From Halothiobacillaceae bacterium (GTDB lineage Bacteria; Pseudomonadota; Gammaproteobacteria; Halothiobacillales; Halothiobacillaceae): 64,000 bases of DNA. The notes beneath the pieces were generated by a model. The model did no database searches and was not told the origin of the DNA. It saw only the letters and a program-made list of their open reading frames with translations. The stretch is from contig JAFGUH010000143.1 of the NCBI GenBank assembly GCA_016938615.1, positions 1 through 64,000 on the forward strand. Direction: 5' to 3'. This document shows, one piece after another, positions 1 to 64,000 of this stretch; within the stretch, counting starts at the first letter, position 1; each line of letters begins with the position of its first letter. The position numbers and the translations under genes are program-made.

Positions 1-141
1 CTCTTTCATTGAGCCAGAAGCGTCTTCTGTCCCTCCACCCCGACAAGCCCAGTTTTTGACTTGCCGGGGTAAACATACAAGCGCCTTTAAGGCGCGATGG
101 GCTGAAGAGGCCACTTGAGCGTTTCGCGCCTGAAGACGCTC

Positions 142-1146
142 CTACGATATTGGGTAGCCTTCCAGGCGCCGAATCCGTTCTTCGAGCGGCGGGTGGGTGT
201 CGAACAGGCGGGCGCCGCCGGCGCGGAACAGGAACGCGTGGTTCATCTCCGTGGCGGCGTCGGACTCCACCCGTGAGGAAGCGCCGCCCTTGAGCTTCTC
301 GAAGGCGCTCTTCAGGCCGTCGGGGTGGCGGGTGAACTGCACGGCGGAGGCATCCGCGAGGAACTCGCGCTGGCGGCTGACGGCCGCTTGCAGGATTCGA
401 CCGAAGAACACGGTCAAGAGGCCTACCAGCGCGATGGCCGCCGCGCCCACCAGCATGGCGATGCGCAGGCGCGCGTCCCGTCGGCCCGGGCCCACGCCGA
501 CGTGGAACCACCAGCGGGCGACGAAGAACAGGAAGGTAAAGCCGAACACCATCGCCGCCACGCGCACGGAAAGCTTGATGTCGCTGTTGGCGATGTGACC
601 GAACTCGTGGGCGACCACCCCGGCCAGTTCGTCACGACTCAGGTTGTCCAGTGCCCCCTGGGTGACCGCCACGGCGGCGTTTTCGGGCCGGGTGCCGGCG
701 GCGAAGGCGTTGATGCCGGCCTCCCGGTCGAGCAAGAACACCCGCGGCCGGGGCAGGGCGGCGGCAATTGCCATCTCGTCGACAATGTTGAGGTATTGCC
801 GTTCGGCCGCGCTGAGGTCGCTTTCGCCTTCCCCGGTAAGCTCGCGCCCGCCCATCGAGCGTGCCACCTTGGCCCCGTTCGAGCGGGTGAACCAGCGAAA
901 CAGGGTGACCAGGAGGATGCCGCCGCCGGTCAGGCCGGCCGCCCAGGCGAAGCTCTGCCAGTTGGCCTCTGCCGGGATCGTAGCCGAGCCGGTCGCCTGG
1001 CTTGCCTGGGCGTGTTCACCGAGCGTCAGCCCAAGCCACGCCAGCGCGCCCACACTCGCCGCCGCGGCGATCACGAGGAGGACGTAGAGCCCTACCAGAA
1101 CGCGGGTCTGTCGCCGTGCCTGGTCCTGTTGTTCGCGAAAATCCAT
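142..1146 (-). CDS. M48-family membrane metalloprotease, HtpX-like
   Basis: A 334-residue integral membrane zinc protease, likely acting in inner-membrane protein quality control. The zinc motif HEFGH lies at residues 180-184, and the third ligand is probably the Glu of REFLAD near residue 261. Hydrophobic segments lie near residues 16-40, 68-85, 197-213 and 228-249, with the catalytic domain facing the cytoplasm as in HtpX. It follows lemA by 11 bases on the same strand, so the two form an operon, a pairing common in bacteria. It differs from E. coli HtpX in having a longer N-terminal loop, so I give the family rather than the symbol. Confidence 0.93.
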   Translation of the reverse strand: MDFREQQDQARRQTRVLVGLYVLLVIAAAASVGALAWLGLTLGEHAQASQATGSATIPAEANWQSFAWAAGLTGGGILLVTLFRWFTRSNGAKVARSMGGRELTGEGESDLSAAERQYLNIVDEMAIAAALPRPRVFLLDREAGINAFAAGTRPENAAVAVTQGALDNLSRDELAGVVAHEFGHIANSDIKLSVRVAAMVFGFTFLFFVARWWFHVGVGPGRRDARLRIAMLVGAAAIALVGLLTVFFGRILQAAVSRQREFLADASAVQFTRHPDGLKSAFEKLKGGASSRVESDAATEMNHAFLFRAGGARLFDTHPPLEERIRRLEGYPIS

Positions 1147-1157
1147 GGATTAGCGGC

Positions 1158-1754
1158 TCAGAAACTGACTTCGGGGGCCTTCCGGATGGCCTCGCTGTCT
1201 TCGAATTCGAGCAGTTGGGCATCCTCGCCGTGGCCGACCAGCTTGCCGATCATTACCGGCGGGAAGGAGCGGCGGTACTCGTTGTACTTTTGTACCAGGT
1301 CGTTGTAGGCCTGACGGGCGTAAGCGACCCGGTTTTCCGTGGTGGCCAGCTCCTCGGAGAGCTGGCGCATGTTGGCGTCGGCCTTGAGGTCCGGGTAGGC
1401 CTCGAAGGTGGCGTTCAATCGGCCCAGCCCGCTGTTGAGCGCGGATTCCGCCCGGGATAGCAGATCCATGGTGTCCGCGTTGCCGGGGCGTTCGTGCGCC
1501 GCCTCGACCGCCTTCTGGGCGGCAGCGCGCGCTTCGGTGACTTCGGTGAGCACCGAGGCCTCGTGTTCCATGTAGCCCTTGGCCGTGTTGACCAGGTTGG
1601 GGATGAGATCGTGGCGGCGTTTGAGCTGTGTCTCGATCTGCGCGAAACCGTTCTCGTACTGGGTCTGGTAAGAGGTCAGCTTGTTGTAGATATAGATGAC
1701 GTAGATGACGGCGATCACGACCAGCGCGATCAGGATCGAGGTTTCGATTCCCAT
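1158..1754 (-). CDS. lemA: LemA family protein
   Basis: A 198-residue LemA protein: one N-terminal transmembrane helix (about residues 5-22) followed by a long helical bundle. The segment FAQIETQLKRRHDLIPNLV is the LemA signature. The molecular role is unsettled in the literature; LemA is usually encoded beside an HtpX-like or TPM-domain membrane protein, as here. The ATG start is preceded by AGGAAG about 8 bases upstream. It is divergent from the djlA-like gene across about 230 bases. Confidence 0.93.
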   Translation of the reverse strand: MGIETSILIALVVIAVIYVIYIYNKLTSYQTQYENGFAQIETQLKRRHDLIPNLVNTAKGYMEHEASVLTEVTEARAAAQKAVEAAHERPGNADTMDLLSRAESALNSGLGRLNATFEAYPDLKADANMRQLSEELATTENRVAYARQAYNDLVQKYNEYRRSFPPVMIGKLVGHGEDAQLLEFEDSEAIRKAPEVSF

Positions 1755-1984
1755 GGTGACAGCTTCCTCTTGAGTGCGGCGAGCAGTTGCGGGATGGTAT
1801 GTTCGGGCGGATGTGCTTGACCGAGTGTACCTGCCTCAAGGGCGGGTTGCGTGCCGATCCGGCTGTCTTCCGTCGTCGTACGGGGTGAATGGCGGCTTGC
1901 CTTCGGCCCGCAACGGTCGGCTCTGCACGACCCAGATCCTCGTTTTTGGCACACTGCACATCGATTTTGTCAATGGGATCACGC

Positions 1985-2761
1985 ATGTCCTGGATTGGAA
2001 AGCTGGCAGGGGCCGGGATCGGCTACTGGATTTTCGGGTGGGTCGGCGCCGGTGTCGGCGCGTTGCTCGGGCACTTCCTCGATCGCTTCATCGGTCGCGT
2101 CAAGCGCGTCGGTGGCCGGTTGCTGGAGGTTCAGTCGACGTTCTTCGAGACGACGTTCACGGTGCTCGGTTACGTCTGCAAGGCCGACGGACAGGTCACC
2201 CAGGCCGAAATCCGGACTGCCGAGCAGATCATGACGCAGATGCGTCTGACCCAGTCGCGGCGCCGGGAGGCGATCGAGGCGTTCAATCGTGGTAAGGCGA
2301 CGGATTTCGATCCGGAACCGACGATCCGAACGTTCGTCCGAGTCTGCGGCAGCCAACCGGCCTTGCTTCGGGTCTTTCTGGAGATCCAGATCCAGGCGGC
2401 GTTCGCCGACGGGCAGATAGCCGCGACCGAGCGCGAGGCGCTGATGCGTATCGCACAGGCACTCGGGCTGACCGACGCGGACTTTGCCCGCCTCGAGGCC
2501 TTGTTGGCCGGGCATTATCAGCGCGGGCCGGGTGCGCCCACCACGGCCGAGGCGTTGGAAAACGCGTACCAGGCGCTGGGGGTGACACGCTCGGCGACCG
2601 ACGCCGAGCTCAAGCGCGCCTACCGCAAGTTAATGAGCGAGCATCACCCGGACAAGCTGATCGCCAAGGGGTTGCCGGATTCGATGATCGAACTGGCCAA
2701 GGAGCGCAGTCAGGAAATTCAGAATGCCTACGAGACCGTGCGGCGCTCTCGGCAGGCCTAG
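1985..2761 (+). CDS. djlA: DjlA-like membrane-anchored J-domain co-chaperone
   Basis: A 258-residue protein with three parts: a glycine-rich N-terminal membrane segment (about residues 5-27), a central TerB-like helical domain with acidic KADGQVTQAE and FADGQIAATE repeats, and a C-terminal J domain (about residues 193-258) with the HPD motif in MSEHHPDKL. It would stimulate DnaK at the inner membrane. The track ORF begins 32 codons upstream, but that extension is not membrane-like, and the ATG at 1985 gives the family's normal N terminus MSWIGK. Confidence 0.92.
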   Translation: MSWIGKLAGAGIGYWIFGWVGAGVGALLGHFLDRFIGRVKRVGGRLLEVQSTFFETTFTVLGYVCKADGQVTQAEIRTAEQIMTQMRLTQSRRREAIEAFNRGKATDFDPEPTIRTFVRVCGSQPALLRVFLEIQIQAAFADGQIAATEREALMRIAQALGLTDADFARLEALLAGHYQRGPGAPTTAEALENAYQALGVTRSATDAELKRAYRKLMSEHHPDKLIAKGLPDSMIELAKERSQEIQNAYETVRRSRQA

Positions 2762-2789
2762 CGTTGCAAGATAGATAGGAGAGGACGTG

Positions 2790-3242
2790 ATGATCGGTGT
2801 GCTCAAGGTGATTCATTTGCTCGCCGCCGTGTTGTGGATCGGCGGCGTGTTCTATGCCTACGTGGTGCTGCGCCCGTCGGTGAGCTATCTCTCCGGACCG
2901 GACCGGGTCACGCTCTGGGATCGGGTGTTCACGCGGTTTTTCCGCTGGGTGTGGGTGTTGATCGCTGCCTTGTTGATCAGCGGTTACGGCATGCTCTTCT
3001 CCGCATTCGGTGGGTTCGCCTCGGCGGGTTACCTGCACGCGATGCAGCTGTTCGGTTGGCTGACCATCATCGTGTTCGCCGTGCTGGCTTTCGGCCCGTA
3101 TCGGAAGTTACACGCTGCCGTGGCGGCCGAGGACTGGGCCGATGCCGGTGAGACGATCCCGCGGATCCGCCGGTTGGTGCACGTGATTCTGTGGCTGGGC
3201 GTGGTCAGTATCGTGGTCGGTGGCGGCGGTTCCTACTTGTGA
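2790..3242 (+). CDS. CopD-like integral membrane protein
   Basis: A 150-residue protein with four predicted membrane helices, starting VLKVIHLLAAVLWIGGVFY. That His-rich first helix is typical of CopD/DUF-type small membrane proteins, some of which bind haem or copper. A strong AGGAGAGG sits just before the ATG at 2790; the GTG one codon earlier is less likely. It follows the djlA-like gene by 28 bases and may be co-transcribed. The function is not established; copper handling or a haem-linked role is only a family-level guess. Confidence 0.8.
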   Translation: MIGVLKVIHLLAAVLWIGGVFYAYVVLRPSVSYLSGPDRVTLWDRVFTRFFRWVWVLIAALLISGYGMLFSAFGGFASAGYLHAMQLFGWLTIIVFAVLAFGPYRKLHAAVAAEDWADAGETIPRIRRLVHVILWLGVVSIVVGGGGSYL

Positions 3243-3340
3243 CGGTTTGAAATGTGCCCCCGTGACGGGATAAGGTCTGGGTCGTTTCGTTCGCTTATCC
3301 CGTTCATGCACTTTTGTTTATCGAATCAAGGAGTTTGCGC

Positions 3341-4387
3341 ATGTCTATGTATCGTCCCGAAAAGGCCGACGAGCTGATCAAGACCGCCAAGGCGATGGTC
3401 GCGCCCGGTAAGGGCGTCCTGGCCATCGACGAGAGCAACGGCACCTGCAACAAGCGTTTCGAGGCCAACGGCATCGACGCGACCGAGGAAAAACGTCGCC
3501 AGTACCGCGAGTTGCTTCTGACCACCCCGGATCTGGAGAAATACGTCAGCGGCGCGATCCTTTTCGACGAGACGATTCGCCAGTCGGCCGCCGACGGTAC
3601 GTCGTTCATCGACGTGATGCACAAGCGCGGTCAAGTGGTCGGCATCAAGGTCGATACCGGCGCCAAGCCGTTGGCCGGCTCCGATGGCGAGAAGGTCACT
3701 GAGGGGCTCGACGGCCTGCGAGAGCGTCTCGGTGAGTACTACGAGATGGGCGCCCGCTTTGCCAAGTGGCGGGCGGTGATCACCATCGACACCGCCAAGG
3801 GCTTGCCGACCCGCGGTTGCATCGAGGCGAACGCTCATGCGCTGGCACGCTACGCCGCGCTGTGCCAGGAAGCCGGTCTCGTGCCGATGATCGAGCCGGA
3901 AGTGCTGATCGACGGCGAACACGACATCGCCACCTGCGAGCAGGTCACCGAGGAGGGCCTCGTCGAGGTCTTCGACCAGCTCCATCGCCAGAACGTCATG
4001 CTCGAAGGCGTGATCCTGAAAACCAGCATGGTGATCTCGAGCAAGGGCGCATCGAACCGCGCCGGTGTCGACGAAGTCGCCGACCGTACCGTCGAGACCC
4101 TGCTGCGCACGGTGCCGGCGGCCCTCGGGGGCGTGGTGTTCCTTTCCGGCGGCCAAGGCGTCGAGGAATCCACGGCGCACCTGAACGCCATGCACAAGCG
4201 GCACGGCGACCGCCTGCCGTGGCCGTTGACCTTCTCCTACGCCCGCGCCATTCAGGGCCCGGCGCTCGAGTACTGGAAAGGCGAGCCGGGCAACGTCGAA
4301 GAAGCGCAGAAACGTGCGCTGAAGCGTGCCCGTTTCAACGGCCTGGCGAGCCAGGGCGAGTACAGCGCCGACATGGAAAGCGCCTGA
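3341..4387 (+). CDS. Class I fructose-bisphosphate aldolase
   Basis: A 348-residue class I (Schiff-base) aldolase that splits or forms fructose 1,6-bisphosphate in glycolysis, gluconeogenesis or the Calvin cycle. The N-terminal GKGVLAIDESNGTCNKRF and the later LEGVILKTSMV (the Schiff-base lysine region) are diagnostic, and FLSGGQ follows the family pattern. The start is ATG 3341, preceded by AAGGAG at an 8-base spacing; the track start is an upstream TTG. The gene stands alone and ends at a strong terminator. Class I enzymes of this animal-like type are widespread in chemolithoautotrophic proteobacteria. Confidence 0.95.
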   Translation: MSMYRPEKADELIKTAKAMVAPGKGVLAIDESNGTCNKRFEANGIDATEEKRRQYRELLLTTPDLEKYVSGAILFDETIRQSAADGTSFIDVMHKRGQVVGIKVDTGAKPLAGSDGEKVTEGLDGLRERLGEYYEMGARFAKWRAVITIDTAKGLPTRGCIEANAHALARYAALCQEAGLVPMIEPEVLIDGEHDIATCEQVTEEGLVEVFDQLHRQNVMLEGVILKTSMVISSKGASNRAGVDEVADRTVETLLRTVPAALGGVVFLSGGQGVEESTAHLNAMHKRHGDRLPWPLTFSYARAIQGPALEYWKGEPGNVEEAQKRALKRARFNGLASQGEYSADMESA

Positions 4388-4445
4388 TCGGAAACGCCTG
4401 ATCGAAAATGCCTGGCTCGATCGGGCCACCCCGTTTCGAAACGAC

Positions 4446-4472
4446 AATCCCGCCGAGAGGCGGGATTTTTTT
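4446..4472 (+). terminator. Rho-independent terminator of the aldolase gene
   Basis: A perfect 9-bp stem AATCCCGCC / GGCGGGATT with a GAGA loop is followed by a run of T, 60 bases after the aldolase stop codon. Confidence 0.9.
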
Positions 4473-4607
4473 GTCTGGCAACTTTTGCCTGGGAAACAGG
4501 GGGAGGATGCGGCTCCGGATCACCCCGATCGTCTCGTTCACTGACAGCGTGACCGGGCAGAGGCCAATGCGAGGCTAGGAACAGAGGCGCTGCGGAGTTC
4601 CCCTGAT

Positions 4608-5933
4608 TCAGTTCAGGTGGTGCCGCTTGAGCTTGCGATAGAGGGTGCGTTCGCTGACGCCCATCCGTTCGGCGACCTCGCGTCGATTTCCGTCGTAGCG
4701 CTTGAGCAGGGCGGTGATCCGTTCCGCTTCCAGTTCCGCCAGCGACAGGGTCTCCAGTGCGCGTGCGGGCGTCTGTTCCGACCCGGTTGTTCGTAGGTTG
4801 GGCTCGTCCTCGAATCCTAGGTCTTCCGACGTCATGACGCCGTCGTCGCACAGGGCGACGGCCCGATGCAGCCGATTCTTCAGTTCGCGGACATTGCCGG
4901 GAAACGTGTGTCCCTCCAATCGCTTCATCGCCTCGCGGGTGAGGCGGCAGGAATCACCGCGCTTGCGGTTGATCGAATCCAGCAACGAGGTAATCAGGGA
5001 GGGTAGGTCTTCCTTGCGCTCGCGCAAGGGTGGCAGGTCGATGGTGATGCAGGCGAGCCGATAATAGAGATCCGCGCGGAACTCGCCTCGGTCGATCATG
5101 GCCTTCATGTCCCGGTTGGTGGCCGCCACCACCCGCACATCGGTACGCACGATCTCTTCGCCTCCCAGGCGGCGGAAGCTGCCCGTCTCCAGGAGACGCA
5201 GCAGCTTGGCCTGCATCGCCAATCCGAGCTCCCCGATCTCGTCGAGGAAAAGCGTCCCGCCGTTCGCCTGTTGCGCGAGTCCTGTACGTCGGCCGGCGCA
5301 GCCGGTGAACGAGCCGCGCTCGTGGCCGAACAGCTCCGATTCGAACAGCGATTCGGTCAGGGTGGTGCAATCGACGGTGACCATCGATCGATCGGCCCGT
5401 TGGCTGTGGCGGTGCAGCCGTTCGGCGGCCAGTTCCTTGCCGGTGCCGCTCTCGCCGAGCAGCAGGACGCCGAGGTCGCAACCCGCGGCCCGATCGAGTT
5501 CGTTGAGTGTCCGGATGAACGCCGGACTGGACCCGCCGATCATGGTCGCCGCTTGCGGCCCGTCGCTCCGGGGCAGGGGCGTCATGCTCTCGCCAAGCAG
5601 CAAATCGCCGTTCGTGTCACGGACCGCGTGGCCATGAATGCGGACCCGCTCGGGGTTGCCGGCGGCGTCGAAATGGGTGTGCATCACTTCGTGCGTCTCG
5701 CCCGTCTCGAAGACCTGCTGGTGCGGGCAGTCCTCGCCCGCGAGATGGCAGGGGTGATCGCGGTGGTGCGACACCTCGTGGCAGCGTCGCCCGACTACCG
5801 AATCGGGCGATGTGCCGTACTTCTGGCAATAGCGCGAGTTGGCCGCGACGATTCGATAGTCGCGATCGACCAGCACGAACGGACGCTCCATGGCCTCCAT
5901 CACGTCCAGGGCATCCAGACCGGCATTCTTCAT
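4608..5933 (-). CDS. Sigma-54-dependent activator with cysteine-rich PAS domain
   Basis: A 441-residue enhancer-binding protein. Residues about 12-115 form a PAS sensor with four notable cysteines (C36, C51, C62, C69) in the pattern CHEVSHH..PC..GEDC, which suggests metal, haem or redox sensing. The AAA+ domain has Walker A GESGTGKE (160-167) and Walker B TLFLDE (227-232). The sigma-54 contact loop reads GSFTGC instead of GAFTGA. A Fis-type helix-turn-helix ends the protein (NRREVAERMGVSERTLYRKL). The start at 5933 has AAGGAGATGAGG upstream; the track start is 13 codons earlier. It is divergent from the flavoprotein gene, whose promoter is sigma-54 type, so that gene is the obvious target. 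Confidence 0.93.
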   Translation of the reverse strand: MKNAGLDALDVMEAMERPFVLVDRDYRIVAANSRYCQKYGTSPDSVVGRRCHEVSHHRDHPCHLAGEDCPHQQVFETGETHEVMHTHFDAAGNPERVRIHGHAVRDTNGDLLLGESMTPLPRSDGPQAATMIGGSSPAFIRTLNELDRAAGCDLGVLLLGESGTGKELAAERLHRHSQRADRSMVTVDCTTLTESLFESELFGHERGSFTGCAGRRTGLAQQANGGTLFLDEIGELGLAMQAKLLRLLETGSFRRLGGEEIVRTDVRVVAATNRDMKAMIDRGEFRADLYYRLACITIDLPPLRERKEDLPSLITSLLDSINRKRGDSCRLTREAMKRLEGHTFPGNVRELKNRLHRAVALCDDGVMTSEDLGFEDEPNLRTTGSEQTPARALETLSLAELEAERITALLKRYDGNRREVAERMGVSERTLYRKLKRHHLN

Positions 5934-6030
5934 CACGTACACCTCATCTCCTTGGTGTGTGCGACGCATCATTAGCGATGCAATGCGTGCCTGTCAATGC
6001 TGTCGTCAGCTGGGCTGTCTGACTGACATT

Positions 6031-6053
6031 CATGACAGGGTGTCACTGTCATG
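6031..6053. promoter_or_regulatory. Palindromic upstream activator site
   Basis: CATGACAG, 7 bases, then CTGTCATG: a perfect 8-bp inverted repeat, flanked by further TGACAT and ATGTCA half-sites. It lies between the divergent activator and flavoprotein genes, about 75 bases upstream of the sigma-54 promoter, the usual place for an enhancer-binding protein. That the neighbouring activator binds here is inference. Confidence 0.7.
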
Positions 6054-6112
6054 TCATATGTCATTGCCGCGCCATGGTTTCGTAACGTGTTGAAATGAAA
6101 TCGTTAAACCTG

Positions 6113-6128
6113 TGGCACGGTTTCTGCT
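6113..6128 (+). promoter_or_regulatory. Sigma-54 (-24/-12) promoter
   Basis: TGGCACGGTTTCTGCT matches the consensus TGGCAC-N5-TTGC except for one base, with GG and GC exactly 10 bases apart. Transcription would start near 6139, leaving a leader of about 60 bases before the flavoprotein ATG. It sits next to a sigma-54 activator gene. Confidence 0.82.
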
Positions 6129-6199
6129 CCTTCCCCGCTCGAGATCGGGCGTGCGCTACGTCCGCTCCCGACGAAACGCGAGGAGAAAAGGAGCAAGAC

Positions 6200-7549
6200 A
6201 TGGCAGATTTCAATCGCAGAAACTTTCTCAAGGTATCCGGCATCGGCATGACTGCCGCGATGGGCGGTATCTCCGCCGGCCAGGCGCAGGCGGCCGAGCA
6301 CAAGGCACCGATGGCGGGTGTCGCCCGCAAGATCCCGCTGCCGAAGGCCAAGGGCCAGCGCGTCGTGATCATCGGTGGCGGGGTGTCGGGCTTGACCATC
6401 GCCCGCTACCTGAAAAACCAGGATGTGGACTTCGACGTGGTCCTGCTCGAGCGCAACGCGCTCTATCAGTTCTGCCCGATCTCGAACCTGTACATGGTCG
6501 GCGGCATGGACCTCGGGTACTTTACCCGCAGCTACCTCGATGCCGCTCGCAACGGGGATTACACCTACGTCCAGGCGACTGCCTACGACGCCGACCTCGA
6601 CAGCCAGGTCGTCTACACCGACCAGGGGCACGTTGCCTACGACTACCTCGTGGTCGCCCCGGGGATCGATTACAACTACGGATCGATCGGCGTCGAGGAC
6701 CCGGTCGACGAATACAAGCTGCGCCAGCGGTACCCGGCCGGCTTCGTGCCGGGTTCCGAGCACCTGACGCTTCGCCACAAGCTGCAGAACTTCAAGGGCG
6801 GCGTGTTCGTGAACACCACCCCACCGGGCAACTACCGTTGCCTGCCCGCCCCGTACGAGCGCACCTGCCTGATCGCCGACTACATGAAGAAGAACAAGCT
6901 CAAGGGCAAGGTGATCCACCTCGACGCGAACCCCGACATCACGATCAAGAAGAAGGGGTTCCACGCGGCGTTCGAGGAACTCTACTCCGATTACGTCGAG
7001 TACATCCCCTCGTTCGAATTCAATGGGGTCGACGTGGAGAACAAGGTGGTCCACTCCACCTTCGACAAGGTCGAGTTCGACGATGCCTCCATCTACCCGC
7101 GGGTGCGGGCCTCAAGGCTGCTCGAGGCCCTGAACATCGCCAAGATGGACAGCCCGCAGAAAGAGGCCGACATCGATCCGTTCACCTACGCGGTCAAGGG
7201 TTACCCAAATGTGTTCGCCACTGGCGATACGCGCTGGATGCCTTACTCCAAGAGTGCGAACACCGCCAATTCCGAGGGGCACTTCGTCGCTCGCGTGATC
7301 GCCAATGCCTCCAAGGGCAAGGAGACCGAATGGGTTAGCCCCCATACCGTCTGTTTCTCCATGGTCGAGTACGACCCGCTGGAATCGATCATGGTCGACG
7401 CGCACTACGGCTACGACAAGAAGAAGAAAAAATTCCATTTCGCGAACGTCCACCTGCAAGAGGAATGGAACGAGTCGCTTGGCCAGGGAACGATCGCCTG
7501 GGGTGAAAGCATCCTGAGCGACATCAGTGGCGGGGCGGCTGGCGGGTAA
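6200..7549 (+). CDS. Tat-exported FCSD/SQR-family flavoprotein (sulfide dehydrogenase-like)
   Basis: A 449-residue FAD oxidoreductase. The N terminus NRRNFLKVSG is a twin-arginine signal, and AQA at about 29-31 is a plausible cleavage site, so it works in the periplasm. The FAD-binding GGGVSG is near residue 60 and the second FAD motif NVFATGD near 338. Cysteines C92 (QFCPISN), C214 and C223 (YRCLPAPYERTC) and C385 follow the flavocytochrome c sulfide dehydrogenase pattern. No cytochrome subunit (fccA) is adjacent, so the electron acceptor is unknown. The start has AAGGAGCAAGAC directly upstream. The substrate could be sulfide or another sulfur compound; that is inference. Confidence 0.85.
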   Translation: MADFNRRNFLKVSGIGMTAAMGGISAGQAQAAEHKAPMAGVARKIPLPKAKGQRVVIIGGGVSGLTIARYLKNQDVDFDVVLLERNALYQFCPISNLYMVGGMDLGYFTRSYLDAARNGDYTYVQATAYDADLDSQVVYTDQGHVAYDYLVVAPGIDYNYGSIGVEDPVDEYKLRQRYPAGFVPGSEHLTLRHKLQNFKGGVFVNTTPPGNYRCLPAPYERTCLIADYMKKNKLKGKVIHLDANPDITIKKKGFHAAFEELYSDYVEYIPSFEFNGVDVENKVVHSTFDKVEFDDASIYPRVRASRLLEALNIAKMDSPQKEADIDPFTYAVKGYPNVFATGDTRWMPYSKSANTANSEGHFVARVIANASKGKETEWVSPHTVCFSMVEYDPLESIMVDAHYGYDKKKKKFHFANVHLQEEWNESLGQGTIAWGESILSDISGGAAGG

Positions 7550-7607
7550 TCCGGTCGGTCGGTGCCCTTCCGCGCCCTCGGCAGTCGAAAGACGATGCCG
7601 GGGCGTT

Positions 7608-7675
7608 TAATGAACCTCTGCACCTGGACCCTTGGCAGTTCCGCATGGGCACTATCGATGCGTGCAGAGGCTCCT
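7608..7675. repeat. Short form of the dispersed TIR element (copy C)
   Basis: Ends GAACCTCTGCAC and GTGCAGAGGCTCC enclose about 45 bases that match one end of the long copies in reverse orientation (CTGGACCCTTGGC, CACTATCGAT). It looks like an internally deleted copy. It lies in the leader region between the flavoprotein and DUF3034 genes, and it is the reason the track ORF begins at 7645. Confidence 0.7.
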
Positions 7676-7731
7676 CGATAGAAAGTGAAAAGAACAGAAC
7701 GACCTATTGGAAGAGACAAGGAGCAATCTCG

Positions 7732-8652
7732 ATGAAGATGGATATGAAAACCCGTTTCACTGGCCGTTCGTGGCTGGTTTTGGGCACGGTGTTGACTGCG
7801 CTGGTGGCGACTTCCTCCGCGCAGGCCGGCAGCGGCCGATTCCTCGCCACCGGTGGCATCCAGTCGCTCGACGGCGCTGCGGGCGGGGGCATCAATCCCT
7901 GGGCGGTCATCGCCGGATACGGCACCAGCAATCAGTGGGGGGCGACCGCCTCGTACACGAATGTGACCCTGCCGGATTTCAACGTGAATCAACTGGGTGC
8001 GTCGGTCGGCATCAACAATCGTTTCGAGCTTTCCTACGCCTATCAGCAGGGCAATCTGTCGGGCGCGCTCGACGGCCAGAACATTGGGCAGCACATCCTG
8101 GGTGCGAAAGTGCGCCTCCTCGGTGATGCCATCTACGACCAGGACACGCCGTTGCCGCAACTCGCGCTGGGCGTGGAGTACAAGCAGAACCTGAGCGGCT
8201 CGGACATGCTGACTGACGGCGGCGCCCTCGGCGGGGCGGTCGACGACAGCGGGACCGACGTCTACCTCTCGGCCACCAAGGTCATGATCGGCGGATTCTT
8301 CGGTTACAACTGGCTGGTGAACGCGAACCTGCGCTACACCAAGGCGAACGAAACCGGTCTTCTCGGCTTTGGTGGCCCCGGCGAGGACGACTACGAGCTG
8401 CGTCCGGAATTCAGCACCGCGGTTCTGGTTCGTCCCGATGTCGCCATCGGCTACGAGTACAAGCAGATGGGTGACAACCTCTCCGGTGCCGGCTTGAAGG
8501 AATCGGATTGGCACGACGTGTTCATCGCCTACTTCCCCAACAAATCAGTGTCGTTCGCAGTGGCCTACGCCCACCTCGGTGACGTCGGCGGCGAGGCGAT
8601 CGACTACACGGATGAAAACGGCATCTACCTGAATGCGACGGTGTCGTTCTGA
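7732..8652 (+). CDS. DUF3034 family outer-membrane beta-barrel protein
   Basis: A 306-residue protein with a Sec signal peptide (hydrophobic core about residues 13-26, cleavage after SSAQA). The mature part begins GRFLATGGIQSLDGAAGGG and continues as alternating aromatic beta strands ending in a C-terminal phenylalanine, typical of outer-membrane barrels. The opening matches the DUF3034 family. The start at ATG 7732 follows AAGGAG. Its place between the exported flavoprotein and the exported globin suggests a channel or anchor for that periplasmic system; no function is established. Confidence 0.82.
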   Translation: MKMDMKTRFTGRSWLVLGTVLTALVATSSAQAGSGRFLATGGIQSLDGAAGGGINPWAVIAGYGTSNQWGATASYTNVTLPDFNVNQLGASVGINNRFELSYAYQQGNLSGALDGQNIGQHILGAKVRLLGDAIYDQDTPLPQLALGVEYKQNLSGSDMLTDGGALGGAVDDSGTDVYLSATKVMIGGFFGYNWLVNANLRYTKANETGLLGFGGPGEDDYELRPEFSTAVLVRPDVAIGYEYKQMGDNLSGAGLKESDWHDVFIAYFPNKSVSFAVAYAHLGDVGGEAIDYTDENGIYLNATVSF

Positions 8653-8698
8653 CCCGGACGCACCGTCAACTTTTTCCAAATCAAGCGAGGAACACAAC

Positions 8699-9181
8699 AT
8701 GATCGATGCAATGAAAACGCCGCAGGGCCTGTGGTTGAGGGCCATCATGGCCGTGGTGCTGGGCGCGATGTCGATGGCAGCGACGGCGGCGACCGAATCC
8801 GAGGCGTCCAAGGCCGAAAACACGCCGTCCGAGTACTACTACGACTTCGGCAAGAAGGCCGGCATCAAGACCATCATCGATGACTTCGTCGGCGTGGTTG
8901 CGGCGGACAACCGGATCAACCAGTACTTTGCCGGAGCCAACATCCCGCGGCTCAAGATGGCCCTGACCAACCAGGTCTGCGGCGCCCTGGGCGGCCCCTG
9001 CGAATACAAGGGTGCCAACATGAAGCAGGTCCACAAGGGTATGGACGTGACCGAAGCGGCCTTCAATGCGCTGACCGAGGACCTCATGGTTGCGATGAAC
9101 AAGCACAACGTCCCGCTCGATGCCCAGAATCACCTGATCAAGATCCTGGCTCCGATGGCGCGCCCGATCGTCACGAAGTGA
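8699..9181 (+). CDS. Exported group I truncated haemoglobin
   Basis: A 160-residue protein. Residues about 1-32 form a signal peptide (LRAIMAVVLGAMSMAATAA), so the globin is predicted to be periplasmic, unlike most truncated globins. The mature domain (about 45-158) carries the family marks DNRINQYFAG, the glycine motif GGPC, and the proximal histidine in MKQVHKGMD. The usual B10 tyrosine position appears to be Val in DDFVGVV. Two cysteines flank the glycine motif (QVCGALGGPC). It probably binds O2, NO or sulfide. It follows the DUF3034 gene by 46 bases and ends at a terminator, so it is the last gene of the module. Confidence 0.88.
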   Translation: MIDAMKTPQGLWLRAIMAVVLGAMSMAATAATESEASKAENTPSEYYYDFGKKAGIKTIIDDFVGVVAADNRINQYFAGANIPRLKMALTNQVCGALGGPCEYKGANMKQVHKGMDVTEAAFNALTEDLMVAMNKHNVPLDAQNHLIKILAPMARPIVTK

Positions 9182-9248
9182 CCAGTCGCGCGCCGGTCCC
9201 GGCCCATAGCTGGGCCGGGTAGGGTGTCATTCGTACTCCTCCCATTGG

Positions 9249-9279
9249 CCACCTTCCGTTTCGGGAGGTGGTTTTTTTT
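9249..9279 (+). terminator. Terminator of the flavoprotein-DUF3034-globin unit
   Basis: Stem CCACCTTCC / GGGAGGTGG with loop GTTTC and eight T residues, about 70 bases after the globin stop codon. Confidence 0.92.
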
Positions 9280-9297
9280 CGTTCAGAAATAGGTTCC

Positions 9298-10191
9298 TTA
9301 GGGATGTGCCTCGGCCGGTCGTTCCCGAACCACGAGCAGGCCGGCGGCGACGATGATCATGCCGCCGAGCAGGGTCATGGCATCGGGCCATTCGGCGAAC
9401 ACCAGCCAGCCGAGCAGGGTCGCGCTGACGATCTCCAGATACTGCAGTGGGGCGAGGAGGCTGGCATCACTGCGGGCGAATGCCATCGCGATCAGCACAT
9501 GGGCGAAGGCGGCGAGTGCCCCGGCCAGGCCGAGCCATAACCACTGCCAGCCCTCGGGGGTGTCCCAGGTGGTGATCGACCAGTCGGCAGGCTGGCCGAT
9601 CAACACGAAGGCGCCCATTACCGCGATCGCTGCCCATCCCACCCAGTGCTGGAGCGCGAGGGCTTCCCGAGGCTCGCTCGTCCGGATGCGTGCCCGGGTG
9701 AGGGTCAGGTAGCCGGCATAGCAGGTCGCCGAGGCGATCGGTAGCAACGAGGCCAGCCCGTAAGCGCTCCAGTTGGGCCGCAGGGTGATCAGCACGCCGA
9801 CCAGCCCGCCAATCACGCCGATCCAACGACGCGGTGTGATCAGCTCGCCGAGAAACATCGCGGCGAACACCACCAGGATCAGCGGTTCGACGAAAAACAG
9901 GGCGATGTTGTTGGCCAGCGGAAGGTGAGCCAGCCCCCAGAAAAGGAACAGGATCGCCCCGGCGATCAGTCCGCCCAGCCAGGCGTGTTCCGCTCGCGGT
10001 CGCCCCGCATGTCGGCTGACGGCAAGGAAGGGCAGCAGGCAGAGTGTCTGGAAGACAAAGCGGAACCAGGCGATCTCGCCTACGGATAATGCCGTGGACA
10101 GCGATTTCGCGATGGCATCGGCCAGCGGGATGGTCAAGACCGCGATGGCCATGAATGCCAGGCCCTGTCGATGCTGTGGTGCCGGTGTCAC
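9298..10191 (-). CDS. EamA/DMT-family transporter
   Basis: A 297-residue permease with ten predicted membrane helices in two EamA repeats; the first begins FMAIAVLTIPLADAIAKSL and the second near PIASATCYAGYLTL. Members export metabolites or amino acids, and the substrate cannot be told from sequence. The gene is convergent with the globin gene. Its TAA stop lies inside AGGTTCCTTAG, a sequence matching the end of the dispersed TIR element. Confidence 0.88.
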   Translation of the reverse strand: MTPAPQHRQGLAFMAIAVLTIPLADAIAKSLSTALSVGEIAWFRFVFQTLCLLPFLAVSRHAGRPRAEHAWLGGLIAGAILFLFWGLAHLPLANNIALFFVEPLILVVFAAMFLGELITPRRWIGVIGGLVGVLITLRPNWSAYGLASLLPIASATCYAGYLTLTRARIRTSEPREALALQHWVGWAAIAVMGAFVLIGQPADWSITTWDTPEGWQWLWLGLAGALAAFAHVLIAMAFARSDASLLAPLQYLEIVSATLLGWLVFAEWPDAMTLLGGMIIVAAGLLVVRERPAEAHP

Positions 10192-10285
10192 GTCGTCTCG
10201 CTCCGCTCTGAATCGGTGCGCAGGCTAACAAATCGAGCCCCATTCATGGTCATCCATGAGCGGGTGTCTCGCGGCGCGATCCGTT

Positions 10286-10315
10286 TTGACAGACGTCGGG
10301 GCGCAAGCCTACCTT
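10286..10315 (+). promoter_or_regulatory. Candidate sigma-70 promoter of phhB
   Basis: A perfect -35 box TTGACA (10286-10291) is followed, 18 bases on, by TACCTT as a weak -10. It lies about 60 bases before the phhB start. The -10 match is poor, so this is tentative. Confidence 0.4.
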
Positions 10316-10372
10316 TGAGCCTCTCCCCTAACGGCCGAGCCGCCGTCCATCGCCTTGCCAGAGGAGGCAATC

Positions 10373-10720
10373 ATGACCGAACTGAGTACGGCCCACTGCG
10401 AGGCATGTCGTGCCGACGCGCCCCGACTGACTGACGACGAGATCGCCCGTCTCCACCGCGAACTGGACGCCGGATGGGAGGTAGTCACGCGTGACGAGGT
10501 ACGGCAACTCGAGCGGGTGTTTCGCTTCGACAATTTCGCCCGGGCGCTGGCGTTCACCAACGCCATCGGCGAGATCGCCGAGCGCGAAGGCCACCACCCG
10601 GCCCTGTTGACCGAATGGGGGCAGGTGACGGTGACCTGGTGGAGCCACAAGATCGGCGGCCTGCACCGCAACGATTTCGTCATGGCGGCGCGGACCGACA
10701 AGGAAGCGGCAGCTTTCTGA
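10373..10720 (+). CDS. phhB: 4a-hydroxytetrahydrobiopterin dehydratase (pterin carbinolamine dehydratase)
   Basis: A 115-residue PCD/DCoH enzyme that dehydrates 4a-hydroxy-tetrahydropterin to recycle the pterin cofactor. The catalytic signature [21 protein letters not shown] is present with its conserved histidines. The ATG start at 10373 follows AGGAGG. No phenylalanine hydroxylase gene is near, so its partner enzyme is unknown; stand-alone copies may act in molybdopterin or other pterin metabolism. A strong terminator follows. Confidence 0.93.
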
Positions 10721-10789
10721 GCGTGCTCGTCCGGCCCTGGCACGGTAGCGGTGACGCGGGACCGGGAGCGAGCGAAGGCCCGAACGAGT

Positions 10790-10820
10790 CAGGGCCCGGG
10801 ACGTCCCCGGGCCCTGTTTT
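10790..10820 (+). terminator. Terminator between phhB and dodecin
   Basis: An 11-bp stem CAGGGCCCGGG / CCCGGGCCCTG with a 5-base loop and TTTT. It sits between convergent genes, 22 bases from the dodecin stop, and may serve both directions. Confidence 0.85.
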
Positions 10821-10841
10821 GCGTCTGCATGGTCGGCAAGA

Positions 10842-11048
10842 TCAGTCGATGGCGAGAGTGGTCTTGGCGTTGATGCGGTAGCGAACGATACGGTTGTCGT
10901 CAACCTTGGCCTCGAACTCCTTGATGTAGATCGACTGGATGCCGTGCACGCTCTTGCTCGCCTTTTCGACGGCCTGCTGTGCCGCATCCTCCCAGGACGT
11001 AGTCGAGTCTGCGAGCACCTCGATGACCTTCATCATGTGTTCGCTCAT
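10842..11048 (-). CDS. Dodecin family flavin-binding protein
   Basis: A 68-residue dodecin. These small beta-alpha-beta-beta proteins form dodecamers that store flavins. The characteristic tryptophan is in TSWEDAAQQAV, followed by the second strand IYIKEFEAKV and the terminal strand VRYRINAKTTLAI. The ATG at 11048 gives the normal length; the track start is 11 codons earlier. Confidence 0.92.
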   Translation of the reverse strand: MSEHMMKVIEVLADSTTSWEDAAQQAVEKASKSVHGIQSIYIKEFEAKVDDNRIVRYRINAKTTLAID

Positions 11049-11189
11049 GATTCGCCTAATCGGGGTCCGGATGGATCTCACCGCGAGGGCAGAGGACCAA
11101 CAGGCGGGTATGTCGCCTTAGCGATCGATATCGCGTCGATTGAAAAGCGATAACGTGGCGTTTTGCTGGGCAACTGCAACCCCGAGAGT

Positions 11190-11402
11190 CCCGTCAGGAC
11201 GTGCCACCGCGGCCCAATCTGCGGCGTTGCAGCCCTTGTAGAACTTTTAGAATGTGTCGACCCTTCATGCCGGGCTGCGCCTGGTATCTGGACCCTTGGT
11301 GATCTCGGGCGATCCCGTGTGACCCCCGGGTGACACCGGGCGAACTTGGGCGAACTTGAGCGATCTCGCAGAGACACGATCGATTCGTGCAGCGTTTTCC
11401 TA
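11190..11402. repeat. Divergent copy of the dispersed TIR element (copy D)
   Basis: The right end reads GAGACACGATCGATTCGTGC..TTTTCCTAG, and the body contains ATCTGCGGCGTTGC and ATCTGGACCCTTGG, both shared with the long copies. A stretch of imperfect 10-bp units (GGGCGAACTT, GGGCGAACTT, GAGCGATCTC) replaces part of the interior. The left boundary is approximate. The terminal CTAG contains the TAG stop codon of zntB. It fills most of the 350-base gap between zntB and the dodecin gene. Confidence 0.72.
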
Positions 11403-12338
11403 GAACCAGCGACGTCGCTTGAGCCAGAAGCCCAGCCCGATTGCCAGGCCGGCGACAAGTGACACGACCCACCAGAAGCCCATTGGGGTGTCCACCCAGG
11501 GCATGCCGCCCACGTTGATGCCGAATAGCCCCGTGATGAACCCTAGCGGCAGAAAGATCGCCGCGACGATCGAGAGCAGGTACATCCGCGTGTTGAGCTG
11601 GTCGGACAGGCGCGTGAGCAGTTGCTCGTGGATCATCGCGCCGCGCTCGCGGGCCATGTCCAGGTCTTCTACTAGCCGGGTGAGCGCGTCGGCCTGCTCG
11701 CGGATGCGTCCGCGATCGAGACCGGACAGGATCGGGCGGTTGATGCCGGTCAGCCGAAGCAGGGCGTCGCGTTCCGGTGCGAGGTAGCGACGGATCACGA
11801 TGATGGTTCGTCGCACCTGGCCGATCTGGTTGCGCAGTTCACGGTCGGCGCCTTCCAGCAAGCCGGCCTCGAGCTCGTCGATTTCCTCCTCGATCGACTC
11901 GATCATCTCGTCGACTCGCTCGGTCAGGCCCTCGATCAGTTCGAGCAACAGTTCGCCGAGCGCTGCGGGGCCAACGCCGTCGTCGAGGCGCTCGACGATG
12001 CCGGCCACCGTACGCAAGGGTTGCCGCGAAGCGGAGATCAAGCGCTCGCCGTCGAACCACAGCCGCAGGGAGATCATGTCCTCGGGCCGTCGGCCAGCAT
12101 TGAGATTGACGCCGCGCAGGATCAACAGCAGGCCGCTTTCGTGTTCGACCACTCTCGGGCGCGTGTCCTCGGCCAGCAGGCTGTCGGCCACCAACGGGTC
12201 AATCTCGGCCTGGTGTTCAAGCCAGGATCGATCGTCGCGGTCTTCCCAGTTGAGTTGAATCCAGTGCCCGACCCCGGTGTCGGTCGGGCCCGCGAGCCCC
12301 CCGCTGCCGTCGAGTTGGGTGGTCTGACGTGTGCTCAT
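11400..12338 (-). CDS. zntB: CorA-family zinc transporter ZntB
   Basis: A 312-residue CorA-superfamily channel/transporter. A large cytoplasmic domain with a long acidic helix (EIDELEAGLLEGADREL) precedes two C-terminal membrane helices, and the pore motif reads LFGINVGGMPW, the GxN form with the VGG extension of ZntB. The basic tail KRRRWF is typical. The ATG at 12338 follows GGAG; the track start is 40 codons upstream and low complexity. The gene ends exactly at the repeat-element boundary. Confidence 0.88.
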   Translation of the reverse strand: MSTRQTTQLDGSGGLAGPTDTGVGHWIQLNWEDRDDRSWLEHQAEIDPLVADSLLAEDTRPRVVEHESGLLLILRGVNLNAGRRPEDMISLRLWFDGERLISASRQPLRTVAGIVERLDDGVGPAALGELLLELIEGLTERVDEMIESIEEEIDELEAGLLEGADRELRNQIGQVRRTIIVIRRYLAPERDALLRLTGINRPILSGLDRGRIREQADALTRLVEDLDMARERGAMIHEQLLTRLSDQLNTRMYLLSIVAAIFLPLGFITGLFGINVGGMPWVDTPMGFWWVVSLVAGLAIGLGFWLKRRRWF

Positions 12339-12372
12339 GGACGATAGGACTCCGGTGATGGGATCGGGAGGC

Positions 12373-13584
12373 TCAGGGGGCGAGCCGGATCGATGTGGCG
12401 GCGCGCCGGGCGCGGTCACGCGCCTGCTCGATCGACTCGCCGCGGGCCAGGGCGACACCGAGCCGCCGCGCCCCGGAGACGGTGGGCTTGCCGAACAGGC
12501 GCAGTTCCGTGCCGGGCTCGGCCAGGGCTGACGCCGTGCCGGTCAGGACCGGGTGGCGGGTCTCGCCCTCGCGCACGATGGCGCAGGAAGCCGACGGGCC
12601 GCGCTGGGCGATCTCGTGGATCGGCAAACCGAGCATGGCCCGCAGGTGCAGGGCGAATTCCGACAGGTCCTGCGAGACCAGGGTCACCAGTCCGGTGTCG
12701 TGCGGGCGCGGTGAGACCTCGCTGAACCACACCTGGTCGTCCTTGACGAACAGCTCCACGCCGAAGATGCCGTAGCCGCCCAGCTCCTCGACGATGGTGC
12801 GCGCGATCTCGCCCGCCCGTGCCAGCGCCGTCTCGCTCATCGGGTGGGGCTGCCAGCTTTCGCGGTAATCGCCGTCGACCTGGGTGTGACCGATCGGCGG
12901 GCAGAGGGTGATGCCGTCGCGATGGCGGACGGTGAGCAGGGTGATCTCGTAGTCGAAGTCGATGAACGATTCGACGATCACCCGTCCGCGTCCCGCCCGG
13001 CCGCCGGACTGGGCGAACTCCCAGGCGCGCAGTGCCGTGCTCGGCTCGCGCACCAGCGACTGGCCCTTGCCCGATGAACTCATCACAGGTTTGACCACGC
13101 AGGGGGTGCCGATCTCGTCGATGGCGGAAAGAAATTGCGCCTCGCTCTCGGCGAAGGCGAACCGACTGGTCGGCAGGGAAAGGGTCTCGGCGGCCAGTCG
13201 GCGGATGCCCTCGCGGTCCATGGTCAGTCGCGCCGCGCGTGCATTCGGGGTGACCACGAATCCCTGTGCCTCCAGCTCGATCAGTGTCGGGGTGGCGATC
13301 GCCTCGATCTCGGGGACGATCAGGGCCGGCATCTCCTGGGTGATCACGCTTTTCAGCGCCGTGCCGTCGAGCATGTCGATCGCGTGCGAGCGGTGCGCAA
13401 CCTGCATGGCCGGCGCGTTGGCGTAGCGGTCGACCGCGATCACCTCCAGGCCCAGCCGCTGGGCCTCGATGGCGACCTCCTTGCCGAGCTCGCCGGCGCC
13501 CAGGAGCATCAGCCGGAGGGCCTCGGGCGAACCGGGGGCGCCCAGTTGCGCCGCGCGGGTGTCGATGCTGCCGTGATCAGCCAT
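12373..13584 (-). CDS. purT: Formate-dependent phosphoribosylglycinamide formyltransferase
   Basis: A 403-residue ATP-grasp enzyme that makes formyl-GAR from formate, ATP and GAR in purine synthesis. Marks: the N-terminal [19 protein letters not shown]-binding [15 protein letters not shown], and the late [14 protein letters not shown]. The ATG at 13584 overlaps the trpB stop codon by 8 bases (ATGGCTGA), which indicates translational coupling; the track start lies 14 codons further up, inside trpB. Pairing purT with trpB is unusual. Confidence 0.94.
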
Positions 13585-14770
13585 GGCCAAAGTTCTCCGT
13601 GACGTAGTCGATGTCTTTGTCGCCACGTCCGGAGAGGTTGGCCAGGATGGTGGTGCCGGGGTTCTCCCGGCCGAACTTCATCGCCCAGGCGATCGCGTGG
13701 GCCGATTCCAGCGCCGGGATGATGCCCTCGCGGCGCGAGATCTTGTAGAACGCATCCAGGGTCTCGTCGTCGCTGATGGCGTGGTAGTTCACCCGCCCGG
13801 AGGTCTTGAGGTGCGAGTGCTCCGGGCCGACGCCGGGGTAGTCCAGCCCCGAGGCGATCGAATGCACCGGCGCCGGGTTGCCTTCCTCGTCAGCCAGCAG
13901 CAGGCACTTGAAGCCGTGGATCATGCCGGGCTTGCCGAAGGTCATGGTAGCCGAGTGCTGGCCGAGCTCGGTGCCCTTGCCCAGCGGCTCGACGCCATGG
14001 AGCTGCACGTCGTCATCGTCGATAAAGCCGGCGAACAGGCCTAGGGCGTTAGAGCCGCCGCCGACGCAGGCAGTGACGTGATCTGGCAACTCGCCGGTCA
14101 TCTCCAGGTATTGCTCGCGCGCCTCGAGGCCCATTACCGACTGGAAGTTGCGTACCATCTTGGGGAACGGGTGCGGGCCGACCACCGAACCGATCGCGAA
14201 GATCGCCTCGTCGGCCTGCGAGAGATAGCTCTGGAAGGCCGAGTCGACCGCTTCCTTGAGGCTGCGGCCACCGAAGCCCACCGGCACCACGTTGGCGCCG
14301 AGCAGCTTCATGCGCGTGACGTTGGGCGCCTCCTTGGCGATGTCGATCTCGCCCATGTGGATCTCGCACTCCATACCGAAGTAGGCCGCCGCGGTTGCCA
14401 GGGCCACGCCGTGCTGTCCGGCGCCGGTCTCGGCGATCAGCTTCTTCTTGCCCATGTGCTTGGCCAGCAGCGCCTCGCCCATGCAGTGGTTGAGCTTGTG
14501 CGCGCCGGAGTGGTTGAGGTCCTCGCGCTTGAAATAGAGGTGGGCGCCGACATCGGCACTGAGATTGTGCGCGTAGTAAACCGGGGTGGGGCGGCCCTGG
14601 TAGTGCTTGCGGATGTAGCGCAGTTCGTTGAGGAAGTCGGCCGAGCGCATCAGGCGCTGGTAGGCCCGTTCGATCTCGGCGAAATGCGGCTCAAGCTCGG
14701 GGGGAAGAAAGGCACCCCCAAATTCACCGAAGTAGCCTTCCTTGGTTGGGAAATCCTTGAGGTACGACAT
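13577..14770 (-). CDS. trpB: Stand-alone tryptophan synthase beta chain, divergent form
   Basis: A 397-residue PLP enzyme that joins indole and serine to make tryptophan. The PLP lysine is in [16 protein letters not shown], the catalytic glutamate in ETGAGQHG, and the phosphate-binding loop is GGGSN. Residues differ from the usual E. coli type (HKTNQVLG there, HKLNHCMG here; [18 protein letters not shown]), resembling a second TrpB type I recall from epsilonproteobacteria. No trpA is adjacent; purT follows with an overlap. It may salvage indole or act on another substrate; that is inference. Confidence 0.88.
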
Positions 14771-14980
14771 TCAACCTCCCTGCCAGCTGATTGGGTTGCG
14801 TACCTGCATGATCCAACGCCGGGCGGGCGTTGCCAAGCCCGACGGCGAACCGGATGGCGGAATGGCATTCCTCGAGCCGTTCGTCCCGGTTGTCGTGGTC
14901 TTTCCGGTCCTGCCTTCCCCATTTGGGTGCATAAAGTCTGAATAACCTATACAAAAGATATGCAATACCGATACAAACAC

Positions 14981-15013
14981 GCCGGCCGACGCACCCGTGG
15001 GGTGCGAGCCGGC
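14981..15013 (+). promoter_or_regulatory. Leader hairpin before the PAS-chemoreceptor gene
   Basis: GCCGGC..GCACCC and GGGTGC..GCCGGC form a two-part GC stem with a small loop, ending two bases before the Shine-Dalgarno GGGAGG. Such a hairpin could modulate translation. No T run follows, so it is not a simple terminator. Confidence 0.5.
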
Positions 15014-15028
15014 CGGGAGGATTCAAAG

Positions 15029-15943
15029 ATGTTCAATCGCCGTCTGCACCACGAGCTGGCCGAGTGCCAGGACCAGCTGCGCCAACGAAACGCCGTGCTG
15101 GATGCGGTGCGCGACTCGGTCGCCTACATCGAGTTCAGTCCGGACGGCCACGTGCTGGACGTCAACGAGCGCTTTCTCGAGACGGTTGGGCGATCAAACG
15201 GCGAGGTGATCGGGGCGCATCACCGCCTGTTCTGCGATGACGATTACGCCGCATCCACCGCCTACCAGCGGTTCTGGGAGATCCTGCGTAGCGGGGAGTC
15301 GCATTCGGGCACGTTCCCGCAGGTGACGGCCGGTGGTGATCGACTCTGGCTGGAGGCCAGCTATTTCCCGGTCAAGTCCGCGGACGGCCGGGTCGAGCGG
15401 GTGGTCAAGTTCGCCACCGACGTGACCGAGGCGGTGCTGGCCGCCCAGCAGACCGCCGACATCGCCGCCCGGGGTGCCGATTCGCTGCGCACGTCGATCG
15501 AGACCTCCGAGCAAATCCGCGAGTTGATCGCCGAGGCCAAGGCGGTGATCGGCAATCTCAACGATGAATCCAAGAACATCGAGACCATCGTCGCCACCAT
15601 CAGCGCCGTGGCCGACCAGACCAACCTACTGGCGTTGAATGCCGCCATCGAGGCCGCGCGGGCCGGCGAGCACGGGCGTGGCTTCGCGGTGGTGGCCGGC
15701 GAGGTCCGCCAGCTCGCCGCACGCACCAGCGCCGCGACCGGCGAGATTGCCGAGGTGATTCGGGGCAACCTCGACTACACCGGCGATATCGTGCAGCGCA
15801 TCGAGAACGCCAGCCGGGTGGCCGATCTGGGTCGAGAACAGGTGCGCTCGGTCGAGGCGATCGTCGAGGAGATTCGCCAAGGGGCGAGTCACGTGCTCGA
15901 ATCGGTTTCATCGATCCCGCAGCACGCAGTCGCCCGGGTGTGA
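15029..15943 (+). CDS. Soluble PAS-domain methyl-accepting chemotaxis protein
   Basis: A 304-residue cytoplasmic chemoreceptor with no membrane helix. A PAS domain (about residues 18-125; [20 protein letters not shown]) is followed by a short MCP signalling domain with the conserved hairpin tip [19 protein letters not shown]. The PAS may bind flavin or haem for redox or energy taxis, as in Aer. The ATG at 15029 follows GGGAGG. No other chemotaxis genes are in the window. The signalling domain is short, ending soon after the tip's return helix. Confidence 0.9.
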
Positions 15944-16090
15944 TCGACACGATGCGACGACGTCCCCGACGTGCGGGTGCCCGCGGCAAATCGGGGTCTT
16001 GATTCGGTCGAAACGGGCATCTACGATAAGCTGAGCTAATGCCCATAGTCTTTGGTTTGCCTCAATTCAGTGCAGCCCGCGTGTCGCGCC

Positions 16091-18445
16091 ATGCCATCGA
16101 TCGCTAATCACCATCGCCGAGCCCATTTTCGAAACGCCGTGATCATATTGGCCGGGGTCGCGGGCTTGTTCATGCTGGTCTGGTCGTACGTCGGCAGTTA
16201 TCAGCAACTGATTTCTTCGACGCAGGTAGCCGCGATCTCGCATCTCGCGGTCGAATATCGGCTGCTCGATCGTCATCAGGCGGAACTCGCCCAGCAGGTG
16301 GTCGAGGACCTGATCGACCGGCCCGCGATCCTGCGATTGCTCGCCGAGGCGGCACACGCGCCGAACGCCGCTACGCGTGCGCCCTTGCGCCGTGAATTGC
16401 ACGACCGCCTCACGCCTACCTACGAGCGGATGCGCGATAAGGGGTTCGACCAACTTCATTTCCACTTGCCCGGTGCGATCAGCTTTCTGCGCTTCGACCG
16501 GCCCGACCGATACGACGATCGTCTGTGGAAAACGCGACCCGGCATCGCCCGGGTTCACCTGGAACGTCGGCCGGTCAGCGGTTTCGAAGAGGGTCGGCTG
16601 TCGGGCGGGTTTCGCTATCTCTTCCCGCTGTTCTTCGAGGGTGAGTTCGTCGGCTCGGTAGAGGCCTCGTACGCGTTTCGGTCCTTCCTGAGCGACTACG
16701 CCGACGGGCCTGAGGTCGGCTATCGTCTGTTGCTCCCTCGGGATGCCGTGGCCAACCGAGCCGCTGACGCCGCGGAACGGGACTACATCGACTCCCAGCT
16801 GCATCCGGATTTCGTCGTCGATCGGCAAGACGAGCCGGGCACGGGGGGCGATGGGGTGGCCGGTTTGCCCGGCGGCGAGTGGAGCGCGAAGCGCTTGAGC
16901 GCGGTGGGTCGGTCCTTGCCGTCCGCCGTGCGGGACCGCATGGACCGGGGTGAGCGGTTCGCCGAGGTCACGCGTCAACCCGAGCCGGCAGTGGTCGCTT
17001 TTCTGCCGGTGCAGACCACCGAGGGAACGGTCGGCGGCTACCTGCTGCGCTACGCGCCTGCCCCCGAGGTCGCCCAGGCCTGGTCCTCGCTGTGGATCAA
17101 GGGTGGGCTCGCCGCAGTGATGGTGCTTATTACCCTCGGGTCCCTGCTGTACCTGAGCTGGCGGGAATCCGCTCGCCAACTCGAGCGCGAGCGATGGCTG
17201 CAATTGCTCAACGAGGCTCAGCGGATCGCGCAGGTTGGCAATTGGGCGTTCGACGTCCAGAGCGGAGCGCTTACCTGGTCGGACCAGGTCTTCCGCCTCT
17301 TCGGCTATCCGCCGCGAAGCTTCTCGCCGACCTACGAGCGCTTCCTTGAAATAGTGCATCCCCATGACCGTGAGCGGGTGTCAGGGGCGGTGGCCGAGGC
17401 GCTTGAGACCGGCCGCGCCTACCAGGTGACCCACCGGGTGGTATTGCCCGATGGCCATACGCGTTACATCCACGAACGCGCGGCGCTCGAACGCGATGAG
17501 AAATCGCAGGCGGTGGTCATCGTCGGTACGGCGCAGGACATCAGCGACCAGGTCGCCGCGGAGAAGGAGTCCCGAGAGGCGGCGACGATCCTGTATTCGA
17601 CCCGCGAGGGCGTGATCATCGCCAGCGAGGTCGGTCACGTGCTTTCGGCCAATCCGGCCGTCGAGCGCCTGTTGGGCCTTGACGAGAAGGCGTTGGTGGG
17701 CCGGCTGGTCGACGAGTTGATTGTCGATCACGAGCAGTCCACGCCCTTTGCCGAGGTGCGCGAGCGGCTGGATGGCAGGGGAAGCTGGGAGGGTGAGCTC
17801 TGGTTGCGGCGGTTCGGTGACGGGACCGATTTCTTTCCGGCGCGGGCGACATTCACCGCCATCACCAGCGACATGGAGGAGCGCCGTTTCGTGGTGATGT
17901 TCTCCGACATTTCCGAGGCCAAGGCGCGCGAGTGGGCCATGTGGCACCAGGCCCATCACGACGCGCTGACCGGGTTGGCGAATCGGACCCTGTTCCAGGA
18001 GCGCCTCGAGCGTGCCCTGTCAGCGGCCGAACGCCACGGCGAACGAGTTGGCGTGCTTTACCTTGATCTGGACGGTTTCAAGCCGATCAACGACACCTAC
18101 GGTCACGAGGTGGGTGACGACCTGTTGATCGTCCTCGCCCAGCGTCTGCTTGAGGTCACGCGTGAAGAGGACACGGTGAGCCGGCAAGGAGGCGACGAAT
18201 TCGCCGTGCTGGTGGCTCGCCCGGCCACCCCCGAGGCGGTGGAGACGGTTGCCGAGAAGGTCGTCGAGGCCATACACGGCCCGGTGCAGGTCGGGCGGCT
18301 GACGCTCCACCCGCGAGCGAGTATCGGTGTGGCCGTTTACCCGGACCACGGCACCACGGTCGAGGCGTTGATCGCGGCGGCGGACGAGTCGATGTACCGC
18401 CAGAAGCAGGGGCGCAAGGGTGAGGCAGGCGGCCTGATCGACTGA
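16091..18445 (+). CDS. Membrane diguanylate cyclase with Cache-like sensor and two PAS domains
   Basis: About 784 residues that would make cyclic-di-GMP. Order: membrane helix (about 15-35), periplasmic double-Cache-like region (about 40-330, with FDQLHFHLPGAISFLRFDRP), membrane helix (about 335-358), PAS (370-490), PAS (500-615) and GGDEF domain with the intact motif RQGGDEF near 697. An RxxD product-inhibition site (REED) sits five residues before GGDEF. There is no EAL domain. The ATG at 16091 is chosen; a TTG 13 codons upstream is also possible, and neither has a clear ribosome-binding site. Confidence 0.9.
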   Translation: MPSIANHHRRAHFRNAVIILAGVAGLFMLVWSYVGSYQQLISSTQVAAISHLAVEYRLLDRHQAELAQQVVEDLIDRPAILRLLAEAAHAPNAATRAPLRRELHDRLTPTYERMRDKGFDQLHFHLPGAISFLRFDRPDRYDDRLWKTRPGIARVHLERRPVSGFEEGRLSGGFRYLFPLFFEGEFVGSVEASYAFRSFLSDYADGPEVGYRLLLPRDAVANRAADAAERDYIDSQLHPDFVVDRQDEPGTGGDGVAGLPGGEWSAKRLSAVGRSLPSAVRDRMDRGERFAEVTRQPEPAVVAFLPVQTTEGTVGGYLLRYAPAPEVAQAWSSLWIKGGLAAVMVLITLGSLLYLSWRESARQLERERWLQLLNEAQRIAQVGNWAFDVQSGALTWSDQVFRLFGYPPRSFSPTYERFLEIVHPHDRERVSGAVAEALETGRAYQVTHRVVLPDGHTRYIHERAALERDEKSQAVVIVGTAQDISDQVAAEKESREAATILYSTREGVIIASEVGHVLSANPAVERLLGLDEKALVGRLVDELIVDHEQSTPFAEVRERLDGRGSWEGELWLRRFGDGTDFFPARATFTAITSDMEERRFVVMFSDISEAKAREWAMWHQAHHDALTGLANRTLFQERLERALSAAERHGERVGVLYLDLDGFKPINDTYGHEVGDDLLIVLAQRLLEVTREEDTVSRQGGDEFAVLVARPATPEAVETVAEKVVEAIHGPVQVGRLTLHPRASIGVAVYPDHGTTVEALIAAADESMYRQKQGRKGEAGGLID

Positions 18446-18750
18446 GTTCAGCGACGTCCGAGCCTGTTTTCAAGGGCGCCCGGGCAGCCAGTCGAGGTCG
18501 CGCCCACTGCCTCTCACCGCCGGATGCCCGTGGCGATGTGAACACCACGCCAGAAAGAGCCCGGCCGCCTATCACGCCTATCACGCCGATCGTCGCCGCT
18601 CGGCGAGGGAAAGGCAATGCACGGCCTGAACCGACAACTCGCGTCCTCCCGGGCCGCTGTCGGCGGACGTGTTCATTCCAGACGGAACCAGGCGATCCGG
18701 CCATGTCGGTGAGAAGGGCGGCCGGGTGGCAGTCGACGCGTGCGGGCGTC
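18446..18750. other. Intergenic gap between convergent genes
   Basis: About 305 bases between the diguanylate cyclase and amt stop codons. There is a small direct repeat CTATCACGCCTATCACGCC near 18570. No convincing coding sequence, terminator with a T run, or TIR element was seen; the short ORFs here lack ribosome-binding sites. Confidence 0.5.
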
Positions 18751-19947
18751 TTATCGTTCGCCCGCCTCCGGCGTCGCCGTGATTCGGTGAATCGTGAGGT
18801 CGGCCCCCTGGAACTCCTCTTCCTGAGTCAGGCGAATACCCACGGTGCGCTTTAGCAGCCAATAGACGAGGAAACCGCCCACCAGGGCGATCGCGATGCC
18901 CACGGCGGTGCCCACCACCTGAGAAAGCAGGCTCACGCCGCCCATCCCGCCGAGCGCTTGTAGCCCGAAGATGCCGGCGGCGATAGCCCCCCAGGCGCCG
19001 CACAACCCGTGCAGCGGCCAGACGCCGAGTACGTCGTCGATCTTCCAGCGGTTTTGCGTCAGGATGAAGGTGACCACGAACAGGGCGCCGCCGACCGCAC
19101 CGATGGCGAGTGCACCCAACGGGTGCACGATGTCCGAGCCGGCGCAGATGGCCACCAGGCCGGCCAGCGGCCCGTTGTGGACGAAGCCCGGGTCGTTGCG
19201 GCCGACGATCAGGGCGGCGAGTACGCCGCCGACCATTGCCATCAGCGAGTTGAGCGCGACCAGCCCGGAGACGGCCTCCACCGACTGGGCCGACATCACG
19301 TTGAAACCGAACCAGCCCACCGTGAGAATCCACGCCCCGAGAGCCAGGAACGGGATGCTCGACGGCGGGTGGGCGGCCATGCCGTTCTTGTTGTATCGCC
19401 CGCGGCGCGCGCCCAGCAACACCACGGCCACCAGGGCGATCCAGCCGCCCATCCCGTGCACCACCATGGAGCCGGCGAAGTCGTGAAAACCCGCCCCGAA
19501 TGTCGATTCAAGCCAGCCCTGCAGGCCGAAGCGGCCGTTCCAGACCATGCCTTCGTAGACCGGATAGACGAAGGCCACCAGCAGGAAGGTGGCGGCGAGC
19601 ACCGGATAAAACTTCGCCCGTTCGGCGATCCCGCCCGAGACGATCGCCGGGATGGCGGCGGCGAAGGTCAGCAGGAAGAAGAACTTAACCAGCTCGTAGC
19701 CGTTGCCGACGCTCAGGTCGGCTGCCGTGGCATAGAAATCCATGCCGTAGGCGATCCAGTAGCCGATGAAGAAATAGGCGATTGTCGCCACGGCGAAATC
19801 ACCGATGATCTTGACCAGGGCATTGACCTGGTTCTTCTCCCGTACCGTGCCCACCTCGAGAAAGGCGAAGCCGGCATGCATGGCCAGCACCATGGCCGCG
19901 CCGATCAAGAGAAAGAAGGTGTTCGCCCCATCCTGAAAGGTGTCCAT
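18751..19947 (-). CDS. amt: Ammonium transporter, Amt family
   Basis: A 398-residue channel with eleven predicted membrane helices. The twin pore histidines are represented by SMVVHGMGGW and PLHGLCGAWG, and the N-terminal motif MHAGFAFLEVGTVREKN is diagnostic. The C-terminal tail EEEFQGADLTIHRI is the regulatory region contacted by PII proteins in this family. No glnK is adjacent. The ATG at 19947 follows GGGGGA, and a sigma-54 promoter lies about 35 bases upstream. The track start is 20 codons too early and would fall upstream of the likely transcription start. Confidence 0.94.
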   Translation of the reverse strand: MDTFQDGANTFFLLIGAAMVLAMHAGFAFLEVGTVREKNQVNALVKIIGDFAVATIAYFFIGYWIAYGMDFYATAADLSVGNGYELVKFFFLLTFAAAIPAIVSGGIAERAKFYPVLAATFLLVAFVYPVYEGMVWNGRFGLQGWLESTFGAGFHDFAGSMVVHGMGGWIALVAVVLLGARRGRYNKNGMAAHPPSSIPFLALGAWILTVGWFGFNVMSAQSVEAVSGLVALNSLMAMVGGVLAALIVGRNDPGFVHNGPLAGLVAICAGSDIVHPLGALAIGAVGGALFVVTFILTQNRWKIDDVLGVWPLHGLCGAWGAIAAGIFGLQALGGMGGVSLLSQVVGTAVGIAIALVGGFLVYWLLKRTVGIRLTQEEEFQGADLTIHRITATPEAGER

Positions 19948-19982
19948 CCGAGTCCCCCGTCTGAATTGCTGTGTGCACCAAA

Positions 19983-19998
19983 AGCAGGAATCGTTCCA
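19983..19998 (-). promoter_or_regulatory. Sigma-54 promoter of amt
   Basis: On the minus strand the sequence reads TGGAACGATTCCTGCT: GG and GC with exact 10-base spacing, and identical in 12 of 16 positions to the flavoprotein promoter at 6113. Transcription would begin about 25 bases before the amt ATG. Confidence 0.72.
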
Positions 19999-20071
19999 CG
20001 CCGGCATGCCGCATCCGAGGGCAATACTCGCCCGTCCGTCGCTTTATTCTGGTGCAGTCGCGAGCACGGTC

Positions 20072-20086
20072 GCACTATGTTCGTGC
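20072..20086. promoter_or_regulatory. NtrC-type enhancer site upstream of amt
   Basis: GCAC-TATGTTC-GTGC matches the NtrC pattern GCAC-N7-GTGC. It lies about 75-90 bases upstream of the amt sigma-54 promoter, a normal enhancer distance. A further TGGTGCA half-site is nearby at about 20050. Confidence 0.6.
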
Positions 20087-20124
20087 GCTCGATGGCCGTC
20101 TGCCGGTTGGTTCACGCGCCTCGA

Positions 20125-21576
20125 TCAGAACGTGGAAAGCCCGGTCGCCTCCATCACGCGATAGCGCCAGTAACGCCACAGGGAGCCGTCGGCGTAGTGC
20201 GAAAAGGGCAGGCTGTGCTGTTCGCCGTCTTGGTTGTTCCAGCGACGGGCGACGTAGTCGAGGATCGCCGTCAAGGCCGGATGTCCGGCCGGGGCCTGCC
20301 ACTCGACATCGGTCTCCATGTTGAAATTGTCGAGATTGCGGCGGGTGAAATTGGCCGAGCCCAGCAGTACCTTGCCGCTGCCATCCGGATGACTCAGCAC
20401 TAGGAGCTTGGCGTGGCACTGTTCGCCGTGGGTCAGGCACCAGCGCACCTGCACGCCGGCACGGTGGAGTTCGTTGCCGACCGGCCGGTTGGGCAGGCCG
20501 CTCTTCTGGCGGCCGAAGGCGTCGTGGTTGGGGTCGAGCAGCACCCGCACCGGCACGCCGCGCTCGGCCGCGCGCTTGAGTGCCTCGATCACCCCGCGGT
20601 GAGACAGGTAGAACATCGCGAGATCGAGACGGTCGTCGGGTCCGGCGGCCTCGATCAAGTCGAGCGCCGCCTCGCGTATCCGCGCCTCGGTCAGGATGCG
20701 CAGTCGGCCCTCGTCGGTGCGGTTGGTCGCGTTCCCCAAGCCCTTCCGCGGTGCGGTGAACGCATCCCCGTGCCCACTGAGCGCCGCGGCGGAACGCTCG
20801 GTGGCGAGGAGGTCGAGTGCCGCGGGACCGGCAAAGCGCAGGGCGACGTTTCCGTGGCGGCTGCTGGCGTCGTGCGGGTTGGCCGAGGTTACGAGTCCCT
20901 GCCACTGATCGCCGAGGTCAGCGACGATCGTCTTGCGATGATTGGCCTTGACGTTGAGCAATCGCATCCAGGAAGCCAGCGCGACAGGCGGTTCGGCCAG
21001 CGGGTTGGGCAGCCATCCCTGGTCGGGACTGGCCTCGAGAGCCTGGCAACACAGTCGCCAGAGACCCGACCAGATGGGGTTCGGGTCCCGCAGGCGCTCG
21101 AGGTCGGTGAACACGATGTCGACCCCCGCCGTCCGCAGGCGTTCGAAGTGCGATGGCGTCAGGCTGCCGTAGACCGTGTTCACGGGATCGGTGATCAGCA
21201 GCGTCCGCGGCGCTGGTCGACGATGGCGACGCTCGGCGATCGCCCCAGTGAGCTCGCTCGACAAGGGTCGGTAGGCGGCACCGGAGTCGCCAGCGAAATC
21301 ATTGAAAAGGAACATGTCCAGCACGAGAAGCCGCTGCGCGCCCCGGATCATTTCGCCGATCGCATCGAAGATCCGCTGGTCGCTGACCAGCGTTCCGTCG
21401 GGCGCCTGGTAAGTCGTATCGGCGAGAAAGCGCACCTCCTGGGCCGGTACCCACGGAGTGGCCACGTCCAGCCCACCGGGCATGGGCTTGTAGACGTGCC
21501 ACATGCCCATGATCAGCCACGCGAGGAGACTCAGGGTGATTATCGTCAGGAAAAGCGGTTTTCGGCGCAGGCCCAT
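20125..21576 (-). CDS. Membrane-anchored phospholipase-D-like (HKD) protein
   Basis: A 483-residue protein with one N-terminal membrane helix (about residues 7-26) and two PLD catalytic segments. The first is NHRKTIVAD followed by TSANPHD, and the second HAKLLVLSH with GSANFTRRNLDN. Paired HKD motifs point to phosphatidyl transfer or phosphodiester hydrolysis, as in cardiolipin synthases, but the overall sequence does not look like ClsA or ClsC. The ATG at 21576 follows AAGGA. It is divergent from katG. Function beyond the superfamily is not assigned. Confidence 0.85.
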   Translation of the reverse strand: MGLRRKPLFLTIITLSLLAWLIMGMWHVYKPMPGGLDVATPWVPAQEVRFLADTTYQAPDGTLVSDQRIFDAIGEMIRGAQRLLVLDMFLFNDFAGDSGAAYRPLSSELTGAIAERRHRRPAPRTLLITDPVNTVYGSLTPSHFERLRTAGVDIVFTDLERLRDPNPIWSGLWRLCCQALEASPDQGWLPNPLAEPPVALASWMRLLNVKANHRKTIVADLGDQWQGLVTSANPHDASSRHGNVALRFAGPAALDLLATERSAAALSGHGDAFTAPRKGLGNATNRTDEGRLRILTEARIREAALDLIEAAGPDDRLDLAMFYLSHRGVIEALKRAAERGVPVRVLLDPNHDAFGRQKSGLPNRPVGNELHRAGVQVRWCLTHGEQCHAKLLVLSHPDGSGKVLLGSANFTRRNLDNFNMETDVEWQAPAGHPALTAILDYVARRWNNQDGEQHSLPFSHYADGSLWRYWRYRVMEATGLSTF

Positions 21577-21678
21577 GGGCAGGTTCCTTGAGAGCGTTTC
21601 GAAAGCGTACACGGCCGGGCGGGTCGGTGGATAAACGGGCTAGTTTGATTGAGAATTACGCGTCTTTTCAGTCGATTG

Positions 21679-21715
21679 ATAGTATTGTTCTATGGCAAGG
21701 CGATAAAAATGCAAT
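21679..21715 (+). promoter_or_regulatory. OxyR-like operator upstream of katG
   Basis: ATAG-N7-CTAT-N7-CGAT-N7-CAAT follows the four-part spacing of OxyR sites (ATAG-N7-CTAT repeated with a 7-base gap). The first two elements are perfect and the last two degenerate. It abuts the -35 box of the predicted katG promoter. Confidence 0.62.
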
Positions 21716-21744
21716 TTGTGGCCGCTGACCTGTCGGCCTAGATT
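21716..21744 (+). promoter_or_regulatory. Predicted katG promoter
   Basis: TTGTGG, 17 bases, TAGATT. The -35 is weak, as expected for an activator-dependent promoter, and it touches the OxyR-like site. This implies a leader of about 150 bases, in which no other structure was recognised. Confidence 0.5.
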
Positions 21745-21891
21745 GTCCAGTGGGTTCCGGACGATAGGCCCCGTGGCAGCATTGGCCGGTATGCTCTGGT
21801 CAGGCGCCGCTGCACGGCCCCTTGGTGGGTCGGCGGCATCGTCCGACAACGCGGCGCGGCAGGTGCCGCTCGACACGAACGATATGGCTAG

Positions 21892-24120
<2,229 letters not shown>

Positions 24121-24159
24121 CCGGGGTTGATCGCCGGCACTGCCGGCACGCCTGAAGCG

Positions 24160-24191
24160 GGCCACCGATCCGAAAGGATTGGTGGCCTTTT
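24160..24191 (+). terminator. Terminator of katG
   Basis: A 12-bp stem GGCCACCGATCC / GGATTGGTGGCC with a GAAA tetraloop and TTTT, 40 bases after the stop codon. Confidence 0.93.
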
Positions 24192-24231
24192 AGCTCGTGT
24201 GCTTCATAAACGACACGCGTCCTCGCTCGTC

Positions 24232-24261
24232 TCTCGGCCAAACAAGTCTCGGCCAAACAAG
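24232..24261. repeat. 15-bp tandem duplication
   Basis: TCTCGGCCAAACAAG occurs twice in tandem in the gap between the katG terminator and the YeeE/YedE gene. No function is apparent. Confidence 0.7.
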
Positions 24262-24381
24262 GAAGGTCCCGTACCCGGTCGTGTTCACCGGATCCCCACA
24301 CCGTTGGAACGGCCTTTGCGCGATCTTGAGCATCAGGTGCATCGATGAAATGCCCGGACTCGCCTTTCGGGGCGGCACCCG

Positions 24382-25650
24382 CTAGCGCGAGCAGCCGGGT
24401 GGTCGCTTTCCGGTGGGTTCCTCGTCGTGAAACGGATGGCAGCATCGCGGAATCAGTCGCAGGTCCGCGAGCACCGCCCGGATCAGCGAGCGGCGGGTGG
24501 CCTCGGGATGCAGGGCGCGGTAGAGCATCGTCTTGAGCGTTACGAACGCGCCTAGCACAATGCCGCCGACTGCGAGCAGGCTGCCCAGCGCGAGGGTGGA
24601 TGTGCCCGAGAGCCCCTGGCCGACCGAGCAGCCCATCGCGATGATGCCGCCGCTGCCCATGAGCGCGCCCCCCAAGGTATAGGAGGCGAACTGCGACCGG
24701 CCAGTGAACCCCTGCCAGCGGAATCGTCGACGGGTCAGTGCCCAGCCGCCGGCCCCGAGGATTACGCCCGCCATCGCGACGAGTCCGAAAGTCAGCCAGG
24801 CGACAGTCGGGTTACTAGCCAGGCGCCACGTTTCGGCCGCCGGCGCGACGAAGCTCAGCGATTGGCTGCCGGTGCCGGCCGGAGGCTCAAAGGCGAGGCG
24901 CGCCTCGCTCATCAGTGCCTGCCCGCTCGGCGAGCCGGTCCAGAACCAGCCGGCGGCGATCACCAGACCGATGCCGACACCGCCGATCAGGTCCGAGGGT
25001 CGCAGGCGCCGCGCCCCATCCATCCGCCCCAACCAGAGGATCAGGCCTGCGCTGGCCAGCAATGCCGTGACCAGTCGCCAGCCGGGCAGCGTCCCGGCAC
25101 CCGGGATGGCGTGGTTCGCAAGACCATGCAACAGGGCGCCCAGGTCCTGGTGCGCGACGTCGATCGACTCGAGGGTCAGTCCCGGCCAGGCAAGCGACTG
25201 GTCGATGAACCAGCGCAATGGTGGCCAGTAGAGCAGGGCGGCTGCGGTCAGGCCGACGACCGTGTAGGCCCACAGCGATTTCAGGTCGCCCTGGCCGATG
25301 TTGACCAGGGTCTTGGTCGTGCAGCCACCGGCCAGCACCATCCCGATCCCGAACAGCAGGCCGCCGAGCGCGTAACGCAACCAGGGAAAGACCGGGGCGC
25401 GGTAGCCCACGCGAGACTGATCCAGTTCGAGGCCCGCGAAGAACTCCAGCAACGCCACGGCGAGGATGGCCACCGCGACCGACAGTAGCCAGGCGCGCAT
25501 GCGGCCGAGATCCCCGGTCAGCACCCAATCGGAGACCGCGCCCATGTTGCAGTAGCGCGTGGCGGCGGCGATTGCACCGAAGGCGAGGCCAATGACCAGC
25601 GCGCCGGCGAGCAGCAACAGCCAGGGGTGAGCGATAAGCGAAGCGGTCAT
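24382..25650 (-). CDS. YeeE/YedE family sulfur-compound transporter
   Basis: A membrane protein of about 422 residues with around ten helices and the family cysteines: YCNMGAVSDW, AGGCTTKTL and MGCSVGQGLSG. The thiosulfate importer TsuA belongs to this family and relays thiosulfate between such cysteines, so sulfur-compound import is the likely role. The start is ATG 25650 or ATG 25659; neither has a normal ribosome-binding site because a 10-bp tandem repeat lies immediately upstream. The track start (25809) reads through that repeat. Confidence 0.87.
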   Translation of the reverse strand: MTASLIAHPWLLLLAGALVIGLAFGAIAAATRYCNMGAVSDWVLTGDLGRMRAWLLSVAVAILAVALLEFFAGLELDQSRVGYRAPVFPWLRYALGGLLFGIGMVLAGGCTTKTLVNIGQGDLKSLWAYTVVGLTAAALLYWPPLRWFIDQSLAWPGLTLESIDVAHQDLGALLHGLANHAIPGAGTLPGWRLVTALLASAGLILWLGRMDGARRLRPSDLIGGVGIGLVIAAGWFWTGSPSGQALMSEARLAFEPPAGTGSQSLSFVAPAAETWRLASNPTVAWLTFGLVAMAGVILGAGGWALTRRRFRWQGFTGRSQFASYTLGGALMGSGGIIAMGCSVGQGLSGTSTLALGSLLAVGGIVLGAFVTLKTMLYRALHPEATRRSLIRAVLADLRLIPRCCHPFHDEEPTGKRPPGCSR

Positions 25651-25660
25651 GGGGTCCATG

Positions 25661-25710
25661 GGTGGCAATGGGTGGCAATCGATGGCAACGGATGGCAATG
25701 GATGGCATTG
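25661..25710. repeat. Five 10-bp tandem repeats at the start of the YeeE/YedE gene
   Basis: GGTGGCAATG, GGTGGCAATC, GATGGCAACG, GATGGCAATG, GATGGCATTG. The array directly abuts the probable start codons, where a Shine-Dalgarno sequence would be expected. A change in copy number would alter the spacing between any upstream signal and the ATG. Confidence 0.85.
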
Positions 25711-25783
25711 AAGCGGCTGTTCATGGTAAGGCGTTTGACTCGGTCTAGCGCGTCTCTGTCCCCAGAATCTGGTGATCGATCCA

Positions 25784-26055
25784 TAAGGGAAACACTGCAC
25801 GAATGCCATTCCACCCTACCTGGGCGAGGATCGGGAACACGATGACGGTCAAGCCGGCAACCCCGCCGGGCGGGCCGCCAGGCGCCCATCTGCGGCATCG
25901 CGGTGTTCGTCCGTAAACCCCGCCCTTCGGGTCGGCTCGCACCGATCCGGTTCAGCACTTGGCAATGACGACGGCCATTGCGCGGCGCACCGCCCCTGGA
26001 ATCTGGATGCCTGGCGACCCGCTGAGGGGGGGGTATTCGTGCGGGGGTTCCCCGA
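25784..26055. repeat. Full-length dispersed TIR element (copy E)
   Basis: Left end TAAGGGAAACACTGCACGAATG and right end TATTCGTGCGGGGGTTCCCC are imperfect inverted repeats. The body shares GGGCGGGCCGCC..GCCCATCTGCGG and GGAATCTGG with copy A in reverse orientation. It contains an eight-G run and occupies most of the gap between the divergent YeeE/YedE and glutathionyl-hydroquinone reductase genes. Confidence 0.8.
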
Positions 26056-26240
26056 GGAAGGGCTGGGCTTGGACGGCAAGCCGGGCATCGCCTTACCCTT
26101 ATTCGTTTCGTTTATTTCGAATAATGCATGCGGTTTATTCCGATAGAGTCACCGTCTATTTGGTCCATACTCCCCGGCGATTCATCCCGACCGTGTCGAA
26201 ACGGTTGCGGGACCCCCCGCCTTGATCTGGAGAGACGCCG

Positions 26241-27242
26241 ATGAGCCTGCTTGTCGACGGAATGTTGCACACCGACTGGTTCGAGTCGGAATCCGAGGGC
26301 GGCGAGTTCGTCCGCAAGGATTCCATGTTTCGCCACTGGATCACGCCCGATGGCTCGCCCGGACCGACGGGCGAGGGCGGGTTTCCCGCCGAGGCCGGGC
26401 GCTATCATCTCTACGTTTCCTACGCCTGTCCCTGGGCACATCGCACGCTGATCTTCCGGGCGCTCAAGGGACTCGAGGATCTGATCAGTGTCGACGTGGT
26501 TCACCCGTACATGCGGGCCGAAGGGTGGCATTTCGGTGAGTTTCCCGGCGCCACGCCCGACAGCCAGATGGGCGCGCACCATCTCCACCAGCTCTATACC
26601 CGAGCCGACCCCGAGGTGAGCGGCATCGTCACCGTGCCGGTGCTCTGGGACAAAAAGCGTCAGACGATCGTGAACAACGAGTCCTCCGAGATCATCCGCA
26701 TGTTCAATTCGGCCTTCGACGACCTCACCGGCAATCGGGACGATTACTACCCGGGCGCGTTGCGCGAAGCGATCGAGGAGATCAACGCGACCGTCTACGA
26801 GCAGGTCAACAACGGGGTGTACCGGGCGGGGTTCGCCACAACCCAGGAGGCCTACGAAACCGCCTTCGACCGGCTGTTCGAAACGCTTGACGAACTGGAG
26901 CGCCGGCTGGCACGTCAGCGCTACCTGGTCGGCGAGCGGATCACGGAGGCCGATTGGCGCCTGTTCACCACGCTCGTGCGCTTCGACGCCGTCTACCACG
27001 GGCACTTCAAGTGCAACCGTCACCGGCTGGTCGATTTTCCCAATCTCTGGGCCTTCACCCGCGAGCTCTACCAATGGCCGGGCGTGGCTGGGACCGTGCG
27101 CCTCGATCACATCAAGCACCACTATTACGTCAGCCACGATTGGATCAACCCTACCGGAATCGTGCCGCGTGGGCCGGCGATCGATTTCGGGCAGCCTCAT
27201 CACCGTGGCATTCATCGCGATGAACGCGAGGTGCTCCTTTAG
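26241..27242 (+). CDS. Glutathionyl-hydroquinone reductase (YqjG/ECM4 family)
   Basis: A 333-residue Xi-class glutathione transferase that reduces glutathionyl-hydroquinones. The catalytic cysteine is in YACPWAHRTLIFRALKG near residue 56-60, and the C-terminal domain has the family's RVRLDHIKHHYY-like end (TVRLDHIKHHYYVSH). It stands alone and starts at an ATG after GGAGAGACGCCG. It detoxifies quinone adducts and fits with the nearby katG and tpx in oxidative defence. Confidence 0.95.
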   Translation: MSLLVDGMLHTDWFESESEGGEFVRKDSMFRHWITPDGSPGPTGEGGFPAEAGRYHLYVSYACPWAHRTLIFRALKGLEDLISVDVVHPYMRAEGWHFGEFPGATPDSQMGAHHLHQLYTRADPEVSGIVTVPVLWDKKRQTIVNNESSEIIRMFNSAFDDLTGNRDDYYPGALREAIEEINATVYEQVNNGVYRAGFATTQEAYETAFDRLFETLDELERRLARQRYLVGERITEADWRLFTTLVRFDAVYHGHFKCNRHRLVDFPNLWAFTRELYQWPGVAGTVRLDHIKHHYYVSHDWINPTGIVPRGPAIDFGQPHHRGIHRDEREVLL

Positions 27243-27437
27243 GCATCGAGCACCTTGATGGACGAAAGCTGGGGTGCGGGTTTTCCGAGCGAGCCCATGA
27301 TCGCCGCCGAAAAGCTTCATGGCGCACCGCTTCTCAGTCCGGTCGCCACGTCGATCGAGGCGATGCTGTGGCCTCGAAGGCGCGTTGCGGGCGGCCGCAA
27401 GGCTTTGTAGCATGACGATCTTTTGGATGACGGTTTC

Positions 27438-28088
27438 ATGACAGAACGACGTCTGCTTCTCGCCGCCGCCGCGGTGCTGGTCTGCTTCGGCCTCTTGCTG
27501 GCCGGCCTTGCCGTCACGCTACCCACGGCCCATGCCGAGCGGCTGTTCAGTGAGGAGGGCGTGTTCGAACGCCTCAGCTATTGGCTCTGGATCGGGCTTG
27601 CCGTGGCCGTGCTGTTCGCCCGTCCGATCGCCCTGACCCGGCGGGTGGGCATGGCGGTGATCGCCCTGGCGCTGGCCGCGCGCGAGGAGGGTTGGCACAA
27701 GAAATTCACCGCCGACAGCCTGTTCAAGAGCGACTACTACCAGATGACCGACGTGCCGATCGCCGAGAAGGTGGTAGCCGGGGCCGTGGTGCTGGCATTG
27801 ACCGCGTTGCTCCTGTGGCTGCTGGCCATTGGTGGGCGACGGCTGTTTTGGGAGGGCGGCTGGCGCCGCCCCTGGGGCTGGGTGACATTGTTCGGCGTCT
27901 TTTTGTCGCCGGTGCTCAAGGTGTTCGACCGGGCGCCGTCGATACTCTCGCACCGGTTCGATATCGTGCTGCCGAACGCGAGCGACATGCTGCTGCAAGC
28001 CTTCGAGGAAGGTTTCGAGATGGCCCTGCCCGTGATCTTCCTGTTTGCCCTTGTGCTGTTTCTGCGCGAGCCGCAGCGGCCGCGGTGA
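27438..28088 (+). CDS. Conserved-looking polytopic membrane protein, function unknown
   Basis: A 216-residue protein I do not recognise. Five hydrophobic stretches are visible: about residues 5-26, 45-62, 69-82 (weak), 112-134 and 190-208. Between them lies a polar loop AREEGWHKKFTADSLFKSDYYQM with many charged and aromatic residues. The ATG at 27438 is used; a TTG five codons earlier is possible. It is preceded by about 195 bases with no recognisable signal. The codon pattern and GC-rich third positions match its neighbours, supporting a real gene. Confidence 0.75.
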   Translation: MTERRLLLAAAAVLVCFGLLLAGLAVTLPTAHAERLFSEEGVFERLSYWLWIGLAVAVLFARPIALTRRVGMAVIALALAAREEGWHKKFTADSLFKSDYYQMTDVPIAEKVVAGAVVLALTALLLWLLAIGGRRLFWEGGWRRPWGWVTLFGVFLSPVLKVFDRAPSILSHRFDIVLPNASDMLLQAFEEGFEMALPVIFLFALVLFLREPQRPR

Positions 28089-28214
28089 GCCACGGTCCGG
28101 TCGCCACTTCCACGCGATCCGAATGACCCCCAGCCGATGGGCGGGTGCTAAGCTCGGCTCAGTGGCCCATGCCGTCGCCGCGGGCCAAATGGAAAATGGG
28201 TCAGGAGGTGCTCG

Positions 28215-30608
28215 ATGCGGTTTGTCCGGCGTTTTGCGGAACTGGGAATGGACGACGTCGCCACGGTTGGCGGCAAGAATGCGTCGCTGGGCGAGATGGT
28301 GGCGAGGCTTTCCGAGCGTGGTGTGCGGGTGCCCGACGGGTTTGCGACCACGGCGGAGGCCTATCGGCACTACCTGCGCCACAACGATCTCGAATCCCGT
28401 ATCCGGGAGGCGCTCGAGCCACTCGATACCGATGACGTCGCGTCCCTGGAGCGGGTTGGAGGACAGATCCGCGGCTGGATTGCAGAGGGCGAGATGCCGG
28501 CGGATCTGGTCGAGGAAATCACCAGCGGCTACCGGGAATTGGGCCGGGAGTACGGCGAGAACCCGGACGTGGCCGTGCGCAGTTCGGCCACTGCCGAGGA
28601 TCTGCCCACCGCCTCGTTTGCCGGTCAGCAGGAGAGCTATCTCAACATCGTCGGCGAGCCGGCGCTCCTCGACAGCATCCGCCAGGTGTTCGCCTCTTTG
28701 TTCACCGACCGGGCCATTTCCTATCGGGTTCATCAGGGCTTCGATCACATGGCCGTGGCGCTGTCGGTCGGGGTGCAAAAGATGGTGCGCTCGGATCTCG
28801 CCGCCTCGGGGGTGATGTTCAGCATCGATACGGAGTCCGGATTTCGCGACGCGGTGTTCATCACCGCTGCCTACGGCTTGGGCGAAAACGTCGTCCAGGG
28901 CGCGGTCAACCCGGACGAGTTCTACGTCTTCAAGCCCAAGCTCGAGGGAGATTTCTGCCCGATCGTCTCGCGCCAGCTCGGCGAGAAGGCGATCCGCATG
29001 GTCTACACCGACGAGGCGCGCCACGGGGCCTCGACCCGCAATGTCGACGTGCCCGAGACCGAGCGCAAGCGTTTCGCGATCACCGACGAGGAGGTCCTGA
29101 CGCTGGCGCGTTTCGCCGTCGAGATCGAGAGACATTACAGCGAGCAGGCCGGCGAGTTCCGCCCCATGGACATCGAGTGGGCCAAGGACGGCGAGAGTGG
29201 CGCGCTGTTCATCCTGCAGGCTCGTCCGGAAACGGTGCACTCGCAGCGCGAGGCGGCCACGCACGCCACCTATCATCTCGAGGAACGCGGCGAGGTGCTG
29301 GTCGAGGGCAAGAGCGTCGGCGACCGAATCGCCGCCGGCCGGGCGCGGGTCGTCGTCTCCTCGGCACAGATGGACCGGATCAATCCCGGTGACGTGCTGG
29401 TCACGGACATGACCGATCCCGATTGGGAGCCGATCATGAAGCGCGCCGCGGCGATCGTCACCAATCGTGGCGGTCGGACCTGTCACGCCGCGATCATCGC
29501 CCGTGAACTGGGCATTCCGGCGATCGTCGGTTGCGGGGATGCCACCGAACGGGTGCCCGACGGCGAGGAGGTCACGGTTTCCTGCGTGGACGGCAGCACC
29601 GGCAACGTCTACCGCGGCATCCTGCCATTCACGGTGGAACGGCTGGACCTCTCGGATCGCCACCCGACCCGCACCGACCTGATGATCAACCTCGGAAATC
29701 CCGAGCAGGCCTTCGCGCTTTCCTCGTTGCCGGCCGCCGGGGTGGGCCTCGCGCGGCTTGAGTTCATCATCAATAACCGCATTGGCGTCCACCCGCGCGC
29801 GCTACTCGAGTACGACACGCTCGACGCGAAGACCCGCGCGGAAATCGATCGTCACACTGCCGGCTACGATGACCGACGCGAGTACTACATCCAGACCCTC
29901 GCCGAGGGAGTGGGCACGATCGCGGCGGCCTTCTATCCGCGTCCGGTGATCGTGCGCCTGTCGGACTTCAAGTCCAACGAATACGCGATGATGATCGGCG
30001 GCGCGGGGTTCGAGCCGCACGAGGAAAATCCCATGCTCGGGTTCCGGGGCGCCTCGCGGTACTACGCCGAGTCGTTCGCCGAAGCGTTTACGCTTGAATG
30101 CGAAGCGCTTCGGCGCGTGCGCGAACGCATGGGCCTGACCAACACCCGGGTGATGTTGCCGTTCGTGCGCAGTGTCGAGGAGGTCGATCGCGTGCTTGCC
30201 CTGATGGCGGCGGCGGGCCTCGAGCGCGGCCGGGAGGGGCTCAAGGTCTACCTGATGTGCGAAATCCCGGCCAATGCGCTGTTGGCCGACGAGTTCCTCG
30301 AGCACGTCGATGGCTTCTCCATCGGGTCCAATGACCTCACGCAGCTCACCTTGGGCGTCGACCGGGATTCCTCGCTGATCGAGGGGCTAGACGAACGCAA
30401 CCCCGCGGTCCTCAAGCTGATGGGCATGGCGATCGACGCCTGCCGAGCCCAGGGCAAGTATGTCGGGATCTGCGGTCAGGCGCCGTCGGATTTCCCCGAG
30501 ATCAGCCGCTGGTTGGTCGACCGGGGCATCTCCAGCCTGTCGCTCAACCCCGACAGCCTGTTGCCCATGCAGGAAACGGTGCTCGAGGCCGAAAAAGCGC
30601 AGCGATAA
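28215..30608 (+). CDS. ppsA: Phosphoenolpyruvate synthase
   Basis: A 797-residue enzyme that converts pyruvate and ATP to phosphoenolpyruvate, AMP and phosphate. Order: ATP-grasp-like N-terminal domain (VGGKNASLGEM), central swivelling domain with the phospho-histidine in GGRTCHAAIIARELG, and a C-terminal TIM barrel with SIGSNDLTQLTLGVDRD. The length is normal. It enables gluconeogenesis and, with the aldolase, suggests flow towards sugars. The start ATG follows AGGAGG closely. Confidence 0.97.
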   Translation: MRFVRRFAELGMDDVATVGGKNASLGEMVARLSERGVRVPDGFATTAEAYRHYLRHNDLESRIREALEPLDTDDVASLERVGGQIRGWIAEGEMPADLVEEITSGYRELGREYGENPDVAVRSSATAEDLPTASFAGQQESYLNIVGEPALLDSIRQVFASLFTDRAISYRVHQGFDHMAVALSVGVQKMVRSDLAASGVMFSIDTESGFRDAVFITAAYGLGENVVQGAVNPDEFYVFKPKLEGDFCPIVSRQLGEKAIRMVYTDEARHGASTRNVDVPETERKRFAITDEEVLTLARFAVEIERHYSEQAGEFRPMDIEWAKDGESGALFILQARPETVHSQREAATHATYHLEERGEVLVEGKSVGDRIAAGRARVVVSSAQMDRINPGDVLVTDMTDPDWEPIMKRAAAIVTNRGGRTCHAAIIARELGIPAIVGCGDATERVPDGEEVTVSCVDGSTGNVYRGILPFTVERLDLSDRHPTRTDLMINLGNPEQAFALSSLPAAGVGLARLEFIINNRIGVHPRALLEYDTLDAKTRAEIDRHTAGYDDRREYYIQTLAEGVGTIAAAFYPRPVIVRLSDFKSNEYAMMIGGAGFEPHEENPMLGFRGASRYYAESFAEAFTLECEALRRVRERMGLTNTRVMLPFVRSVEEVDRVLALMAAAGLERGREGLKVYLMCEIPANALLADEFLEHVDGFSIGSNDLTQLTLGVDRDSSLIEGLDERNPAVLKLMGMAIDACRAQGKYVGICGQAPSDFPEISRWLVDRGISSLSLNPDSLLPMQETVLEAEKAQR

Positions 30609-30743
30609 AGACCCAGCGGGCAAGGCAGCGTAATCAGACCGGGCCGGTCCGATTTTGCTACGCTAGTAATCCACGCTGGTCATCGGGCCGGTGATGGCAA
30701 CAAGCCAATCAGGGCGAGTGAACCAAGGGGAGAGACCAGATTG

Positions 30744-31856
30744 ATGGGCCTGTTCGGCAACAAGCGGAGCACGAACGACGTTCCATGCGAGGACATCGAG
30801 CGCGCGGTGGCGGCCGTCTCGGACCCCAACAGCGGGCAGACACTGGCCGAGTCCGGCGCAATCGAGCGTTTCGACTGCAAGGGCAAGACCTGCCAAGTCG
30901 ACATCGTGCTGGACTACCCGCCGGGTGACTGGGAGGGCGAGCTGACCGATCGCATCCGCGAGGCGGTCGCTACGGTCGACGAGTCGGCCGAGGCCGAGAT
31001 CACCGTCGCCTTCGTGGCGCCGGAGGGATCGGCCATGCACGGCAAACCGCTGCCCGGCGTGAAAAACGTCATTGCAGTCGCCTCGGGCAAGGGCGGTGTG
31101 GGCAAGTCGAGCACCAGCGTGAACCTCGCTCTGGCGCTGCTCGCCGACGGGGCGAGGGTCGGCCTGCTCGATGCCGATATTTACGGCCCCAGCCAGCCGC
31201 GGATGCTCGGCACCAGCGACAAGCCGCAGCAGGTTGGCGAGCGCTCTATGTCGCCGGTAATGGCCCACGGCCTGCAGACCATGTCGATCGGCTATCTGGT
31301 CGACGATGAGTCGGCCATGGTCTGGCGTGGCCCCATGGTCACTTCAGCGTTGATGCAATTGCTCAACGACACCCGCTGGGACCAACTGGACTACCTGATC
31401 GTCGACATGCCGCCGGGCACCGGTGACGTACAACTTACCCTTGCGCAGAAAGTGCCGGTGGCGGGAAGCGTGATCGTCACCACGCCGCAGGAAATCGCAA
31501 CGCTGGATGCACGCAAGGCGATCAACATGTTCAACAAGGTCCAGGTGCCGATCCTGGGCGTGATCGAGAACATGGCGACCCACGTTTGCTCGAACTGTGG
31601 CCATGTCGAGGCCGTTTTCGGCGAGGGGGGTGGCGCGGCGATCGCCGCGCAGTACGACACCGAGCTTTTGGGGCAACTGCCGCTCAACCTGCGGATCCGC
31701 GAGGACCTTGACGCCGGCACGCCCACGGTGGCCAAGGACCCCGATGGGGCGCTGGCACACAGCTATCGCCAGGCCGCGCGCCGCCTTGCCGCCGGGCTCG
31801 GTCGGGCGGTGCGCTCGGAGGGCCAGTCCGGACCGGAAATCGTGATCGAGGAGTAA
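30744..31856 (+). CDS. mrp: Mrp/ApbC family Fe-S cluster carrier ATPase
   Basis: A 370-residue P-loop protein that carries iron-sulfur clusters to target enzymes. The N-terminal DUF59/MIP18-like domain (about 15-90) is followed by Walker A GKGGVGKSSTS, switch motif DMPPGTGDVQL and the CxxC cluster-binding pair in HVCSNCGH. Start ATG 30744; the track uses the adjacent TTG. The HAD-like gene begins three bases after its stop codon, so the two are co-transcribed. Confidence 0.94.
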   Translation: MGLFGNKRSTNDVPCEDIERAVAAVSDPNSGQTLAESGAIERFDCKGKTCQVDIVLDYPPGDWEGELTDRIREAVATVDESAEAEITVAFVAPEGSAMHGKPLPGVKNVIAVASGKGGVGKSSTSVNLALALLADGARVGLLDADIYGPSQPRMLGTSDKPQQVGERSMSPVMAHGLQTMSIGYLVDDESAMVWRGPMVTSALMQLLNDTRWDQLDYLIVDMPPGTGDVQLTLAQKVPVAGSVIVTTPQEIATLDARKAINMFNKVQVPILGVIENMATHVCSNCGHVEAVFGEGGGAAIAAQYDTELLGQLPLNLRIREDLDAGTPTVAKDPDGALAHSYRQAARRLAAGLGRAVRSEGQSGPEIVIEE

Positions 31857-31859
31857 TCG

Positions 31860-32330
31860 ATGCTGGAAATCACCGTCCCCAGTCGCGGAGTGTTGCAACT
31901 CTCCCACTTGGTGCTCGACTACAACGGCACGCTTGCGCTTGACGGCGCACTGATCGACGGAGTGGGCGATCGGCTGCACGAGTTGGCCGGGCACCTCGAT
32001 ATTCATGTGATCACCGCCGATACTTATGGCGACGTTGCCGGTCGACTGGAAGGGCTGCCGGTGACGTTGTCGACTCTTTCCGATCACCTGCAGGATGAGG
32101 CCAAGCAACGCTATGTCCGGACACTTTCGGCGCGTGAATGCGTCACCATCGGAAATGGGCGAAACGACGCCTTGATGCTGGCCGAGGCCGTGCTCGGCTT
32201 GGGCGTGGTCCAGCCGGAGGGGTTGTCGCGGCACGCGCTGGATGCCTGTGACGTGGTCTGTCCCGATATCAACAGCGCCCTGGACCTGCTGCTAAAGCCC
32301 AAGCGTTTGATCGCCACCCTGCGCAATTGA
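31860..32330 (+). CDS. Small HAD-superfamily protein (soluble P-type-ATPase-like)
   Basis: A 156-residue HAD-fold protein. Motif I reads LVLDYNGTLA, with Asn where most phosphatases have the second Asp (DxDGT), and the late motif is GNGRNDALML (the GDGxND equivalent, again with Asn). This matches the small soluble proteins related to P-type ATPase phosphorylation domains (COG4087-like). The loss of the second Asp makes ordinary phosphatase activity doubtful. It is tightly linked to mrp. Confidence 0.85.
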   Translation: MLEITVPSRGVLQLSHLVLDYNGTLALDGALIDGVGDRLHELAGHLDIHVITADTYGDVAGRLEGLPVTLSTLSDHLQDEAKQRYVRTLSARECVTIGNGRNDALMLAEAVLGLGVVQPEGLSRHALDACDVVCPDINSALDLLLKPKRLIATLRN

Positions 32331-32407
32331 TCCACCCATCCATCCATCGAATCGACCGAACTCCCGGTATTTTTCAATTTTTAACAACATGTTAGGGAGG
32401 AATTATC

Positions 32408-32905
32408 ATGTCCAGCGTTACATTTAAGGGCAGCCCCGTCAGCGTCGCTGGTTCCCTGCCGTCGATCGGTGCCAAGGCCCCGGCCTTCACCCTCACCGCA
32501 AGCGACCTCGCGGACAAGGGCCTCGAGGCCTTCGCGGGCCAGAAGAAGGTGCTCAATATTTTCCCGAGTCTTGACACCGGGACCTGTGCCCAGTCGGTCC
32601 GCGAGTTCAACCGCCGGGCCAGCGAGCTTACCGACACGGCCGTGCTCTGCATCTCGATGGACCTGCCGTTCGCCCAGGGGCGTTTCTGCGGTGCCGAGGG
32701 CCTGGATCAGGTCGTGACCCTCTCCGCGTTCCGCCACCCGGGGTTCCTCGATGATTACGGCGTCCGGATCGCCGATGGTCCGTTGGCCGGGCTGGCCGCG
32801 CGTACGGTGATCGTGCTCGACGCGGACAACACCGTCCGCCACGTCGAGCAGGTTGGCGAGATCGCCGACGAGCCGGATTACGAGGCCGCCCTCAAGGCAC
32901 TCTGA
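32408..32905 (+). CDS. tpx: Thiol peroxidase (atypical 2-Cys peroxiredoxin)
   Basis: A 165-residue peroxiredoxin that reduces peroxides using thioredoxin. The peroxidatic cysteine is C60 ([10 protein letters not shown]) and the resolving cysteine C94 (GRFCGAEG), the classic Tpx spacing. A Sec signal is absent. The start has a strong AGGGAGG. It is followed 19 bases later by repeat copy A. Confidence 0.97.
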
Positions 32906-32924
32906 TGCGGGAATCGGCGGTTCT

Positions 32925-33198
32925 CTAGGGAGCCTCTGCACGAATCGATAGTGTCTCTGCGGGACCGCCAAGGGTCCAGATGCAAGGCGTGGTGCGCGGT
33001 GAATGGCCGTCGCCATTCGCAAGCGCCGCAACGCCGCAGATGGTGCCTTGGCGGCCCGCCCGGGCGGGGCTCGCGGGTTTGCCCGCACTCGGCGTTGCCG
33101 TCTCTCGACGGGCAATGAGCCCGTCTTCGAGCCGGCGCCTTGATTGCGAACAAACCCGCGAGCCAGAGGCACCATCGATTCGTGCAGAGGCTCCCTAG
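32925..33198. repeat. Full-length dispersed TIR element (copy A, reference copy)
   Basis: 274 bases bounded by CTAGGGAGCCTCTGCACGAAT and its near-perfect inverse ending GCAGAGGCTCCCTAG. It has internal perfect hairpins GAATGGC-cgtc-GCCATTC (33001-33018) and GACGGGC-aatga-GCCCGTC (33107-33125). No open reading frame in it looks coding. It lies between tpx and the ROK kinase gene. Confidence 0.92.
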
Positions 33199-33298
33199 CC
33201 GTCGATTCGTCTCGAAATTACGATTGGCCTGGCGAGTGGGTGGATCACGATCCGACCGACCGTCGGGCCTTTGTTTTGTCAGGCATGGGGACACGGAC

Positions 33299-34222
33299 AT
33301 GGAAAAGCGATTGGGTGTCGATCTGGGCGGAACCAAGATCGAGGTGGCGGTGCTCGATAGCGCGAACCGTATTCTATGGCGCGAGCGCGAACCCACCCCG
33401 AAAGGAGACTACCCGGGGACCGTGGAGACGATGGCCGCCCTGATCGAACGGGCCGAGGCGGAATGTGGTCCGGTGGCGAGCGTCGGAGTCGGCACCCCGG
33501 GCACGATTTCGCCCCGCAGCGGGCTCGTTAAGAATGCCAACTCGGTGGTGCTGAATGATCGGCCCCTCCAGCATGACCTCCAGTCCCGTCTAGGTCGAGA
33601 CGTGATCATGGCCAACGATGCCAATTGCCTGGCCTTGTCGGAGTCCGTTGTCGACGGCGCGGCGAGTGGTGCGGCGACGGTGTTCGGCGTGATCCTGGGT
33701 ACCGGCGTCGGCGGTGGGCTGGTGGTCGACGGGCGAGTGCTGGTGGGCGCCAACGCCATCGCCGGGGAATGGGGGCATAACCCGCTCCCTTGGATGGGCG
33801 CGGCCGAACGCCCGGGACCCGATTGCTGGTGCGGCCTGTCCGGGTGCATCGAACAATGGTTGTCCGGTCCCGCCTTCGAGCGGGATTACGTCAGTTACGG
33901 TGGAGAGACGCTCGACGCGGCGTCGATCGTAGCGCGCGCGGCATCGGGCGAGGAAGGCGCTACCGCGGCGATCGAACGCTATGCCGATCGGCTGGCACGA
34001 GCGCTGGCGCACGTGATCAACCTGTTCGATCCGGAGGTGATCGTGCTCGGCGGCGGAATGTCGAATGTCGCCTCACTCTACGAGCGTGTGCCGGCGATCT
34101 GGGATGCGTTCGTGTTCTCCGATCCGATCACCACCCGCCTGGTGCCCCCGCGATTCGGCGATTCGAGCGGGGTGCGCGGTGCCGCCTTCCTGCCGGCATC
34201 GATCGGTCGGACGCTGCGCTGA
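33299..34222 (+). CDS. ROK-family sugar kinase
   Basis: A 307-residue ROK kinase. The phosphate-binding motif is GVDLGGTKIEVAVLD, followed by ILGTGVGGGLVVDG and the zinc-binding CWCGLSGCIEQWLSG; the catalytic Asp is in MANDANCLAL. The substrate is likely fructose, glucose or N-acetylglucosamine; sequence alone does not decide. The ATG at 33299 gives the family start. The track ORF is extended 53 codons into the repeat element. Confidence 0.9.
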   Translation: MEKRLGVDLGGTKIEVAVLDSANRILWREREPTPKGDYPGTVETMAALIERAEAECGPVASVGVGTPGTISPRSGLVKNANSVVLNDRPLQHDLQSRLGRDVIMANDANCLALSESVVDGAASGAATVFGVILGTGVGGGLVVDGRVLVGANAIAGEWGHNPLPWMGAAERPGPDCWCGLSGCIEQWLSGPAFERDYVSYGGETLDAASIVARAASGEEGATAAIERYADRLARALAHVINLFDPEVIVLGGGMSNVASLYERVPAIWDAFVFSDPITTRLVPPRFGDSSGVRGAAFLPASIGRTLR

Positions 34223-34376
34223 GTCCTAAAGCGCGTTGGATCGGGCCGCTGAGGACGCGCTCGGGCGGTGTATCGATGCGTCGGGTTGATATGGGCATAA
34301 GCAAGGTCTACGCTGTGGCGTGGCCTCGCTGGTGACAGGGTGGTCATGCGATCAGACAACCGGAGGTTGATTGCCT

Positions 34377-34529
34377 ATGGACATCGAACTGCAGATCGTC
34401 TTTTTCAGCATTCTCGCCATGGTCGGCATCGTCGGCATGCCGTTGTACGTGTTCTGGATGCTCTGGAATAAGTCCGGGGACGCCAAGCACGCCCAGGAGG
34501 ATCGGCGCCATCGCCATCGACATGGTTGA
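34377..34529 (+). CDS. 50-residue single-pass membrane peptide
   Basis: A gene too short for the track. An ATG after CGGAGG (10-base spacing) opens 50 codons: N-terminal MDIELQIVFF, one membrane helix (about residues 6-31) and a hydrophilic tail ending in RRHRHRHG. A strong terminator follows 23 bases after the stop, which supports a real, independently terminated gene. The His/Arg tail could bind metal or lipid head groups; no function is known to me. Confidence 0.68.
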   Translation: MDIELQIVFFSILAMVGIVGMPLYVFWMLWNKSGDAKHAQEDRRHRHRHG

Positions 34530-34551
34530 CGACCAACTCGGATCCCCGTGG

Positions 34552-34581
34552 ACCGGTGCCCACTGCGGCGCCGGTTTTTTT
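34552..34581 (+). terminator. Terminator after the small membrane peptide
   Basis: Stem CCGGTGCC / GGCGCCGG with loop CACTGC followed by seven T residues. Confidence 0.88.
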
Positions 34582-34675
34582 GTCGGCCAGGTGCCGTTGG
34601 TGGGAGGCCTGGTGAATGATCGCTGGACTACACTTGTAAACATGCCGGCGTATCGGGCAGAGGGGTAAACCGACG

Positions 34676-36898
34676 TTGAGCCATTCGGGGGAAGGTGGGG
34701 GATCGGGACAGGCCGAGCAGGGCGAGTCACGCCGGGAACTGCTCGCTCGAGCCGCGCTCGCCCTGGGTGCCGGGATCGTCGTGATGGCCGCGCTGTTCGC
34801 GAGCGTCACCGCAGTCGAGAGGCAGTTGACGACTGCTTCGCGCGAGGCCGACCTTGACCAACTTGCCGATTCTCGCACCCGGATCGAGGCCCAGCTGAAC
34901 CAGGCGTCTAACGTCTCCTCCGGTATCGCCGTGTTGATCGAGGTCAACAGGGGACTGGATGAGGCACGCATCATCCAGGTGGCCTCGCGACTGCTCGAAC
35001 GAACGGCGGTGATCCGCTCGATCGCCATCGCCCCGGACAACGTCATTCGATTGAGCATACCGCTGGAAGGTAACGAGGCGGCGATCGGTCTCGATCTGTC
35101 GAGCCATCCGGTCCAGTCGAGTTCGCTACGCACCGCCATGCAGACGGGCAAGCCGGTACTTGGCGGGCCGTATCAGCTTGTTCAGGGCGGGTACGCGGTG
35201 ATTCATCGGGTGCCGGTCTTCTTCGATCGCGACGGCGATCTCAAGGAGGACTACTGGGGAGTGATCTCGACGCCGATCGTGGTCGGCAAGCTCTTTGATC
35301 TCGCGGGTGTCACCGAGGCGATCGCGGCGGGGCGATTGGCGGTGCGTGGATACGACGGTAGCGGCTCACTGGGCGAGGCCTTTCTCGGCCCGAACGCGCT
35401 GTTTCGCGAGGGTGGGGCGCTGACGACTCCCGTCATCGCGCTCGATGGTCGTTGGCAGCTGGCCATGCGGCCCGCCGGCCTGTCCACCACCACTCGCCTG
35501 CTGGTAGAGCTGGCCAAGGCGGTCGCCGTGCTGGTGGGCCTGCTGGTCGCATGGCTCACCCTGCGTTGGCAGAGCCAACAAGTCCGACTCGTGAGGTCAG
35601 AGCGCCTGCTGCGCGACGTGACCTCCAACGTCAGTGACGTGGTCTTTCGTACCGACAAGCGTGGCCGGCTGATCTTTCTCAGTCCCGCCTACGATCGGCT
35701 CACGGGCTGCGACGGGGCAAGCAAGCTGGGGGATTCCTGGTTGACACTGTTCGCCGGAGCCGAGAGCCAGGCTCGGGTCCGGCAAGCGCTTGAATGGAAC
35801 GACCACAGCGCACGCACGAACGTCGGGGGGCGAATGGTGGTGAGCACACGGCTTTCACGCTGTCAGGGAGGGGGGCTGCCCGTGGAATTGCGAGCCGAGC
35901 GGGTCGTGTCGCAGCGCCTCGAACCCGGCGGGCTGGTCGGGGCGCTGACCGACCTCACCGAACACCAGGCGCTCGAACAACTGGAGGGGTTGGCGACGGC
36001 CGTCTTCGAGGGTGCTGGCGATGCCATCGTCATCCTCGATCCGGCTCGTCGGGTGCTGGCCGTCAATCCGGCGTTCGAGCGGATGGTGGGGACGCCGTCG
36101 TCGGAACTTGTGGGCGAGCGTCTGACGTCCCCGGAAATGCTCGATCGCGGACGCGACCATCTCGCGAGCTGTGCGCGCAACCTGCGATTGCGCGGGCGGT
36201 GGAGCGAGGAAGTCAAATGCCGTCTGCCAGACGGCAAGACGCGTGTGCTGGGCTGGTCGGTCGACCGGGTGCTCGACGATCGCGGTCATACGCACCGTTA
36301 CGTCTGTGTCATCAACGACGTCACGGCGCGATATCGTCACATGGAGGCGATGCACCAGCGCGCCCTCCACGACGGCCTGACCAAGGTACTCAATCGGACG
36401 GGCCTGGAAGAGCGGTTTGCCCAGGCGCGCGCGCACGCCATCCGCGAGCGCCGTCCGATCGTGCTGGCCTTCGTCGATCTCAATGGCTTCAAGCCGATCA
36501 ACGACACCCTCGGCCATCACGTCGGCGATGCGGTGCTCCGGGAGACCGCGAAGCGGCTTGGCGAAGTCGGGCGCCGCGAAGACATCGTTGCACGCCTGGG
36601 TGGCGACGAGTTCGTGGTGGCGTTCTACGGCGTGCGCAGCGGTGCGGACATGGAACGATTGGGCGAGAGCCTCCGCGCCCAGATCACTCGCCCCATCTTG
36701 GTGTCAGGCACTGCGACGCCGGTCCGGGTAAATGCCTCGATCGGCTTCGCCCGCTTTCCCGAGGATGCCGACACCCTCGCCGGGCTGATGCGCAGAGCGG
36801 ATGCCGCGATGTATCAGGCCAAGGAGGCGACCCGCGACTCGGGCGCCACGATGGTGTTCCACGCCGGCTCGGGGCCGTTGAGCGGCAGCATAGTATGA
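34676..36898 (+). CDS. CHASE-PAS-GGDEF membrane diguanylate cyclase
   Basis: A 740-residue sensor. Order: membrane helix (about 27-47), periplasmic CHASE-type domain (about 50-270; IRSIAIAPDNVIRLSIPLEGN), membrane helix (about 275-297), PAS (310-420), PAS (425-545) and a GGDEF domain with intact RLGGDEF near 641 and an RxxD inhibitory site (RRED) five residues before it. It would make cyclic-di-GMP in response to an extracellular signal. The start is TTG 34676, preceded by GAGGGG; no in-frame ATG exists before the first helix. Confidence 0.9.
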   Translation: MSHSGEGGGSGQAEQGESRRELLARAALALGAGIVVMAALFASVTAVERQLTTASREADLDQLADSRTRIEAQLNQASNVSSGIAVLIEVNRGLDEARIIQVASRLLERTAVIRSIAIAPDNVIRLSIPLEGNEAAIGLDLSSHPVQSSSLRTAMQTGKPVLGGPYQLVQGGYAVIHRVPVFFDRDGDLKEDYWGVISTPIVVGKLFDLAGVTEAIAAGRLAVRGYDGSGSLGEAFLGPNALFREGGALTTPVIALDGRWQLAMRPAGLSTTTRLLVELAKAVAVLVGLLVAWLTLRWQSQQVRLVRSERLLRDVTSNVSDVVFRTDKRGRLIFLSPAYDRLTGCDGASKLGDSWLTLFAGAESQARVRQALEWNDHSARTNVGGRMVVSTRLSRCQGGGLPVELRAERVVSQRLEPGGLVGALTDLTEHQALEQLEGLATAVFEGAGDAIVILDPARRVLAVNPAFERMVGTPSSELVGERLTSPEMLDRGRDHLASCARNLRLRGRWSEEVKCRLPDGKTRVLGWSVDRVLDDRGHTHRYVCVINDVTARYRHMEAMHQRALHDGLTKVLNRTGLEERFAQARAHAIRERRPIVLAFVDLNGFKPINDTLGHHVGDAVLRETAKRLGEVGRREDIVARLGGDEFVVAFYGVRSGADMERLGESLRAQITRPILVSGTATPVRVNASIGFARFPEDADTLAGLMRRADAAMYQAKEATRDSGATMVFHAGSGPLSGSIV

Positions 36899-36991
36899 AT
36901 ATTATTAATTCTATTTGCGAATAACGTGCAGAGAAATGCATGTTGGCTTGGAATAGAGTGGGTGCAGCCACTTATCCGACAGGAGCCAGAC

Positions 36992-39298
36992 ATGCCCGCC
37001 TCGTTTTCAGGATCGCCCACCACCCACACCCTCGGTTTTCCCCGCATCGGCTCCTCGCGCGCCTTGAAGTGGTCGCTCGAAGGCTACTGGCGAAGCGCCG
37101 GTACCGATGACGATCGCCAACGCCTCAAGCAAGACGCGGCGGCGGTGCGCGCCGAAGCTCGCCACTGGCATGGCGAAGCCGGCATCGACCGGCCCGCCAC
37201 GGGCGACTTCAGTTTCTACGACGGGCTGGCCGACCTGTCGCTGCTGTTCGGCCAGGCACCGGCCCGCTTCGGCGATCTGCCCAACGACCTCGATGCGCTG
37301 TTCGCTCTGGCCCGGGGGCGCGAGACCGCGACAGAGACCGTCGCGCCGCTGGCGATGACCAAGTGGTTCGATACCAACTACCACTTCCTGGTCCCCGAGC
37401 TCGACGCCGATCGGCCGTTCCGCCTGGACGCGGGACGTTATCTCGCCCAGGTCGAGGAGGCTCTTGCCGAGAACCCCGCCGCCAAGCCGGTCCTGGTGGG
37501 GCCGATGACCTTCCTGTGGCTGGCCCGCGGGGCGAGTGCGAAGACGCGGTTGGCTCGGGCTCCGGCCCTGGCCGAGATCTACTCGGCGTTGCTGGCGCAG
37601 CTGGCGAAGGCCGGGGTCGAGTGGGTTCAGATCGATGAGCCTGTCCTGGGTCTCGACTTGCCGCCGGAGTGGCTGGCCGCCTTCGATCCGGTTTATCACC
37701 GTCTCAAGACACCCGGCATTCGTCTGCTATTGGCGACCTATTTCGCCCCGCTGGCTGGGCGTGTCGGCGTGTTGGCCGGCCTGCCCGTGGACGGGATCCA
37801 CGTCGATCTGACCACCACCGTCGACATCGACGCCCTTGTCGATCGTCTGCCCGCGTTCAAGGTGGTGTCGGCAGGCGTGCTCGACGGTCGATCCATCTGG
37901 CGTGCCGATCTGGGCGGCTTGCTCGATCGACTCGAGCCTCTGTTCCAAAGGCTGGGGGATCGACTTTGGCTCGCGCCCAGCTGCTCCCTGTTGCACCTGC
38001 CGATCGATGCGGCAGTCGAGGATCAGCTGCCCCCGGTACTGGCCGAAAATCTGAGTTTCGCTCGGCAGAAGCTCGAGGAGCTGTCTTTGCTGGCTCGGGG
38101 GCTTGCCGACGGTCGTGTGGCGATCGGCGAGGCGATCGATGCCGCCAAGGCGGCACGGCGGCGGCTGGATGAGCAGGAGGGGCGCGTCCGGGGGGATCGC
38201 CGCGAGGCGGTCGCTCGCCTGACGGTCGACGAGCCGGCGCGCGCAAGCGCCTACCCCGAACGGGCACGGGTGCAGCGGGAAACCCTGGGCCTGCCGCGTT
38301 TTCCTACCACGACCATCGGCTCGTTTCCTCAGACGGACGAGATCCGCGCGGCTCGCCGGGCCTGGCGCCGCGGCGAGCTTGACACGTCGTCCTACGAGAC
38401 CCGGATGCAGGACGAGATCGCCACGGTGATTCGTGCGCAAGAATCGATCGGTCTCGACGTGCTGGTTCACGGCGAGCCCGAGCGCAACGACATGGTCGAG
38501 TACTTCGGCGAGCAGCTCGACGGATTCGCCTTTACCCGCGGTGGCTGGGTGCAATCCTATGGCTCGCGCTGCGTCAAGCCGCCGATCATCTGGGGAGACG
38601 TGGCCCGTCCGAAGCCGATGACCGTGCGCTGGAGCGCCCATGCCCAATCCCTGACGGATCGCCCCGTCAAGGGCATGCTTACCGGGCCGGTGACCGTGTT
38701 GTCCTGGTCGTTCGTGCGCGACGACCTCTCGCGCGAGCAGGTGGCCTACCAGTTGGCCGCGGCGCTACGCGACGAGGTCATCGACTTGGCGGCCGCTGGC
38801 ATTCCCGCGATCCAGGTCGACGAACCGGCATTCCGCGAGGGCTTGCCGCTTCGCCGTGATCGCTGGGGCGAGTACCTCGACTGGGCGGTCCGGGCGTTCC
38901 GGCTGGCGACTGCCGTGGCGCCTGATGCCACCCAGATACACACCCACATGTGCTACAGCGAGTTCAACGACATCATCGAATCGATCGCCGCGCTCGATGC
39001 CGACGTGATCACGATCGAGACCACGCGCTCGAACATGAAACTGCTCGACGCCTTCGCGGATTTCGACTACCCCAACGAGATCGGTCCGGGTGTCTGGGAC
39101 ATCCACTCGCCGATGGTGCCGACCACCGAGGCAATCCTGGAGCGTCTCGAACTGGCCTTGGCGAAGGTGCCGGCCGACCGGCTGTGGGTGAACCCCGATT
39201 GCGGCCTGAAAACGCGGGGCTGGCCTGAGGTGACCACCGCGCTCGAGCACCTGGTCGAGGCCGCGGCGCGCCTGCGCGGAGCGCATCCGGGGGATTGA
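36992..39298 (+). CDS. metE: Cobalamin-independent methionine synthase
   Basis: A 768-residue zinc enzyme that transfers the methyl group of methyltetrahydropteroyl-glutamate to homocysteine. The N-terminal domain begins TLGFPRIGSSRALKW; the C-terminal catalytic domain has TTIGSFPQTDEIR and zinc ligands in IHTHMCYSEF and NPDCGLKTRGW. The ATG at 36992 follows AGGAG. Only about 90 AT-rich bases precede it and no B12 or SAM riboswitch is visible. Confidence 0.97.
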   Translation: MPASFSGSPTTHTLGFPRIGSSRALKWSLEGYWRSAGTDDDRQRLKQDAAAVRAEARHWHGEAGIDRPATGDFSFYDGLADLSLLFGQAPARFGDLPNDLDALFALARGRETATETVAPLAMTKWFDTNYHFLVPELDADRPFRLDAGRYLAQVEEALAENPAAKPVLVGPMTFLWLARGASAKTRLARAPALAEIYSALLAQLAKAGVEWVQIDEPVLGLDLPPEWLAAFDPVYHRLKTPGIRLLLATYFAPLAGRVGVLAGLPVDGIHVDLTTTVDIDALVDRLPAFKVVSAGVLDGRSIWRADLGGLLDRLEPLFQRLGDRLWLAPSCSLLHLPIDAAVEDQLPPVLAENLSFARQKLEELSLLARGLADGRVAIGEAIDAAKAARRRLDEQEGRVRGDRREAVARLTVDEPARASAYPERARVQRETLGLPRFPTTTIGSFPQTDEIRAARRAWRRGELDTSSYETRMQDEIATVIRAQESIGLDVLVHGEPERNDMVEYFGEQLDGFAFTRGGWVQSYGSRCVKPPIIWGDVARPKPMTVRWSAHAQSLTDRPVKGMLTGPVTVLSWSFVRDDLSREQVAYQLAAALRDEVIDLAAAGIPAIQVDEPAFREGLPLRRDRWGEYLDWAVRAFRLATAVAPDATQIHTHMCYSEFNDIIESIAALDADVITIETTRSNMKLLDAFADFDYPNEIGPGVWDIHSPMVPTTEAILERLELALAKVPADRLWVNPDCGLKTRGWPEVTTALEHLVEAAARLRGAHPGD

Positions 39299-39474
39299 GC
39301 CCGCGGCGTTCGGCATTGGTCGGGGCTGCCAATTCCACGCCCGATCGGTGTCGGCCCGCGCAGGCAAGATTCGAGCCGTTGGGGCGTGGACGCCTCGACA
39401 ATCGCCGCGTGGCCGACCGGGGCGATCGATCATGGCTATACTGCCCGTCTTGTCTGCGCCACCGGAGCTTCGAT

Positions 39475-40371
39475 TTGAAACGACTGCTGAGCGCCGTGAC
39501 CGCCGCGACGGTGACCTTGACCACCCTGACCGCATGTTCCGGGGCGAAGATGCTCGAGGCGTTCGCCCCGAGTGACTCGGTGATCGTCGAGCGTGATGTG
39601 GTCTTCGATCGCGAGCACGATCTTGCCCTGGACGTCTATCGACCTCGTGGGGCCGATGACGCGCCTCTCGTGGTGTTCTTCTGGGGGGGCAGTTGGCAGA
39701 CAGGCGACCGATCGACCTACGGGTTTCTCGGTCGGACGCTCGCCAGCCGTGGTCTCGTGGTGATGATTCCCGACTACCGCACCTATCCCGCCGTGCGTTA
39801 TCCGGCGTTTCTCCACGATTCGGCTCGGGCCGTCGCCTGGGCGCGCGAGCATGCGCGCGACTACGGGGCCGACCCGTCACGTCTCTCGCTGCTTGGCCAC
39901 TCGGCAGGCGCCTACAATGCCGCGATGCTGGTTGCCGACGGGCGTTACCTGGAAGCGGCCGGCGGAAGTCGCCGCTGGATCTCCGCCTGGGCGGGCCTGG
40001 CGGGGCCCTACGATTTCCTGCCGCTGAAGGATGCAGCGCTCAAGCGCATCTTCGAGCCGGCCGAGCCCCTGTCGTCGAGCCAGCCGATCAATTGGGTCGA
40101 TCGAGAGGTGCCGCCGACACTGCTGGTGGTAAGCGCCGATGACCCGGTGGTCGACCCGCGCAATACCGAGCGGATGGCCGCGCGTCTCAAGGCGCTCGGA
40201 CGTCCGGTCGAGTTGCTGCGCGTCGACAACCTGCGTCACGCCTGGCTGGTGGTCAGTCTGCTGGACGTTTTCCCCTTCGACGACCAGGTGCGATCGACCG
40301 TGACGCAATTTCTGCTTCACGCACCGAGCACCGCACCGAGTAGCGATGCCGAGCGGCTTGTCCGCGATTGA
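39475..40371 (+). CDS. Lipoprotein alpha/beta hydrolase
   Basis: A 298-residue esterase-like protein. It starts at TTG 39475 with CGGAG 7 bases upstream; the N terminus KRLLSAVTAATVTLTTLTAC ends in the lipobox LTAC, so it is a lipoprotein. The catalytic serine is in LLGHSAGAYN, the oxyanion motif is FFWGGSWQTGD and the histidine is likely in NLRHAWLV. This is the HSL/BD-FAE-like carboxylesterase type. The substrate is unknown. The track start (39295) lies inside the metE tail and is unlikely. Confidence 0.84.
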   Translation: MKRLLSAVTAATVTLTTLTACSGAKMLEAFAPSDSVIVERDVVFDREHDLALDVYRPRGADDAPLVVFFWGGSWQTGDRSTYGFLGRTLASRGLVVMIPDYRTYPAVRYPAFLHDSARAVAWAREHARDYGADPSRLSLLGHSAGAYNAAMLVADGRYLEAAGGSRRWISAWAGLAGPYDFLPLKDAALKRIFEPAEPLSSSQPINWVDREVPPTLLVVSADDPVVDPRNTERMAARLKALGRPVELLRVDNLRHAWLVVSLLDVFPFDDQVRSTVTQFLLHAPSTAPSSDAERLVRD

Positions 40372-40410
40372 TGGGGCCGCGCCTGCTTGCCCTCGACTCG
40401 CCGTAGCCGG

Positions 40411-41670
40411 CTATTCGTGACTGGGGTCTTCGTGTCGCAAGGCCTCGACCCGGCGAACCCGTTCGTGGTGCAGGGCCTCGCCCAGTGCCTTGCCGCGGAT
40501 GCCCTGTTCGAGCAACGGCTGGGGCGAGACGGCCGCGACCGCCGCACGCACTCGGCGCAGCCAGTCGCCCTCCGGGTAGTCGACCGATTCCTTGCCCGGT
40601 TTGCCGCGCGAATCGGCATGGCAGACGGTGAGGATATCCTCGAAGCGCTCGGGGCGCCGCAGGGCGTCGAGCTCGTCGAGCAGGTCCACTAGCGTCGCAT
40701 CCCGCATCTCCAGCGCTCGATGGATGCGACCGTGCTGGGCGGTGGCCGCGATGGCCAGTTCGCGGACCGCCTTCGAGGTGCGCAGGCGTTCGCAGAGCGC
40801 CCGGGTCGGCTTGATGCCACGCCGCTCGTGGCCGATGTGACGCGGCCATTCCTCGCGCGGGGTCAGCGCCTTGCCGAGATCGTGGCAAACGGCAGCGAAG
40901 CGCACGGCGATCGAGTCGCTCAGTGCGGCGGCGGCATCCAGCACCAGCAGGGTGTGAATGCCCGTGTCCACCTCGGGGTGGTATGCCTCGGGCTGGGGCA
41001 CGCCGAACAGGGCCTCGACCTCGGGGAAGGTCGCGCCCAGGGCGTCGACCTCGTGAAGCACCGCGAAGTAACGTGACGGCCGCTCGGTGCCCAGGGCCTT
41101 GACGGTCTCGGCCCAGACGCGTTCCGGGACCAGGTCGGCAAGTTCGCCTGTATGGCTCATCTCCCGCATCAGCGCGGCGGTAGCCCCGTCGACCTCGAAG
41201 CCCTGCGCGCCCAGCTGCGCGGCGAAACGCGCCACCCGCAGCACGCGCAGCGGGTCTTCGACGAAGGCCGGGCCGACGTGGCGCAGTCGGCGAGCCTCGA
41301 GATCGGCCTGACCGCCGAAGGGGTCCACCAGTTCGCCGTCCTCCCGCATCGCCATCGCGTTGATGGTCAGGTCCCGCCGCGCGAGATCGTCCTCGAGCGT
41401 GACCTCGGGGGCGGCGTGGACGGCAAAGCCGTGGTAGCCCCGGCCCTGCTTGCGCTCGGTGCGGGCGAGCGCGTACTCCTCACTGGTCTCGGGGTGCAGG
41501 AACACGGGGAAGTCGGCGCCGACCTGGCGGAACCCGCGCTCGAGCATTGCCTCGGGGGTGGCGCCAACCACGACCCAGTCGCGGTCGACGACCTCGCGAC
41601 CGAGGAGTCGATCGCGCACGGCGCCGCCGACGATGTAGCACTCGAGGTTGTCGGTGACCGAATCGGGCAT
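40411..41670 (-). CDS. cca: Multifunctional CCA-adding tRNA nucleotidyltransferase
   Basis: A 419-residue enzyme that builds or repairs the CCA end of tRNA. The nucleotidyltransferase head has YIVGGAVRDRLLGR, the DxD-type VVDRDWVVVG and RRDLTINAMAM. A C-terminal HD domain (CHDLGKALTP, HIGHERRG) marks the long bacterial form with phosphohydrolase activity. The ATG at 41670 gives the usual N terminus near CYIVGGAVRD. Confidence 0.94.
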   Translation of the reverse strand: MPDSVTDNLECYIVGGAVRDRLLGREVVDRDWVVVGATPEAMLERGFRQVGADFPVFLHPETSEEYALARTERKQGRGYHGFAVHAAPEVTLEDDLARRDLTINAMAMREDGELVDPFGGQADLEARRLRHVGPAFVEDPLRVLRVARFAAQLGAQGFEVDGATAALMREMSHTGELADLVPERVWAETVKALGTERPSRYFAVLHEVDALGATFPEVEALFGVPQPEAYHPEVDTGIHTLLVLDAAAALSDSIAVRFAAVCHDLGKALTPREEWPRHIGHERRGIKPTRALCERLRTSKAVRELAIAATAQHGRIHRALEMRDATLVDLLDELDALRRPERFEDILTVCHADSRGKPGKESVDYPEGDWLRRVRAAVAAVSPQPLLEQGIRGKALGEALHHERVRRVEALRHEDPSHE

Positions 41671-41778
41671 CGTATCTCCGGGTGATTGAGTCGGGTTTGG
41701 AAGGCGAAAGCTTGCGTTATCGTTACGGCGGCGAGCGGTCCTTCGGCGGGTACTCGAACACGTTATGGACACACCGCC

Positions 41779-42544
<766 letters not shown>

Positions 42545-42798
42545 CGTTATCGCATTGAGCTTGTGACGAGTCACGGCCCAGTCGATAGGCAATGGGGCCC
42601 GTGTCGGCATCGTCGCGGGCGGGATCTGCGCGAAATTGACGTCTCGACCGAAATCGGGAGGGCCCGGGAGCGTTTTCGCTGTTCGGCCGCCCCGACAGCT
42701 TTTTCGCGCGTTCGCGTCGAACCCGTTTGCCCAAGGCAAAGCGGCGGAAGGCGTCGACCCGTTTCCGCCGCTGTGCCACCGATCCCGGCGATTCCTTT

Positions 42799-43776
42799 TT
42801 AGGGGATTGGCTTAAGTACCAGCTCCTCTGGCGTTGCCTCCCCGAAACCGTACGAGGCATAAATGGCTTGCGCTTCCGGTGTGCCCAGGTAGGCCATGTA
42901 GCGCAGAGCGTTATACGCATTGCGGCCGGAGGACAGCGCACCCAACGCGTAATTCACTTTGTCGGCCATGTTGAAGGGTGCTGGGATGGTCACGCCTTCC
43001 ACTGAGCGGCCTTCAGCCAACGCATGGCGCACCTCGGTTGTCCAGACGATGCCCACGTCAGCCTCGCCATTCTCGATACGGTGAGGTGTTTCGCGGTGGT
43101 GACGTTCGGTGAACCAGGTTTTACCCTCGACGGCCCAACAGCCTTTGCACTCGGCACCCCCGGTGACGGTGTCGTACAGGCCAAGTTCCTTGAGCATCTG
43201 TGAACCGTAGAACTTGAAGATGCCCTCGGTAAGCGGGTTCGGATGCGACTGCACCAGGTCGTCTCGCCCGAGATCCCGGGGCCCTTCGATGTTTTTGGGG
43301 TTGCCCTTGGCCACCATCAGCTCGAGTTTGTTATGTGTATAAACCATGTAATCGTGCATGAGGCCGGCCTTTTTCAGCGTTTTCAGGTGGCCAAGGTTGA
43401 CGCTGGCGTAGAGGTCGGGATTGCGGGCGGTGTCGGTATTGGCGATCTGCCCCTGTTTCAGGATCTGGCCTTTGAGAATCTGGCCCGGCGGAATGGTCTC
43501 GACGTAGATGCGCTCTATATCCGGATTCTTTTTCTGGAAGTCCTGAATCAGTTCTTCCATCACCATGAACTGGTTGCCCGCGAGATACATGACCAAATCG
43601 GCGGTGTAGGAATCGCCAATTTGGCCGTACTCGATCTTTCCGCCTTCGAGGAAGGTGCGGTAATCATGGCTTTGGCCGGCGTCCTCGGCCGCGACCGCGA
43701 GTGCTGGCACGGCAAGCATCGCTAGGAAAGCGAATGCGTGGCGGAGAACAATCCTGTGTGCTTTCGATTGAGACAT
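42799..43776 (-). CDS. Periplasmic substrate-binding protein, ABC type (oxyanion-binder-like)
   Basis: A 325-residue exported binding protein. The signal peptide (LRHAFAFLAMLAVPALAVAA) is followed by a ModA/AcfC-like two-lobe fold: YLAGNQFMVMEELIQDFQKKNPDIE, the hinge NKLELMVAKGNPKNI and late ADVGIVWTTEV. A CKGC pair near residue 219 is unusual. No permease or ATPase gene is adjacent. It converges on the dead sigma-54 activator. The ligand could be molybdate, tungstate or another oxyanion; unresolved. The upstream DNA looks richer in AT than the rest, hinting at transfer. Confidence 0.8.
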   Translation of the reverse strand: MSQSKAHRIVLRHAFAFLAMLAVPALAVAAEDAGQSHDYRTFLEGGKIEYGQIGDSYTADLVMYLAGNQFMVMEELIQDFQKKNPDIERIYVETIPPGQILKGQILKQGQIANTDTARNPDLYASVNLGHLKTLKKAGLMHDYMVYTHNKLELMVAKGNPKNIEGPRDLGRDDLVQSHPNPLTEGIFKFYGSQMLKELGLYDTVTGGAECKGCWAVEGKTWFTERHHRETPHRIENGEADVGIVWTTEVRHALAEGRSVEGVTIPAPFNMADKVNYALGALSSGRNAYNALRYMAYLGTPEAQAIYASYGFGEATPEELVLKPIP

Positions 43777-44581
43777 GACTGCACCTCGATGTCTGTCACC
43801 GAAAGCCTGTTTGGGGAGTCCCGCGCCCTGACCTAGGTAATGTGTCGGGGTGAGAAACGGTTTCAGGAATCGGCGAGTTGGGCTTACACATGAATTTAGA
43901 CGGTGGTTTCAAACAAATACAGTGAGTCGGAAAACATTTTTCGCGCTTGCACATAAATCGGACACAAATGACGATCGTTTCGCAGGTTTTAGTGGCTGGC
44001 TCCCTCGCGATCAATTTGAAGTCGCCGGAAGCATGTGAATCTGCCTGTTGCAGGCCGCGGATGATCGGGTCCAGAGCATGGTCGGCTATCCGGCCTGTAT
44101 CCATCCCGTTGAATTCGCTTAGTCCCTCGGCCAGATCAGCCTTGGGTGCTCTTGGGTGCCATATCCGAGCTATCCGAGCCAGTCAGGATGGTGGGTTCCG
44201 ATTGACGGTGGTTCGGCGGGGAAGATCAGGATCGTCTCCAGGCCCTGGGGTGAGCGCTGCCTGGTGGGGGGGGGGCATCAAACCCGCGAAGATAGTGGCG
44301 CGCGGCAGGGTGGGTTGATGCAGGGGGCGGCAGGCGGTCACGCGGTGGTCATCCCTTGTTGGTTGAATGATGACTTGTACGTCGCGATTTGTTTCGCGTG
44401 GCTCGCGGGAACCGGGCCAGCGATAAACCATTGATCGGTTGTCGACCGACGCGCGCAAGCCGTGGCGAAAGGCCCAGCCGGCGCGGCAAATGCCGCAGTG
44501 GGTCGAGGCCGGCAATCGAGAAGGGTCGTTGTTTGTGCCAAAATCGCGGGCCAGTTCAATACCCGATGTAAGGAGTCGCCC
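43777..44581. other. 805-base gap before gcvH
   Basis: The longest gene-free stretch. The part nearest the binding-protein gene (about 43850-44000) is visibly AT-richer than the window average. Further along are short direct repeats (CTTGGGTGCT / CTTGGGTGCC, ATCCGAGCT / ATCCGAGCC near 44140-44180) and a run of ten G at 44266-44275. The track ORFs here lack ribosome-binding sites and family features. No TIR element, tRNA or riboswitch was recognised. Confidence 0.55.
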
Positions 44582-44962
44582 ATGGACATTCGGCAGGATC
44601 GGCGCTACGGCGAAACCCACGAGTGGTACACCGTCGAGGACGATGTGATCACGGTGGGCGTGACCGAACAGGGTCAGGAGATGCTGGGCGATGTGGTGTT
44701 CGCCGACCTGCCGGATGTCGGGCAGGCGGTCTCCGAGGGCGCGCCCTGCGCCACGCTAGAATCCGTCAAGGCGGCATCTGATGTCCTTTGCCCGGTCGAT
44801 GGCGAGGTGCTCGAGATCAACGAGGCGCTGGAGGACAGTCCCGAGCTGATCAACGACGACCCGCTCGACGAAGGCTGGATTCTCAAGATCCGAATGGAAG
44901 GCGAGCCCGCCGATTGGATGGGACCGGACGATTACGGTCGCATGCTCGAAGCGACCGACTGA
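44582..44962 (+). CDS. gcvH: Glycine cleavage system H protein
   Basis: A 126-residue lipoyl carrier. The lipoylated lysine is K63 in LESVKAASDV, and the fold runs from GETHEWYTVEDDVITVGVT to LDEGWILKI. It shuttles the aminomethyl group from glycine in the GcvPTHL system. Neither gcvT nor gcvP is nearby, so it is a detached copy; H-like proteins can also serve lipoate assembly or sulfur oxidation. The track start is 40 codons too early. dgkA follows after 19 bases. Confidence 0.93.
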   Translation: MDIRQDRRYGETHEWYTVEDDVITVGVTEQGQEMLGDVVFADLPDVGQAVSEGAPCATLESVKAASDVLCPVDGEVLEINEALEDSPELINDDPLDEGWILKIRMEGEPADWMGPDDYGRMLEATD

Positions 44963-44981
44963 ACCAACGAGGAACGGCAGG

Positions 44982-45344
44982 ATGGCATCCGATCAGGGGC
45001 ACGGACTGGTCCACGCCTGGGTAGCGCTGGGGTACTCGTGGAAGGGGCTGCGCGCGGCTTGGCGCAAGGAGGAGGCATTTCGCCAGGAAGTGGTCGTTGC
45101 GGCGATCGCCATTCCCATCGCCTGGTACGTTGGCGACACGGCGCTCGAACGCGCCCTGTTGGTGGCGGTAGTGATTCAGGTACTGATGGTCGAGTTGCTC
45201 AATACCGGGATCGAGAACGTCGTCGACCGGATCGGCGTCGATCCGCACAAGCTTTCCGGCCGGGCCAAGGACGTCGGCTCGGCGGCCGTCTTAATGGCGA
45301 TCGTCGTCGCCGTGGTGGTCTGGATCGGCGTGATGCTGGGGTGA
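44982..45344 (+). CDS. dgkA: Diacylglycerol kinase (prokaryotic type)
   Basis: A 120-residue three-helix membrane kinase that rephosphorylates diacylglycerol. Family marks are YSWKGLRAAWRKEEAFRQE, the catalytic segment VELLNTGIENVVDRIG and GRAKDVGSAAV. The gene shares its operon with gcvH. It converges on mreD, with a short TIR element between them. Confidence 0.95.
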   Translation: MASDQGHGLVHAWVALGYSWKGLRAAWRKEEAFRQEVVVAAIAIPIAWYVGDTALERALLVAVVIQVLMVELLNTGIENVVDRIGVDPHKLSGRAKDVGSAAVLMAIVVAVVVWIGVMLG

Positions 45345-45410
45345 ACCGGACCGACGGCAAGGCCAATTCTGCGCGCCTGCCGGATGTCTCTCTATTCGTC
45401 AGCTTTCCAA

Positions 45411-45468
45411 GGAGCCACTGCACGAACGCCAAGTCAAGTGGCATGGCCATAGTGCAGAGGTTCCTTAG
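45411..45468. repeat. Short palindromic form of the TIR element (copy F)
   Basis: AAGGAGCCACTGCACGAACGCC and GGCCATAGTGCAGAGGTTCCTTAG are the two element ends separated by only about a dozen bases. The terminal TTA on the plus strand is the TAA stop codon of mreD. Lying between convergent dgkA and mreD, the hairpin could end transcription in both directions. Confidence 0.8.
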
Positions 45469-45938
45469 CGCTCAGCGAGCCGGGCGACACGATTGAGCAG
45501 GAAGAAGACCACTGGCCAGGCGGCGAGGTTGCTCAGGGCCCGCGAGAGGTAGGTGGCCATGGAAACCAGGTCCGTGGCCGCCCCTTCCACCCAGAGCGAC
45601 ACGGCTAGGTAGATCAGGGTGAACCCGGCGACCAGGAGCGCCTGCGATAGCAGCGGTGCGACGCCAAGTCCCTGGCGCAGGGAGAGTACCAGGAACGCAG
45701 TGAGCGTGAACATCAGTGCGTTCAGACCCAGCAGGCCATTGGTGGCCACGTCCAGCATCAGACCGGCCAGCCAGGCGTACAAAAGCCCGGCCTGAGCGGG
45801 GCGATAGAGAGACCAGAAGATCACGACCAGCAACAGCCACTGCGGATTGTGGACCTGCATCTCCTCCGGCAGCGGGACAAGTACCAGCGCCAATGCCGCG
45901 AGACTGGTCAGCAGGATGGAGAACCAGCTAGTTGCCAT
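45465..45938 (-). CDS. mreD: Rod shape-determining protein MreD
   Basis: A 157-residue membrane protein with about five helices, part of the cell-elongation complex. The segment YRPAQAGLLYAWLAGLMLDVATNGLLGLNAL is the family signature. It overlaps the end of mreC by 11 bases. Its stop codon lies in the TIR element end. Confidence 0.94.
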   Translation of the reverse strand: MATSWFSILLTSLAALALVLVPLPEEMQVHNPQWLLLVVIFWSLYRPAQAGLLYAWLAGLMLDVATNGLLGLNALMFTLTAFLVLSLRQGLGVAPLLSQALLVAGFTLIYLAVSLWVEGAATDLVSMATYLSRALSNLAAWPVVFFLLNRVARLAER

Positions 45939-46848
45939 TGCCGGTCTCGTCGCTGGTCGTGGGGGTGGGGTCCTCGAGGGCTGGTCGAGTGAGCGTCGAC
46001 GTCTCGCCGGATGGCGCCTCCTCGGGTGCGTCCGGGGGCTTGGTCACCACGAGGACGTAGTCGAGCCGGGCGAGGTCGGCGACGGGTTCGGCAATCACCC
46101 GAATGAAGCCCTGGGCCTCGTCGGTCTCGATGGCGGTGACCCGGGCGACGGGGTAGCCGCGTGGAAAGGCCCGGTCGATTCCCGATGTCGTCAGTAGGTC
46201 GCCTGCCTGGACCTTGGTCCGCTCGGGGACACGCTTGGCGACCAGTCGTTCGGTTCCGGTGCCGCGCAGCAGCGCGGTTCGCCCGGTCTGGCCGAGCACG
46301 ACCGAGAGCATGTGGTCGCGTGAGGTCAGTTCGATCACGGTCGCGCCGGTGGCCGTGCTGCGCAATACCTGTCCGACGATACCGTGGGCGTCGATTACCG
46401 GGTCACCGGGGCGGACGTCGTCGGTGAATCCGCGGCCGATGGTGAACAGGTTGGCGCTGGGCGTGGGCGGGTGGCCGATTCGCCGGGTGAGCAGCACGGC
46501 GGGTACGTCGCTGGCCCGTCCGTCGAGCAGGGAGCGCAGCTCGTCGACCTCGCGCTTGAGCGAGACGAACTGCTGCATCTGGCCGCGCAGCAAGGTGTTC
46601 TCCTCGCGTAAGCGGTCGAGTTCCGTATGAAGGTCGGTTCGATCGGTAAACCAGCGTCCGAGCGAGTCGACCATTGTCAGCGGTTGGCCGATGGTCTCGA
46701 TGATGCCGTCGGTGATACTCCCCAACCCGCGGTCGAGCTGGCCGACCCAACGTGTCCCGATCCGATCGAGACTCATCAGGATCACGGACACCACCACCAG
46801 AAGCAGGAGTCGGTTGAATCCGGGGCGATGGGTATCGAACAGCGCCAT
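45928..46848 (-). CDS. mreC: Rod shape-determining protein MreC
   Basis: A 306-residue bitopic protein: one N-terminal membrane helix (about 12-27), a coiled coil (LDRLREENTLLRGQMQQFVSLKREVDELRSLL) and a beta-rich periplasmic domain with GIVGQVLRSTATGATV. It links MreB to cell-wall synthases. The order is mreB-mreC-mreD with 11 bases between mreB and mreC. The acidic Pro/Thr-rich C-terminal tail is unconserved, as usual. Confidence 0.95.
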   Translation of the reverse strand: MALFDTHRPGFNRLLLLVVVSVILMSLDRIGTRWVGQLDRGLGSITDGIIETIGQPLTMVDSLGRWFTDRTDLHTELDRLREENTLLRGQMQQFVSLKREVDELRSLLDGRASDVPAVLLTRRIGHPPTPSANLFTIGRGFTDDVRPGDPVIDAHGIVGQVLRSTATGATVIELTSRDHMLSVVLGQTGRTALLRGTGTERLVAKRVPERTKVQAGDLLTTSGIDRAFPRGYPVARVTAIETDEAQGFIRVIAEPVADLARLDYVLVVTKPPDAPEEAPSGETSTLTRPALEDPTPTTSDETGNGN

Positions 46849-46859
46849 CGTCGGCGCCG

Positions 46860-48320
<1,461 letters not shown>

Positions 48321-48608
48321 ATGTCGTTGACCAACGACCAGTTACAGGATGTGGCGAACCTCGCCCGGATTTCCGTCGAGGACGGTTGGACCGATGGACT
48401 GCGTCGGGACTTGAACGCGATACTCGATCAGGCACGTCTGCTGGATGACCCGCGGCTCGATGCGATCGAGCCGATGGCGCACCCGCTCGACCAGACGCAG
48501 CGCCTCCGGGCCGACACGGTCAGTGAGACCGACCAGCGCGTCACTATGATGGCGGCCGCCCCGGCTCAGGAGGGTGGGCTGTTTTTGGTGCCGAAGGTCA
48601 TCGAGTAG
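48321..48608 (+). CDS. gatC: Glutamyl/aspartyl-tRNA amidotransferase subunit C
   Basis: A 95-residue subunit of the GatCAB enzyme that amidates misacylated Glu-tRNA(Gln) or Asp-tRNA(Asn). Marks: [12 protein letters not shown] at the N terminus and the segment [19 protein letters not shown]. It opens the gatC-gatA-gatB operon. Confidence 0.95.
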
Positions 48609-48661
48609 ACCCGACACTGTCCGACCCGAAAGGCCCATCCATTCAAGGCAGGGGAGTCCCC

Positions 48662-50134
48662 GTGTCCACGAACGATTCATTCGAGCGCGGCGAGGCCGCG
48701 CTGATCAATGCGCCGATCACACAGCTCAAGGCGTGGCTCGCCGATGGCAGCCTGGATGCTGGCCATCTGACTGGCGCGTTCCAGCGCCGCATCGACTCGA
48801 TCGACCCGATGCTCAATAGTCTGATTAGTCGAGTTGAGCCGGTCGTCCCGAGAAGCGACGGGGCGCTGGCCGGCATCCCGTATGTGCACAAGGACATCTT
48901 CTGCGCCAAGAGCACACGCACCACCTGCGGCTCTCGGATGCTGGCCGACTGGGTCGCGCCCTACGACTCGACCGTCCACGAACGCCTGACGCAGAGCGGG
49001 GCGGTACTGCTGGGCAAGGCGAACATGGACGAGTTCGCCATGGGCTCGTCCAACGAGAGCAGTCATTTTGGCGCGGTCGCCAACCCTTGGGACTCGAACG
49101 CGGTGCCCGGCGGCTCCTCCGGTGGGTCGGCGGCCGCGGTCGCAGCAAGGTTGGTGCCGTTCGCCACCGGCACCGATACCGGCGGCTCGATCCGCCAGCC
49201 GGCCGCCTTCTGCGGCGTGACCGGCATCAAGCCCACCTACGGGCGCGTCTCGCGTTACGGGATGATCGCCTACGCCTCGAGCTTCGATCAGGGCGGCGTG
49301 ATCGCCAAGTCCGCCGCCGACTGTGCGCTGGTGCTGGGCGAAATGGCCGGCTTCGATCCCAAGGACTCGACCTCGTCGGACGAGGCGGTGCCGGACTACC
49401 TGGCCGGACTTGGCGCTTCGATTAAGGGCCTGCGCGTCGGCGTCCCGACCCAGTGGTTCTCCGATGCCCTCGACTCGGCCGTTGGGGATGCGGTGACCGC
49501 GGCGATCGACGAGCTGCGCGCCGCCGGTGCCGAAACGGTCGAGATCGACCTGCCGGATGCCGATATCGCGCTGGCCGCCTACTATCTGCTCGCCCCGGCC
49601 GAGGCCTCCTCGAACCTGTCGCGCTTCGATGGCGTGCGCTTCGGCTATCGCTGCGAGGATCCGAAGGACCTGCAGGATCTCTACGAGCGCAGCCGTTCCG
49701 AGGGCTTCGGCGCTGAGGTCAAGCGCCGCATCCTGGTGGGCACCTACGCGCTGTCCGCCGGCTATTACGACGCCTTCTACCGCCGCGCGCAGATGGCCCG
49801 CCGCCTGGTGACCGATCACTTCCAGCGCGCCTTCGAGCAGTGCGATGTTATCGCCGGGCCGGTCACGCCCACCCCGGCCTTCGACCGCGGCGCGCACAGC
49901 GACGATCCGGCCAAGATGTACCTTGAGGACATCTTCACCATTCCGGTGAACCTCGCCGGGCTGCCCGGCATGTCGGTGCCGGCAGGTTTTGTCGACGGTC
50001 GCCCGGTCGGCCTGCAGCTGATCGGTCGCCACTTCGACGAGGCGCGCCTGCTCAATGTCGCGCATCAGTATCAACAGCGTGTCGACTGGCACACCCGCAT
50101 TCCGCCGCTAGGCGGCGATTCCTCCAACTACTAG
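48662..50134 (+). CDS. gatA: Glutamyl/aspartyl-tRNA amidotransferase subunit A
   Basis: A 490-residue amidase that releases ammonia from glutamine. The Ser-cisSer-Lys triad is represented by PYVHKDIF (Lys) and the glycine/serine-rich [15 protein letters not shown] with [15 protein letters not shown]. The gene lies between gatC and gatB with short spacings of 53 and 18 bases. Confidence 0.97.
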
Positions 50135-50152
50135 GCGAAGGGCAGAAACGAC

Positions 50153-51640
50153 ATGTCGGACTACGTCATCCCTTCGGGCTGGGAAGCGGTCATCGGGCTG
50201 GAAATCCACGCCCAGCTGGCCACCCGTTCCAAGATCTTCTCCGGTGCCTCGACCGCTTTCGGTGCCGAGCCCAACGCCCAGGCCTGTGCGGTCGACCTGG
50301 GGCTGCCGGGTGTGCTGCCCGTGCTCAACGAGGGCGCGGTGCGCATGGCCTCGCTGTTCGGGCTTGCCATCGATGCCGAGATCTCGCGTGTCTCCAGCTT
50401 CGATCGCAAGAACTACTTCTACCCGGACCTGCCCAAGGGCTACCAGACCACCCAGCTGGCCCGTCCGATCGTCGTCGGCGGGCAGGTGACCATCACCACC
50501 GGCGAGGGCAAGCAGGCGCGTGAGCACACCATCAACGTGACCCGCGCCCATCTCGAGGAAGACGCCGGCAAGTCGCTGCACGAGGATTTCCACGGCATGA
50601 CCGGCATCGACCTCAATCGGGCCGGCACCCCGCTGATCGAGATCGTCTCCGAGCCGGACATGCGCAGCCCCGAGCAGGCGGTCGCCTACGCGCGCAAGAT
50701 CCACGCGATCGTGCAGTACCTGGGTATCTGCGACGGCAACATGCAGGAAGGCTCGTTCCGCGTCGATGCCAACGTCTCGGTCCGCCCCGAGGGCGAGACG
50801 GCCTTCGGTACCCGCGCGGAGATCAAGAACGTCAATTCATTCCGATTCCTGCAGCGCGCGATCGAGTTCGAGATCGAGCGTCAGGTCGACCTGCTGGAGA
50901 CCGGCGGCGAGGTGGTCCAGTGCACGCGCCTGTACGACCCGGACCGCGACGAGACCCGCCTGATGCGCACCAAGGAAGACGCGGACGACTACCGCTACTT
51001 CCCCTGCCCGGACCTGCTGCCGGTGGTGCTGGACGAGGCGACGATCGAGTCCTGGCGCGCCGAGCTGCCCGAGCTGCCGGACGCCAAGGCCGGCCGCTAC
51101 CAGTCCGAGTACGGCCTGAGCGCCTACGACGCCGGCGTGCTTACCGCCAGCCGCGCGACCGCCGAGTACTTCGAGGCCGTGATCGCGCGTGACGGTGCCG
51201 ATCCCAAGCTGGCCGCGAACTGGGTGATGGGCGAGGTCGCCGCACTGCTCAACCGCCTCGAGCTCGAGATCAATGAGTGCCCGGTCCCGGCCGACAAGCT
51301 GGCCGACCTGCTCGAGCGCATCGGTGACGGTACGCTCTCGAACAAGCTCGGTCGCGAGGTCTTCGAGGCCTTGGCCGAGGAGGGCGGCTCGGTCGACGCG
51401 ATCATCGAGGCGCGCGGCTTGAAGCAGATCTCCGATACCGGCGCGATCGAGGCGATGGTCGACGAGGTGATCGCCGCCAACCCGGGCCAGGTCGAGGCCT
51501 ACCGGGGTGGCAAGGACAAGCTATTCGGTTTCTTTGTCGGGCAGGTCATGAAAGCCGCCAAGGGCAAGGCCAATCCGCAGGCGGTCAACGACGTGCTCAA
51601 GCGTCGCCTGGATGGTCCCGATGACCCCGGCGTCGTGTAA
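50153..51640 (+). CDS. gatB: Glutamyl/aspartyl-tRNA amidotransferase subunit B
   Basis: A 495-residue kinase/transferase subunit that activates the tRNA-bound Glu or Asp. [26 protein letters not shown] and [14 protein letters not shown] are family signatures; a C-terminal YqeY-like tail domain (about 330-495) contacts tRNA. A complete GatCAB implies that the cell makes Gln-tRNA or Asn-tRNA indirectly. Confidence 0.97.
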
Positions 51641-51667
51641 TTCCCTTCCAGCCTTCGGGGGCTTTGC

Positions 51668-52636
51668 ATGAACGATTCGTCCGACGCACCGCAATCGATC
51701 GATTGGCACACCCTGCCGCAAGGCGACGAGCTATTCCGCTTTTCCTTCGAGGACGGGCGGGTGCGTGGCGTCTCGCTGCGCCTGGAAAACACCTGGCAGG
51801 CGGCGATCGAAAACCACGACTACCCGCCCGAGGTCGCCGGCCTCTTGGGCGAGGCGGTTGCGGGGGCGGTGATGATGGTGGCGAACCTCAAGATCGACGG
51901 ACGGCTGATCCTGCAATTCGCCGGGGCGGGACCGGTCAACCTGCTGGTCGTGCAGGTGGGCTCGGAGCATCGGTTTCGCTGCATGGCCAAGTGGGACGAC
52001 GCGCGGCTCGCGAACGCCGGCGAGGGACTGGAGGCGCTGCTCGGACACGGCCAACTCGTGTTGACTATCGAGCCCGATGACGGCCCGCGCTACCAGTCGC
52101 TGGTGCCGATCGAGGGCGCGTCGCTTGGCGAGGCCATCGAGGGTTATTTCCAGCAGTCCGAGCAGTTGCCGACCCGGCTGGTGCTTTCTGCCGATGCGCA
52201 GGTCGCCGCCGGCATGCTGGTCCAGCAGATGCCGGAAACCGGCGGAATCGTGCCGGCGCACGGCCCTACGGCCCGCGGCTTCGAACACGTCGGCAAACTG
52301 CTCGACACGCTGGTGGGCGAAAAGGGACGTGCCGAAATGCGCTCGATCACGGCGGCCGAGTTGTTGCATCGACTGTTCCACCAGGATGCCCTACGACTCC
52401 ACGAGGTGTCGCCGGTCGCGTTTCACTGCCGCTGCGGGCGCGAATCGGTCGGCCAGATGCTCGCCGGGCTGGGTCGCCACGAACTCGAGGAAACCCTTGC
52501 CAGCGAGGAAGGTCCGGCGGGGATGATCGAGATCCACTGCGATTTCTGCGGTAGTCGCTATCGATTCGACCGGGTGGACGTGGAACAACTGTTGACCAGT
52601 GCCAGCGTCGAACCGCCCGAATCCACCCGGCATTGA
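51668..52636 (+). CDS. hslO: Redox-regulated chaperone Hsp33
   Basis: A 322-residue holdase chaperone activated by oxidation. The C-terminal zinc centre is intact: HCRCGRE and HCDFCGSRY give the four cysteines. The N-terminal domain has GVSLRLENTWQAAIENHDYPPEV. It follows gatB by 27 bases and may be co-transcribed. It fits with the katG and tpx stress genes elsewhere in the window. Confidence 0.95.
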   Translation: MNDSSDAPQSIDWHTLPQGDELFRFSFEDGRVRGVSLRLENTWQAAIENHDYPPEVAGLLGEAVAGAVMMVANLKIDGRLILQFAGAGPVNLLVVQVGSEHRFRCMAKWDDARLANAGEGLEALLGHGQLVLTIEPDDGPRYQSLVPIEGASLGEAIEGYFQQSEQLPTRLVLSADAQVAAGMLVQQMPETGGIVPAHGPTARGFEHVGKLLDTLVGEKGRAEMRSITAAELLHRLFHQDALRLHEVSPVAFHCRCGRESVGQMLAGLGRHELEETLASEEGPAGMIEIHCDFCGSRYRFDRVDVEQLLTSASVEPPESTRH

Positions 52637-52745
52637 CTTCAACCGTCGCGATGCCGATTCACAGGCGGCTGGTCGAACCGGCGCAGCCCGGCCATACTGG
52701 AAGCCAATCGGGATCGGTGCGATGCATCACGGCCGCCGGATCGGC

Positions 52746-52981
52746 AAGGAACCTTTGCGCGAATGCCATACTGGCTGAGGCGCAAGAGGCATTGTCGCTT
52801 CCTCGGACGATAGTCGGGCAGATGCCCGGTACGAAGCGCGCCCGTCGTGGGGTTGGCGAGTCGCCCCCTACGATGCGTTGCGATCTCTCGACGCAGCGTT
52901 GTCACGCCGGGTTTCAAGGGCATTGATCACGAACGATTTGCCACGCCTTCAATGACATGGCATTCGTGCAGAGTTTCCCTA
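52746..52981. repeat. Dispersed TIR element (copy G)
   Basis: 236 bases with left end AAGGAACCTTTGCGCGAATGCCAT and right end ATGGCATTCGTGCAGAGTTTCCCTA, a clear imperfect inverted pair. The interior differs strongly from copies A and B. Its right edge is 13 bases from the start of the GH15/PhK-like gene, so any nearby promoter must be inside or upstream of the element. Confidence 0.82.
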
Positions 52982-52994
52982 ATCGGTACCGCAC

Positions 52995-55900
52995 ATGACG
53001 ACTGGTCATTCCGCTTCCTCCGCCCGCCTCGCGCTTGAAGACGCGCCTCTCGACGCCCTGTTCGCCGAGGTACGCCGGCACATCCTCGATCGTCAGCACC
53101 CGGTGACGGGATTGCTGCCGGCAAGCACCGCGGTCACCGCGCACGGCGATTACACCGACGCCTGGGTACGCGACAACGTCTACAGCATTCTGGCGCCCTG
53201 GTCGCTGGCCATCGCCTGTCGTCGCGCCGGTCAGACCACCCGCGCATTTGAGCTCGACCAGGCAGTGGTCCGCAACATGCGCGGGCTGATGCTGGCCATG
53301 ATGCGGCAATCTGACCGGATCGAGCGCTTCAAGCACAGCCTCGATCCGGTCGACGCGCTCCACGCCAAGTACGACACGACCACGGGTGGAGCGGTCGTGG
53401 GCGACGAGGAATGGGGCCACCTCCAGCTCGACGCCACCTCGCTGTTCGTGCTGATGCTTGTGCAGATGACCGCCGGCGGTCTCACCATAGTGCAAAGCCG
53501 CGACGAGGTGGATTTCGTCCAGAACCTGGTCTGGTACCTATCTCGTGCCTACGTCACCCCCGACTACGGCATCTGGGAGCGGGGCAACAAGATCAACATC
53601 GGCGTGCGAGAGCTCAATGCCAGTTCGCTGGGCATGGTGCTCGCCGCACTCGAGGCCGCCGACGGCTTCGACCTGTTCGGCGATCAGGGTGACGAGGCCA
53701 CGCACCTGCAGGTGGTCCCCGACGACCTGGTCCGGGTAACCCAGTGCCTGGAAGCCATCCTGCCGCGCGAATCGGCATCCAAGGAGATCGATTCGGCCTT
53801 GCTTGCCGTGATTGGCTATCCGGCCTTCGCCGTACCGCAAGCCGAGCGTGCGGCGGAAGTGAGCGACCGCATCGAGACCCGACTTGCCGGACGCTACGGC
53901 TACAAGCGTTTCCTGCGCGACGGCCACCAGACCGTGGTCGAGGACGAGAACAAGCTTCACTACGAGCCCGAGGAGCTCGAGGCCTTTGCCCGCATCGAGT
54001 GCGAATGGCCGCTGTTCACCGCTTACCGATTGATCAACGCCTGCTTCGCGGGCGACCACGCTGACGCCACGGCCCAGGCACGAAGGCTTGGAGCGCTGGC
54101 CGTATGCGAAAACGCCCAGCCCGCGTTACCCGAGCTCTACTATGTGCCGCCGGAGTCGATCGATGCCGAGCGTGAACATCCCGGGTCGAGCCGCCGCCTG
54201 GCGAACGCGAACCGCCCGCTGGTCTGGGCGCAAAGCCTGTGGGTGGTCGGCCGATTGCTGCTCTCAGGACAGATCACGCCAACAGACATCGATCCGCTCG
54301 GTCGACATGCCCGCGGGGTCGCCGACCACCCGGCGCCAGTTGGCGTCGCCTTGCTGGCCGAGTCGGAGGAGGCTCGGACCCGACTGGCAGAGAGCGGCGT
54401 CGGGCCGGTGGAGCGTCTCGACCAGGTGACCCCGGCCGCCATTCCCGCTGACGTGCTCATCGAGCGGCTCGCGTCGACGGGTCGCAACGTTCGGCTCGGT
54501 CTGGGCGGTCGGCCACGCCGGCGGGTGCTGGAGCTGACCACCGCCGCTGTGATCGACACCGACGAGGCCAGCCACGTCCTCGTTCCGGCGATGTTCGACA
54601 CCCGGATGTTCCTTCTCGGCCGCGACGTGCGCCTGCTGATCCACGAGATACGCACCGCGATCGGTTACCTCTCGCGCCGCGCCCGCGGTGCGGGGCGGCC
54701 CCTGTTCGTCGTGCCGGTCGCCGACTGGATGCTCGCCGGGTCGGATGGAGAGGCATTCCTCGCCTTCTGCCGGGATGAACTGGCCTCTGGCGATGTCGAC
54801 GGCATACCCGTGTGGCGGGGGTCGCTTGCCACACTTGCTGCGGCCGCACCACGCCGGCGTCTGTCGGGAGGGCTGCCGGCCATCTCGCCGCCCGAGCCGC
54901 TACCCGAGGGAGAGTGGCGGCTGGAGGGCGACGTCGCGACCCTTGATCGCGACCTGGGGGAAAATCCCACGGTCGAATCGCTCCTCGTGGCCTTTGCGCG
55001 GGCGGATGCCCTCGACGAGCGTTTGGCCGTGCTGGAACGACTGGGTCGGAGCGACTTGCCTGACGAACAACCTTTCGTCGACGCCGATGGGGTCGACCGG
55101 GTGCTGAAGGGGCATCGGGCGGTGGTCTTCGCCATCGCACAGCGCCTAGGTGCCTGGCGGGCGATGCGTCAGGCCGCTGAAATGGCCGGCGTCGTTGATG
55201 CCTTCCTCGAAGTGGCGATGATGGACCTGATCGTTCAGCAAAAGCGGGTCGCGGTCGGTCTGTCCTATACCCGGGAGGCGGTGATCGACGCGCCCATCTC
55301 CAATCGGGAGATTCTGGCGCGAATCGCCGCGTATTGCGGCGATGACTGGCGTGAGCGGGCCCTGACGCAGGAACTGGTGATCCATCTTGGCGCCTGGTTG
55401 CGGGCCGAGCCGGCCCTGTTCGATGACGTGATCACCGTGCGCACCGGTCCCCTGTTGCAGATCATGGTGGCCCTGCTTGCGCGCGAGGGCTGCATCGATC
55501 CGTCACGGGCGCTCGATCAGCTCGTGGCCATGCCGCCGCATCGAGTACGTCGCCGATTGCGCCAGGCGATGACCTGGCGTGGCCACACCGGGCGGCTTGA
55601 AGCGTTGCACCGGCAGGATCAGGGCGACGCGTCGCTCGCGCGCGTTCATGCCCACCGGATCGACACCTTGCCAGGCGACCTTGGCGAAACCGGCGAGCCG
55701 GAACGTCGCCTGGACTGGTATCTGCGTCGCGAGATCGAGGGGGCGATGAGCCGACTGCCGGAGAAGTTCTACCGAGGCGTCTGGGCCTTCCTCGGCCATG
55801 TGCCCGCCCTGGTCGTCGGTAATCGGTTCGACGCGCGTAGCGTGATCGACAGCCAGCTCTACCGGGGGCAGTACACCGCCGGAGAGCATAACTTCGCGCT

Positions 55901-56240
55901 AGCCGTCGAGCATCGGCTCAACCGGATCGAGGCACCGGAATATCGGCAGCTGACCATCGAGGCACTGGCAACGTTGTCGGAGATCGTGGCGGGCACCCCG
56001 GACCTGTCGATTGCCGAGCCGCTAGTGCTCGACGTGCTCATTGGCCATGCCGTTCGTCTGGCCTGGCTCGACGGTCACCCAGAGGATGAGGGGCGCTACG
56101 ACGAACGACGTGCGGATGCCTGGGAGGCGTTCTACCGATTGCCGCCGGAGACGGTCGCCGAGTGCGTGACCGCCGCACTGGACTACCTGCTGCAGGTCGA
56201 TGTCGAATCACGGCACGAGGAGGAAACGGTCGGATCATGA
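52995..56240 (+). CDS. GH15-like / phosphorylase-kinase alpha-beta-like protein
   Basis: A 1081-residue protein. The N-terminal half (about 15-450) is a GH15-type (alpha/alpha) barrel with DYTDAWVRDNVYSI and the phosphorylase-kinase-like segments YGIWERGNKINIG and YGYKRFLRDGHQTVVEDE. The C-terminal half is helical and resembles the regulatory alpha/beta subunits of eukaryotic phosphorylase kinase (DLIVQQKRVAVGLS). It may be a glucan-cleaving enzyme or a regulator. It overlaps glk by 4 bases (ATGA), tying it to glucose use. No signal peptide is present, so it is cytoplasmic. The start lacks a clear Shine-Dalgarno. Confidence 0.85.
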   Translation: MTTGHSASSARLALEDAPLDALFAEVRRHILDRQHPVTGLLPASTAVTAHGDYTDAWVRDNVYSILAPWSLAIACRRAGQTTRAFELDQAVVRNMRGLMLAMMRQSDRIERFKHSLDPVDALHAKYDTTTGGAVVGDEEWGHLQLDATSLFVLMLVQMTAGGLTIVQSRDEVDFVQNLVWYLSRAYVTPDYGIWERGNKINIGVRELNASSLGMVLAALEAADGFDLFGDQGDEATHLQVVPDDLVRVTQCLEAILPRESASKEIDSALLAVIGYPAFAVPQAERAAEVSDRIETRLAGRYGYKRFLRDGHQTVVEDENKLHYEPEELEAFARIECEWPLFTAYRLINACFAGDHADATAQARRLGALAVCENAQPALPELYYVPPESIDAEREHPGSSRRLANANRPLVWAQSLWVVGRLLLSGQITPTDIDPLGRHARGVADHPAPVGVALLAESEEARTRLAESGVGPVERLDQVTPAAIPADVLIERLASTGRNVRLGLGGRPRRRVLELTTAAVIDTDEASHVLVPAMFDTRMFLLGRDVRLLIHEIRTAIGYLSRRARGAGRPLFVVPVADWMLAGSDGEAFLAFCRDELASGDVDGIPVWRGSLATLAAAAPRRRLSGGLPAISPPEPLPEGEWRLEGDVATLDRDLGENPTVESLLVAFARADALDERLAVLERLGRSDLPDEQPFVDADGVDRVLKGHRAVVFAIAQRLGAWRAMRQAAEMAGVVDAFLEVAMMDLIVQQKRVAVGLSYTREAVIDAPISNREILARIAAYCGDDWRERALTQELVIHLGAWLRAEPALFDDVITVRTGPLLQIMVALLAREGCIDPSRALDQLVAMPPHRVRRRLRQAMTWRGHTGRLEALHRQDQGDASLARVHAHRIDTLPGDLGETGEPERRLDWYLRREIEGAMSRLPEKFYRGVWAFLGHVPALVVGNRFDARSVIDSQLYRGQYTAGEHNFALAVEHRLNRIEAPEYRQLTIEALATLSEIVAGTPDLSIAEPLVLDVLIGHAVRLAWLDGHPEDEGRYDERRADAWEAFYRLPPETVAECVTAALDYLLQVDVESRHEEETVGS

Positions 56241-57244
56241 TTCTGGTAGGCGATGTCGGGGGAACGCGTTCGCGGTTGCTGCTTTACGAGGCCGGCGAGG
56301 GCGGAACGCGTGCCGAACGGACGTTGGCGAGCCGCGAACACGGCGATTTCCCGTCCTTGCTGCGCGCGTTTTTAAAGGAAGTCGAGGCCGGACGCTTTGG
56401 CCCCATCGAGACAGCGGCGTTCGGTGTTGCCGGGCCGGTGCGCGGTGAAGGGGTCGGGGCGCGGGTCGAGGCAACCAACCTGCCGTGGACCCTGTCGGCC
56501 GCCGAGCTCAGTGACGTGCTCGGCGGGGCGAGGGTGCGTCTGAGCAACGACCTGATCGCCGTCGGAATCGGGGCGCTGGTCAGTGGGTCCGGCGAGCGCG
56601 TCGCGCTCAACCCTTCCGCCGAGGATGCCCCGGGGCACGCCGCGGTGATCGCGCCCGGCACCGGCCTTGGCGAAGCGGTGTTCTTCCATGACGGGCAGCA
56701 GCATCGACCCATGCCCAGCGAGGGGGGTCACTGCGACTTTGCGCCCAACGACGACCGCGAGGTCGAACTGCTGGCGTTCCTGCGTGGGCGGTTCGGCGGT
56801 CACGTGAGTTACGAACGCATTCTCAGCGGCGATGGCTTTTCCTCCCTGTATGCCTTCGCCCGGGCCGCCGGGCTGGGTCGCTGCGCGCCGGATGCCGACG
56901 AGCAGCTCGCGGGCGTGGCGGACCCCAACGCCCGGATCACGGCATGGGCCGTCGAGGGCACGGACGAGTGCGCGGTGATCGCCTGCCGGCTCTTCGCGCG
57001 GATACTGGGGGCCGAGGCCGGCAACCTCGCGCTCAAGACCTTGCCGACCGGCGGCGTCTTTCTCGCCGGCGCCATCGTGGGCCATGTCCTGCCCTTCCTG
57101 CGTGAACACACCCTGGAAGGCTTTCTCGACAAGGGCCGCTTCGCCACCATGCTCGGGCGCATGCCGTTGTGGGTGGTGCCGGATGGCAACCTCGGGCTGG
57201 CCGGGGCGCGTCGGCTCGCCGAAGCGGGGATGCCGTCATCATGA
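56237..57244 (+). CDS. glk: Glucokinase
   Basis: A 335-residue E. coli-type glucokinase that phosphorylates glucose with ATP. Marks: ILVGDVGGTRSRLLL, FGVAGPVRG, ATNLPWTLSAAEL, LSNDLIAVG and PGTGLGEAVFF. The start ATG overlaps the upstream stop as ATGA, and its own stop overlaps thiE the same way, so three genes are translationally coupled. Upstream coupling to a GH15/PhK-like protein suggests that the glucose comes from an internal glucan. Confidence 0.95.
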   Translation: MILVGDVGGTRSRLLLYEAGEGGTRAERTLASREHGDFPSLLRAFLKEVEAGRFGPIETAAFGVAGPVRGEGVGARVEATNLPWTLSAAELSDVLGGARVRLSNDLIAVGIGALVSGSGERVALNPSAEDAPGHAAVIAPGTGLGEAVFFHDGQQHRPMPSEGGHCDFAPNDDREVELLAFLRGRFGGHVSYERILSGDGFSSLYAFARAAGLGRCAPDADEQLAGVADPNARITAWAVEGTDECAVIACRLFARILGAEAGNLALKTLPTGGVFLAGAIVGHVLPFLREHTLEGFLDKGRFATMLGRMPLWVVPDGNLGLAGARRLAEAGMPSS

Positions 57245-57957
57245 GCGAGACCGTGAACCGGACCACCCTGTCGGGGCTGTACGTGATCACCGACACCATC
57301 CGCTTTCAACGCGAGGCACTGGTCGAGGCCGTCGGCGAGGCGATCGCCGGTGGCGCGACGATGGTGCAGTACCGCGACAAGAGCGACGAGGCGGACCGGC
57401 GGCGCGCCGAGGCGACGGCGCTGGCGGAACTGTGTCGCCGGCACGCGGTCCCGTTGATCATCAACGACGACGTGGCGCTGGCGATCGAGGTCGGTGCCGC
57501 AGGTGTTCACCTGGGACGTGACGATGCGCCGCTGGCCGAAACACGCGCCCGGTTCGCCGCGGCGGGGCGCGATGCGATCATCGGGGTGTCTTGCTATGCT
57601 GACCGGCTTCGGGCCGAACGGGCGGCCGCCGACGGGGCCGACTACCTTGCCTTCGGGGCGATGTTTCCCTCGCCGACCAAGCCGAATGCGCCCGGCGCGC
57701 CCGCCGACGTCCTCGGTTGGGCTCGCGAGCGGCTGGACCGGCCGGTTTGCGGTATCGGCGGCATCACCGCGGCGAACGTGGCCGAATTGATGCCGCATCG
57801 GCCCGACCTGATCGCCGTGATCAGCGCCGTATTCGCCGCCCCCGACATCCGACGCGCCGCCGAGCGTCTCTGCGAGGCGATGGCCCGGCCGATGGCGCGG
57901 CCCTTGCGCGTTTCGACCGACACCATTCAGAAAAGCGAAGATCCGGAGAATTCTTGA
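57241..57957 (+). CDS. thiE: Thiamine-phosphate synthase
   Basis: A 238-residue TIM-barrel enzyme that couples the thiazole and pyrimidine phosphates of thiamine. Marks: [45 protein letters not shown] and [10 protein letters not shown]. It starts with an ATGA overlap and ends with a TGATG overlap into hemL. No TPP riboswitch precedes it because it is internal to the operon. The C-terminal tail after about residue 215 is longer than usual. Confidence 0.95.
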
Positions 57958-59246
57958 TGACCGAATCCAATCACGAGCTGTTCGAGAAGGCACAGGCCCA
58001 CATCCCCGGCGGGGTGAACTCGCCGGTACGCGCCTTCGGCTCGGTCGGCGGCGACCCGGTGTTCGTCAAGCACGCCGAGGGCGCCCGCTTTTTCGACGAG
58101 AACGACACGCCGTATATCGACTACGTCGGCTCCTGGGGGCCGATGATCCTCGGTCACGCCCACCCTGAGGTGATCGAGGCCGTACGCGAGGCGGCCGGGG
58201 ACGGCCTGTCCTTCGGCGCGCCGACGGTCGGCGAGACCCGCATGGCGGACCTGCTCTGCGAACTGGTGCCATCGATGGACATGGTGCGTCTGACCTCCTC
58301 GGGCACCGAGGCGACCATGAGCGCGATTCGCCTGGCGCGGGGGTTCACCGGCCGCGACCGGATCGTCAAGTTCCAAGGCAACTACCACGGGCATTCCGAC
58401 TCGCTGCTGGTCGAGGCCGGCTCCGGGGCACTCACTCACGGCGTACCGAGTTCGCCGGGCGTGCCCAAGGCGTTTGCCGACCTGACCACCACCGTCGAGT
58501 ACAACAATCTCGACCAGGTTAAACAGGTATTCGAGGAGGTAGGCGACGAGGTCGCCGCGATCATCGTCGAGCCGGTGGTGGGAAACATGAATTGCATCCC
58601 GCCGGAGCCGGGATTCCTCGAGGGCCTGCGGCAGGTTTGCGACGAGCACGGCGCGGTGCTGATCTTCGACGAGGTGATGACCGGGTTTCGCGTCTCGCTG
58701 GGCGGGGCGCAGGGCCACTACGGCATCACGCCTGATCTCACCACCCTGGGCAAGGTGATCGGCGGGGGCATGCCAGTAGGCGCTTTCGGCGGTCGACGCG
58801 AGATCATGGAGATGATCTCGCCGATGGGGCCGATCTATCACGCCGGAACGCTCTCGGGGAACCCGATGGCCATGGCCGCCGGTATCAAGACGCTCGAACT
58901 GATCGGCGTGCCGGGCTTTTACGACGTGCTCGCGCGCCGCACCCAGTCACTCTGTGATGGCCTGGTCAAGGCGGCGGGCAAGCACGGTGTCCCGATGATC
59001 GCCCAGAATGTCGGCGGCATGTTCGGTCTGTTCTTCACCGACAAGGATCGCGTGGCCAACTTCAGCGACGCCACCGCCTGTGACAAGGAGGCGTTCAAGG
59101 CCTTCTTCCATGGCATGCTCGATGAGGGCATCTACTTCGCGCCGTCGTCGTTCGAGGCCGGTTTCGTCTCCATGGCGCACGGCGAGGACGAGATCCAGGC
59201 TACGGTCGAGGCGGCCGACCGGGTCTTTGCCCGCATGACCGGCTGA
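57957..59246 (+). CDS. hemL: Glutamate-1-semialdehyde 2,1-aminomutase
   Basis: A 429-residue PLP enzyme that makes 5-aminolevulinate for haem. The N terminus has [20 protein letters not shown], and the PLP lysine is in [18 protein letters not shown]. The start codon shares one base with the thiE stop (TGATG). thiE-hemL adjacency is common in gammaproteobacteria. A long hairpin follows. Confidence 0.97.
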
Positions 59247-59279
59247 TCGCCGGCCGGTACCTCGTCACAAGAACGGTAA

Positions 59280-59320
59280 CGAGAGAGGCCGCCCGGTCAA
59301 CGACGGGGCGGCCTCTCTCG
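59280..59320. terminator. Hairpin between hemL and the 108-residue gene
   Basis: A 15-bp stem CGAGAGAGGCCGCCC / GGGCGGCCTCTCTCG with an 11-base loop. There is no T run, but its position between convergent genes suggests bidirectional termination. Confidence 0.7.
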
Positions 59321-59363
59321 TGTACACGCGATTACCGGCGGACGTGAATCGCGGCCGGGGAGG

Positions 59364-59690
59364 TCAGTCGTCCTCCATGTTGCCGTCCGGATCCCAACCC
59401 TCCTTGCGTGCCTTCTCGATCTGCGCGTCGTAGAGCTGGGCGTGTCGTGCACGCAGGTCGTCCGGCAGCCGGCTCGGAATGCCGCCACCGTACTTGTCCC
59501 ACTCGGCGTTGACGCGATCGGCGAGTTCCTGCATCCGGCCCAGTTCCCAGCCGTCGCAGGTCTCCTCCTCCGAGATCAGGCCGAAGACCCGGGCATCGAG
59601 GACCAGGCGGCCCAGGAAGGTCATGCCACCATCGTGGTCCCGGTCGATTCCGACGTACTTGTCTTTCGCTTGATTGCCTCTGCGTTGCAT
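59364..59690 (-). CDS. Conserved-looking hypothetical protein
   Basis: A 108-residue acidic, soluble protein with no family I recognise. It has a basic N terminus (MQRRGNQAKDKY), a segment MTFLGRLVLDARVFGLI, and the region EEETCDGWELGRMQELADRVNAEWDKYGG, rich in Trp and charged residues. It lies directly downstream of the HPr gene on the same strand (18-base gap), so it may belong to the PTS operon in the position where the enzyme I gene often stands. Confidence 0.7.
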   Translation of the reverse strand: MQRRGNQAKDKYVGIDRDHDGGMTFLGRLVLDARVFGLISEEETCDGWELGRMQELADRVNAEWDKYGGGIPSRLPDDLRARHAQLYDAQIEKARKEGWDPDGNMEDD

Positions 59691-59708
59691 CGTTGTTCTC
59701 GTCTGGTG

Positions 59709-59999
59709 TTATTCGGATTCGTGAAAGCGGGCGTTGACGAGATCGGCGATCTCGTCGATCGCGTGCTGGGCATCGGGGCCTTTAGCGGTGACCTTGATGC
59801 CCTTCCCGCAGGCCGCGGCGAGCATCATCAGACCCATGATGGATTTGCCATTGACCTCCCGTCCACCGAAGGCCACCTCGATTTCGCTGGCGAACCGCTC
59901 GGCGGTGGCCGCGAGGCGGGCGGCGGCCCGCGCGTGCAGTCCGCGTTTGTTGCGTAGGGTGAGCTCACGGCTGACGGTTGAGGGACCCGATGCAGTCAT
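59709..59999 (-). CDS. ptsH: HPr-family phosphocarrier
   Basis: A 96-residue HPr/NPr. The phosphorylated histidine is H22 (KRGLHARAAA), and the HprK target serine is S53 in VNGKSIMGLMML. It relays phosphate to EIIA proteins, here probably for regulation and not for sugar uptake since no sugar permease is present. It overlaps the end of the EIIA-Man gene by 4 bases. The enzyme I gene that should phosphorylate it is not in the window. Confidence 0.94.
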   Translation of the reverse strand: MTASGPSTVSRELTLRNKRGLHARAAARLAATAERFASEIEVAFGGREVNGKSIMGLMMLAAACGKGIKVTAKGPDAQHAIDEIADLVNARFHESE

Positions 60000-60397
60000 G
60001 ACGTTCCCGACGCCCCTTCCTGGATGATGCCGTCTCGTCCGCCGCTGCAGGCTTTCGCCGTCATGTCGGCCAATGGTAGCCGGGGGTAGTTCAGGGCCCG
60101 GACGAGCATGGGCAGGTTGACGCCGGAAAGGACCTGCACCGCGTGTCGGTCGCGCAGCCGGTGGGCGATGTTCGATGGCGTCGATCCGTACATGTCGGTC
60201 ATCACCAGCACCCCTTCGCCACCATCGAGTTCCGTCACGCGACGACGAGCGGTGTTGAGCAGATCGATCGGATCGTCGTCCTGGTGCACATCGATATGGT
60301 CAAGGCGCGTAGGCAGGCTTTCGAGCATGTCGGTGGCCGTCTCGATCAACTGGGCCCCGATGTCGTTGTGGCAGATGAGGAGGATTCCGACGGTCAT
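59996..60397 (-). CDS. PTS EIIA, mannose-type
   Basis: A 133-residue EIIA-Man domain protein with the phosphorylated histidine H10 in ILLICHNDIG and the conserved TDMYGSTPSN. EIIB, EIIC and EIID partners are absent, so it is a regulatory IIA, as in other proteobacterial rpoN-linked clusters. It follows rapZ by 81 bases and overlaps ptsH. Confidence 0.93.
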   Translation of the reverse strand: MTVGILLICHNDIGAQLIETATDMLESLPTRLDHIDVHQDDDPIDLLNTARRRVTELDGGEGVLVMTDMYGSTPSNIAHRLRDRHAVQVLSGVNLPMLVRALNYPRLPLADMTAKACSGGRDGIIQEGASGTS

Positions 60398-60478
60398 GAC
60401 AGGCGAGAGTCCTCGATCGCGTGCGGTGAGATGGCCATCATACCGAAAAAAGGGTCCGGAGCAGGGACGATTGCCCAG

Positions 60479-61360
60479 TCAGTGATTGGCGAGGTCACGG
60501 TGTCGGACCACCAGGTTGCCGAAGGCCGGCCGGAGGTCGCGGGCAAGGCGCTCGACCACGTAGACCGAGCGATGCTTGCCGCCGGTGCAGCCGATCGAGC
60601 ACGTCAGGTAGCTACGGTCGCTGCGGCTTGCCTCGACCATCATGTGCCCGAGAAACTCGCTGATGCGCGATCGTGTTTCGTGGGTAATCGGGTGTCGCTC
60701 GAGGTAATCGACTACCGGTTGATCGAGTCCGTTGTGCGGGCGCAGCGACGGGTCCCAATGCGGGTTGGGCAGGAAGCGGACGTCGAACAGGAAATCGGAA
60801 TCGAGCGGGATGCCGAACTTGAATCCGAATGACTGGATGAGGATGCGCGGGCCGGCCACTTTCTCGCCGATCAACCTTGCGCGCACGTCCTCGCGCAGCT
60901 GATGCACCGTGGTCAGGCTGGTGTCGATCACCAGGTCCGCATAGGCCCGGATGGGCATCAGCAACTGCGCTTCGCGCGCGATTGCCTCGACCAGGTTGTC
61001 GATCTGGTAGGAAAGGGGGTGTCGGCGACGGGTCTCGGAAAAACGCGTAATCAGACGCTGCCGGTCCGCCTCGAGAAACAGACTGCTGATCTCGAGTTCG
61101 GGAAGCCGTTGCTTGAGTCGGTCGATGCGGTCGGGCAGGGCGGTGAGCGATCGCTCCGGGGCGCGGGCGTCGATACTGATCGCGATCCCGCGAGCGACGA
61201 TACCGCCCTCCAGATAGCTTTTCGCGAGATGGTCGAGCAGGTCCGGGGGCAGGTTGTCTATGCAGTAAAAGCCACTGTCCTCGAGAGCGGCCAGCGCGAC
61301 CGACTTGCCCGAACCCGACTGCCCCGTCACCAAAATCAAGCGTCGCGTCGGCCGGGTCAC
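60479..61360 (-). CDS. rapZ: RapZ-family nucleotide-binding RNase adapter
   Basis: A 293-residue protein with Walker A VTGQSGSGKSVAL and the C-terminal domain motif CTGGKHRSVYVVERLA. In E. coli RapZ guides RNase E to the GlmZ RNA, controlling glucosamine-6-phosphate synthesis. Its start overlaps the hprK stop by 4 bases. The linkage hprK-rapZ-EIIA-HPr is standard. Confidence 0.95.
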   Translation of the reverse strand: MTRPTRRLILVTGQSGSGKSVALAALEDSGFYCIDNLPPDLLDHLAKSYLEGGIVARGIAISIDARAPERSLTALPDRIDRLKQRLPELEISSLFLEADRQRLITRFSETRRRHPLSYQIDNLVEAIAREAQLLMPIRAYADLVIDTSLTTVHQLREDVRARLIGEKVAGPRILIQSFGFKFGIPLDSDFLFDVRFLPNPHWDPSLRPHNGLDQPVVDYLERHPITHETRSRISEFLGHMMVEASRSDRSYLTCSIGCTGGKHRSVYVVERLARDLRPAFGNLVVRHRDLANH

Positions 61361-62322
61361 GCGTCTGGCCCCGATGTGGAGGCAGGATGTCCTGGCTGGT
61401 CGGGATCGGCAAACAGCCGCCGAACACGCGGGCTGACCGATCGTTCGCCCCGCTGGCGTTCGAAGTTGCGTTGCCGGACGATTGCCTCGAGCAGTACCGC
61501 GATGTTTCGGCCCGGCGCCACGGGCAGGCGCCAGACGGGAATCGGCAGGCCGGCGATGCGCTCGGTGCCTCGGTCGCCGAACAGCCGCTCGTCGGCGCCG
61601 ATGCGGCGGTCGCTGTGGGAGGGGTAGAGATCGACAATCAGACGGAGGTACTTGCGGGTCTTCAACGCGTTGCTGCCGAACAGTTCGTGAATGTCGAGGA
61701 TACCGATGCCACGGACTTCCAGCAGGCCGAACAGGCGTGCCGGGCAGGAGCCGGTCACCTCGCTACCGTGCGGGACGAAGCAAGGCGCGTCGTCGGCGAT
61801 CAACCGGTGCCCGCGACTGATCAGTTCCAGCGCCACTTCGCTCTTGCCGATCCCGGCCTGGCCGCGGATCAGCACGCCCAGGCCACTGACCTCCATGAAC
61901 ACGCCGTGTCGCCAGTCCTCGTCCAGGGTTCCGCAGAGACGCTGCAGCCGCCGGGTGACGGCCTCGTCGTCCTCGGGCGTGGTGATCACGGTGACGGGCG
62001 TGTCAGTCGTCGCGGCGATTACCGGATCAGATAGCCAGTGACCGGCCGCCTGCGCGTCCGCTTCGGTCAGCAGGATCACCCTCGGTTTCAATTCGGCCGG
62101 GAGCGGGCCGTTGGCGCCGGTCAGGCATTCGGTTGTGCATTGCAGGGCGGCGCGCAGAGCGGGCGAGACGAGCGCGACCCGGGTGGCGAGCCACGGGTTG
62201 GCCGGGCCGACGCGTCGCTGGCTCGGTGGCGGTGGGACATCCCAGCCGCCGGGCAGGGCGGAGCGCCAGTCGGCGTCATCGGCGCTCGCGGAGAGGTGGT
62301 GATGGGTGACGTTCGCGGTCAT
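61357..62322 (-). CDS. hprK: HPr kinase/phosphorylase
   Basis: A 321-residue bifunctional enzyme that phosphorylates HPr on serine and reverses it. The Walker A is GQAGIGKSEVALEL, followed by LIADDAPCFVP and the signature LEVRGIGILDIHELFG. The N-terminal domain is preceded by a disordered 30-residue stretch (SASADDADWRSALPGG). Its substrate serine is intact in the HPr encoded nearby. Confidence 0.95.
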   Translation of the reverse strand: MTANVTHHHLSASADDADWRSALPGGWDVPPPPSQRRVGPANPWLATRVALVSPALRAALQCTTECLTGANGPLPAELKPRVILLTEADAQAAGHWLSDPVIAATTDTPVTVITTPEDDEAVTRRLQRLCGTLDEDWRHGVFMEVSGLGVLIRGQAGIGKSEVALELISRGHRLIADDAPCFVPHGSEVTGSCPARLFGLLEVRGIGILDIHELFGSNALKTRKYLRLIVDLYPSHSDRRIGADERLFGDRGTERIAGLPIPVWRLPVAPGRNIAVLLEAIVRQRNFERQRGERSVSPRVRRLFADPDQPGHPASTSGPDA

Positions 62323-62361
62323 GGGGTGCCCGTGTGCCGCTCGAGACGTGTTGATCGCGCG

Positions 62362-62844
62362 TCAGCCGGCGGTCGCCTCAGCGCTGTTCTTGAGCCACTC
62401 TATCATCAGCGCCTGAACACGTTCGGCGCTCTGCGCCTCCATGACGGTGTCGCGTTCATCCGGGTCGTTCAGGTGACGGGCGAGACGGCCCAGGATCTCG
62501 AGATGCTGCTCGGGGCAGTCCTCGGGGATCACCAGACCGATGACCAGGGTGACAGGCGCGCCGTCTGGGGCGCCGAAGTCCACCCCTTCACGCAGTCGGA
62601 TGACGGCGCCGCGCGGGGTCAGTATGTCGTCAACGCGACCGTGGGGAACGGCGATCCCGTGACCGATTGCGGTGCAACCCAGACGCTCGCGGGCGATGAG
62701 GGCTTCGAATATCCGTGTGGCCTGCTGACCACCCAGCTCATCGTCGGCGAGCAGGCCGGACAAGACTTCGAGGACCCGTTTTCGGCTCTGGTACAGCTCG
62801 TCGATCCGGATGTGATGGATCGGAAATAGTTCGGCAGTGTTCAT
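62362..62844 (-). CDS. ptsN: PTS EIIA-Ntr regulatory protein
   Basis: A 160-residue IIA-Ntr. The phosphorylated histidine is H68 in GHGIAVPHGR. It acts in regulatory phosphorelays with HPr-like NPr, controlling potassium, nitrogen and stress responses. The ATG at 62844 follows AGGGTG. The track ORF is extended 120 codons through repeat copy B, an artefact. Confidence 0.95.
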   Translation of the reverse strand: MNTAELFPIHHIRIDELYQSRKRVLEVLSGLLADDELGGQQATRIFEALIARERLGCTAIGHGIAVPHGRVDDILTPRGAVIRLREGVDFGAPDGAPVTLVIGLVIPEDCPEQHLEILGRLARHLNDPDERDTVMEAQSAERVQALMIEWLKNSAEATAG

Positions 62845-62889
62845 TAGGCACCCTGTCGGTCGACTGGTCGCGAGGATCGCTCGCGGGTC

Positions 62890-63177
62890 CAGGGAGGCCC
62901 CGCACGAATCGATAGTGCCTGAAGCGGGACCGCCGCCAAGGGTCCCGATGCAAGGCGCGGTGTGCCGTGAATGGCCGTCGCCATTCGCACATGCGGCAAC
63001 GCCGCAGATGGGCCGTTGGCGACCCGCCCTAAAGGCGCTCCCGGGTTTGCCCGCACTCGGCGTTACCGTCTCTCGACGGGCCCGAGTTATTGCCCTGGGC
63101 CCGTCTTCGAGCCGGCGCCAGAAAAGCGGACAAACGCGCAAGCCAGAGGCACCATCGATTCGTGCAGAGTCTCCCTG
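62890..63177. repeat. Full-length dispersed TIR element (copy B)
   Basis: 288 bases, same orientation as copy A and most similar to it. The ends are CAGGGAGGCCCCGCACGAATCG and CGATTCGTGCAGAGTCTCCCTG. It keeps the hairpin GAATGGC-cgtc-GCCATTC (62969-62986), and the second stem is extended to GACGGGCCC / GGGCCCGTC (63075-63105). It separates hpf from ptsN inside an otherwise conserved cluster. Confidence 0.92.
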
Positions 63178-63287
63178 GGGAATGGTCGAGTCGGCGCGCA
63201 TCATAGCGTGTTGTTCCCGCGGTGCAATACCGACCCGCGGTTCGTGGTCGCCGGACCGGGGCGTGGAATGGCTCCCGGTCGAGTCGA

Positions 63288-63341
63288 CAGGCCAGCCGGT
63301 TCAGCGACCGCTGGCAGGCCAGCCGGTTCAGCGATGGCTGG
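63288..63341. repeat. 27-bp tandem duplication overlapping the hpf 3' end
   Basis: CAGGCCAGCCGGTTCAGCGA occurs at 63288 and 63315; the full 27-bp units differ in two bases. The second unit contains the last codons and stop of hpf, so the end of the gene was duplicated into the downstream spacer. Confidence 0.9.
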
Positions 63342-63621
63342 TGAGCTTTTCCTTGTGCTTGACGATCTGGCGGTCAAGCTTGTTGATCATGGCGTCGATC
63401 GACGCATACATGTCGTCGGTGACCGACTCGGCGTGCATGTCCTGACCGCTGACGTGCAGGTTGGCTTCGGCCTTCTGGGCCTCCTTGCGCTCCACGGTGA
63501 GAATGACGTGGATATCCACCAGCTTGTCGAAGTGTCGCTCCAGGCGCGTGAACTTCTCGTGGACGTAGGCCTTGAGGGCCTCGGTGACATCGACATGATG
63601 ACCGGTGATGTCAATCTGCAT
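63328..63621 (-). CDS. hpf: Ribosome hibernation-promoting factor (short form)
   Basis: A 97-residue S30AE-domain protein that stabilises inactive ribosome dimers in stationary phase. It runs MQIDITGHHVDVTEALKAYVHEKFTRLERHFD and ends in KHKEKLTSHR without the long C-terminal domain. The ATG at 63621 has AAGGAG 7 bases upstream; the track start is a TTG two codons earlier. It follows rpoN by about 20 bases, the classical arrangement. Confidence 0.95.
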   Translation of the reverse strand: MQIDITGHHVDVTEALKAYVHEKFTRLERHFDKLVDIHVILTVERKEAQKAEANLHVSGQDMHAESVTDDMYASIDAMINKLDRQIVKHKEKLTSHR

Positions 63622-63641
63622 GAGCAACTCCTTATAGTTTG

Positions 63642-64000
63642 CTATATCAACCGCTTACGGTCAGTTGATGAGGCGATTCCCATCGCTTCCCGGTACTTGG
63701 CGATCGTCCTTCGGGCGACGTCGATCCCTTCATCACCAAGCATGGTCGCAATCTTGGCATCGCTCAAGGGCTTCTTGGGATTTTCTTCCTCGACGAGCTT
63801 CTTGATGCGTGCACGGATGGCCGTGGCGGAGCATTCGCCGCCGTCGGCCGTGCCGACGTGGCTCGAAAAGAAGTACTTGAACTCGAATACGCCCCGTGGA
63901 GTGAGCATGTACTTGTTGGTGGTCACCCGGCTGACCGTGGACTCGTGCAACTCGAGTGTCTCGGCGATTTCGCGCAGCACCAGGGGTTTCATGGCGATCT
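63642..64000 (-). CDS. rpoN: RNA polymerase sigma-54 factor, C-terminal part
   Basis: The 3' end of rpoN; the gene continues beyond the window edge. Visible are the C-terminal DNA-binding region with [30 protein letters not shown] and the RpoN box [10 protein letters not shown] that reads the -24 element, then the usual end RKRLI. It is the sigma factor for the promoters at 6113 and 19983. The internal Met listed as a start in the track is not the real one. Confidence 0.96.

Follow-up and report, generated by a model that had tools for sequence, protein, structure and literature searches.

The intergenic region between a divergently transcribed sigma-54 activator gene and a flavoprotein gene in a Halothiobacillaceae genome raises two questions: does it hold a circuit through which the one gene controls the other, and to which signal would such a circuit answer? 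The window, by which we mean the whole stretch of 64,000 nucleotides that was analysed, had been annotated before by a sequence-only reading, which placed a sigma-54 promoter box and a perfect palindrome between these two genes, and both were found at that location (Table 1). On the evidence set out below we consider it likely that the locus is a FisR-type reactive-sulfur switch, in which the activator, a cluster of TGTCA/TGACA half-sites and the sigma-54 box would drive an operon encoding the flavoprotein, a DUF3034 protein and a globin.

Table 1. Features of the locus, with positions in the window
Feature	Position	Strand	Remarks
FisR-like sigma-54 activator	4608-5933	-	Pfam PAS_4, Sigma54_activat, HTH_8
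Putative enhancer region, seven TGTCA/TGACA half-sites	5992-6063		half-site starts 5992, 6024, 6033, 6041, 6047, 6052, 6059
Perfect palindrome CATGACAG-N7-CTGTCATG (full CATGACAGggtgtcaCTGTCATG)	6031-6053		overlaps the dyad and one more half-site
Candidate operator, dyad TGACA-GGG-TGTCA	6033-6045		inside the palindrome, off-centre
Sigma-54 promoter -24/-12 box TGGCACggtttcTGCT (= TGGCACGGTTTCTGCT)	6113-6128	+	start site predicted at about 6139
FCSD-like flavoprotein	6200-7549	+	Pfam FCSD_central; twin-arginine type leader RRNFLK
DUF3034 protein with leader	7732-8652	+	Pfam PF11231, E = 2.3e-93
Truncated haemoglobin with leader, predicted exported	8699-9181	+	Pfam Bac_globin, E = 8.2e-12
Intrinsic-terminator-like hairpin and T run	9247-9273	+	across the region scanned, such matches are no commoner than expected by chance
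rpoN (sigma-54) DNA-binding domain, truncated by the end of the window	63651-64000	-	PF04552, E = 1.2e-68 at G000:C16:63651-64127

The activator and its cysteine triad

The activator combines an AAA+ domain (PF00158, E = 5.6e-62) and a Fis-type HTH (PF02954, E = 2.5e-11) with a PAS domain that carries a cysteine triad, C51-x10-C62-x6-C69. Its start was taken as the ATG at 5933, near which the ortholog alignments begin, with an alternative in-frame ATG at 5972. The C-x10-C-x6-C triad is invariant in all 42 of the aligned relatives, and a search with the PAS domain alone returned matches in 74 of 369 genomes of the class. The best match in the plasmid collection is a homolog in Cupriavidus metallidurans CH34 (42% identity over 97%), the cysteines of which, at positions 53, 64 and 71, align with C51, C62 and C69 of the window protein. 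This homolog is divergent from a gene for a metallo-beta-lactamase-fold, persulfide-dioxygenase-like protein (best match, the sulfur transferase/dioxygenase Blh) and a gene for an SQR-like flavoprotein. In FisR of Cupriavidus pinatubonensis a tetrasulfide between C53 and C64 has been reported (PMC8614764), and the same protein activates sigma-54 transcription of sulfide-oxidising genes, according to the accounts of Li et al. 2017 given in PMC7315123 and PMC8469610. Given this match in cysteine numbering, assignment of the window protein as FisR-like is well supported, and its sequence makes sulfane sulfur the likely signal. The FisR of Acinetobacter functions without the sensor cysteines (PMC7315123), so that the triad is no proof of the ligand. 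The activator was not found in any of ten other species of the same genus examined, and the locus therefore looks accessory.

The putative divergent operon

The flavoprotein shares with the FccB/FCSD flavoproteins (PDB 5n1t, 3vrd, 1fcd) the FCSD_central domain and the twin-arginine type leader, matches 5n1t with E = 3.4e-42 and retains their three cysteines in the alignment (in FCP, YRC and TVC). In FCSD flavoproteins these three cysteines serve as the flavin attachment site and a redox pair. Unlike them, it is followed by the DUF3034 and globin genes, neither with a match to a cytochrome family, so that no cytochrome c subunit is encoded with it and we class it as FCSD-like only. It is about 30-36% identical to the canonical relatives and falls in a separate subfamily, within which it shares 48-75% identity with members from Sulfurimonas, Halothiobacillus and the genome G172. 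The Sulfurimonas members (two loci, L038 and L039, 48% identical) stand without a FisR-like activator nearby, which suggests transfer between classes and a different control.

The DUF3034 protein is possibly an outer-membrane barrel. DUF3034 genes lie near FisR-like genes in four other genomes, and in three such loci (L125, L136 and L137) the sigma-54 boxes upstream of them score 0.91-0.98; a FisR-like activator is present in 8 of the 18 DUF3034-bearing genomes (hypergeometric 0.014, ignoring shared ancestry). Neither the DUF3034 gene nor the globin gene was found beside the flavoprotein gene in G172 (L107) or Halothiobacillus (L036). The globin is a predicted-exported truncated haemoglobin within an operon of the sulfur-oxidation type, and none was found beside other flavoproteins. 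The hairpin listed last before rpoN in Table 1 likely ends the operon.

The sigma-54 promoter box

The claim that the promoter box departs from consensus at one position holds: compared to TGGCAC-N5-TTGCW there is a single mismatch, the GG-N10-GC spacing is kept, and a box equally good on either strand arose in 0.03% of 3000 dinucleotide shuffles of the 266-bp intergenic region (5934-6199). Within this region both the box and the half-site cluster exceed chance. Over the whole 64-kb window, the bare pattern with one or two mismatches gave 22 matches against 24 expected; such matches being this common, the case for the box rests on its location and its conservation. When three flavoprotein upstream regions were aligned lengthwise the half-site core aligned and the promoter boxes did not, and hence the 420 bp upstream of each activator were scanned for sigma-54-like sites at fixed positions and in both directions. 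In the divergent direction, the top-scoring sites of the window and of L108, L109, L110, L112, L113, L114 and L115 reach 0.80-0.95 (shuffle p 0.00-0.05), and that of the Cupriavidus locus has a score of 0.84 (shuffle p 0.03). These boxes lie 120-200 bp from the activator start, that of L114 excepted, with half-sites in between; the nearest relative, L107, has a poor box (0.76, shuffle p 0.13). Judged by these matches, most divergent orthologs have a putative sigma-54 box with the same position and orientation. The same 420-bp scan found no box in the activator direction in the window, in L108-L110 and L112-L115 or in the Cupriavidus locus. A sigma-54 promoter for the activator gene itself was rejected, there being no good box pointing that way, and the single sigma-70-like match is at chance level.

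The sequence-only reading had also counted it in favour of the circuit that promoter, enhancer, activator and rpoN occur in one window. The rpoN gene is real, and it lies partly inside the window, from about 63651 onward. It is the only copy in the genome, some 57 kb from the promoter box; since one rpoN serves the whole genome, we treat the co-location as coincidence and dropped it as evidence.

Half-sites, dyad and palindrome

The extra half-sites noted by the earlier reading proved to be the stronger signal: the 266-bp region holds seven TGTCA/TGACA half-sites against a shuffle mean of 1.1, and none of 3000 shuffles reached seven. The palindrome is exact, and CATGACAGggtgtcaCTGTCATG has no other match with 0-1 mismatches in the 2.4-Mb genome. 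A palindrome with 8-bp arms arises in 7.5% of 3000 dinucleotide shuffles of 5934-6199; taken alone it is only mildly unusual and weak as evidence. In an unbiased k-mer count of the 140-bp regions upstream of 43 activator genes, TGACA/TGTCA is the top 5-mer (137 seen, 19.5 expected), CATGACA ranks among the top 7-mers, and half-site density is 3.19 per 140-bp region against 0.10-0.35 in neighbouring and internal control stretches, figures that overstate the number of independent events, as the 43 regions share ancestry and the relatives belong mainly to one class. The TGACA-N3/4-TGTCA dyad is present in 8 of 18 clade loci, with a mean of 1.4 when half-site positions and orientations were permuted and none of 5000 permutations reaching 8. 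It is rare in the ten related genomes, in seven of which one copy adjoins the activator (in G172 both copies, the only two of that genome do so). No dyad was found near the activator in G382, G261 and G021, and the exact operator geometry thus varies.

By these comparisons the conserved candidate operator is the TGTCA/TGACA half-site cluster with its TGACA-N3/4-TGTCA dyad. The N7 palindrome was set aside in this role because the orthologs keep the dyad and because of the shuffle frequency given above. The proposal that the divergent activator drives the promoter through an upstream enhancer stands in part: conservation in unrelated gammaproteobacterial families supports it strongly, with the dyad and half-sites, rather than the palindrome, as the operator unit. 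The operator motif may already be defined in the FisR paper (Li et al. 2017).

The genome-wide palindrome search that had been put forward as a way to define a regulon was run and, at 0-1 mismatches, returned the one match named above. The TGACA-N3/4-TGTCA dyad of 6033-6045 likewise has one match in the whole 2.4-Mb genome, and because it occurs only once there is probably no wider regulon in this genome. Several candidates were discarded: a 2-mismatch palindrome at the start of a cytochrome b561-like gene on C93, triple half-site clusters on C4 and C212 that are a 7-bp tandem repeat (TGACATC), and a cluster on C205, the only other intergenic one read, that lies upstream of a phoB-like gene and fits a Pho box. 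A further triple half-site cluster is found on C251. The near-consensus Pho box on C205, CTGTCATgtcgTTGTCAT, is located at G000:C205:3291-3314 (L156), upstream of the phoB-like response regulator gene.

Gene arrangement in relatives

The divergent pair is also found in the closest relative, G172 (L107), where the flavoprotein is 75% and the activator 60% identical. In Halothiobacillus (L036) the arrangement is tandem, and TGGCATaacaaaTGCT and TGTCATGACA sites precede the flavoprotein gene. The commonest neighbours of related activators are SQR-type flavoproteins, DsrE, TusA, persulfide dioxygenase and FCSD-like proteins; DUF3034 also occurs. In a sister clade with mostly GAFTGA in the L1 loop (L129-L131, L133, L139, L140, L142 and L143), a gene for an SQR-type flavoprotein lies directly upstream of the activator gene in the same direction, and in most of these loci TGTCA sites are densely clustered in the short stretch between the two genes. 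In two Pseudoalteromonas loci (L073, L074) triad-bearing FisR-like activator genes are transcribed divergently from genes for cytochrome bd oxidase, and TGTCA half-sites lie in the gap; this oxidase, which tolerates sulfide, may there be controlled by reactive sulfur.

An altered sigma-54 contact loop

The L1 motif of the activator, which makes the sigma-54 contact, reads GSFTGC and not GAFTGA. In a maximum-likelihood tree the window activator falls in a 19-member clade (97/89), 17 members of which have GA/SFTGC, one GAYTGS and one GAYTGA; the sister groups have mostly GAFTGA, as have the six other intact activators of this genome that were examined. The window also holds a sigma-54 activator remnant (41841-42544, + strand) that comprises the second half of an AAA+ domain, an apparent frameshift and then a Fis-type HTH, and is without the N-terminal half and the GAFTGA region. 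The string GAFTGC was not found in the literature searched. One could imagine the clade-conserved cysteine as a second sulfur or redox switch, seated on the loop that contacts sigma-54, so that the regulator would be gated both there and at the PAS domain; we think this quite improbable, and a sensing role for the loop cysteine is speculation.

Proposed mechanism

In the FisR-type switch that we favour, activator dimers would bind the half-sites between 5992 and 6063, centred on TGACA-N3-TGTCA about 100 bp upstream of the start site. The N-terminal PAS domain would sense sulfane sulfur, in the form of polysulfide or persulfide derived from sulfide, through a link formed between two of its three cysteines, and this link would free the AAA+ ring, which would then contact sigma-54-RNA polymerase at the TGGCAC-N6-TGCT box and so open the promoter near 6139. 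The induced flavoprotein, once exported, would oxidise sulfide or polysulfide in the periplasm, with the DUF3034 envelope protein and the exported globin made alongside. Bound activator probably represses its own gene, since half-sites sit just upstream of it.

Alternative explanations

The same circuit might answer to something other than sulfane sulfur, with the PAS cysteines sensing redox state, a metal, an iron-sulfur cluster or nitric oxide and the globin pointing to NO or oxygen stress. Three cysteines could indeed bind a metal, a truncated globin is part of the operon, and the bd oxidase genes opposite the Pseudoalteromonas activators fit NO or sulfide stress equally. However, bd oxidase is sulfide-tolerant too, no globin was found next to the relatives, and the commonest neighbours of related activators, from SQR-type flavoproteins to persulfide dioxygenase, are those listed above; a non-sulfur signal is, in our judgement, unlikely.

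Two further readings concern the machinery rather than the signal. With its altered L1 motif, which sets it apart from the six intact GAFTGA activators of the genome, the protein might no longer depend on sigma-54 and might act as a sigma-70 regulator or repressor, like TyrR and HupR. Yet GSFTGC keeps the F and T of GAFTGA, GA/SFTGC is kept across the clade, a sigma-54 box stands at the target, and a survey of activators (PMC3162934) gives A2 to S (LevR) and A6 to S (PrpR) as validated and A6 to C as probably functional, so we hold loss of sigma-54 dependence to be very unlikely. Alternatively, the TGTCA direct repeats could be a Pho box that places the region under PhoB, and hence phosphate starvation, instead of the divergent activator: GTGTCACtgtcATGTCAT at 6040-6057 fits CTGTCAT-N4-CTGTCAT with 3 mismatches, and elsewhere in the genome a box with a single mismatch precedes phoB. 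The 11-bp direct-repeat spacing is present in just 2 of the 43 related upstream regions, however, while TGACA-N3/4-TGTCA and other spacings recur; half-site enrichment tracks the activator gene across families; and PhoB works with sigma-70, whereas the promoter box here is of the sigma-54 type. The Pho box at 6040-6057 was rejected on its spacing and its mismatches, and control by PhoB strikes us as extremely improbable.

Comparison with known systems

The FisR-type switch proposed here most resembles the FisR-pdo-sqr loci of Cupriavidus (C. pinatubonensis JMP134 and C. metallidurans CH34, L072), which likewise have a divergent PAS-AAA+-Fis activator with C-x10-C-x6-C, a sigma-54 box upstream of a divergent sulfide-oxidising operon and clustered inverted half-sites between the genes. 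The targets differ, being PDO and SQR in Cupriavidus and an exported FCSD-like flavoprotein, DUF3034 and globin here, as do the repeats (CTGCCA/TGGCAG in the CH34 region, TGTCA/TGACA here) and the L1 motif (GAFTGA in Cupriavidus, GSFTGC here). FisR of Acinetobacter baumannii (A1S_1707, controlling A1S_1708-1711) is also a divergent sigma-54 activator beside sulfide-oxidation genes with a predicted sigma-54 promoter (PMC7315123), but there the sensor cysteines are missing and the operon is pdo-sqr-tauE-hsd. In the NorR-norVW system of Escherichia coli, too, a sigma-54 activator has several sites upstream of the promoter that it controls, and its N-terminal domain represses the AAA+ ring (PMC2941729). 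Its signal is different, as NorR senses NO via the iron of a GAF domain, whereas the activator here carries its cysteine triad in a PAS domain. The NorR dyads probably point the opposite way to the dyad in the window.

Significance

The divergent layout of activator, half-sites and sigma-54 box is already known; the target genes, the binding motif and the L1 detail are, as far as we have found, new to the FisR family. The TGTCA/TGACA half-site with its dyad, supported in 43 loci, would make targets of the widespread FisR-like sensors predictable across sulfur-oxidising gammaproteobacteria. With its cysteine shared across the clade, the sigma-54-contact loop offers a natural test of how strictly GAFTGA is required. 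Finally, the locus links reactive-sulfur control to an FCSD-like flavoprotein, to DUF3034 and possibly to an exported globin, and so offers a lead for poorly characterised parts.
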